32,173 bases of DNA. Origin: Collinsella tanakaei. Its GTDB lineage: Bacteria > Actinomycetota > Coriobacteriia > Coriobacteriales > Coriobacteriaceae. The stretch lies in assembly GCF_030373545.1 (NCBI RefSeq), contig NZ_JAUDCO010000014.1, positions 1 to 32,173 of the forward strand, given 5' to 3'. How positions within the stretch are numbered: the stretch's first letter is position 1; every line of letters begins with the position of its first letter. A program made the position numbers and the translations under genes. The notes beneath the pieces are model-generated. The model searched no databases and was not told the DNA's origin. It saw nothing but the letters and a program-made list of their open reading frames with translations. Below are positions 1-32,173 of the stretch, in pieces.

Positions 1-16
1 GTTAATAAGCCCCTGG

Positions 17-70
17 TGTTCCTCCCAACCCATGCGGCCGCCTGGGCGGCCGCATGGGTTGGGAGGAACA
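17..70. repeat. Perfect 26-bp inverted repeat (hairpin)
   Basis: Positions 17-42 and 45-70 are exact reverse complements separated by only 2 nt, giving a potential 26-bp stem or cruciform. The outer part (the GGGTTGGGAGGAACA side) belongs to the dispersed repeat seen at 54-89. The inner part is a GC-rich NotI-like palindrome. There is no T-tract, so it is not a canonical rho-independent terminator. It may be one repeat copy that met an inverted partner copy. Confidence 0.85.
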
Positions 71-89
71 CGTCCCCAAATGACCCATA
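54..89 (+). repeat. Dispersed GGAACACGTCCCC repeat, copy A
   Basis: This 36-bp block is identical to positions 1081-1116. It starts ATGGGT and ends ACCCAT(A), so it has short terminal inverted repeats, and its core is GGAACACGTCCCC. Copies A and B bracket the ADP-ribosylglycohydrolase gene in the same orientation. Related copies lie at 21155, 26001 and 32141 (inverted), with a partial copy at 21087. Confidence 0.85.
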
Positions 90-180
90 TGTCAACGGTG
101 GGTTTACCGAGTAATGGAAGCTCTTCCCTATCATGGGCGACAAGATTGTACCTGGCACCATCTTGTCGGAAGGAGCGTGC

Positions 181-999
181 ATGCTGAAGGATGCAATCGT
201 GGGGCTGGCGGTCGGTGACGCGCTCGGCGTGCCGTATGAGTTCCGTGCACGCGGCACGTATCAGGCCGTCGAGGATATGGTCGGCGGCGGTTTTCATGGG
301 CAGCCAGCGGGCACGTTTTCGGACGATACGTCCATGACGCTCGCCACCTGCGACAGTCTGCGCGCAACCGGAGGCGCGGTGGATGTCGATGACATGCGCC
401 GGCGCTTTGTCGCCTGGATGGAGCGAGGCGAATACGCCGTCGACCACCGTATGTTCGACATCGGCGGCACCACGGCAACCGCCCTGCGCACGGGTACGGG
501 TGCCACCGGCACGCACGACAACGGCAACGGCTCGCTCATGCGTATCCTGCCGCTCGCCTTCTCTGACGCCACCGATGACGAGATCGCGCAGGTATCGGCC
601 ATAACGCATGCGCATTCCACGTCGTGCCGGGCGTGCGTGACCTATGTGCACCTGGCGCGCGATCTTGCCGCCGGCATATCGGTCGCCGATGCGATCGCCC
701 GCATCGAGGACACCGCAGTGCCGTTTACCCGCCTGCACGGCATCGCCGATCTCCCCCGCGACGAGATCCACTCGAGCGGGTATGTGGTCGACACCCTCGA
801 GGCGGCCCTGTGGTGTCTCGCCACCACGACGGACTACGCCGCCTGCGTGCTTGCCGCCGTAAACCTGGGCGAGGACACCGATACCGTCGCCGCGGTGGCA
901 GGAGGCCTGGCGGGCATCGTCTACGACGAGGCGGGCATCCCCAAACCCTGGCTCGATGCCCTCCGCGGCCGCGACATCATCGACCGCTGCCTATTCTGA
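181..999 (+). CDS. ADP-ribosylglycohydrolase family protein (DraG/ARH-like)
   Basis: A 272-residue protein predicted to remove ADP-ribose from modified proteins or small molecules in the cytosol. The family's metal-binding signatures are visible: GDALGVPYE near residues 12-20, SDDT at 47-50, GNGSLMR at 115-121 and GEDTDT at 230-235. These acidic and Thr residues coordinate the binuclear Mg site in DraG/ARH3 proteins. Length is typical of the compact bacterial single-domain form. The frame is open from 133, but the ATG at 181 is preferred: it follows GGAAGGAGCG and begins right at the conserved fold. The gene stands alone, bracketed by two identical 36-bp repeats. A macro-domain protein, also of ADP-ribose metabolism, lies far away at 24.7-25.8 kb and is not linked to it. 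Family assignment is firm; the physiological substrate is unknown. Confidence 0.94.
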   Translation: MLKDAIVGLAVGDALGVPYEFRARGTYQAVEDMVGGGFHGQPAGTFSDDTSMTLATCDSLRATGGAVDVDDMRRRFVAWMERGEYAVDHRMFDIGGTTATALRTGTGATGTHDNGNGSLMRILPLAFSDATDDEIAQVSAITHAHSTSCRACVTYVHLARDLAAGISVADAIARIEDTAVPFTRLHGIADLPRDEIHSSGYVVDTLEAALWCLATTTDYAACVLAAVNLGEDTDTVAAVAGGLAGIVYDEAGIPKPWLDALRGRDIIDRCLF

Positions 1000-1080
1000 G
1001 CGAACAACCAGAACGACCCCGCAGCCGCCACATGGCCCAGGCCGAACAGGCCCCAAATGAACTGGTTCCAACTCATGGCG

Positions 1081-1116
1081 ATGGGTTGGGAGGAACACGT
1101 CCCCAAATGACCCATA
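1081..1116 (+). repeat. Dispersed GGAACACGTCCCC repeat, copy B
   Basis: Exact 36-bp copy of 54-89, located 82 nt after the stop of the ADP-ribosylglycohydrolase gene. Immediately 5' (about 1059-1078) is a degenerate inverted counterpart (GGTTCCAACTCAT), so this copy too can fold into an imperfect hairpin, as copy A does perfectly. Confidence 0.85.
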
Positions 1117-1159
1117 AGGTATGGCATGGGGACCATGGTATGGCGAACACCGCTGCCGA

Positions 1160-1165
1160 TATAAT
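1160..1165 (+). promoter_or_regulatory. Candidate -10 box of the 1211 gene
   Basis: A perfect TATAAT lies 45 nt before the ATG at 1211, in otherwise GC-rich sequence. No convincing -35 hexamer is visible at 17-18 nt spacing. Confidence 0.45.
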
Positions 1166-1210
1166 GGCTCGACATCAATTCGTCGGGACACGAACTGTCG
1201 AGGGAGCGAT

Positions 1211-1648
1211 ATGAAGAAGTCCACCTTCCTTGCGAACTTTGCCGTGTGGGTCATCATCGCGGCGGTCTGCTGCGCGTTTCTTGCCTGGTACAACACGGGC
1301 GACACGGAGGCAACCCGCGCCGCCGCGCTCGCGACCGTCCCCGGCACCGTGGGCATCGTGCTCGCCGCTCCCCTGCTGCTCTACGCCATCGGCGCGGTAG
1401 GCGGCCTGCTGTTCGTCTACCTGAAGAAGACGCATGTGACGAGTACCATCAAGTCGGGCTGCTTCATCCCGGCCACGCTCGCGCTCGCCCTGTTTGTCGC
1501 GGCGGTCGTGCCGGTCATCTCGCTCGGCGTCGACGAGGGGCTCGCCTTGCCCACCGTCATCGTGGTCTACAGCGCCTCGATGGCACCGCTGCTGATCGTC
1601 GGCCTCGGCGTGCTCTACGCCGTCGGCCTCGCCCCGCTCAAGGAGTAG
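1211..1648 (+). CDS. Small four-helix membrane protein, unknown function
   Basis: A 145-residue protein that I do not recognise. It is almost entirely hydrophobic, with about four predicted transmembrane segments: roughly residues 8-27 (right after a KK start), 41-64, 80-104 and 112-136. Charged residues occur only in the short loops, such as the YLKKTH stretch between helices 2 and 3. No catalytic motif or cysteine cluster is apparent. The ATG at 1211 follows GAGGGAGCGAT at good spacing and has a TATAAT box 45 nt upstream, so an in-frame extension to 1121 is unlikely. It is probably monocistronic: the next gene is on the opposite strand and converges on it. It is likely a lineage-restricted integral membrane protein; no function can be assigned. 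Confidence 0.75.
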   Translation: MKKSTFLANFAVWVIIAAVCCAFLAWYNTGDTEATRAAALATVPGTVGIVLAAPLLLYAIGAVGGLLFVYLKKTHVTSTIKSGCFIPATLALALFVAAVVPVISLGVDEGLALPTVIVVYSASMAPLLIVGLGVLYAVGLAPLKE

Positions 1649-1796
1649 CAGGCCGCCGGCCGAAACCGCTATCCGCCGTCGCGCGCAATCGATTTCCAAC
1701 CGATCGCCAGCCCGCAGCCGCGAGCCTATCCGCCGCGGCTTCCATCCGCCGCCGTATGCAAACCCGCCCGCGTGGTGCCGCCTTGCGCCCGTCGCG

Positions 1797-2630
1797 CTAC
1801 GCCGTAAACGGCCACTCCCCCGCCGCCAGCGCCTCGATGGCCGCGGCCACCGCATCGTCCTCACAGCGGCCGATGTGCCAGCGCGCCGCCTCCGTCGCGT
1901 CCGGCGAGGCGTTGCCCACCGCGACGGGATGCCCCGCGACCTCGAACATCGCCAAGTCGTTGCCCGCGTCTCCGAACACCACGACCTCGTCGGTCGACAC
2001 GCCCAGGTGCTTGCAGAGCACGCGCAGGGCGCTGCCCTTGTTCCAGCCCGCGGGCATGATGTTGGTAAAGCCCGGCATGGGAACGTCGAAATCAAGGCCG
2101 TCGACCTGCTCGTTGAGCATATCGACAAACGCCTCGGTGCCGGCGCGGTCCTCGTCCACAAAGATATTCGCCTTGAGCACCGGCGTGTCGGGCAGACCGT
2201 CCGCCGCAAGGGCGGCCTGGGCATAGGGCACCGAGATGTTCGCCAGCACCTCGCGGTCGCCAGCGACAAGGTAGGGCGTGGCCCCGTCGAACACGAGCAT
2301 GCCCGCGCCCGGCGCCTCGCTCACGACGTCATAGGCCTCGCGCAGGCAATCGACAGGCAGCCGCTGCTCGCAGATCTTCTCGCCGGCGCAGTAGACCTCA
2401 AGGCCGTTGGTGGCGATCGCCGTGGCGCAGCACGCCTCGTCGCCGCGGAAGAACGGCGCGATCTGCACGCGCCCGCGCCCGCTCGCGGGGCCCACGATCA
2501 TCCCCGCATCGAGCGCCGCATGAAACGCCGCCACCGTGCGCGCGGACACCGAAGGGGCGCCCTTGGGCATCACGGTGCCGTCGATGTCGGTCATGATGAG
2601 CTTGATGCGGGACGCGGATGGGGCGGGCAT
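1797..2630 (-). CDS. Cof-type HAD-superfamily hydrolase (sugar-phosphatase-like)
   Basis: A 277-residue cytosolic phosphatase of the HAD superfamily, Cof/IIB branch. Motif I is TDIDGTV (nucleophile D15, acid/base D17), and the motif III lysine is in WNKGS near residue 198. Motif IV is GDAGND at 220-225, with D221 and D225 as Mg ligands. A cap domain of about 100 residues sits between motif I and the NKG lysine, typical of class IIB enzymes that act on sugar phosphates, FMN or pyridoxal phosphate. The ATG at 2630 follows AAAGGAAGCTGCACC. A TACAAT -10 candidate lies at 2681-2686 on this strand. It converges with the 1211 gene and is probably monocistronic. The exact substrate cannot be read from sequence. 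Confidence 0.92.
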   Translation of the reverse strand: MPAPSASRIKLIMTDIDGTVMPKGAPSVSARTVAAFHAALDAGMIVGPASGRGRVQIAPFFRGDEACCATAIATNGLEVYCAGEKICEQRLPVDCLREAYDVVSEAPGAGMLVFDGATPYLVAGDREVLANISVPYAQAALAADGLPDTPVLKANIFVDEDRAGTEAFVDMLNEQVDGLDFDVPMPGFTNIMPAGWNKGSALRVLCKHLGVSTDEVVVFGDAGNDLAMFEVAGHPVAVGNASPDATEAARWHIGRCEDDAVAAAIEALAAGEWPFTA

Positions 2631-2680
2631 GGTGCAGCTTCCTTTCGGATGGCCTGGGCGGGACGATACGGATGAAACTC

Positions 2681-2686
2681 ATTGTA
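2681..2686 (-). promoter_or_regulatory. Candidate -10 box of the HAD gene
   Basis: Minus-strand GGCTACAAT occurs about 51 nt upstream of the ATG at 2630. Very similar (G)GCTACAAT/GCGCTACAAT strings sit upstream of the genes at 4174 and 18171, which supports a shared housekeeping -10 in this genome. Confidence 0.4.
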
Positions 2687-2750
2687 GCCCTCCGGGCGCA
2701 GCGTGCACCGGCATCCGCTCAACGGAGGAGCGGGGCAGCAGACCGCCATG

Positions 2751-2796
2751 AAAAAACGTCCCGCAGGCGCGCGAAGGTGCGCACCTGCGGGACGTT
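2751..2796 (-). terminator. Rho-independent terminator of the 2871-3869 gene
   Basis: Positions 2755-2772 and 2779-2796 form an 18-bp GC-rich stem with one mismatch and a 6-nt loop. On the minus strand the stem is followed by a run of six T (the AAAAAA at 2751-2756). It lies 74 nt after the stop of the membrane-protein gene ending at 2871. This is the clearest terminator in the window. Confidence 0.88.
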
Positions 2797-2870
2797 GTAT
2801 GCCGTGAACGGACGACCAGGACCTTGAGGGCTGAGACCGCGGGACAGCCGCGAACCCGGACACGCGTGCC

Positions 2871-3869
2871 TTACGCGGCGGGAGCGGTCTCCTGCTCGAC
2901 GCGGTCGAGGGCCTTCTTGAAGCCCTTGGACATGCCGGCAAGCTTGCCGTACGCGTCGACCTGCGGCGTGCTCGCGCGGCCGGCCTCGATGTAGCGGCGC
3001 ATGACGGACACGAGGATGAACGGCTTCACGAAGGCGCCGTGCAGGCCGCCCCACAGCACGAGAGCAACGATGCCGCACAGCACGAGCAGCGAGGTGCCTG
3101 CGGGAACGGCGGTGCCGTCCTCAAACGTAGCGGTCGCGTCGATGTCGGCAAGGATCGCCGTGAGCGGCTCGATGGAGCCGAAGATCAGGTACGCCGCGCC
3201 GAAGAACGCGCCGCCGATGATGGCGAGCGACACGAGCGTGATCGCGATCACCTTGGCGGAGTTCTTCATGAGGACCTTCCAGTTCTGGAAGTAGATGACG
3301 GCGCCGTCGCAGGTGCTCTTGAACGCCGACTGGTTCTCGTGGAGGAACACCCAGCCCAGGCTGCAGTAGTTGAGGTACTCGAGCACCACGCCGACGATCG
3401 CCGAGATGATGCCGGCCACGATGGAGGCAGCGCCGCCCTCGTTGTCGCCGTCGACGGAACGGGCGATCGCGTTCATGCCGGAGGAGATCTCGTTGGTGAT
3501 GGCACGCGTGATGGACAGCAAGCCGTAGTAGATGCTCGCCGTGGCGAAGCGGCGCTTGACGGCGCGCTTGCCCTCGCCGTAGACGTCCTCGGGCAGGGTG
3601 CCGCGGGCGACGCCTTGGGTGATCATGGCGATCTGGCCGGCCGTAAGCAGGTAGCCTCCGAAATGCGCGATGAGGTAGAAGATGATGAGGCCGACGATGA
3701 AGGCGATACCGGTTGCGGCAAGCTGGATCGTCTCGTCGATGCCGGCGATGCCGGTCGCGAAGAACGCGATCAGGGGAAGTGCGACCAGGATGGCGACGCA
3801 CAGGATGGTACGCAGGAGCCGCACGACGGAGAACCGCAGGGTACGGCGGTAGATCTCGAAGTTGCCCAC
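2871..3869 (-). CDS. Multi-pass membrane protein, unknown function
   Basis: A 332-residue integral membrane protein of no family I can name. Several hydrophobic segments are visible: a pair within about residues 20-75, further helices around 115-165 (with a serine/isoleucine-rich VAGIISAIVGVV stretch), a pair near 200-235 and a last one near 270-300. A C-terminal soluble tail of about 40 residues follows. The layout resembles DUF-type proteins that carry N- and C-terminal amphipathic segments. The GTG start at 3869 is preferred because AAAGGA sits 7 nt upstream and the protein then begins GNFEIYRRTLRF; the ATG at 3908 lacks a site. An extended -10 (TGC-TAAACT) lies at 3933-3938 on this strand. 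It ends in a strong terminator, so it is its own transcription unit. Confidence 0.8.
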   Translation of the reverse strand: MGNFEIYRRTLRFSVVRLLRTILCVAILVALPLIAFFATGIAGIDETIQLAATGIAFIVGLIIFYLIAHFGGYLLTAGQIAMITQGVARGTLPEDVYGEGKRAVKRRFATASIYYGLLSITRAITNEISSGMNAIARSVDGDNEGGAASIVAGIISAIVGVVLEYLNYCSLGWVFLHENQSAFKSTCDGAVIYFQNWKVLMKNSAKVIAITLVSLAIIGGAFFGAAYLIFGSIEPLTAILADIDATATFEDGTAVPAGTSLLVLCGIVALVLWGGLHGAFVKPFILVSVMRRYIEAGRASTPQVDAYGKLAGMSKGFKKALDRVEQETAPAA

Positions 3870-3932
3870 AGGGGATTCCTTTCGTCTGAGCACAGCGTAG
3901 GCTGGCATGGGGGTCGGAAAAATCGGCCGAGT

Positions 3933-3941
3933 AGTTTAGCA
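3933..3941 (-). promoter_or_regulatory. Candidate extended -10 of the membrane-protein gene
   Basis: Minus-strand TGCTAAACT is an extended -10 (TGN plus TAAACT), about 64 nt upstream of the GTG start at 3869. Confidence 0.35.
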
Positions 3942-4132
3942 CGGGTGCGCGATGGGCGTGCGGTGGGAGTGCGCTATGCTCAACGAGTGGGTGAGAGTTG
4001 GAGACGACGAAGCGATTAAGGCAGCAGAGAGCCCAGACACACTCGCCCGCGGCCGGATTGAGTGGCTCGGCGTGGCCGGCCCGCACGCACACGGCACGAA
4101 GCTCGCATCGATACCAGACGGTCCACACGCGC

Positions 4133-4138
4133 TACAAT
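4133..4138 (+). promoter_or_regulatory. Candidate -10 box of the DUF3592-like gene
   Basis: TACAAT in the context GCGCTACAATGC lies 35 nt before the GTG at 4174. The context matches the -10 candidates at 2681 and 18027. Confidence 0.4.
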
Positions 4139-4173
4139 GCCAGCATCGAACGATCCGTCTTGAGGAGCGCACC

Positions 4174-4572
4174 GTGAGCGACGGGGCCATGATTCTGTTG
4201 ATCTTCGGGCTGATTGCACTGCTCGGCGGCGGCACGACCGCCATCGTGCTGCTGGTCGCCAAGCGCGTCCGCGCGCACAAGGAACGCACCTACACCGGCC
4301 AGACGGTGGGCACCATCGTCCGCGTGCGCCCGGGCAGCGTGGACCGCCCGACCACCGTGTACGTCCGCTACGAGGTCGGCGGCGTGGCATACGAGCGCCG
4401 TGAGACCGTCAAGCTGACCAGCGAGGCGATTAAGCTCGGCCCCATTCCCATCGGCCAGCGCAAGCACGGCAAGATCCCCTCGCACGTGGGTTGCACCGTG
4501 CCCGTGGCGTATCTGCCCGAGGATCCATCGAAGGCGATCTTGGTGGGGAACAGCGGGTTGATGAATGTGTAG
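4174..4572 (+). CDS. DUF3592-like membrane-anchored protein
   Basis: A 132-residue protein with one N-terminal transmembrane helix (about residues 6-26, followed by basic KRVRAHKER) and a small beta-rich domain. That domain carries the pattern expected of DUF3592: a TGQTVGTIVRVRPGS strand, a YVRYEVGGVAYE strand, and the closing VGCTVPVAYLPEDPSKA, where the family usually has a 'VyYdPenP' motif. DUF3592 proteins are widespread membrane proteins of unknown role. The frame is open from 3952, but the GTG at 4174 follows GAGGAGCGCACC and starts just before the helix. The upstream stretch has no site and contains the likely promoter. Family call is by motif only. Confidence 0.72.
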   Translation: MSDGAMILLIFGLIALLGGGTTAIVLLVAKRVRAHKERTYTGQTVGTIVRVRPGSVDRPTTVYVRYEVGGVAYERRETVKLTSEAIKLGPIPIGQRKHGKIPSHVGCTVPVAYLPEDPSKAILVGNSGLMNV

Positions 4573-4607
4573 GGTGAGCGTGCGAGCTGGTGCTTGCAGC
4601 GGCTTTG

Positions 4608-4625
4608 GCTGACATATTGGTCAGC
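4608..4625. promoter_or_regulatory. 6+6 bp inverted repeat, possible operator
   Basis: GCTGAC-ATATTG-GTCAGC is a perfect short dyad in the 172-nt gap before the HD-hydrolase gene. A GATAAT -10 candidate follows at 4700-4705. No T-tract is present, so an operator is likelier than a terminator; support is thin. Confidence 0.25.
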
Positions 4626-4744
4626 TGTCCTGCCACGTCCCGCAGAGCGAACGGCGGCGATAGTGCTGCCTCGGCCGTCCCGCCTGCCGCCGCCTGCGCG
4701 ATAATGGGATTCCGGACACGCTGCGAGCGACAGGGAGGCGTCCC

Positions 4745-5701
4745 ATGCTGTACACGCCCGCGACCAAGCGCGCGCTGCGCTATTGCCTAGCTTGTCACGA
4801 GGGGCAGCTCGACAAGACGGGCCTGCCCTATGCCTTGCATCCCATCCATCTGGCGGAGCAGATGCGCGGCGAGGACGAAACGTGCGTCGCGCTGTTGCAC
4901 GACGTCATGGAGGACTGTGGCAAAACGCCCGACGACCTGCGGGGCATCGGGATGTGCGAACGCGTCGTGGAAGCGCTGACCCTGCTTACGCACAACCCGG
5001 CACTCCCCTATCTGGACTACGTACGACAGCTGCGGGACAACCCCGTGGCGCGCGCCGTGAAGATCGCCGACCTACGACATAACTCCCAACTTGCGCGTCT
5101 TGACGAGGTGCGCCCACGCGACGTGGAGCGCCTGCGCAAGTATATGGAGGCGCGCGTGGTGCTTGGCGATATGGCGTACGAGCTCGTAACGCCGGCGGGA
5201 TCCGTGCGAGTACTGGTGAACGGCGAGCCGTATCCGCTTGTTCTGGTTGACGAGACGTGCGAGGGCTTTACGTACTGCCCTTCGTATGGCGAAGATGCCG
5301 ACACGGACGGCGGGCGCATCCTCGGCGCGCCGGATGGAACGTATCGGCTGGAGATCGAGACGCTACCGCTTGCCGTGGGTGATGTCATCGAAATCGCGCA
5401 TGAATTCGGCACGAATATCGTCAATTACGGAAGTGACGAACGGGTGGACTACGCGGTTTATGCGGCGTGCGGGCATGTCGTCGGCGTGGGATGCTATGTG
5501 GACGAGGAGGACGGCAACCCGGCGGAGAGCCGCGCCTTTGCCGAGGATGGCCGCGAGCGGTACGTCATCGTGCGGGATCCGGTGTCCCATCGGTTTTGCG
5601 AGCGCGAGCATGTCATCCCCGTCAGGGTGGCATGGAAACGGGGCGCGGACGCCGTGGCAGCGGAGGTTGTCGGATGGGTCGCCGGCTGGGGTAGATGGTA
5701 G
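4745..5701 (+). CDS. HD-domain (SpoT/MESH1-like) hydrolase with unknown C-terminal domain
   Basis: A 318-residue protein. Residues 1-140 form an HD-type metal-dependent phosphohydrolase of the Rel/SpoT hydrolase kind: YALHPIHLA (H32), LLHDVMED (H52-D53 with E56-D57) and KIADLRHN (D109, N113). These are the Mn-binding and catalytic elements of (p)ppGpp hydrolases and MESH1-type enzymes. No synthetase domain, TGS or ACT domain follows. Instead there are about 175 residues of mainly beta-strand, acidic sequence that I cannot place. The ATG at 4745 follows GACAGGGAGGCG at good spacing. A role in hydrolysing (p)ppGpp or another nucleotide is inferred from the N-terminal half; the C-terminal half may be a sensor or a second substrate-binding module. 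It appears to be a single-gene unit. Confidence 0.85.
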   Translation: MLYTPATKRALRYCLACHEGQLDKTGLPYALHPIHLAEQMRGEDETCVALLHDVMEDCGKTPDDLRGIGMCERVVEALTLLTHNPALPYLDYVRQLRDNPVARAVKIADLRHNSQLARLDEVRPRDVERLRKYMEARVVLGDMAYELVTPAGSVRVLVNGEPYPLVLVDETCEGFTYCPSYGEDADTDGGRILGAPDGTYRLEIETLPLAVGDVIEIAHEFGTNIVNYGSDERVDYAVYAACGHVVGVGCYVDEEDGNPAESRAFAEDGRERYVIVRDPVSHRFCEREHVIPVRVAWKRGADAVAAEVVGWVAGWGRW

Positions 5702-5916
5702 TGGCGTCGGGCGACGCAGGCGTCTAAAGCGAGGTGGACGCCCGCTCGTCTTTGATGCCGTGCACATGCTTATCAGGCTGCTTCATAAAGCGACACCCTC
5801 TCTCTAACTTGTTCCCCCATCCACGTGCATAGGACTCCAGTGTGTCGCTCGTCCTTGCTAAAACCAATGCTACAGTTGTGCCAGCCCATACCCGAGCCGC
5901 ATAGAAAGCAAGAACC

Positions 5917-6870
5917 ATGGTGACTCAGCCCAAACTTGGAAAGATCGAGAAAGTCAACGTGCGCGACGTCTGGCCGCACGAGGCGCTGAACTTCACGAAG
6001 TGGCTTGCGGAGGAAGAGAACCTCTCTTTGCTGGGCGATGCCTGCTCCATCGAACTTGAGCTCATCGAACAGGAAAGCTCCGTCGGGTCGTTTGCGGTGG
6101 ACATCTTTGCCCAAGAGGTCGGCGCGGAACGCAAGGTGGTCATTGAGAATCAGCTTGAGGACACCAACCACGACCACTTGGGGAAAATCATCACCTATGC
6201 GTCAGGTAAAGATGCCGGCGTGGTCATTTGGGTTGTTGCGCACGCGCGCGACGAGCATCGCCGGGCAATCGAGTGGCTGAATGAGCACACGGACAGCGAC
6301 TGCGCATTCTTCTTGGTGGAGATTGAGGTGTGGCGCATCGGTGACTCCGCCATGGCGCCCCGTTTTAACGTTGTTGAGTCGCCCAACGAGTGGGCACGAG
6401 CGGAGAAGTCTAAGGCAGGCCTTTCGGAGACGGACCGCATCTCGCTCGAATTTTGGCAAATGTGCATTGACCGTACTGCAAAGAATGAAGTGTTTTCGAA
6501 GACCTTTAAGCCGCAGAATCCGCGAGCGAAACACTACTTTGAGCTGTACGCGGACTCGAAGAGATACCATTTGGTCCTCTTAATCAACACAAGGCTTAAG
6601 AGGATCGGCGTAGAATGCTGCGTCCACGATGCCGATTTTGGCGAATTCGTTCTTTCCCGCCAAAATGAGCTGGAGCAGGCCCTAAACATTGCCGGCACGC
6701 CCTACAGGGCAAAGAACAAAGGCATCCGTTTTTATATCGACAGACACGACGTCAAAAACGCTCGTGAAAAATGGCCCGGATACATTGACTGGCAGATTGA
6801 GAAGATTGCGGTGCTTCAAGCCGAAATGGTCCGGTTGGAAAAGGAGTTTGAAGCGGATTCAGGTGAATAA
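5917..6870 (+). CDS. DUF4268 protein with PD-(D/E)XK-like nuclease domain
   Basis: A 317-residue protein. The N-terminal ~170 residues look like the restriction-endonuclease-like domain common in DUF4268 proteins: SFAVDIFAQE (D62), then VVIENQLE (E77, Q79), then DHLGKIITYASG and VVIWVVA. That is the D-E-x-Q/K spacing of a PD-(D/E)XK core. The C-terminal ~140 residues (from SLEFWQMCIDR to IDWQIEKIAVLQAEMV) form the DUF4268 part and end in a coiled-coil-like acidic/basic tail. Such proteins occur alone or beside defence systems; biochemical function is not established to my knowledge. The ATG at 5917 is the only good start, although its Shine-Dalgarno (AAGCAAG) is weak. Codon use is noticeably less GC-biased than in the preceding genes, marking the start of the accessory island. 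Confidence 0.82.
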   Translation: MVTQPKLGKIEKVNVRDVWPHEALNFTKWLAEEENLSLLGDACSIELELIEQESSVGSFAVDIFAQEVGAERKVVIENQLEDTNHDHLGKIITYASGKDAGVVIWVVAHARDEHRRAIEWLNEHTDSDCAFFLVEIEVWRIGDSAMAPRFNVVESPNEWARAEKSKAGLSETDRISLEFWQMCIDRTAKNEVFSKTFKPQNPRAKHYFELYADSKRYHLVLLINTRLKRIGVECCVHDADFGEFVLSRQNELEQALNIAGTPYRAKNKGIRFYIDRHDVKNAREKWPGYIDWQIEKIAVLQAEMVRLEKEFEADSGE

Positions 6871-7085
6871 GGAACCGCGCAGTTAGGCAAAATACGCACC
6901 CGTTGAGAGGCTCATTTAGGGACACAAATACGTAATGCAGGCGCTCGAATCTGAAATCGCAGCGACACCGCTTCCTGCGACAAATGAAGTTATCGCTCTT
7001 GAATGACCGATACCCGCAGGCACTTCTAATTCAATCGAAAACCAGGAGAAGGAATAGGCACTTGGACCCGGAAAGGAGATAACAA

Positions 7086-7670
7086 ATGGCCAGACTTGCA
7101 TGCCCGTGCGGGAACATCCTGTGGAATGGATGCGACGAAAACAACCCGCAGTGCACCTTCTATCCATGGGAAGAGCTGCAAAATCATATGGATGATCTTG
7201 CGTTTTTTGAGCTCGATTCTTCTCCGGAAACCAGAAGCCTGGATATCTGGCAATGCTGGGAATGTGACCGTCTCATGGTCTTCGACGATCCGAATAGCAA
7301 TAGGGTAACGAGATGGTTCAAAAGAGTGTGTGCAGACGACTTCCCTATAGAAAAGAAAGATAATCCTCATGAAATCGGCGTTTTCTTCAATGATGCGTTC
7401 TTCGATACGGTCTGCAGGAAGCTTGATTTAGAAGAGGGCTCGGACAAATACAGCCTCATCGGAATGAAGTTCGATCCCGCGGAGAAGCTTCTGTCCCCTC
7501 GGGTCATGATGGAGAAGTTCTTTGGCGCGGTAAACGAGAAGGTTCGAAACTGGTGGCTGTCGGAGCACTACGCGGACTGGATAGTCCTCTACGATGCTTT
7601 TGATTTCGGCATGAATACGCCGCTGAAAGCATGGCGTCGATATAAACCAGACTGGAGCGTCGAAGGGTAG
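7086..7670 (+). CDS. Cysteine-rich (zinc-binding?) protein, unknown function
   Basis: A 194-residue soluble protein that I cannot assign to a family. The N-terminus carries CPCGN (C6, C8), C16 and C23, and a second pair CWEC (C57, C60) follows, so a structural zinc site is likely. The rest is acidic and aromatic-rich (for example NWWLSEHYADW, and FDFGMNTPLKAWRRYKPDW at the C-terminus), with no transmembrane segment. The start is secure: GGAAAGGAGATAACAA precedes the ATG, the strongest ribosome-binding site in the window. It lies 215 nt after the DUF4268 gene on the same strand, so a two-gene transcript is possible but not shown. Composition is AT-richer than the core genes. The small size, island location and strong expression signal would suit an immunity-like or accessory defence protein, but that is speculation. 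Confidence 0.7.
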   Translation: MARLACPCGNILWNGCDENNPQCTFYPWEELQNHMDDLAFFELDSSPETRSLDIWQCWECDRLMVFDDPNSNRVTRWFKRVCADDFPIEKKDNPHEIGVFFNDAFFDTVCRKLDLEEGSDKYSLIGMKFDPAEKLLSPRVMMEKFFGAVNEKVRNWWLSEHYADWIVLYDAFDFGMNTPLKAWRRYKPDWSVEG

Positions 7671-8035
7671 GCATCGGAAGACCAGCGGGTCCCTCGCGTG
7701 CCGACTATTCTCGACAGATCGAAGCCGCGCTCAGGACGTATGGCTGCTACACATTCTGAGCACCTACTCGAGCTCCGCATCGCTCAACATGTGACGGGCC
7801 TTAGGAGATGTCGGAGGTGCGCAAGAATCTTGACGGCACACAATCCGACAGCCTCTTCTCTACCGCTGCCGCCTCCAGCGCAAGCGCCTCCCCGGTCCAT
7901 AACCGCATGCCACTCGTGCTGGGCCCTGGAAAATCGAATGTTTGGTTCGGCCGAGTTTTTGCGAGCCTCGCGGATCGCAGCTTCATCCAACTTGCATACG
8001 ATCCGGAAAAGAGCCGGTCAACGTAACAGGATGGA
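7671..8035. other. 365-nt gap with possible gene remnants, no clear gene
   Basis: The gap lies between the convergent cysteine-rich gene and gajB. On the minus strand the gajB frame resumes after a TAG (8036-8038) and a TGA, and runs open to 7784 (the sequence KLDEAAIREARKNSAEP and onward), which could be a lost C-terminal extension. On the plus strand, 7808-8026 encodes a 72-residue open frame with fair third-position GC but a badly spaced start. Neither resembles a known protein. No tRNA or terminator was seen. Confidence 0.35.
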
Positions 8036-9091
8036 CTAGACAACGAAATAAAGGTCGCCCCTGGCACGCGTCATGGCGACGTAAAACTTTGCCTTGGTTT
8101 GACCTTTGAGCTTAGATGGCTTGTTCTCTATCCATTTTTTCATCTCGCCAGTAGGGAATATCACTACGTCTTCGAGAGTTAGACCTTTCGATTCCCCCAT
8201 GGTCATTACGGGAAAACCCAAAGGCACGGTTGTTCGGCTGTCCCAGACCAAGGCGACAGTCCGAGCCTTTCTCGACAGAGCCCATCCTTTAAGTTCCGAT
8301 ATGCTGACGGTGGTGACTCGCCCACGAGGGTCTCGAGCGCGGTCCCCACTTGGAGCGACGGGAGGGTAGTCGTCATACAGGCGATTGGCGAGAGAGATTA
8401 TGGTGTCGGAGCATCTGTGGGTAACAGAGAGCGTCGTGCTATCGACCGTATACTGCGTATTCCTCACAAAGAAGTCGAAAATGTCAGGGTTGGCCTTGTT
8501 CTTAGCCTTAGCACCAGTACGATACGTCTGTTGTCTCGGATCGCCAACGATTACCATTTCCTTCGACTGCTTCATCAGAGCATGGAGCAAATCATAGTCG
8601 TATCCCGCGAAGTCCTGAGCCTCGTCTACAAGAATGGCTCCAAAGATGTTGCACACCCTCTGGACAACTTCACCACCCCACTGCTCGTTGCACAAAAAAG
8701 CAAGGTCGGCAAGCCTTGTCCTATAGGCGACGCCAGGATGTGGACAGTAGTATCGCTCGTCTCCTCGCTGGACCCCCCGAGCATTGCGAGGATCCTGGTC
8801 GTTGAACAGCATGCGATCAATGCGATGGTTAAACCCTCTGGCTGGAAAAGGCCTTACCCCATGAATCAGCAGGAAGGAAAACCAGGTCATAACTGTAATG
8901 TTGACGGGCATGTGCCCAACTCGCCTGACGATTGCCTCGCGGAACTCCGCCGCATTCGCATCCGTATATGTCAGGTATAGCACCCTCCGATCGATGCAGC
9001 GCTCGAGGGCGATTTCGCGCAACATGCTCGTCTTGCCGGTTCCTGCTCCGGCAACATAGATCCTTTTCGAGGGATTAGAGCTTGCCGTCAA
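8036..9091 (-). CDS. gajB: UvrD/Rep-like helicase, Gabija GajB-like
   Basis: A superfamily 1A helicase-like protein, the expected partner of the OLD-type nuclease gajA just upstream. Visible motifs, numbered from the TTG at 9091: Walker A VAGAGTGKT near residues 13-21, motif II LVDEAQD near 154-160, motif III GDPRQQTYRTG near 183-193, an SVTHRCS motif IV-like block, GESKGLT, and motif VI VAMTRAR at about 338-344. The protein stops seven residues later. At about 351 residues it is shorter than the ~490 residues I recall for characterised GajB, mainly through a small 2B region and almost no C-terminal tail. The frame is open from an ATG at 9127, inside gajA, but that ATG has no ribosome-binding site. 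The TTG at 9091, preceded by AAGGGGCTGGGGTGGA, is preferred. Either way the gene overlaps the gajA stop, implying translational coupling. In Gabija, GajB is thought to sense DNA ends and nucleotide state and activate GajA. Confidence 0.8.
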   Translation of the reverse strand: MTASSNPSKRIYVAGAGTGKTSMLREIALERCIDRRVLYLTYTDANAAEFREAIVRRVGHMPVNITVMTWFSFLLIHGVRPFPARGFNHRIDRMLFNDQDPRNARGVQRGDERYYCPHPGVAYRTRLADLAFLCNEQWGGEVVQRVCNIFGAILVDEAQDFAGYDYDLLHALMKQSKEMVIVGDPRQQTYRTGAKAKNKANPDIFDFFVRNTQYTVDSTTLSVTHRCSDTIISLANRLYDDYPPVAPSGDRARDPRGRVTTVSISELKGWALSRKARTVALVWDSRTTVPLGFPVMTMGESKGLTLEDVVIFPTGEMKKWIENKPSKLKGQTKAKFYVAMTRARGDLYFVV

Positions 9092-10775
9092 TCCACCCCA
9101 GCCCCTTCGTAATATAATCGGGAACATTCACGGATTCATATGCTTCGAACAGTGCGAGCGCAACCTCCGTCTTGTTGCCCTCCATATACTTGAGAAGGCT
9201 GGCTTCGTCTGGATAGCCCTTGCCCAGAATGGAGTTAATCGCATCTAGACCATTTGCTCGCAATATCTCGGCTTCTAGGGTATTCCAGTTGAGTTTCTTC
9301 TCGTGGTCAACATCGTTGGGGTCATTGGGTGGATAGACCGCATCGTCAAAGCTGACGTTGACATTAGGACAGCCATAATATGCCTGGTACTTTTTCCTAA
9401 GCCTCTCGGGGTTCCCGTCGTTGTCTGTTAGAACGAGGATCCGTCTCTGTATCGCGGAGGCGAGCTCGAGAAAGCGCAAGAAGCCACTGCCGACGGCAAT
9501 AACGTCGATTCCATCCTCTATGGGGAGCCTGTTCTCGTGGGTTTTCCGATATGCGAGTTGGACAACAAGCTCGTCGGAAGGTCCCTCCACGAGAATGGCC
9601 GACTTGGCGAGAACGAGGCGAAGGGTATCATATCCGGGCAGTCGCTTGAAGAAGTTTAGCGTTGGCCCATCAAGCCCGCTTAGCGGTGCGCACATCGAGC
9701 CCTCTTCCGAAGACCCGACAATCTGAATGTTCTCGAGACCAAGGATGTTGGCCACATAGCTCGAATGAGTAGTCATCACAATCTTGCGACCGTCGGCACC
9801 CCTGGAAATGAGGTGAACAAGCTGGTTGAGATTGGTATGCGAGAGGTGATTCTCGGGCTCCTCGAAAAGCAGCATAGTAGTCTTTTCCGGACGCCTCTTG
9901 TCAAGCGCAATTCCCGCCTGAATCATGCTCTGGGAGCCCGCACCGATGTGACTATAGGGAACGCTCTCAAGTCGAACTACGAGGTTCTTCTTCCATGATT
10001 CCGAAGTTCCGAAATCCGCCACAAGGTCGATGCCACCCATGTCATCGAAGTTGAGCGTGGGGAGGAAGGCGCTTGCAGCGCGAAGGGATTCCGCCGCGTT
10101 CCAAGTATCGAACGAGGCACGGGCGCTCTGGGCGAGAGCCATCCTGTGCTCTTCATCCAATCCATCCAGAAGGGTACGCGCTGCGCGCTCATCAGCCCAA
10201 CCACCACGCCATTCCCCGGTAGGATTGATCATTACGGAGCGGACGGGAATCGATCTTGGAGTGATCAAGGCCCCCGCGAATGTCAGCCAACGCACATCGT
10301 AATACTCGATGGGGAGGCTCTTGAGACATCCGTCAGGAAGGCCCTCGAGCTCAACTCGAAACTTTTCATCAAACTCAACGGAGAAAGTGAACCCACACGC
10401 TTTCCTGCTCGTTGAGTTGTTGCCACCTGACAGCTCATTGGTCTCACTAAGATTTTCCCCAGTTAGAAATACCTCGACTGTTATCTTGGGCAGATCTGAT
10501 AAATCTCTGCTACCCGCTCTTTCAATGAAGCTGTTGACCGCATTGATATTGAACAGCGCTTGTGAGAGAGCCCTCCTGATTGGCTCGCCGCGATATAGGC
10601 CAGTAAGTGCGAGGTGAACGGCTTCGAGTATGGTGCTCTTACCAGCACCGTTATCGCCGACCAGAATGTTGAGGTCACGCTCAAAATCAACGAGCAGCGG
10701 AGCCCCAATGCGCTTAAACCCCGCGATGACAACGCGGTCGACATCAAAGCCGTTTCGCCCGCTTCCCATATCCAC
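9075..10775 (-). CDS. gajA: OLD-family ATPase/TOPRIM nuclease, Gabija GajA-like
   Basis: A 566-residue protein with the GajA architecture and close to its usual length. The N-terminal ABC-type ATPase half shows Walker A VGDNGAGKST at 39-48, signature-like GAGSQSMIQ at 278-286, Walker B MLLFEEPE at 301-308 and the TTHSSY switch near 335-340. The C-terminal TOPRIM nuclease half shows LVEGPSDE at 395-402 (metal-binding E397, D401) and VLTDNDGN at 448-455. In Gabija, GajA is a nucleotide-inhibited, sequence-specific DNA nickase that is released when phage replication depletes NTPs. The first codon is GTG at 10775; an ATG two codons later at 10769 is an alternative. It begins 59 nt after the type III res gene on the same strand, with no terminator between, so the pair probably shares the restriction-modification transcript. 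Confidence 0.88.
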   Translation of the reverse strand: MDMGSGRNGFDVDRVVIAGFKRIGAPLLVDFERDLNILVGDNGAGKSTILEAVHLALTGLYRGEPIRRALSQALFNINAVNSFIERAGSRDLSDLPKITVEVFLTGENLSETNELSGGNNSTSRKACGFTFSVEFDEKFRVELEGLPDGCLKSLPIEYYDVRWLTFAGALITPRSIPVRSVMINPTGEWRGGWADERAARTLLDGLDEEHRMALAQSARASFDTWNAAESLRAASAFLPTLNFDDMGGIDLVADFGTSESWKKNLVVRLESVPYSHIGAGSQSMIQAGIALDKRRPEKTTMLLFEEPENHLSHTNLNQLVHLISRGADGRKIVMTTHSSYVANILGLENIQIVGSSEEGSMCAPLSGLDGPTLNFFKRLPGYDTLRLVLAKSAILVEGPSDELVVQLAYRKTHENRLPIEDGIDVIAVGSGFLRFLELASAIQRRILVLTDNDGNPERLRKKYQAYYGCPNVNVSFDDAVYPPNDPNDVDHEKKLNWNTLEAEILRANGLDAINSILGKGYPDEASLLKYMEGNKTEVALALFEAYESVNVPDYITKGLGWIDGKL

Positions 10776-10834
10776 CTACCCAATCTATCGCAAATATACG
10801 TTGGGATGATCCTGCAGTTTATGCGATCCCGCAC

Positions 10835-13441
10835 CTACCCCAAAATCTCGCTGCCGAACTCCGCCAGCGTGAACGCGTTGTCCGCGTCCGGCGCTTCGTG
10901 CTCGAACACCATGAAATACCGGAATCCGTTACCTGCCCTATCAGCCCATCGTGTGCCAAGCCTCAGCTTGCGCCTGGCGTCCTCGCCCAGGTGCTCGCCC
11001 TTAGTCTCGATTGCCATGAGCACGTCATCGTCGCGCAGCGCGAGAAAGTCCGGATAGTGGTTGATGAACCCGTTGATGCTGAACTCCTCGGGCTTTCGCT
11101 CCACCACGCGGTGCCACCACGTGATGCGTCTATTGTTCGCGAGCAGATCCACCATCTTGCGTTCCAGGCCGTCAACACGTCCGTCCTCGGCCTCGTAGAG
11201 ACCTTTGTCGTAGCTGGTCATGGGACTTGCCTGGACGAAGGATTCCGGGAACCGGTACTCCGGCTCGAGCCGCACGTCGCCGCGCGAGAGAAGCTTGCCG
11301 AAGCGATCCTCGCAGAAGTCGTCAGCGAGCCCGCGCACCGCGCTAGTAACGGCGCGTGCGACGCCACCCACGCTATGGAGGCACGCGTTCACGACAGGCG
11401 ACTCCATGTCGTCTACCACACGAGAGATATAACCCGTGAGTTGGGTGCTCCCGAAGGTGTTCTTGAACTGCGACGACATAGCCTGGAGGACGAGCGCCTT
11501 CAAGCTCTCGCGCTTGCTCTCGTCAGTCATGTTGGCGAAGAGCATCGCCATGTTCTTCCTGACGTCGTTCTCGAGCCAGCGGATGCGGTACTCGTCGGAG
11601 TCGGAGGCAAGATCAACCTCACGTGCCTCAGAGAAGGTGTCGGGATTGATCTTAACGCCGTCGATACCGTACTTGGACAGCTTGAAGTCAGTGAGCAGGT
11701 CCTCACGATCGAGCGGCTTCCAGATCTCAGCATCGGTGAACAGGCCACCGTCCACGCGAACCATAAACTGCGGAATGCACAGCTCCCTCGCCGAGTCGGC
11801 AACCGCCTCGCGCATACGGTACACGTTCATTCCCCCTCCTAGACCACCGAGCAGAGAAGCCGGATCACCCGAGTCGGTTTCGTCCTCGAAGCGCTCCTCG
11901 ATGTTGCTGGAGGTGTTGATGATGTCGTCCACGGTTGTGGGCTCGGAGCCGGAATTATCGGGCACGCTTAGGTCGAGCCCGTCGAGATCGAGCTCGTTGC
12001 CCTCGCCGTCCTCGCTGTCGCTCTCCGGAACATCCGGGAAATCAATCTGATCTTGCTTTGCGGGTACTGCGGGCGCCATCCCGGCGGTCTCCACATCCTC
12101 CTGCGAGAAGCCCACCCCGTTGAGGCCGCGAACAACCTGCTCGAGTGTCGCATCGAAGTCCGCCGAAGCCGTGAGCACGTAGGCGATGTTGAGGCTACGG
12201 GCGTCGGCTCGCGCCGCGTAAGGCTGCCTCAACACGCGACCCACGATTTGCTCGACGCTCACCTGCGAGCTCTTGTTGGCCACGGTGGCAAGCGCGTAGG
12301 CAAAGGGACAATCCCAACCCTCGGCGAGAGCCTCCACAGTGATGATGAAACGTATCGGGCACTCGCGAGCCATGAGGTCAGCACCGCCGATCTCGTCCAC
12401 GTCGCCCGTTCGCACAGCTATCTGCTCGGCAGGAATGCCGCCCTCGATAAGCTTCTCTTTGAGCTTCTGGTAGGTCTCAGCGCCCTCAGTTCCGCGTCGC
12501 TCTGCCTGGAAAAGAACGATGGGGCGGATGTATCGTCCGGTCCTCTTTTCGTCCTGCTCGGCGATGACCTCGAGCCTGTGCTGGAGCGTGACGGCGTCGG
12601 CGATGGTCGTCCGCTTATCAGGACGACGATACACCACCACGGGAAGCTTCACCATCTCCTCGCGCTTGAGCTGACGCGCCGTCGCCTGCGCAATCACATT
12701 TGCGCCTTTGCCAGGAGTCGCCGTGAGCTCCAGCACGAAGCGCGGGTTGAGGTTGCGCAGCATGTCGAGCGAGAGCTTACTTTTCGCGTGGTGGCTCTCG
12801 TCCACAATGACAATCGGGTTCGTACCGGCAAGGGCAGAGATGAGGGCCGTATCGTCTGCGCCTTCCACGTCAACTGCCGTACCGGTGTCGCGCTGGTAAG
12901 TAGTGAGCCCAGCAAGCGATGAGTTCTCCGCGTAGGCGCGGCGACCATCTTTGTTCTTGAATGAGTCGTAAGAAAGCACGAACAGTGTGAGCTGATCACC
13001 CACGGTCGCGGCGCTGAACGCACGACCCCTAAGTCCGTCCTCCTTGTCGAGCACCTCCACGCGTCCCGCGAAGTCTCGATCAAGGCGCGTGCGCAGGAAG
13101 TGCTCGGGATTCCTAAAGTTGCGAAGCGTCTGCACAAGAATTTCTCGCCTCGGCACGAGCCACACAACGACTTCGTCGTGTGAGGGCAACGCGTCCGAGA
13201 GCACATCGATAGCGCATGTGCCAATGAATGTCTTCCCGCCGCCCGTGGGCACCTTGACGCAAACCTTCGGCGCGCCGCCGAGGTCGTCGCGGTAGCGCTC
13301 GACGCCGCCCTGACCGGGCGTGAGCCCGACGGCGTTCATGAACACGCCGTAGGCCGTCGCCGCGTCCCTGGTCATCGCGTACGTCCTCGCGAAGCGGCCG
13401 ACCTCCTTGAGGACTTCTCTCTGGTACTGCTTCAGCTCCAT
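10835..13441 (-). CDS. res: Type III restriction enzyme, Res subunit (helicase-nuclease)
   Basis: An 868-residue ATP-dependent restriction subunit. It starts MELKQYQREVL, a classic type III opening. It then has SF2 helicase motif I VPTGGGKT at 64-71, motif II VDESHH at 213-218, a SLT/AT motif (ELTATPGKGA) and motif VI VEQIVGRVLRQP. An acidic linker of about 60 residues follows. The C-terminal PD-(D/E)XK nuclease is intact: YPDFLAL (P797, D798), then AIETKG (E812, K814). It translocates on DNA and cuts when two head-to-head unmodified sites meet, in complex with Mod. The ATG at 13441 lies 2 nt after the mod stop, with GCGAGGAT inside the mod end as its site, so the two are translationally linked. 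No frameshift is seen. Confidence 0.94.
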   Translation of the reverse strand: MELKQYQREVLKEVGRFARTYAMTRDAATAYGVFMNAVGLTPGQGGVERYRDDLGGAPKVCVKVPTGGGKTFIGTCAIDVLSDALPSHDEVVVWLVPRREILVQTLRNFRNPEHFLRTRLDRDFAGRVEVLDKEDGLRGRAFSAATVGDQLTLFVLSYDSFKNKDGRRAYAENSSLAGLTTYQRDTGTAVDVEGADDTALISALAGTNPIVIVDESHHAKSKLSLDMLRNLNPRFVLELTATPGKGANVIAQATARQLKREEMVKLPVVVYRRPDKRTTIADAVTLQHRLEVIAEQDEKRTGRYIRPIVLFQAERRGTEGAETYQKLKEKLIEGGIPAEQIAVRTGDVDEIGGADLMARECPIRFIITVEALAEGWDCPFAYALATVANKSSQVSVEQIVGRVLRQPYAARADARSLNIAYVLTASADFDATLEQVVRGLNGVGFSQEDVETAGMAPAVPAKQDQIDFPDVPESDSEDGEGNELDLDGLDLSVPDNSGSEPTTVDDIINTSSNIEERFEDETDSGDPASLLGGLGGGMNVYRMREAVADSARELCIPQFMVRVDGGLFTDAEIWKPLDREDLLTDFKLSKYGIDGVKINPDTFSEAREVDLASDSDEYRIRWLENDVRKNMAMLFANMTDESKRESLKALVLQAMSSQFKNTFGSTQLTGYISRVVDDMESPVVNACLHSVGGVARAVTSAVRGLADDFCEDRFGKLLSRGDVRLEPEYRFPESFVQASPMTSYDKGLYEAEDGRVDGLERKMVDLLANNRRITWWHRVVERKPEEFSINGFINHYPDFLALRDDDVLMAIETKGEHLGEDARRKLRLGTRWADRAGNGFRYFMVFEHEAPDADNAFTLAEFGSEILG

Positions 13442-13443
13442 GG

Positions 13444-15195
13444 CTAGATCCTCGCTATCTGGTCGGGCACGCGCTTGAAGACGACCCCCATCTCGTCAAG
13501 GCGCTCGGGCGCAATGGCGCAGCGGTCCGCGCAGATCACGGTCGGCGAGCCCTTACGCGGGAGGCCGCGCAGCAGGTCGTAGGTGAGCGCGGTCTCCTCG
13601 CCGGGCTCCCAGGCGAGGTAGTAAACCGCCTGCGCGTGCTCGCCGAGGAGGTAGGGATGCTCTTCGGTGAGATCCTCGTAGGGCGCGCGGGTCTCGGTCG
13701 CCCAGACGTAGCGGGCGAGGTCCGCGCGCGTGACGTCCGGGCTCAGAGTCCCGTCGCTGCGGAAGAGCGCGGGTCCGAGCTCGTAGTAGGAGAAGCCGGA
13801 GTCGGTGCCCCCGACGGCCTTGCTTCCCTCGCCGTAGCCGCGTATGACGCGACGCACGCGCTCGGCAGTAGTTGTATCTGCGTATTCGCTCAGCTCGATC
13901 AGGATGAATCTGCGCTGTCCGCCGTCTTCGGCGTTCTTTCGAAGAACCGCTTCCGCCGTTGTACCGGAGCCGGCAAAGGAGTCTAATACCAGCGAATCAG
14001 TCTCAGTCGCAATATGAAGAATGCGCTCGATTAGTCGAGGTGGCTTGGGGGTGTCAAACACGACTTTACCATCGAAAATTTTCTTAAGTAGTCGCGATGC
14101 CTCACCAGTGTGGCCAGTCTCTTCATGTGACCAGAAGTTCGTAACTGGACGACCCGCTACGGCATCAACGTAAGCCTTTCGATAGAGAACGCCCTTCCCC
14201 TTACTGGAAAAGAAGAACTCGGGAAGAACGCTGTTCTCATAGATGCTCAGAGCCCGTTCTTTTGCCTCGTCGAGAGGGACGTCAAGAATTATTGCTGAAA
14301 CATCATTCTTTACCTCATCCGGAGATACATTGCACACTTCGGCGCGTTCCCCTTTATCGGCAATCTCCTCAAGCTTGTAAGGACACCATTCGTTCATGGC
14401 AGCAAGCATCTGAGGTTGGCCAAGGCTCCAACATCTCCCGCGTGGCGGATAGCACATCTTTCCCGTTACCGGATTTTGTATTGCATACACCATACCCTGA
14501 TGCGTAGTGGCGCCCGGCGCGCTTGCAACGATGCTACGCCAGTCTCCTCGCGGATCATTGTCGGAATTCGAGAAGCGAGCGTTCATTTCCTCAGTCCGAG
14601 GAAGCTTATTAGGCTGCCACTGCGGCCTGGCGCCGTAGACAAGCATATGCTCAACTTCAGCGGCAATACCCTTCACGTCATTGCGCATCGAGTATGTTCT
14701 CTGCCAGGAGATGTCCGCAACGAAGCACGAGGGACTGAAGATCTCATCGCAGATGAGCTTCAAGTTGAACAGTTCATTGTCGTCGATGCTGATGAAGATG
14801 GCGCCCGTCGGGGAAAGCAGCTTCCTTAGCAGCTGGAGCCTCGGGTACATCATGCACAGCCACTTGTCGTGACGAGAGAAGTCCTCGCCCTCCTTGCCCA
14901 CGACCTGGCCGAGCCACTTCCTGATGCGGGGGTCGTTGACGTTGTCGTTGTACACCCAGCCCTCGTTGCCGGTGTTGTACGGCGGATCGATGTAGACGCA
15001 GTCGACCTTTCCCTCGTACTCGGGCAGCAGCGCCTTCAGCGCCTCGAGGTTATCGCCGTGGATGACCATGTTCCCGCAGTCCGAGCCGTGGCTGTCGAGC
15101 ACGCCCTTCTCGGGCACGCGCTCGAGCACGCGATACGGGACGTCGCGGTGGTGGTTGACCACCTTCTCCTTGCCCATCCAGTTGAGAGTCGGCAT
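13444..15195 (-). CDS. mod: Type III adenine-specific DNA methyltransferase, Mod subunit
   Basis: A 583-residue N6-adenine methyltransferase and specificity subunit of the type III system. Catalytic motif IV, IDPPYNTG (D70-Y73), precedes the AdoMet-binding motif I, DSFAGSGTT (405-413), which is the beta-class order used by type III Mod proteins. The region between carries the variable target-recognition domain, roughly residues 150-360. That middle stretch is clearly AT-richer than the two ends, the mosaic pattern expected when specificity domains are swapped. The frame is open to 15246, but the ATG at 15195 gives MPTLNWMGKEKVVNHH, the conserved N-terminus of this family, so it is preferred. 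A candidate extended -10 sits at 15249-15257. The modified sequence cannot be predicted. Confidence 0.94.
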   Translation of the reverse strand: MPTLNWMGKEKVVNHHRDVPYRVLERVPEKGVLDSHGSDCGNMVIHGDNLEALKALLPEYEGKVDCVYIDPPYNTGNEGWVYNDNVNDPRIRKWLGQVVGKEGEDFSRHDKWLCMMYPRLQLLRKLLSPTGAIFISIDDNELFNLKLICDEIFSPSCFVADISWQRTYSMRNDVKGIAAEVEHMLVYGARPQWQPNKLPRTEEMNARFSNSDNDPRGDWRSIVASAPGATTHQGMVYAIQNPVTGKMCYPPRGRCWSLGQPQMLAAMNEWCPYKLEEIADKGERAEVCNVSPDEVKNDVSAIILDVPLDEAKERALSIYENSVLPEFFFSSKGKGVLYRKAYVDAVAGRPVTNFWSHEETGHTGEASRLLKKIFDGKVVFDTPKPPRLIERILHIATETDSLVLDSFAGSGTTAEAVLRKNAEDGGQRRFILIELSEYADTTTAERVRRVIRGYGEGSKAVGGTDSGFSYYELGPALFRSDGTLSPDVTRADLARYVWATETRAPYEDLTEEHPYLLGEHAQAVYYLAWEPGEETALTYDLLRGLPRKGSPTVICADRCAIAPERLDEMGVVFKRVPDQIARI

Positions 15196-15248
15196 TGACG
15201 CACATCCAATCCGGTACAAGCCGTGACGGTTAACAACACAATGCAATT

Positions 15249-15257
15249 ATTATCCCA
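15249..15257 (-). promoter_or_regulatory. Candidate extended -10 promoter of mod-res-gajA-gajB
   Basis: Minus-strand TGGGATAAT is an extended -10 (TGN plus GATAAT), about 54 nt upstream of the mod ATG. It lies in the 60-nt gap after the ATPase/TOPRIM gene. No terminator is visible in that gap, so read-through from upstream is also possible. Confidence 0.45.
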
Positions 15258-15306
15258 CAGGGACCGGACAAGTTGAGGGCTGCAGAACGTGCGCCAATGA
15301 ATTGCT

Positions 15307-17115
15307 TTACCGCTCTACTAGGGTTTTTAAATCTTTGGGGAAAGCCACCTCTTGCAGAACCTTTTCTTCTGTTTTAGAAATGTAATCTATCGCTTTAAAA
15401 TACCAGTCTTCAGAATGCTCCTTGTTTTTGGTTTTGGACATCTCTGGAAAAATACTCTCAAGTATTCCGCTCCTTATAATTAAGATGCCATAATTCATTA
15501 ATTGTGTAATAATATCATCAATTTCCTCATACAAACCTTCGCCGTATGCATTTACTGATTCCAGACTTACAAACTTGTACGCATTTGAAATGCGCGTTTT
15601 GTTGTTCTGCCTCGCTTTACCGTCACACTCACTATTCTGGTTTTCATTCTGGTTTTCTGAATGATGGGGCTTCATCTCGCTCGATATAGCATCGTACAGC
15701 GATTGCGCGGCACTCACGGCATGCTCAGCCAATACATTTGGAACATTAGCCGCTCCCACAACCCGTTGAAGCTCATCCACCGTCTTAAGCAAATCAAAAT
15801 CGGCGACCATGCGGACTTTAATACCCGCCTTCTTATAGAAATCGATTTTGCTTTTAAAATTCTGCTTTCCGTTCACTGGAACAAACAGGATATCTTGCAT
15901 GGGAAACATCTTGGCAGCTAATTGCCCAAACAATTCCGCATCTCGAGGGCCTTCCGTCAAGACTACGACTTCCGAAAAAAGCGCATCAACATATGCTGGC
16001 GTAAAACCCGTTGTAGATATAAGTTTTTCGAGGTCAACGGTTTCTATTACGTTAGCCCGTGTTGTATCACCTTCTCTCGCTAATCGAATTATCTGCACTT
16101 CTGCAGACTGGCCGCCTCGCTTCATTTCCGAAAGCACGCCGCGAATGAAATACGAACTATGGGTCGCAATGAATAATTGGCTCTCTTTTGCACCCGAACT
16201 CGAGACCATTGCCGCAATCTTTTTTCCCATCTCAAAAGCAAATGGGGGATGGAGAAACGATTCAGGCTCATCAAGCAGATACACGGGCTTTTTATTTCCA
16301 AGTATAGAAACCAGAACGGAAACAAAGCTTCTAAATCCATCCCCCTCTTCACTCAAGGGCGAGGCGTTAGATAGCTGCGTGTTATCAGGGGCATGAGTCC
16401 CAGAAACACTCTCTCTGTATTCTGAGAAACTAGCGCTCACAAGAGGCCTTACAACTTGTCGATTACTAGAAACATCAAGTATGACGTCTTTTCCAAATAA
16501 ACTCATAACAGTATCTGAAATGCTGTATAGATATGGGTCAGTATCTAGCGCCGCAGATAACGTGTTGTAATCACAATTGTCCAGCCCTCTAGCAGGCTCG
16601 CCAATTGATAGAACTAGCCTCTCCTCTGTCCCTGAATAGCTAACGAAAAGAGGGCCAACAAATTGTTCGAATTGCCCATCGCGCGCATTGATGCATTCTT
16701 CCAGAACTTCCTGCAGCTTCAGGTCATCTGACACGGGAATTGTTACTTGGCCACTATAGGAATAATATCCATCTGGGTTTATTTGGATACCACAACTACA
16801 GTAGCCCCTTGAACGCCAGCCATCAGAAGTTCGAAGGGCGATTTTGTCGAGGGGCCCATAAGCCTTCACGAATTCCCCAACGTCCTTTGGCAAATTGAGT
16901 TGAATACTTGTGAGTACAGCCAGCGGATAATCTGGCAAGCCATAATTTCGTGGGTGTCCAAGAATCTCGGACCGGATCTCCTTCAGCAGCCTGCTTTTAC
17001 CGGAATTGTTTGGCCCGATAATAACGTTGATTCTACGGGGCTCAATTTGAACATCCCCATTAAAATTAAGCTTATTTATCTTAAAGTGATACCCGTTGTC
17101 CGCAATAGAATTCAT
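15307..17115 (-). CDS. OLD-family AAA ATPase with TOPRIM-like nuclease domain
   Basis: A 602-residue protein of the overcoming-lysogeny-defect (OLD) kind. The ABC-type ATPase half has Walker A IIGPNNSGKS at 32-41, Walker B YLLDEPESFLHPP (about residues 275-290) and the IATHSSYFI switch. The TOPRIM-like half has VLTEGPRDAELF (E388, D392) and MVADFDLL (D439, D441), followed by a GILIIRSGILE strand like that near the end of OLD proteins. Class-1 OLD nucleases act alone; no helicase is adjacent, so this is not a second Gabija pair. A fused PARIS-type (AriA-AriB) protein is the main alternative. Codon use is strikingly AT-rich compared with both neighbours, implying independent acquisition. The ATG at 17115 opens the conserved fold, but its Shine-Dalgarno is weak. 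It is co-directional with mod, 111 nt away from it. Confidence 0.82.
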   Translation of the reverse strand: MNSIADNGYHFKINKLNFNGDVQIEPRRINVIIGPNNSGKSRLLKEIRSEILGHPRNYGLPDYPLAVLTSIQLNLPKDVGEFVKAYGPLDKIALRTSDGWRSRGYCSCGIQINPDGYYSYSGQVTIPVSDDLKLQEVLEECINARDGQFEQFVGPLFVSYSGTEERLVLSIGEPARGLDNCDYNTLSAALDTDPYLYSISDTVMSLFGKDVILDVSSNRQVVRPLVSASFSEYRESVSGTHAPDNTQLSNASPLSEEGDGFRSFVSVLVSILGNKKPVYLLDEPESFLHPPFAFEMGKKIAAMVSSSGAKESQLFIATHSSYFIRGVLSEMKRGGQSAEVQIIRLAREGDTTRANVIETVDLEKLISTTGFTPAYVDALFSEVVVLTEGPRDAELFGQLAAKMFPMQDILFVPVNGKQNFKSKIDFYKKAGIKVRMVADFDLLKTVDELQRVVGAANVPNVLAEHAVSAAQSLYDAISSEMKPHHSENQNENQNSECDGKARQNNKTRISNAYKFVSLESVNAYGEGLYEEIDDIITQLMNYGILIIRSGILESIFPEMSKTKNKEHSEDWYFKAIDYISKTEEKVLQEVAFPKDLKTLVER

Positions 17116-17161
17116 AAGTATTGCCTTTTCTTTAGAAAGCCTAATAAAATATGTGCATATT

Positions 17162-17182
17162 TCTAATCTTTTTTATATTAGA
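17162..17182. promoter_or_regulatory. AT-rich dyad upstream of the OLD-family gene
   Basis: TCTAAT and ATTAGA form a 6+6 bp inverted repeat with a 9-nt spacer, 47 nt upstream of the ATG at 17115, in very AT-rich sequence. It could be an operator or part of the promoter region. Support is only the symmetry and position. Confidence 0.25.
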
Positions 17183-17230
17183 GCATAAAGCTACGCACGG
17201 CATGATCGTGAACGCCCGTCGCAGGTCATC

Positions 17231-17398
17231 CTATCTTTTCTTGTATAGAAAGACTCCATTTTGCTCAAGTTGAGATGCAGCGCCTCTCAACTTCGATAAT
17301 TGAAGCGAAGATGATTCGATATTCGCACGGCAGACAGGGCTTAATTTCAAATTAACTTTGTGTATATTTTTTGTAATGCGGGAAACGATTTCGTTCAT
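17231..17398 (-). CDS. Small AT-rich ORF, doubtful
   Basis: A possible 55-residue basic peptide (MNEIVSRITKN at its start, ending GVFLYKKR) between the HNH remnant and the OLD-family gene. Its composition matches the AT-rich strip, and it lies in a different frame from the HNH remnant. No good ribosome-binding site precedes the ATG, and nothing is recognised in it. It may be a fragment of a former gene. Confidence 0.3.
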   Translation of the reverse strand: MNEIVSRITKNIHKVNLKLSPVCRANIESSSLQLSKLRGAASQLEQNGVFLYKKR

Positions 17399-17429
17399 CA
17401 CTTTGACACATTCATCACCCGGCGTTCCC

Positions 17430-17924
17430 CTACCCCCGACACACCACGTCATTGTGATACTCGATGAACTCCGGCGCCAGTCGGTGAATCGCGGGCGCAT
17501 CGATCTGCACCCCGTCGTAGCGCCACAGATTCCGCTCCGACGCTTCATCACGGCGCACGCATGATGCGATGTGCACGCGCAGGTTGCGGTCGATTGTCAT
17601 GAATCCCTGGTCAAATGCACGGTCGTGCAGGGCATCCAGCAGAAGGCCGTTGCTCGCCGCCAGGCGCTCGGTTGTCGGATCGCATGCCGCCCACGGCTTT
17701 ATGTGGCTCGCCACCAACAGCTCGGGCACGGCAAGGTGTGTCAGGCGGCACCGGACTGAACGTCACCCTGCTCGTTTCCTCTCCACGAAGCTTCCGTTGC
17801 AATCCGGCCTCTGCTCTTCGAACTCTCGATTAAGCAGCAAAGTATCGACTCGGTACGCCCGGCACGCAATCGATTTCACCGTAAAATGGCTGCTCAGCTT
17901 GGACGCGATAGGCTCATCCATCAT
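17430..17924 (-). pseudogene. HNH endonuclease remnant with in-frame TGA
   Basis: The downstream part (17430-17762) encodes a clear HNH restriction-type domain: RCRLTHLAVPELLVASHIKPWA (in pieces RCRLTHLAV and ASHIKPW), then SNGLLLDALHDRAFDQGF and a C-terminal strand region. Homologues normally have a ~150-200 residue N-terminus with a conserved basic block just before the RC..T motif. Here the same frame is interrupted by a TGA at 17763-17765. Upstream it continues for only about 53 codons, from the ATG at 17924, with no recognisable domain; the block before RC..T looks deleted. The histidines of the nuclease core are present, but no plausible start or ribosome-binding site serves the C-terminal piece. 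I regard it as a decayed restriction endonuclease. A short GTG-started active fragment from 17729 cannot be excluded. Confidence 0.68.
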
Positions 17925-18026
17925 CTCCGTCTCGCCACATTCGGAAACCCCATCAAGAAGACCACCTCAACAGCGCGCCAACATATTTCTCTGCGATTCA
18001 TTGCTACATCGCAGGCCAAGCGCGGC

Positions 18027-18032
18027 TACAAT
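18027..18032 (+). promoter_or_regulatory. Candidate -10 box of the 18171 gene
   Basis: TACAAT in the context GCGGCTACAATAC matches the -10 candidates at 2681 (minus strand) and 4133. It would give a leader of about 130 nt that contains the hairpins at 18091-18147. Confidence 0.35.
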
Positions 18033-18090
18033 ACATGTGTCTCGGTCTCTCTACTCGCACCCTTTTTGGCGCTTGGAGTGAGAGGCTGCA

Positions 18091-18147
18091 GGGCGCCCCG
18101 CCGCCCTTCGGTAGTTGTGGGCGCCCCACTTTTTCAATTTGAAAAAG
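18091..18147 (+). promoter_or_regulatory. Leader hairpin with T-run plus palindrome (attenuator-like)
   Basis: GGGCGCCC at 18091-18098 and again at 18119-18126 can pair as an 8-bp GC stem and is followed by CACTTTTT, so it looks like an intrinsic terminator. The T-run is itself the left half of a 19-bp palindrome at 18129-18147 (CTTTTTCAA and its mirror TTGAAAAAG). Both sit 24-80 nt before the ATG at 18171, so premature termination or repressor binding could control that gene. The structure is seen; the role is inferred. Confidence 0.45.
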
Positions 18148-18170
18148 ACTTTCGCAATACGAGGGCAAAG

Positions 18171-18803
18171 ATGCCAATTCAACAAATCGCCTTCGACGTT
18201 CCACCAACAATCGCTTCAAAACTACTCACGGGAGAGTACATCCAATGGGGCGGCATCATTCGCGATCAAGCGGGGAGAATCGTCAAGCATCTTAAGCCAG
18301 TACAAATCGAGCAGACAGGCGACCAGGCGCTGAACGTAACAAAATCGGTGAAAAACGCCACGCGCAACAACAAAAATGCCCTCATCGTCGTTGGCGCGGC
18401 GGTTGCTGCCGTCGCCATTGCAGGTGGGACAACGATTTATCGGCAGCTCAAGAAAGACAGGCAAAACAAAATCGCTTTCGCCGAACTCAACGAAGCGCTT
18501 GCTGGCTACATGTCAGCAATCGACGAAGGCACACTCGATGTGGAGAAACTGGACAAGGCAATCAACGCCATCGACACCGTCATCGAGAAGATTGGCGGTA
18601 AGGAAGTAAAGATCGAGATTGAGGGAGAGACGTTCGCAAACCTCGTACGTGTGATTCGCGACTACACCGAGCGGCTTCACGCGGCCAACTCCAGATACTT
18701 CGACGGTAAGGCAGTCTCGATACCGCGAACAAGCGACGGCACGCTTGAGAACTTGCGCGACTACTTAAAGGTTCAGCGAACGATGTTTGAGCTTGCCGCA
18801 TAA
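18171..18803 (+). CDS. Single-pass membrane protein, unknown function
   Basis: A 210-residue protein not recognised. Residues 1-60 form a soluble N-terminal region (MPIQQIAFDVPPTIASKLL, then GEYIQWGGIIRDQAGRIVKHL) with a beta-rich look. A hydrophobic helix rich in Ala/Val/Gly follows at about 64-83 (ALIVVGAAVAAVAIAGG). The remainder is highly charged and helical, with coiled-coil character (LKKDRQNKIAFAELNEAL, and later IDTVIEKIGGKEVKIEIEG). The frame is open from 17886, but the ATG at 18171 with GAGGGCAAAG in front is far better. It is followed directly by a stem-loop and preceded by a terminator-like leader, so it forms its own regulated unit inside the island. The topology would suit a membrane effector or anchor, but nothing in the sequence proves that. 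Confidence 0.72.
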   Translation: MPIQQIAFDVPPTIASKLLTGEYIQWGGIIRDQAGRIVKHLKPVQIEQTGDQALNVTKSVKNATRNNKNALIVVGAAVAAVAIAGGTTIYRQLKKDRQNKIAFAELNEALAGYMSAIDEGTLDVEKLDKAINAIDTVIEKIGGKEVKIEIEGETFANLVRVIRDYTERLHAANSRYFDGKAVSIPRTSDGTLENLRDYLKVQRTMFELAA

Positions 18804-18842
18804 AACATGAAAGGATCTGCTTCTGCAGGCCCTTTCATGTTT
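18803..18842 (+). terminator. Stem-loop terminator of the 18171 gene
   Basis: AAACATGAAAGG at 18803-18814 pairs perfectly with CCTTTCATGTTT at 18831-18842. An inner CTGC-TTCT-GCAG hairpin sits in the loop. The stop codon overlaps the first arm. The T-run after the stem is short, so efficiency is uncertain. Confidence 0.6.
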
Positions 18843-18954
18843 CAGAACAAAAAGGCACCCCGAAGGGACCGTAAAGGCCCAATCGGAATGCCCTGTGCGA
18901 GGCACTCACACGGGGATCTCACCCATGCCAGCCTCTCTCGACCTCCGTCCATTC

Positions 18955-19755
18955 TTACAGTCCTATCCGAACGCCGTATTGGCTAAGGTACCTTTCCATT
19001 AGTTCCCTATGAGCCATATCGTTTCTGTATCTCCAAGGGCGCCTCACTAGTCCAAGCAAAGCTGTGGCGCATTCACCTAATAAACCTGCCTCTCGCCGTA
19101 TACTGCCACCTGACTGGACGTTCTGCGCAAGCTCAACAGCAAACCGCTCAATCTCTTTGACTAATCGATTTGCCTGTTCGACATTCCAATCAATAAAACC
19201 TTCCTGACGTGCGGTATTTATAATTGATGCAACGACCTCTGAAATATGCTCAATATCGCCATTGATGTATTCTGCAGTCGGTTCCGAGTTAACTGAGTTT
19301 TGGAAAGCCGCCTCCCAATCATCAACTGAGTTCAAAAAAGCGTAACCATATATTATCAAACCAAGGTGTCGGAAAAAATCACTCAGCGTATCCGTGAATT
19401 CATAACGCCATGAGTCATAGTACTCCCATTGCCTCCTAAGAATTGTCCTGCGCTTCGCCTCAAAATCACGTATCTCTTTAATAGCTAAGAGCAGGAAAGA
19501 GCCCAAGATTATCGAGACCAACTCGACAATTGCATCGTCTAAACTGACCATTCCATTCAAGAGAAGAATAGAAAAGATAATGACGCATATAGGAACGAAG
19601 ACGGCAAGCGTGGAGGCCCAGCTCCCGAGGGAGCAGATCGTTCTCTTAACAGCCCTTACAAATCTACGAAACGGAAACCAAGCGCTTCGTAGGTAAAATC
19701 CGAAAGCACGAAAAAAGGGGAGCTCATAATAATATCCCTTATACTTAACACGCAT
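18955..19755 (-). CDS. Two-helix membrane protein, unknown function
   Basis: A 266-residue protein not recognised. The first ~45 residues are basic and aromatic (KYKGYYYELPFFRAFGFYLR). Two adjacent transmembrane helices follow at about 48-70 and 77-95 with a short acidic loop between, so both termini probably face the cytoplasm. After that come ~170 charged residues predicted helical (IKEIRDFEAKRRTILRRQW and the segment after it), with no enzymatic motif. The ATG at 19755 has GGAG 8-9 nt upstream and a perfect TATAAT at 19798-19803 on this strand. The gene is AT-rich like the OLD-family gene. It converges with the 18171 gene, another unknown membrane-anchored protein. Possible roles are a membrane effector or signalling anchor; this is inference from topology and island location only. 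Confidence 0.74.
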   Translation of the reverse strand: MRVKYKGYYYELPFFRAFGFYLRSAWFPFRRFVRAVKRTICSLGSWASTLAVFVPICVIIFSILLLNGMVSLDDAIVELVSIILGSFLLLAIKEIRDFEAKRRTILRRQWEYYDSWRYEFTDTLSDFFRHLGLIIYGYAFLNSVDDWEAAFQNSVNSEPTAEYINGDIEHISEVVASIINTARQEGFIDWNVEQANRLVKEIERFAVELAQNVQSGGSIRREAGLLGECATALLGLVRRPWRYRNDMAHRELMERYLSQYGVRIGL

Positions 19756-19797
19756 GTTGATGTCTCCAAAGCAAGCTTTATCTATAATCTTATTAGC

Positions 19798-19803
19798 ATT
19801 ATA
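19798..19803 (-). promoter_or_regulatory. Candidate -10 box of the 18955-19755 gene
   Basis: A perfect TATAAT on the minus strand, 43 nt upstream of the ATG. A weak -35 (TGGAAA) lies 18 nt further upstream. Confidence 0.5.
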
Positions 19804-20007
19804 TCCCGCAGGTTAATGCGTTTTCCATCGCTTATTATCCGCTAGTACGCAACTGCTTTTATAATGTACAGGAATTATTACCATATATAGAAAAGTATAC
19901 ATTCGATTCTGTTACCCACATGCCGCAGCATCCATAACATACAGAACGCACGTCAAACTGAAGGCAAGTAAACCGACCGTCTTGATGCCCAATACACGTT
20001 TTGCTAG

Positions 20008-20039
20008 CTGCTATACTAACAATACGACTCATATAGCAG
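20008..20039 (+). promoter_or_regulatory. Promoter and operator dyad of the toxin-antitoxin module
   Basis: TGCTATACT at 20009-20017 is an extended -10. The same place starts a perfect 8+8 bp inverted repeat, CTGCTATA (20008-20015) and TATAGCAG (20032-20039), with a 16-nt spacer. The right arm runs into the AGGAGG ribosome-binding site of the antitoxin. A repressor bound here would block both the promoter and translation start, the usual arrangement for antitoxin autoregulation. Confidence 0.6.
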
Positions 20040-20048
20040 GAGGCAGGC

Positions 20049-20393
20049 ATGTCTGCGGTACAGATGAACATCCGGATGGACTCCGCTCTCAAAGCATCCG
20101 GCAATGCCGTTATCGCCAAACTCGGGTACACCCCGTCGCAGGTCGTGCGTGCGCTGTGGGAGTTCGCCACCGTGCAGGGCACGCTCCCGCCCGCCCTGAC
20201 ACACCTGTTGCGCGACGATCGGGACGCCAGCGCAACGGACGGCACACCAGACCGCGCATCCGAAGGTGCCGCACTCGTCTCCTCTTTCTACCGGCAAGTC
20301 GGCATAGAGGAACCAGCGGACAGCCCTATCGATTACGACGAGCTCCGCCAGCTTGCCGCCGCCGAACAGCTCGAGAAATGGAGGCTCGCATGA
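20049..20393 (+). CDS. RelB/DinJ-type (ribbon-helix-helix) antitoxin
   Basis: A 114-residue protein. The first ~45 residues match the RelB/DinJ antitoxin N-terminus: a beta strand VQMNIRMDSALK, then two helices with the pattern ASGNAVIAKLGYTPSQVVRALWEF. That is the dimeric ribbon-helix-helix DNA-binding fold. The remaining ~70 residues are acidic and likely disordered until they wrap around the toxin. The ATG at 20049 follows AGGAGG and an inverted repeat that probably serves as its operator. Its last codons overlap the PIN gene by 4 nt (ATGA), so the two are translationally coupled. It is expected to bind and neutralise the downstream PIN toxin and to repress its own promoter. RelB-like antitoxins usually pair with RelE/YafQ toxins, so pairing with a PIN toxin is a hybrid combination. 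Confidence 0.85.
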   Translation: MSAVQMNIRMDSALKASGNAVIAKLGYTPSQVVRALWEFATVQGTLPPALTHLLRDDRDASATDGTPDRASEGAALVSSFYRQVGIEEPADSPIDYDELRQLAAAEQLEKWRLA

Positions 20394-20911
20394 CGGATTC
20401 CCCGCGCGCCGGCATCAGCCTCCCCATCAAGATCCTCGTCGACACCAACGTCTGGCTTGACTACTTCCTCGCGCGCGGCGCGCATCACGACGCCGTGAGC
20501 ACGTTCATCGCGAAAGCGTACGAACGTGAGGACATCGCGCTCCACATCCCCTCGCTTTCGCTCAAGGACCTCGCCTACCAGCTGGCAAGCCTCATGAAGC
20601 TCGATACACGGCGCGCCGGAAAGGACGTCACGCCCGACATTGCCGCAGCGGCCCGCGAGGTGTCCTGGGGCTGCGTGCGCAACGTGCTCGAAAAGGCCCT
20701 CGTGGCGCCTATCGGCCGTACCGAAGTACTCGGCGCGTTCACCTACAAGCGCATCCACGACGACTTCGAGGACGATCTTGTCCTGGCGTCGCTCGACGCC
20801 GCCGGCTGCCAACTCCTCATGACCCACGACGCGGCGCTCAAGCGGCATATGGGCGACCTCTGCCTGACGGCCGAAGAAGGCCTCGAGCTGCTCGACGAGC
20901 TTGACGCTTAG
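20390..20911 (+). CDS. PIN-domain ribonuclease toxin (VapC-like)
   Basis: A 173-residue PIN-domain protein. The acidic metal-binding residues are in place: ILVDTNVWLDYF (D at about residue 18, plus D25), an E/D position in the middle, and DDFEDDLVLASLDAAGCQLLMTHD near the C-terminus (central acidic cluster and final D). PIN toxins of this kind cut tRNA or rRNA when freed from their antitoxin. The start ATG overlaps the antitoxin stop by 4 nt; the frame is open much further upstream, but only because the antitoxin is read out of frame. At 173 residues it is slightly longer than the ~130-150 typical of VapC. It is intact, with no frameshift. Confidence 0.87.
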   Translation: MTDSPRAGISLPIKILVDTNVWLDYFLARGAHHDAVSTFIAKAYEREDIALHIPSLSLKDLAYQLASLMKLDTRRAGKDVTPDIAAAAREVSWGCVRNVLEKALVAPIGRTEVLGAFTYKRIHDDFEDDLVLASLDAAGCQLLMTHDAALKRHMGDLCLTAEEGLELLDELDA

Positions 20912-20950
20912 CATTTCTAAGCCGGAGCGGAAGCATCGGGATCCGCGCAA

Positions 20951-21080
20951 GGAGCTCACTGCTGACACTCGGAACTCAGTACTGACGCGAAGAACTCCCA
21001 GCTGACAGAACGCAGCGGAAATGCGCCGTTCGTGTCAGTTGGGAGTTCCGACTGTCAATAGTGAGTCTCGGCTGTCAGTG
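20951..21080. repeat. Array 1 of ~20-bp GGAACTC...CTGACA units, direct then inverted
   Basis: Three direct units start at 20951, 20971 and 20991 (pattern GGAACTCmsTACTGACA with variation). After a ~22-nt centre, two and a half inverted units follow at 21033, 21053 and 21073 (TGTCAGTTGGGAGTTCC type). The whole can fold into a long imperfect stem of about 50-60 bp. The same unit and layout recur at 22787-22961, on the other side of the symporter gene. Confidence 0.8.
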
Positions 21081-21086
21081 CCCAAA

Positions 21087-21104
21087 ATGGGTTGAACGGA
21101 ACAC
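21087..21104 (+). repeat. Dispersed GGAACACGTCCCC repeat, partial copy D
   Basis: ATGGGTTGAACGGAACAC matches the left half of the dispersed element (identical to the start of the copy at 26001), then diverges. Confidence 0.6.
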
Positions 21105-21154
21105 CCGGACGAGGTCCGACAGCACCGCCGGCGACGGCTGTCAGCACCCAAAAG

Positions 21155-21185
21155 GGGTTGAAAGGAACACGTCCCCAAACAACCC
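21155..21185 (+). repeat. Dispersed GGAACACGTCCCC repeat, copy C
   Basis: GGGTTGAAAGGAACACGTCC and onward to AACAACCC; it ends 1 nt before the stop codon of the symporter gene (21187). Terminal GGGTT/AACCC are inverted. Confidence 0.8.
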
Positions 21186-21186
21186 G

Positions 21187-22620
21187 TTACTTGTCGCGGA
21201 ACACCAGCAACTTGCTGTAATCCGTGTCGCGCGGGCGGCGGCTGTCGGGGTCGCGGAAGAAGTCCGCAGCAAGCCGGCGAATCACGGGCGAGAGCGCGAT
21301 CAGCGCGATGAGGTTCGGGATCGCCATGAGGCCGTTGAAGCAGTCTGCGAACTCCCACACCACGTCGAGGTTCGCCACGCAGCCCGCGAACACCATGGCG
21401 ACGTAGGCGACCTGGTAGATGCGCACGGCCACGCGACCCGCCTTAGGCACGCGGCGGAACAGGTACTCGACGCACTTTTCGCCGTAGTAGTACCACGCGA
21501 TGAGCGTCGCGAACGCGAACAGCATGAGGCCGATCGTCACGATGTACTCGCCGAAGGGAATGCTCTGCCCAAAGGCCTCCGAGCTCATGGCACCCTCGGA
21601 CATCATGGGGTCGGCGCACCACAGCCCCGAGGTCAGGATCACCAGGCCCGTGACCGTACACATGACGATGCTGTCGAAAAACACCTCGAATGTGCCCCAC
21701 AGGCCCTGGCGCGCAGGATGATCGGTGTCTGCCGAGGCGTGTGCGATGGGCGCCGAGCCCATGCCCGCCTCGTGCGTGAACACGCCGCGCGACATGCCGA
21801 CGCGGCACGCGTACATGACCGTGGCGCCCAAAAAGCCGCCCGTGGCCGCCGTGCCCGTGAAGGCGTCGCGGAAGATATGGGCGATCGCCGCGGGGATCTC
21901 GGCGGCGTTGACGACGAGCACCGCTGCAGCGCCGACGAGGTAGAAGATGGCGGCAAACGGCACGAGCTTCTCGGTGATCTGCGCGATGCGGGTGATGCCG
22001 CCGATGAGGACCAGGCCCGCGAGCAGCGCCACGACGGCGCCGATGACGGGCAGTGGCACGCCGAAGGTCGCATTCACGCTGCCGGCAAGCGAGTTGGCTT
22101 GCACGCTCGCCCCGATGCCGAACGACGCGAGGAAGCCGAAGATGGCGAACAGCACCGCAAGCCAGGTGATGCCCAGGCCGCGGGAGATGTAGTACATGGG
22201 GCCGCCCACGATCTCGCCGCGCTCGTTGCGCGTGCGGTATGCCACCGACAGCGTGACCTCACAAAACTTGATGACCATGCCCGCAAGCGCGGAGAGCCAC
22301 AGCCAGAAGATCGCGCCCGGGCCGCCCGTAGCCACCGCGAGCGCCACGCCCACGATGTTGCCGGTGCCGAGCGTCGCGGCAAGCGCGGTGCACACCGCCT
22401 GGAACGGCGAGATGGTGCCCTCACCCGCCTCGGACGGGTCGACGCGCTGGAAGAGCGTCTTGGTGGTGTAGCGCATCACGACGTTGAAGCGCGTGAACAC
22501 GACTCCCTTGGTGATGAAGAGCAGAAACACGCCGGTGCCGAGCATCAGCACGACCATGGGAACGCCCCACAGCACGTTGTCGTTCAGTGCGGCCAGAATG
22601 GACATGAAGTAATCGAACAT
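21187..22620 (-). CDS. AGCS-family sodium:alanine/glycine symporter
   Basis: A 477-residue, roughly 10-11-helix inner-membrane transporter that uses the sodium gradient to import alanine, glycine or related amino acids. Family hallmarks are present: the conserved cytoplasmic segment GEGTISPFQAVCTALAATLG, then GTGNIVGVALA, then the AGCS signature GGPGAIFWLWLSA (99-111), and an IKFCEVTLSVAYR segment after it. A late AFATLIAWYYYGEKCVEYLF segment is also typical. The frame stays open to 22920, but only because the upstream repeat array happens to lack stops. The ATG at 22620, with GAGGGG upstream and MFDYFMSILAALND as its N-terminus, is the real start. The gene is bracketed by two related repeat arrays, and a repeat copy abuts its stop. 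Substrate within the family is not determinable. Confidence 0.93.
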   Translation of the reverse strand: MFDYFMSILAALNDNVLWGVPMVVLMLGTGVFLLFITKGVVFTRFNVVMRYTTKTLFQRVDPSEAGEGTISPFQAVCTALAATLGTGNIVGVALAVATGGPGAIFWLWLSALAGMVIKFCEVTLSVAYRTRNERGEIVGGPMYYISRGLGITWLAVLFAIFGFLASFGIGASVQANSLAGSVNATFGVPLPVIGAVVALLAGLVLIGGITRIAQITEKLVPFAAIFYLVGAAAVLVVNAAEIPAAIAHIFRDAFTGTAATGGFLGATVMYACRVGMSRGVFTHEAGMGSAPIAHASADTDHPARQGLWGTFEVFFDSIVMCTVTGLVILTSGLWCADPMMSEGAMSSEAFGQSIPFGEYIVTIGLMLFAFATLIAWYYYGEKCVEYLFRRVPKAGRVAVRIYQVAYVAMVFAGCVANLDVVWEFADCFNGLMAIPNLIALIALSPVIRRLAADFFRDPDSRRPRDTDYSKLLVFRDK

Positions 22621-22740
22621 AAGGTACCCCTCGACGGTGGCGCTCAGGCGGCGCCGCTGTTTGGGGGCTAACTTTACACCCCCTGTGTTTCCATCGCGTG
22701 TCGGGGACGGCTTGGAAACCTTGCTGCAAAGGCGCGGGCC

Positions 22741-22775
22741 ATGTCCCGAAAGGAGCCGGGAGCAAAATGGGACAT
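22741..22775. repeat. Hairpin ATGTCCC...GGGACAT
   Basis: Perfect 7-bp arms at 22741-22747 and 22769-22775. The left portion (ATGTCCCGAAAGGAGCCG) closely matches 25814-25831, which suggests a common repeat family. It lies in the leader region of the symporter gene. Confidence 0.55.
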
Positions 22776-22786
22776 CGCCAGCAGGC

Positions 22787-22961
22787 GGAGCTCCGTACTG
22801 ACACGGAGCTCCGTACTGACAGGCGGAACTCCGTACTGACACGGGGCTCCGTACTGACAGGCAGAACTCACTATTAACAGCCGGAACCCTGTATTGACAC
22901 AAACGGGGCGTTTTAACCAAGTTCTGTCAGTACGGAGTTTCTGCTGTCAGTACAGAGCCCC
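22787..22961. repeat. Array 2 of GGAACTCCGTACTGACA units, direct then inverted
   Basis: Six direct units begin at 22787, 22805, 22825, 22843, 22863 and 22883 (spacing 18, 20, 18, 20, 20). The consensus is GGARCTCCGTACTGACA; the last two units are degenerate. After ~25 nt, two inverted units lie at 22925 and 22945. The array fills most of the 379-nt gap between the symporter and the YccF gene; no coding sequence was found there. It shares unit and architecture with 20951-21080. Confidence 0.85.
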
Positions 22962-22999
22962 AGCAAGCCGCCGAGCACCTATCCACTTGCCCGCAAACC

Positions 23000-23362
23000 T
23001 CACCCGAGCACGGATGCGCCGAACGGCAGCAGCGAGAGTTTTGCCATCTTGAAGCTCTGCAACCCGAACGGGATCCCGATGATCGTGATGCAGTTCAGCA
23101 CGCCGGCGATCAGATAGGCGATACACATCGGGATGCCGGCGAAGATCACCCAGAACACGTTCGCCACAAACGACGGCGCACCGCCGCCGTATTCGATCGT
23201 CTTGCCGAACGGCGCGAGGGTGAGCGTCGCCATCTTGAAGCACTGCAGCCCCAAGGGAATCCCCACGACGGTGATGCAGAAGACAATCCCCAGCAACAGC
23301 CAGCCGATCGCCGTCCAGATGCCGCCGAGCAGAATCCAGATGATGTTGCCAAGAAGGCTCAT
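23000..23362 (-). CDS. YccF-family inner membrane protein
   Basis: A 120-residue protein made of two tandem halves, each with a hydrophobic hairpin followed by the YccF motif: ITVVGIPLGLQCFKMATLTLAPFG in the first half (shown by GIPLGLQCFKMATL), and GIPFGLQSFKMAKLSLLPFG in the second. The internal duplication and these motifs define the YccF (DUF307) domain, found in small inner-membrane proteins of unknown role. The ATG at 23362 follows AAAGGAGGGG. About four membrane-embedded segments are expected. It is a single-gene unit; upstream lies the VWA gene on the same strand, 225 nt away. The family is clear, the function is not. Confidence 0.92.
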   Translation of the reverse strand: MSLLGNIIWILLGGIWTAIGWLLLGIVFCITVVGIPLGLQCFKMATLTLAPFGKTIEYGGGAPSFVANVFWVIFAGIPMCIAYLIAGVLNCITIIGIPFGLQSFKMAKLSLLPFGASVLG

Positions 23363-23513
23363 CGCCCACCCCTCCTTTGCCGCGCGCGGACAGCACCGTC
23401 GCCGCCCGCGCGCCCGCATTGCTTATGCCACGATTATCGCAAACGACCCCCGGACGTCGGTGGATGCCTCGTGCAGCGGGCCTTGCGTTTCCCTTAAGGG
23501 GAGCTCGCCTGCA

Positions 23514-23543
23514 CTCGGCAGGGCTCGCCTGTGCACTGCCGAG
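23514..23543. repeat. 8+8 bp hairpin downstream of the VWA gene
   Basis: CTCGGCAG at 23514-23521 and CTGCCGAG at 23536-23543 form a perfect stem with a 14-nt loop, 45 nt after the VWA stop on the minus strand. There is no T-run, so it is at most a weak or Rho-assisted terminator. Confidence 0.35.
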
Positions 23544-23587
23544 CGACCGCACGAGCCCGCACTCGTCCGCACTCGTCCGAAAAGCCC

Positions 23588-24388
23588 CTACGACCGACCG
23601 CCGCGCGTGCGCATGTCCTCGTCCAACCCGAAGCGCCACTCATTCGGCAACGGCGCCGAAGGCTCCGCCGCACGGGCGAACCCAATCGCCGTCGACATCG
23701 CGCGGTACACGACCTCGGTCCCCTGCTCGTCGGCCAGGTAGTCCGCAGCGTACTCGCGCGCGATGCCCAGACGCTCGGCCTCTGCCGCTGAATCAATATT
23801 CGCGCCGATGAACAGGAACTCCCAGCCGCGCTTGCGATGCTCCTCGATCATGCGCTTGACGCGCGGGTAGGTGAACGTGCGGCTCGCGTTTTCCATGCCG
23901 TCCGTCGTGATCGCGAACAGCACGCGGTCGGCGCGGTACTCGTCCGGCAAAATACTCTGCACGAGGTCGACGTGCTTGATGGCGCCGCCCACCGCGTCCA
24001 GCAGCGCCGTGCAGCCGTAGCAGCGATATTGTTTACGCGTGAGGCGCGGCACCTTGCGGATGTCCACGCGGTCGTGCAGCACGCGGCTCTTCTCGTTGAA
24101 CAGGATGGTCGAAACGGTCGCCTCGCCGGGCTCCTCGCGGTTCTCGGCGATCATGGCGTTGAAGCCGCCGACCGTATCGGGCTCCAGCCCGCTCATCGAC
24201 CCGCTCGCGTCCAGGATGAAGACGATCTCGGTGCGGTTGGTGCGGCTCCGCTCGTCGGCGGTCTTTTCGGTGCGGTCGCGACGCTTGCGCTCGGTGCCAT
24301 CGCGGCGCACGCGGCCCTCGCTCCCCCTATGCGAATACTCGACACTCCCGTCGTGCGTTTCCCGCTTATCAAACATCTGCTTGCTCAT
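23588..24388 (-). CDS. VWA-domain protein (von Willebrand factor type A)
   Basis: A 266-residue protein. The N-terminal ~53 residues are very polar and basic (RRDGTERKRRDRTEK) and likely flexible. A complete VWA domain then runs to about residue 240. It has an intact MIDAS metal site: IVFILDASGSMSG (D60-x-S62-x-S64), the Thr in YGCTALLDAVGG, and the late Asp in ITTDGMENAS. It closes with GWEFLFIGANID, typical of bacterial stand-alone VWA proteins that bind a partner through Mg. No signal peptide or membrane segment, so it is cytosolic. The ATG at 24388 follows GAGGAGGCAACC; the in-frame extension to 24475 lacks a site. No chelatase-like or MoxR ATPase partner is adjacent, so its ligand is unknown. 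Confidence 0.9.
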   Translation of the reverse strand: MSKQMFDKRETHDGSVEYSHRGSEGRVRRDGTERKRRDRTEKTADERSRTNRTEIVFILDASGSMSGLEPDTVGGFNAMIAENREEPGEATVSTILFNEKSRVLHDRVDIRKVPRLTRKQYRCYGCTALLDAVGGAIKHVDLVQSILPDEYRADRVLFAITTDGMENASRTFTYPRVKRMIEEHRKRGWEFLFIGANIDSAAEAERLGIAREYAADYLADEQGTEVVYRAMSTAIGFARAAEPSAPLPNEWRFGLDEDMRTRGGRS

Positions 24389-24555
24389 GGTTGCCTCCTC
24401 GGTGTCGGGGTTTCCTTTTGACACTTCGGAGATTACCGGGCTGGAGCACGCGGCAGGTAAACCGCCAGGCGACAAATCGCGCGCGGGATACTGCGCGAGT
24501 GAATGCCCAGCTCAGAGCAGACAAGTGCGGCGGGAGGCTCGAGCACGTGCGCCCG

Positions 24556-24699
24556 CATCGATGCCAACGAGAGCCGGGCGCCTACATCGATCCCGGCAAG
24601 GGCGGAACCCCGCATCGATCCCGGCAGCGCCAAAGCCCCCGCATCGATCCCGGCGGCACCAGGTTCCCTACATCGAGCCCAGCAGCGGCTGGTCGTAGG
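24556..24699. repeat. 29-bp tandem repeat (5 units) at the macro-gene 3' end
   Basis: Units begin at 24556, 24585, 24613, 24642 and 24671 (period 29, 28, 29, 29). Each starts CATCGATCCCGGC or a close variant, and the rest of the unit varies. The fifth unit lies inside the macro-domain gene and includes its last sense codons (LLGSM). The array therefore looks like downstream copies of the gene's 3' end. Confidence 0.8.
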
Positions 24700-25759
24700 C
24701 GAACAGTGCCTCGTTGACGCGGAAGATGTCGTAGACGCCGCGGTCGATGAAAAACTCGATGATCACGTCGAACTTGCTGCTGTGCGACAACGTGAGGCCC
24801 GCACGCGACAGCAGGTCCTGCGTCTGGTCGTAGTCGAGCTCAAGGGCCAGCGCGAGCGCCACCGCCGTGGGCTTGGTGGGCCGATAGCTCGCGTTCGCAC
24901 GTATCTTGGCGAACAGCTGTCGGCTGATGTTGGCGCGCTTGTACACCTGCGCATCCGTTATGCCGCGCGCGTCGATGAGGGCGAGCAAAGTGGTTGAAAA
25001 CGGCTCGTCCAGGTTGTCGAGAAGGTCCGCCAGATCGGCGGGCTTCGGCTGGGACTCGGATCCAAACGACATGCACTCGAGTGCAGCCGCAGTATACGAG
25101 GATGAAGGTGCAGGCATCTGGGCGGACGGCGCAGGAACAGCCGGGGCCATCGCCTCGTCCTTGAAGACCCAGTCCGGCAGGCGCTCCCGCTCCTCCATAC
25201 GACGACGGATATGGGGACTTGCCTCTACATAGGCATCGTCAATATACTCCTGCAGATCGGCGAACAGACTGCCGCCGGCACGGATCACGTCGCGGCTGAA
25301 CACCACGAGCGTCACCTGGACGTCGTCGTCAACGCGGTCGAGGAAGGCCGCCGTCTCCTCGCGCGCGATGCGCAACGCCTCGGACTGCGGGTACCCGTAG
25401 ATGCCCGCCGAGATGAGCGGGAAGGCGACCGAGCTCGCCCCCAGGCGCTCGACCTCGGAAAAGATGCTTTGGTAGCACGACCTGAGCTGCTGTTCCTCGC
25501 CATGCGCGCCCCCGCGCCATACCGGCCCGACCGCGTGCACGACCCACCGGCATGGCAGGTCGAAGCCGGGCGTGGCAACCGCGCCTCCCGTGGGGCAATG
25601 GCCGATCGCGCGACACGCCGCGTCCATGCGATCGAAACCCGCCGCGGCAAACAGCGCGCCGCACACGCCCCCGCCCGGCGCCAGCTGCTCGTTGGCGGCA
25701 TTGACCAGCACGTCGGCGTGAACGCGCGCGATATCGTTGCGCTCGATGGAAAACGGCAC
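24668..25759 (-). CDS. Macro-domain (ADP-ribose-binding) protein with helical C-terminal domain
   Basis: A 363-residue protein. Residues 1-165 form a macro domain: ADVLVNAANEQLAPGGGVCG (15-34), HAVGPVW (75-81) and FPLISAGIYGYP (113-124). These are the loops that bind ADP-ribose in O-acetyl-ADP-ribose deacetylases and mono-ADP-ribosyl hydrolases. A variable Pro/Ser-rich linker follows at about 195-245. The C-terminal ~120 residues form a conserved helical module with a helix-turn-helix look (ITDAQVYKRANISRQLFAKI), then AVALALALELDYDQTQDLLSRAG and a segment ending DIFRVNEALF. The start is GTG at 25759 after GAGGGG. I infer reversal of ADP-ribosylation or sensing of ADP-ribose; the C-terminal part could bind DNA or a partner. 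Its last codons are part of a 29-bp tandem array. Confidence 0.9.
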   Translation of the reverse strand: MPFSIERNDIARVHADVLVNAANEQLAPGGGVCGALFAAAGFDRMDAACRAIGHCPTGGAVATPGFDLPCRWVVHAVGPVWRGGAHGEEQQLRSCYQSIFSEVERLGASSVAFPLISAGIYGYPQSEALRIAREETAAFLDRVDDDVQVTLVVFSRDVIRAGGSLFADLQEYIDDAYVEASPHIRRRMEERERLPDWVFKDEAMAPAVPAPSAQMPAPSSSYTAAALECMSFGSESQPKPADLADLLDNLDEPFSTTLLALIDARGITDAQVYKRANISRQLFAKIRANASYRPTKPTAVALALALELDYDQTQDLLSRAGLTLSHSSKFDVIIEFFIDRGVYDIFRVNEALFAYDQPLLGSM

Positions 25760-25813
25760 GGCAGGCTCCCCTCACTCGCTACGCACGATTGTACCTGCGT
25801 CCGCGTCCTCGCG

Positions 25814-25864
25814 ATGTCCCGAAGGGAACCGCTGCCCCAAAAGGAACCAGGAGCGTTGGGGGGC
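25814..25864. repeat. CCAGGAGCGTT repeat, copy 1
   Basis: The right part (25834-25864) matches the reverse complement of 29054-29084 closely (shared AAAAGGnnCCAGGAGCGTT). The left part, ATGTCCCGAAGGGAACCG, matches 22741-22758. It lies in the gap between the macro gene and the molybdenum-hydroxylase gene. Confidence 0.65.
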
Positions 25865-26000
25865 ATACAGGCACGGCTCGATCTCCATCCGCCATCGGAG
25901 GTCCATGCGAAGGCCGGGACCCGCAGCAGCGCGCCCACCCCGTCGGCCGAACAAAAACCGGCACCCCGCCCGGCACGAAAGCCGAACGGGGCGCCGCGAG

Positions 26001-26031
26001 ATGGGTTGAACGGAACACGTCCCCAATCATC
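26001..26031 (+). repeat. Dispersed GGAACACGTCCCC repeat, copy E
   Basis: ATGGGTTGAACGGAACACGT followed by CCCCAATCATC; it ends 3 nt before the stop codon of the molybdenum-hydroxylase gene, just as copy C abuts the symporter stop. Confidence 0.8.
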
Positions 26032-26034
26032 CGC

Positions 26035-28788
26035 CTAGCGCGTGTAGTACGTGTCCTCCAGTGGCAGCTTGGTGCGGTAGACGCCGTCGAGCGCGTAGTA
26101 GGCGCCCGCCACGGCCTGGGCCGTGGGGATCGTGGCGATCTCGCCGATGCCCTTGGCGCCGTAGCCCACGGGCAGTAGCTCGTCTTTCTCCACGTAGATG
26201 GCGTTGATGAACGGAATGTCCGTGGAGCGGAAGAGCCCCAGCGTACCGAACTTGGCGGTCGGCACGCCATCCTTCAGCGGGAAGTCCTCGGTCAGCGCGT
26301 AGCCCATGCCCATGAGCACGCCGCCCTCGATCTGGCCCTGGATGGCGATGGGGTTCACCACCTTGCCGGAGTCGTGCGCGGCGTGGACCTCGGTCACGCG
26401 GCCGTCGTCGTCCAGGATCACGACGTGCGTGGCGTAGCCGTAGGCCACATGGCTCTTGGGGTTGGGCACATCAGCGCCCAGCTTGTCGGTCTTCTCCAGG
26501 TACTCGTAGGAGAACTCGCGACCCTCGAGCGCCGCCAGCGACGTGGTCGGGTCGGCGGGGTGCACCGCGGAGCCCGGACCCGCATACGGCGTGCCGTCGG
26601 CATACTCCACGATAAAGCCGTCACCGTGGGCCACGACGGGCCCGGTCGGCACCTCGTCGCCCGCCTCGACCGCCAGCATGGCGTCGCGCAGCAGGAAGGC
26701 GGCGCCGCGCACGGCCTCACCGGTGATGAGGGTCTGGCGCGAGCCGGAGGTGGTGCCGGAGTCCGGTGCGTTCTCGGTGGAGCACTCGCCGTTGACGATG
26801 TGCGACAGCGGCAGGCGCGTGGCCTCGGCCACGTCCTGCAGAAAGACAGTGTTGCAGCCCTGGCCGATGTCGGAGGTCGCCGAGTACACCACGGCGCGGC
26901 CGTCCTCCACGCGGATCTTGCAGCGGCCCGCGTCGGGCAGGCCCACGCCCACGCCGGCGTTCTTCATCGCGCAGGCGATGCCGGCGTGACCCGGATGCGC
27001 GTCGAAGACGTCCTTCACGGCGAGCAGGGTCTCCTTGAGCGCCGTCGAGCAGTCGGCGATCTGACCGTTGGGCAGGACCTTGCCCGGCTCGATGGCGTTG
27101 CGGTAGCGGATCTCCCACGGGCTGATGCCGACCTCCTCGGCCAGCAGGTTGATGAGCATCTCCAGGGCGAACTCGCTCTGGCACACGCCGAAGCCGCGGA
27201 ACGCACCCGCCGGCGGGTTGTTGGTGTACCAGCCATAGCCGCGGATGTCGGTGTTCTGGTAGCAGTACGGGCCCACCGAGTGCGTGCAGGCGCGCTCGAG
27301 GACCGGGCCGCACAGCGACGCGTAGGCGCCCGTGTCGAAGTTGATCTCGCAATCCAGACCGGTGAAGATGCCGTTCTCGTCGCAGCCGAGCGTGAACGTG
27401 CCCTCCATGGCGTGGCGCTTCGGGTGGAACTTGATGGACTCCTCGCGCGTGAGGCGGCACTTGACCGGACGGTTCACCGCGAGCGCGGCGAGCGCCGCCA
27501 GATGCTGGACGGACACGTCCTCCTTGCCGCCGAAGCCGCCGCCCACGAGCATGGTCTCCACGACCACGCGCTCGGGCGTGGCATCCCAGCCGAGCATGTG
27601 GGCGATCTCCTTGCGGGAGTCGTAGGCGCCCTGGTCGGATGAGCACACCTTGACGCCGTCCTTGTAGGGGAAGGCCACGGCGCACTCGGGCTCCAGGAAG
27701 GCGTGCTCGGTGAAGGGCGTGGTAAAGGTGCGCGTCACCTTGTGCGCGGAGTTCGCGAGCGCCGTCGCCGCGTCGCCGCGGACCACGTGGCGCTGCTGGC
27801 AGATGTTGTTCTCGAGCTCGACCCAGTTGCCGAAGGCCAGGAACCTGTCGTGGAGCACCGGGGCGTCCTCGGCACGGGCCTCGGCGATGGAGCGCACGGG
27901 CTCGAGCTCCTCGTAGGTGATCTTGACGAGCTTCTTGGCGCGCTCGAGCGTGGCGGCGTCCTCGGCCACCACGAGCGCGATGGCGTCGCCCACGCAGCGG
28001 GTGATGTCGCCCTCGGCGATCATGACGTCCCAGTCGTAGATGAGGTGGCCCACCGCGTTCACCGGCACGTCGGCCGCCGTCAGGACGGCGAGCACGCCGG
28101 GCAGCGCGCGGGCGCGGTCCGCATCGATCTTGACCACGCGGGCACGCGGGTACTTGGAGCGCACCGCGGAGGCGTACGTGAGGTCGGGGAAGTCCGTCTC
28201 GTCGATGTCATCGGGGTATTTACCGTAGCCGAGCACCTTGCGCCGCACGTCCACGCGGAAGGCGCGCTCACCCACGCCGTAGCGCTCGCCGCGCTCGAGC
28301 TCGGGGTCGATTTCAGCCTCGCCGCGCAGGATGGCGGCGGCAAGCGAGATGCCCTCGATGATCTTCTTGTAGCCCGTGCAGCGGCAGACGTTGCCCTTGA
28401 TGGCTTCCTTGATCTGGTCCTCGGTGGGATCGGCGACCTTATGGATAAGACCCGCGCCCGCCATCACCATGCCGGGGATGCAGAAGCCGCACTGCACGGC
28501 GCCCACCGCGCCGAAGGCGTAGACGAAGGCCTCCTGCTCCGCCTTGGGCAGTCCCTCGACGGTCACGATGTCGCGGCCGGCGGCGAGCTCGGTGGTGAGC
28601 ACGCAGGCCTTGACGGCGTGGTCGTCCACGAGGATCGTGCAGGTGCCGCACGCGCCCTCCGAGCAGCCGTCCTTGGCGGAATGGATGTGCAGGTCGTCAC
28701 GCAGGTAGCGCAGAAGCGGCTTCTTCTCGGTGACCGTGCGCTCGACGCCGTTGACGGTGAAGGTATAGCTCACCGGCTGCTTTGCCAT
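26035..28788 (-). CDS. xdhD: Fused Fe-S/molybdenum hydroxylase, XdhD-like (xanthine dehydrogenase family)
   Basis: A 917-residue two-part enzyme. Residues 1-160 hold two [2Fe-2S] clusters: a plant-type ferredoxin set (C42, C47, C50, C62) and the second set QCGFC...CRC (C100, C103, C135, C137). From about 175 to the end is the molybdopterin-binding part, with GGGFGGKEDVSVQHLAAL, an AFRGFGVCQSEFALE arginine loop, GQGCNTVFLQ and the catalytic glutamate in GAKGIGE (E883). There is no FAD domain. E. coli XdhD has the same fusion. The family hydroxylates purines or other N-heterocycles using water as oxygen source. The ATG at 28788 follows AGAGGGG. It lies 14 nt after the ferredoxin gene and downstream of ygfK, implying an operon in which electrons leave through those proteins. 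The exact substrate is not readable. Confidence 0.92.
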   Translation of the reverse strand: MAKQPVSYTFTVNGVERTVTEKKPLLRYLRDDLHIHSAKDGCSEGACGTCTILVDDHAVKACVLTTELAAGRDIVTVEGLPKAEQEAFVYAFGAVGAVQCGFCIPGMVMAGAGLIHKVADPTEDQIKEAIKGNVCRCTGYKKIIEGISLAAAILRGEAEIDPELERGERYGVGERAFRVDVRRKVLGYGKYPDDIDETDFPDLTYASAVRSKYPRARVVKIDADRARALPGVLAVLTAADVPVNAVGHLIYDWDVMIAEGDITRCVGDAIALVVAEDAATLERAKKLVKITYEELEPVRSIAEARAEDAPVLHDRFLAFGNWVELENNICQQRHVVRGDAATALANSAHKVTRTFTTPFTEHAFLEPECAVAFPYKDGVKVCSSDQGAYDSRKEIAHMLGWDATPERVVVETMLVGGGFGGKEDVSVQHLAALAALAVNRPVKCRLTREESIKFHPKRHAMEGTFTLGCDENGIFTGLDCEINFDTGAYASLCGPVLERACTHSVGPYCYQNTDIRGYGWYTNNPPAGAFRGFGVCQSEFALEMLINLLAEEVGISPWEIRYRNAIEPGKVLPNGQIADCSTALKETLLAVKDVFDAHPGHAGIACAMKNAGVGVGLPDAGRCKIRVEDGRAVVYSATSDIGQGCNTVFLQDVAEATRLPLSHIVNGECSTENAPDSGTTSGSRQTLITGEAVRGAAFLLRDAMLAVEAGDEVPTGPVVAHGDGFIVEYADGTPYAGPGSAVHPADPTTSLAALEGREFSYEYLEKTDKLGADVPNPKSHVAYGYATHVVILDDDGRVTEVHAAHDSGKVVNPIAIQGQIEGGVLMGMGYALTEDFPLKDGVPTAKFGTLGLFRSTDIPFINAIYVEKDELLPVGYGAKGIGEIATIPTAQAVAGAYYALDGVYRTKLPLEDTYYTR

Positions 28789-28802
28789 GGCGATACCCCT
28801 CT

Positions 28803-29015
28803 CTATTCAGCTGCGGCGAAGATGCCGAGCGTATCGTGGATGACGTGCTTGGGGCACTTGGTCGCGCACATGCCGCAGGAGATGCAGCGGGTGTAGTCGA
28901 TGGCGGCCTGTTTGTCGACGACGTGCATGGCGCCGCAGGGGCACACGCGCTCGCACATGCCGCAGCCGATGCAGCCCTCATCGGCGACCCAGATCTGATG
29001 GGTGGTCTCGGTCAT
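28803..29015 (-). CDS. 2[4Fe-4S] ferredoxin-type electron carrier
   Basis: A 70-residue bacterial-type ferredoxin with two complete CxxCxxCxxxC(P) motifs: C15-C18-C21-C25 and C44-C47-C50-C54. There is an extra C27. The surrounding IGCGMCERVCPCGAM and ISCGMCATKCP sequences are textbook. It is small and soluble and would carry electrons between the molybdenum hydroxylase (14 nt downstream) and YgfK (upstream in the same operon). The ATG at 29015 follows AATGGAGGGG; an in-frame extension to 29060 has no site and falls in the repeat at 29054-29084. It may form a complex subunit rather than a free carrier. Confidence 0.93.
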   Translation of the reverse strand: MTETTHQIWVADEGCIGCGMCERVCPCGAMHVVDKQAAIDYTRCISCGMCATKCPKHVIHDTLGIFAAAE

Positions 29016-29053
29016 GATTCCCCTCCATTGGGACGATACCGGACACCGGGGAT

Positions 29054-29084
29054 GCCCCAAAACGCTCCTGGCCCCTTTTGGGAC
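29054..29084. repeat. CCAGGAGCGTT repeat, copy 2 (inverted), with hairpin
   Basis: GCCCCAAAACGCTCCTGGCC and onward to TTTTGGGAC is the reverse complement of the repeat at 25834-25864 with few changes. CCCAAAA and TTTTGGG can pair. It sits in the 105-nt gap between ygfK and the ferredoxin gene, so the hairpin would be in the operon mRNA. Confidence 0.7.
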
Positions 29085-29120
29085 ACGGGCGCGGGGGCAT
29101 CCCCGAATACGTGACGGGCG

Positions 29121-32120
29121 TTACTCGCAGAACAGGTAGCTGTAGGAGTCGCGCACCGCGGCGATGGTGCGGCGCACGGCGTCGGGCACGCCGCAGCCGG
29201 CGTCGTCCACGTCCACGACGCGGATCTCGCCGCCCAGGCGCACGGAGAACGTGCCGTCGGCGAGCTTCATGAAGCCGTCGTTCTCGGAGGCGAGCATGTC
29301 GTCGCCGCTCCAGAACAGCGTGAGCTTGTCCTTGTAGGGACGGCCGGTCTCGTACGGGCAGAACACGGCGCAGTTGCCGCACTCGTTGCACATACCGTCC
29401 ACGTGGACGACCTGCTGCTTGTCGAGGCCGGGCACCTCGATCGCCACGTTGGCGCGGTTGGGGCACACGTCGCAGCAGACCTCGCACACCGCGGCGCAGC
29501 CGAGGCAGCGGGTGTGGGTGCAGTTGGCCTTGTCGCGGCAGAGGTTGCCCTTCTTGGCGATGGAGGCCGCAACGTCCAGCTGCTCGTTGGCGTCCGCGTA
29601 GTGGTTGAAGTCGACGTTCGCAATCGCACGGGCGACCTCGGCGGCGTCGGCGATGGCCTCGACGACGGTCGCCGGACCGCGGCGGCAGTCGCCTGCGGCC
29701 CACACGCCGGCAACGCCGGTGGCAACGCCGGCCGGGCGGCCGCGGCGGTCGACCTCGACGCCGGCGCCCTCGTAGAGCGATGCGTCGATGCGCTCGCCCA
29801 CCGCGCAGATCACGGTGGTGGCGGGCACGGTCACGGTCTCGCCGGTCGGCTCGGGCGCGCGGCGGCCGGAGGCATCCGGCTCGCCGAGGCGCATGACGTT
29901 GCAGGTGAGCTGGCCGTCAGCCAGCGACACCAGGGCGAGCAGCTCCATGAACTCGACGCCGTCTTCGAGCGCGAAGTCCAGCTCCTCCTCGTCGGCGGGC
30001 ATCTGGGCCTTGGTGCGGCGATAGACCAAGCGGACGTTCTCCACGCCGGCGGCGCGCTTGGCCACGCGGGCGGCGTCCATGGCGGTGTTGCCGGCGCCGA
30101 TGACCACGACGTCGGTACCGAGCGACAGGGTCTCGGGAGCCTTCTTGGCGGCCTCGAGGAACTCGAGGACGTCCAGCTCGGCACCCTCGCCCAGGCCCGC
30201 GGAGCCGGGCAGCCAGGCGCCGGTCGCCACGACGACGTCGGTGTAGCCCTCGGCGCGCAGGGCATCGATGGACTCGACGCGGGCACCCAGCTTGACCTCG
30301 ACGCCGAAGGCGCGGCAGAGCTCGACGTCGGCGTCGATGTCGGCGCTCGCGATGCGGAACTCGGGGATCACGTGGCGCACGATGCCGCCGAGCGAATCCT
30401 TGGCCTCGAAGATCGTGACGGGCACGCCGGCGCGCGACAGGAAGAAGGCCACGGCAAGACCGGCCGGGCCGCCGCCGATGACGGCGACGTTCTTCTCGGA
30501 GACCTTCTCGGAAGCCCCTGCCTTGAGGCGCGGCAGCACGCTGCTGAACGCCTCGTGCGCGGCGCGCAGCTTGCTCGCGCGGATCTGGGCGCCCTCGGGC
30601 TCGTAGAAGGCGCGCTCGCAGCTCTTGCCACAGGGATGAGGGCAGATGGTGCCGGTGATGTGCGGCAGGGCGTTGCGCTCGATGATGATGGAGAACGCGT
30701 CCTCGAAGCGACCCTCCTCCACGGCGGCCAGATAGGCCGGGATGTCCTGCGAGATGGGGCAGCCGGTGCGGCAGGGCGCGGTGAAGCAGTCCATGAGCGG
30801 CGTGCCGCCGGGCACCTTGGCAGACGGCAGCTTGCGCAGCGGGTTGCGGTAGAGCGGGTTCACGAGCGAATCCTGCTGGATCGCGACGACGGCGTCGAGC
30901 GAGATGCCCTCGAACGCGCGGCCGTCCAGATTCTCGAACTCGCCGGCGATCTGGCTCATGCGCTCATAGCCGCCGGGCTTGAGCACGTCGGTCGCCATGG
31001 TGATCGGCCAGATGCCCGCGTCGTACAGCGAGCGGATGTTGTAGACCGTCGCGCCGCCGGAGTAAGAGATGCGAAGCTTGCCGTCGAACTGCTCGGTGAT
31101 ACGGCGCGCCACCTCGATGGTGAGCGAGAACAGCGTGCGGCCGGACATGTACATCTCGTCGCTCGGCAGCTCGCCGCGGGTCACATCGACCGGGAAGGTG
31201 TTGGTGAGCTTGACGCCGAAGTCCAGGCCGCGCTCGGCGCACAGGGCCATCAGGCGCTCGAACATGGGCACGGCGTCTTCCCACTGCAGGTCCTCGACGA
31301 AATGGCGGTCATCGAAGGCGATGTAGTCGAAGCCGAGCTCGTTCAGGCGCGCGCGGGCGAAGTCGTAGCCCAGAAGCGTCGGGTTGCACTTGATGTAGGT
31401 GTTGAGGTTCTTCTCGGTGATGAGATAGGTGGCGATGCGCTCGATCTCGGCGGGCGGGCAGCCGTGCAGCGTGGACTCGGTGATGGAGTTGGACACGCGC
31501 GCCGGGATGGAGTCGACAAACGCGGCGTCGACGTTCTGGAAGCGGTCGAGGTTCGCCAGCGCCCACTCACGGCACTCGGCCCACACCTCGGAGCCGGAGG
31601 CGTCCTTCATGCCCTCGATGTAGGCGTCGACCTTCGGCGACTTGATGCCCTCCAGATCGTATCCCACGCTCATGTTGAACACGAAACCGTCGGGTTCGCC
31701 CAGGCCGTACTCGCGGGCGATCAGGTGGCAGGCGAACCACGCCTTGACGTACTCGGCATAGGCCTGCGGCACCGTAAGCTCGGTGGACCACTCGCAGTTG
31801 TAGCACTCGTCGGCGGCGGTGATGCAGGGCTTGTTCACGCAGGCCGACAGCTCCTCGCCATCCATGACCTGGACGGTCTTGAGCTCGAAGAAGCGCGAGC
31901 CGGCCACGTAGGCAGCGATGATGTTCTGCGCGAGCTGGGTGTTGGGACCGGCGGCCGGGCCGAAGGGCGTCTCGATCTTCTCGTCGAAGATCGGCAGGGC
32001 GCCGGCGGCGTTGGCGCGCACGATCTTGCGCACGCCGAAGATCGAGCCGGACTCGTCGTGCTCGGTCATCACCCAGTTCATCAGGTTCGAAAACGGAATG
32101 GGCCTCATGATGTCGCTCAT
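29121..32120 (-). CDS. ygfK: YgfK-type flavin/Fe-S oxidoreductase (putative selenate reductase subunit)
   Basis: A 999-residue multidomain protein. Residues 1 to ~430 form a dihydroorotate-dehydrogenase-like TIM barrel (it starts MSDIMRPIPF, as E. coli YgfK does). Then comes a GltD-like module: a cysteine-rich N-part (CFTAPCRTGCPISQDIP, then CPHPCGKSCE), an FAD-binding Rossmann VAVIGGGPAGLAVAFFLSRA and an NAD(P)H-binding VVIGAGNTAMDAARVA. The C-terminus carries ferredoxin-like clusters (CTHTRCLGCAAVCEVCCDVCP, given here in part as CLGCAAVCEVCC, and CNECGNCAVFCPYE). In gut anaerobes this gene belongs to purine/urate and heterocycle utilisation clusters. It probably passes electrons between NAD(P)H and the molybdenum hydroxylase through the ferredoxin encoded next. 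The second in-frame ATG (32120) is chosen because GAGGGG lies 8 nt before it; the one at 32126 is too close. Confidence 0.92.
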   Translation of the reverse strand: MSDIMRPIPFSNLMNWVMTEHDESGSIFGVRKIVRANAAGALPIFDEKIETPFGPAAGPNTQLAQNIIAAYVAGSRFFELKTVQVMDGEELSACVNKPCITAADECYNCEWSTELTVPQAYAEYVKAWFACHLIAREYGLGEPDGFVFNMSVGYDLEGIKSPKVDAYIEGMKDASGSEVWAECREWALANLDRFQNVDAAFVDSIPARVSNSITESTLHGCPPAEIERIATYLITEKNLNTYIKCNPTLLGYDFARARLNELGFDYIAFDDRHFVEDLQWEDAVPMFERLMALCAERGLDFGVKLTNTFPVDVTRGELPSDEMYMSGRTLFSLTIEVARRITEQFDGKLRISYSGGATVYNIRSLYDAGIWPITMATDVLKPGGYERMSQIAGEFENLDGRAFEGISLDAVVAIQQDSLVNPLYRNPLRKLPSAKVPGGTPLMDCFTAPCRTGCPISQDIPAYLAAVEEGRFEDAFSIIIERNALPHITGTICPHPCGKSCERAFYEPEGAQIRASKLRAAHEAFSSVLPRLKAGASEKVSEKNVAVIGGGPAGLAVAFFLSRAGVPVTIFEAKDSLGGIVRHVIPEFRIASADIDADVELCRAFGVEVKLGARVESIDALRAEGYTDVVVATGAWLPGSAGLGEGAELDVLEFLEAAKKAPETLSLGTDVVVIGAGNTAMDAARVAKRAAGVENVRLVYRRTKAQMPADEEELDFALEDGVEFMELLALVSLADGQLTCNVMRLGEPDASGRRAPEPTGETVTVPATTVICAVGERIDASLYEGAGVEVDRRGRPAGVATGVAGVWAAGDCRRGPATVVEAIADAAEVARAIANVDFNHYADANEQLDVAASIAKKGNLCRDKANCTHTRCLGCAAVCEVCCDVCPNRANVAIEVPGLDKQQVVHVDGMCNECGNCAVFCPYETGRPYKDKLTLFWSGDDMLASENDGFMKLADGTFSVRLGGEIRVVDVDDAGCGVPDAVRRTIAAVRDSYSYLFCE

Positions 32121-32140
32121 TGTCATATCCCCTCTTATTG

Positions 32141-32173
32141 ATGGGTTGGTTGGGGACGTGTTCCCTCCAACCC
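32141..32173 (-). repeat. Dispersed GGAACACGTCCCC repeat, copy F (inverted, at window edge)
   Basis: Read on the minus strand this is GGGTTGGAGGGAACACGTCC then CCAACCAACCCAT, the same element as copies A and B but in opposite orientation. It lies 21 nt upstream of the ygfK start and may continue beyond the window. Confidence 0.8.

Follow-up and report, generated by a model that had tools for sequence, protein, structure and literature searches.

The window, the whole 32,173-nucleotide stretch of Collinsella tanakaei DNA analysed here, carries on its minus strand a type III restriction-modification (R-M) pair, consisting of the DNA methyltransferase gene mod (13444-15195, 583 aa; PDLC03644, E = 2e-179; PF01555) and the restriction subunit gene res (10835-13441, 868 aa; PDLC03653/PDLC03650, E = 2e-69; PF04851), followed by two passenger genes coding for a short-form Gabija OLD-type nuclease (gajA, 9075-10775, 566 aa; PDLC00102, E = 1e-149) and a short UvrD-like SF1 helicase (gajB, 8036-9127, 363 aa; PDLC00148, E = 2e-83). 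The co-directional arrangement and the spacing described in the original prediction are borne out by the open reading frames: mod and res are separated by 2 nt, res and gajA by 59 or 65 nt depending on whether gajA starts at its GTG or at an ATG 6 nt further in, and gajA and gajB overlap by 53 nt if gajB begins at its first ATG. The ATG was taken as the start of mod, as relatives align from this codon and not from the TTG at 15246 that would lengthen the frame.

Both systems are also intact at the motif level, as had been claimed, with family matches and catalytic motifs present. Mod is a beta-type N6/N4 methylase with DPPY and FxGxG motifs (DPPY and FAGSGTT by eye) and a central recognition domain, and aligns with the solved Mod proteins 6k0w and 4zcf_A. 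Res combines an SF2 helicase (GGGKT and DESH by eye) with a C-terminal PD-(D/E)XK nuclease (PDF...ETK by eye), the PD...ETK motif being invariant in 6/6 alignment rows. GajA is an OLD-family ATPase with a TOPRIM nuclease, in which Walker A, EEPE and the TOPRIM residues E397/D451/D453/K535 were recognized by eye, the latter invariant in all 16 rows; its structure model (pLDDT 82) finds its best folds in the class-2 OLD protein 6p74 and the Gabija GajA 8sm3. GajB, a UvrD/SF1A helicase adjoining gajA, shows GAGTGKT, DEAQD and AMTRAR by eye and has a UvrD-type fold, with the Gabija complex chain 8tk1_F ranking 30. 

The variable middle of Mod (14000-14745, minus strand, limits approximate), which corresponds to its target-recognition part, differs strongly between loci, window identity to other loci dropping to 34-73% there as against 64-98% in the flanking Mod parts. 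Its GC content is 0.52 against 0.61 and 0.675. GC also steps from 0.61 in res and 0.675 in the C-terminal part of Mod to 0.53 in gajAB, in favour of the passenger-slot reading developed below. An OLD-family AAA-TOPRIM gene (15307-17115; PDLC02358, E = 3e-21; GC 0.44), left out of the original prediction, lies 111 nt upstream of mod on the same strand. It was set aside as a separate neighbour and not a member of the unit, since the mod-res homology to the related loci L120 and L122 stops at 15276, short of its stop codon at 15307. Elsewhere in the window, positions 5917-6870 match the defence-like family PDC-S11.

Upstream of mod lies a promoter-like box of the extended -10 type, CCCTGTGGGATAAT (15249-15262, minus strand), which is conserved in five of eight aligned loci (the window, L095, L096, L120 and L122) and was not seen in L097-L099, the latter counting against the passenger-slot reading developed below. 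The originally proposed promoter candidate at 15249-15257 has no -35 match and was missed by the sigma-70 scan, but it is backed by conservation of its DNA in 5/8 loci. On the minus strand of the res-gajA gap, the scan returned neither terminator-like nor promoter-like matches, and the fold of this gap is unremarkable (z = -1.2). Terminator-like matches on this strand fall inside mod (14218-14191), res (13159-13144) and gajB (8718-8701), the scan totals being near chance (14 terminator-like matches against 11.6 +/- 3.1 in shuffles, 7 promoter-like matches against 6.4 +/- 2.4). With one conserved promoter-like box and a terminator-free gap, the block is operon-like, as anticipated, and mod, res, gajA and gajB are likely to be co-transcribed. 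That the passengers would be read from the mod promoter is suggested by this gap together with the ribosome-binding-like sites found just past the res stop in most relatives.

The idea that the four genes form a conserved composite defence unit did not survive comparison within the family, as none of the five relatives carrying a window-type mod-res pair has gajAB near it, and no strong short-GajA match was found anywhere in these five (best E of 8.6e-9 or weaker). A fixed four-gene unit was consequently rejected within the family; absence of the order from related genomes, named in the original prediction as a refuting outcome, is what is seen there (0/5). The order does reappear on an S. salivarius plasmid, with a Res of another subfamily. 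In the phylum, window-type Res was found in 4/396 genomes (E <= 1e-40), including the window's own genome and the G026 remnant, and short GajA in one of 396 (E <= 1e-30), again its own genome, so that the phylum gives no wider statistics on Gabija.

What these loci share is a position. In all nine loci of the mod-res subfamily (eight full loci plus L102, where res is a remnant), a co-directional defence-like gene begins 4-65 nt past the res stop. Behind the conserved R-M pair, this one position is filled by non-homologous genes of four families: Gabija in one locus, Abi_C in three, AbiH in two and Mrr-like genes in three (a label that depends on a single marginal Pfam match, 22.5 bits in L098 with a cut-off of 21, and on weak PADLOC matches). 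All-against-all blastp between passengers gave no between-family match at E <= 1e-3, and a plasmid search with the L095 passenger gave no match. The clearest exchange is seen between L120 and L122, whose DNA is about 87% identical up to the res stop and again about 87% identical beyond the passenger, with passengers (AbiH versus an Abi_C pair) that share no DNA identity, the swap beginning at the res stop. Blastn of both loci against the window ends at 10836/10837, that is at the res stop, where the junction to the passenger start (10776-10834, minus strand) begins and homology to the other mod-res loci ends. In L102, res has decayed to a 143-codon 3' remnant and the passenger ORF is intact 13 nt behind it. 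These sequences suggest that the conserved feature is the position itself, a swappable defence gene right after res. Two features of the window count against this: its gap of 59/65 nt is longer than in the other complete loci (4-16 nt), whose GGAGG-like site it lacks.

A weak control for the occupancy of this slot comes from the family's remaining type III loci. A co-directional ORF within 60 nt past res is also present in 6/13 of them, as against 8/8 of the window-type loci (Fisher p = 0.015, the related loci not being independent). Neighbour distances in these control loci (L137-L149) were read by eye; irregular frames occur in L139 and L143, and L140 is close to the end of its contig. In L132, a 40-aa ORF that overlaps the res end was not scored as a passenger, and genes in unannotated loci are longest-ORF calls.

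We consider it probable that the locus is a cassette of promoter, mod and res whose 3' passenger can be exchanged, and that in this genome a short-form Gabija pair fills the slot. Differing passengers are directly observed behind a near-constant mod-res; their transcription from the mod promoter would mean that the R-M promoter supplies expression to any gene landing there. Mod would shield self DNA, Res would cleave unmodified DNA, and Gabija would attack invader DNA escaping Res, the two most likely acting as separate layers with no need for Gabija to contact Mod or Res.

Clustering of defence genes is common in any case, and the two intact systems could be independently transcribed chance neighbours in a defence island. 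The other defence-like genes of the window (the PDC-S11 and OLD-like genes) and its res-passenger gap, the longest of the set, fit such an explanation, as does the Dolosigranulum pigrum hotspot, which holds Gabija together with type I-III R-M (PMC8547433). It seems unlikely nonetheless, given the 9/9 occupancy of the same position, the break of homology at the res stop and the recurrence of the same order with other R-M types.

This recurrence is seen in Gabija loci elsewhere. The order mod-res-gajA-gajB, as four complete annotated genes, is found on the S. salivarius plasmid pIKMIN-B501, and in B. apri gajAB sits behind a split type IIG pair, an R-M kind unlike the window's. The three other Bifidobacteriaceae gajAB loci (L032, L033 and L100) gave no type III pair by tblastn with window mod and res and by reading of ORF starts, and in family member G018 the short gajAB lies on contig C7, apart from a distantly related type III pair on contig C13. 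Altogether, short Gabija lies directly behind an R-M gene in 6/26 scored GajA loci, the R-M genes being of different kinds. These labels were set by eye on the basis of ORF starts, the annotation, and family searches with some of the upstream ORFs; L162 entered through a Res query instead of a GajA query, the tree count omits L034 and L115, which lack upstream sequence, and plasmid match H47 was omitted because it looked similar to H46. The upstream gene of L036, truncated by the contig start and without a Pfam match, was called a methylase because five of its seven plasmid matches are annotated as N-6 DNA methylase (the other two as hypothetical protein). Among the 24 loci reached with GajA queries, six have a co-directional ORF of at least 90 aa within 60 nt upstream, and four of these six are R-M genes, two of which (L039 and L116) are sisters. 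On the GajA tree the R-M label requires five changes, at least four of them forced by starred branches. In all nine plasmid loci examined through GajA queries, Gabija stands without an R-M gene immediately before it, as would suit a passenger that works autonomously. Viral-contig searches found no relative with the S. salivarius GajA and only the same contig with that of L116; phage records were limited to two Listeria records. Within the open-licence literature, no published precedent was found for R-M and Gabija as a single operon.

Such repeated association raises the speculative possibility of a functional link, in which Res would cut invader DNA into linear ends on which Gabija acts. The targets of this two-tier unit would be ends on which the host's end-processing enzyme is unable to load, and re-joining would be blocked, so that phages shielding cut ends from repair nucleases would still be stopped. 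The variety of R-M partners in the 6/26 loci, the five label changes on the tree, the R-M genes making up 4/6 of the close upstream ORFs and the presence of an AddAB/AdnAB-like pair in the host are in its favour, and according to the proposal of a 2025 preprint (PMC12407980), linear DNA devoid of RecBCD is what Gabija acts on. That preprint, however, studied a canonical Gabija in Pseudomonas, and the ends in question were injected, not produced by cutting. Moreover, an R-M gene directly upstream is missing from 20/26 scored GajA loci, the clustering of the R-M label on the tree stays within the range of shuffles (185/500 as low), and AbiH, Abi_C and Mrr-like genes, which have no known need for ends, occupy the same slot. 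We regard this unit as quite unlikely.

A guard arrangement resembling the one that houses PrrC at EcoprrI, in which the passenger would be a fallback triggered by phage inhibition of R-M so that any toxic or nuclease effector would fit the slot, is highly improbable: most passengers are of the abortive-infection type by family name (AbiH, Abi_C/AbiJ-like), all of them sit directly behind res, and PrrC and PARIS are described as R-M guardians in PMC12707154, but the passenger families lack mutual blastp similarity, so that no common sensor is seen, the canonical Gabija of PMC12407980 was non-abortive with its own trigger, and L102 retains its passenger despite the decay of res, which is thus not obviously needed.

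Under the exchangeable-passenger reading, genes are swapped just behind res in this type III subfamily, with the res stop codon as a sharp boundary, a testable rule by which new defence genes can be sought there. Pairs like L120 and L122 amount to natural experiments, with different effectors behind a nearly unchanged R-M, and the recurrent arrival of Gabija next to R-M genes of unrelated kinds offers a setting in which to ask whether restriction cuts feed an end-acting nuclease. More broadly, though this is rather unlikely, R-M operons might be a general chassis, in which the nuclease subunit is followed by an interchangeable effector that is retained because its signal is produced or guarded by R-M. 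In the case of Gabija, DNA ends that are made by Res and that the host AddAB/AdnAB-like enzyme has not processed would be this signal, which would explain the repeated separate landings of short Gabija behind several unrelated R-M kinds.

Like R-M of the EcoP15I type, the window has mod then res with a 2-nt gap, window Mod aligns with EcoP15I Mod, and a helicase stretch of window Res aligns with EcoP15I Res (4zcf); the window Res is short (868 aa), belongs to the PDLC03650/03653 subfamily and is only weakly like EcoP15I Res (E = 1.3e-5), and the window pair differs by carrying a passenger. Type III systems are further characterised by strand-specific methylation and by cleavage that requires ATP and two head-to-head sites. 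As in the Gabija system of B. cereus VD045, an OLD-type ATPase-TOPRIM nuclease precedes a UvrD-like helicase, and solved GajA matches window GajA in fold and sequence profile; Gabija is further characterised by a GajA4-GajB4 assembly with anti-phage activity. Window GajB, in contrast, is shorter (363 aa) than characterised GajB and without the larger UvrD insertions, and its phmmer matches in the PDB are UvrD and not GajB; in the portions of the literature covered, no characterised member of the short form was found. On plasmid pIKMIN-B501 the four genes stand in the same order, separated by 2 nt and 20 nt, with gajA and gajB overlapping. Its Res is of the PDLC03651 subfamily, which in profile comparison resembles window Res only over a 52-column helicase stretch (2.6% probability), and its GajA lies on another branch. 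PrrC in the type IC EcoprrI locus is likewise a second defence gene inside an R-M locus, according to PMC12707154, whereas the passenger of the window is a complete two-gene system that stands alone elsewhere, in a slot filled by four unrelated families. At the R1H hotspot of Dolosigranulum pigrum (PMC8547433), R-M systems of types I-III are exchanged at one chromosomal site, which also houses Gabija, Hachiman and Kiwa; there, as far as described, whole systems share a site, whereas in loci of the window type the point of exchange is the res stop codon within an operon-like array.

On the minus strand of the complete 32-kb contig (C6, part of a 2.2-Mb genome), mod (15195-13444), res (13441-10835), gajA (10775-9075) and gajB (9127-8036) follow one another, with gaps of 2 nt between mod and res and of 59/65 nt between res and gajA, and with gajA and gajB overlapping. 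The original prediction had these four genes right: the ORFs share one strand, and Pfam and PADLOC assign all four. The predicted structure of GajA (pLDDT 82) finds its best matches in a class-2 OLD nuclease and in Gabija GajA, and that predicted for GajB is a small UvrD-type helicase. A scan of the minus strand returned no promoter-like or terminator-like match in the res-gajA gap and three terminator-like sites, within mod, res and gajB, match totals of both kinds being about those of shuffled sequence. An OLD-family AAA-TOPRIM gene (15307-17115, GC 0.44) with no obvious helicase partner precedes mod on the minus strand. The PDC-S11 (DUF4268) gene at 5917-6870 on the plus strand has counterparts close to other type III R-M loci within the family, in the res-remnant locus L102 (1982-2911, 53% identical by tblastn) and two genes behind res in the distant type III locus L141 (10178-11107, N-terminal sequence).

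What the analysis mainly brings out is an R-M cassette in which the slot directly behind res takes exchangeable passengers, with Gabija as a passenger that recurs behind R-M genes. In a set of 65 family genomes that includes the one under study, both genes of this mod-res subfamily (Res identity of at least 66%) occur together in this genome and in G001, G020, G049, G059 and G061, and G026 retains a 3' remnant of res; two further complete mod-res loci (L120 and L122) come from viral contigs. No gajAB pair shows up in the family loci L095-L099 and L102 (tblastn) or in L120 and L122 (blastn and ORF lists), and the five family genomes with the same mod-res have no strong short-GajA match anywhere. 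The idea of a conserved four-gene unit is thus not borne out, as gajAB was seen in 0/8 other loci of the subfamily, the res remnant included.

Each of these eight loci has another co-directional gene directly 3' of res: an Mrr-like gene of 514-540 aa in L095, L098 and L102 (mutual likeness 35-62%, Mrr_cat above the Pfam cut-off in L098 alone), an Abi_C protein accompanied by a further ORF in L096, L099 and L122 (the Abi_C match was obtained for L096 and L122, the first ORF of L099 being 98% like that of L096), and AbiH in L097 and L120. The four passenger families, Gabija included, show no match to one another at E<=1e-3 in blastp. From the res stop to the nearest in-frame passenger start there are 4-16 nt for the seven complete relatives (an additional start lies inside the end of res in three) and 13 nt in the remnant locus, as against 59/65 nt in the window. 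At L102 (6834-8895) the Mrr-like ORF is intact although res has decayed to its 3' remnant; here the passenger outlives the R-M system.

The limits of the slot can be read from the two viral-contig loci, which share about 87% DNA identity across 6.6-12.6 kb (mod-res and upstream), do not align in the passenger region, and resume at about 87% beyond it for 6.4 kb. The 5' break falls within a few bases of the res stop codon. The window aligns with both loci solely from 15276 to 10836/10837, a stretch that begins in the promoter region and ends at the res stop, and does so in two pieces, leaving the middle of mod unmatched. Across the other loci, the core of the middle part of mod has 34-60% identity to the window and the rest 64-98%, transition zones excepted. 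The cassette thus differs between loci in two regions, target recognition and passenger.

For comparison, 13 other, more distantly related type III loci from the same family (L137-L149) were read for a co-directional ORF within 60 nt behind res; six have one (L138, L141, L142, L144, L145 and L146), that of L138 resembling a housekeeping gene. A Fisher test of 8/8, the complete loci of the window's subfamily, against 6/13 gives p=0.015, the related loci not being independent. Outside the family, three of 12 distant homologues of Res (L106, L107, L121, L124-L132) have such an ORF within 60 nt (L130, pAgo; L131, a 155-aa protein; L107, a host-like helicase), and five have one within 150 nt, the further two being Fic (L125) and an McrBC-like pair (L127). 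Ten loci retrieved with Res of subfamily PDLC03651 (L159-L163, L169-L173) again give three within 60 nt (L162, GajAB; L159, an AAA protein; L170, an ATP-binding protein). A slot filled at every locus is therefore characteristic of this Res subfamily in the family; elsewhere it is occupied less often. On a Fibrella plasmid (L130, 6001-11113) the prokaryotic Argonaute (PDLC02379) follows type III mod-res at 43 nt, and on a Hymenobacter plasmid (L127, 4398-13192) mod-res is followed, in one direction, by an AAA_5 and McrC-like pair and a TIR gene.

Short GajA is found widely, with 1706 plasmid records matching that of the window at E<=1e-20, and in a spread sample 56/60 rows have less than 30% identity. 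The nearest rows (L032 and L033) are both placed in Bifidobacteriaceae, which points to that family for the window as well. An R-M gene directly precedes GajA in 6/26 scored loci, namely the window; L032 (B. apri), where an Eco57I-type methylase and a T5orf172 helicase, each covering the part of a single type IIG model that the other lacks, precede gajA at a 0-nt gap; L036, where a methylase-like gene, present as its 3' end, stops 5 nt before gajA; L039, with a 5'-truncated type III Res whose ORF overlaps gajA; L116, with a type III Res 31 nt before gajA and Mod reduced to its last 151 aa behind serine recombinases; and L162 (S. salivarius), with a complete mod-res-gajA-gajB. At L116 (1955-7343), three serine recombinase genes occupy the place expected for most of the type III mod beside res-gajA-gajB. 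In the GajA-query loci, a small and non-random sample, gajA is immediately preceded by an R-M gene in 4/24 (L039 and L116 being sisters), and 6/24, including all four R-M cases, have any co-directional ORF of at least 90 aa within 60 nt upstream. On the GajA tree the R-M-upstream label needs five changes, at least four forced by starred branches, and is not clustered beyond shuffles (185/500 as low), a pattern more in keeping with several independent landings than with a single inherited unit, gains and losses being indistinguishable. A SIR2-HerA pair stands directly before (110 nt) a short gajA-gajB pair in L114 (7177-12665), possibly another host operon for Gabija. Another Gabija pair of the genome under study, of the long form (PDLC00085 and PDLC00107), lies on contig C24 (L157, 6647-10188), and the ORF list shows no R-M gene next to it.

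In type III systems Mod modifies a single strand of the recognition site by methylation, and Res together with Mod cuts unmodified DNA. Spacing, a conserved promoter box and the terminator-free gap suggest that the passenger would be expressed from the mod promoter, and Gabija may form a second defence layer. The available text of a preprint proposes that Gabija blocks circularisation of RecBCD-free linear DNA, licensed by phage end-binding proteins (PMC12407980); since an AddAB/AdnAB-like pair is encoded in the host genome (both ORFs carry PF12705, and one carries PF00580), the same linear-DNA logic could hold here. More speculatively, Res cuts could be a source of DNA ends for Gabija. The portions consulted of two further papers describe synergy of Gabija with CRISPR-Cas in S. 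thermophilus (PMC12322248) and only very modest activity of one streptococcal Gabija (PMC11514479).

Our literature search found no description of an R-M operon carrying Gabija as its 3' passenger, or of a swap site at the res stop. As far as the accessible parts of the sources go, D. pigrum has one integration hotspot common to Gabija and R-M types I-III (PMC8547433), and PrrC and PARIS have been reviewed as guardians of R-M systems (PMC12707154).
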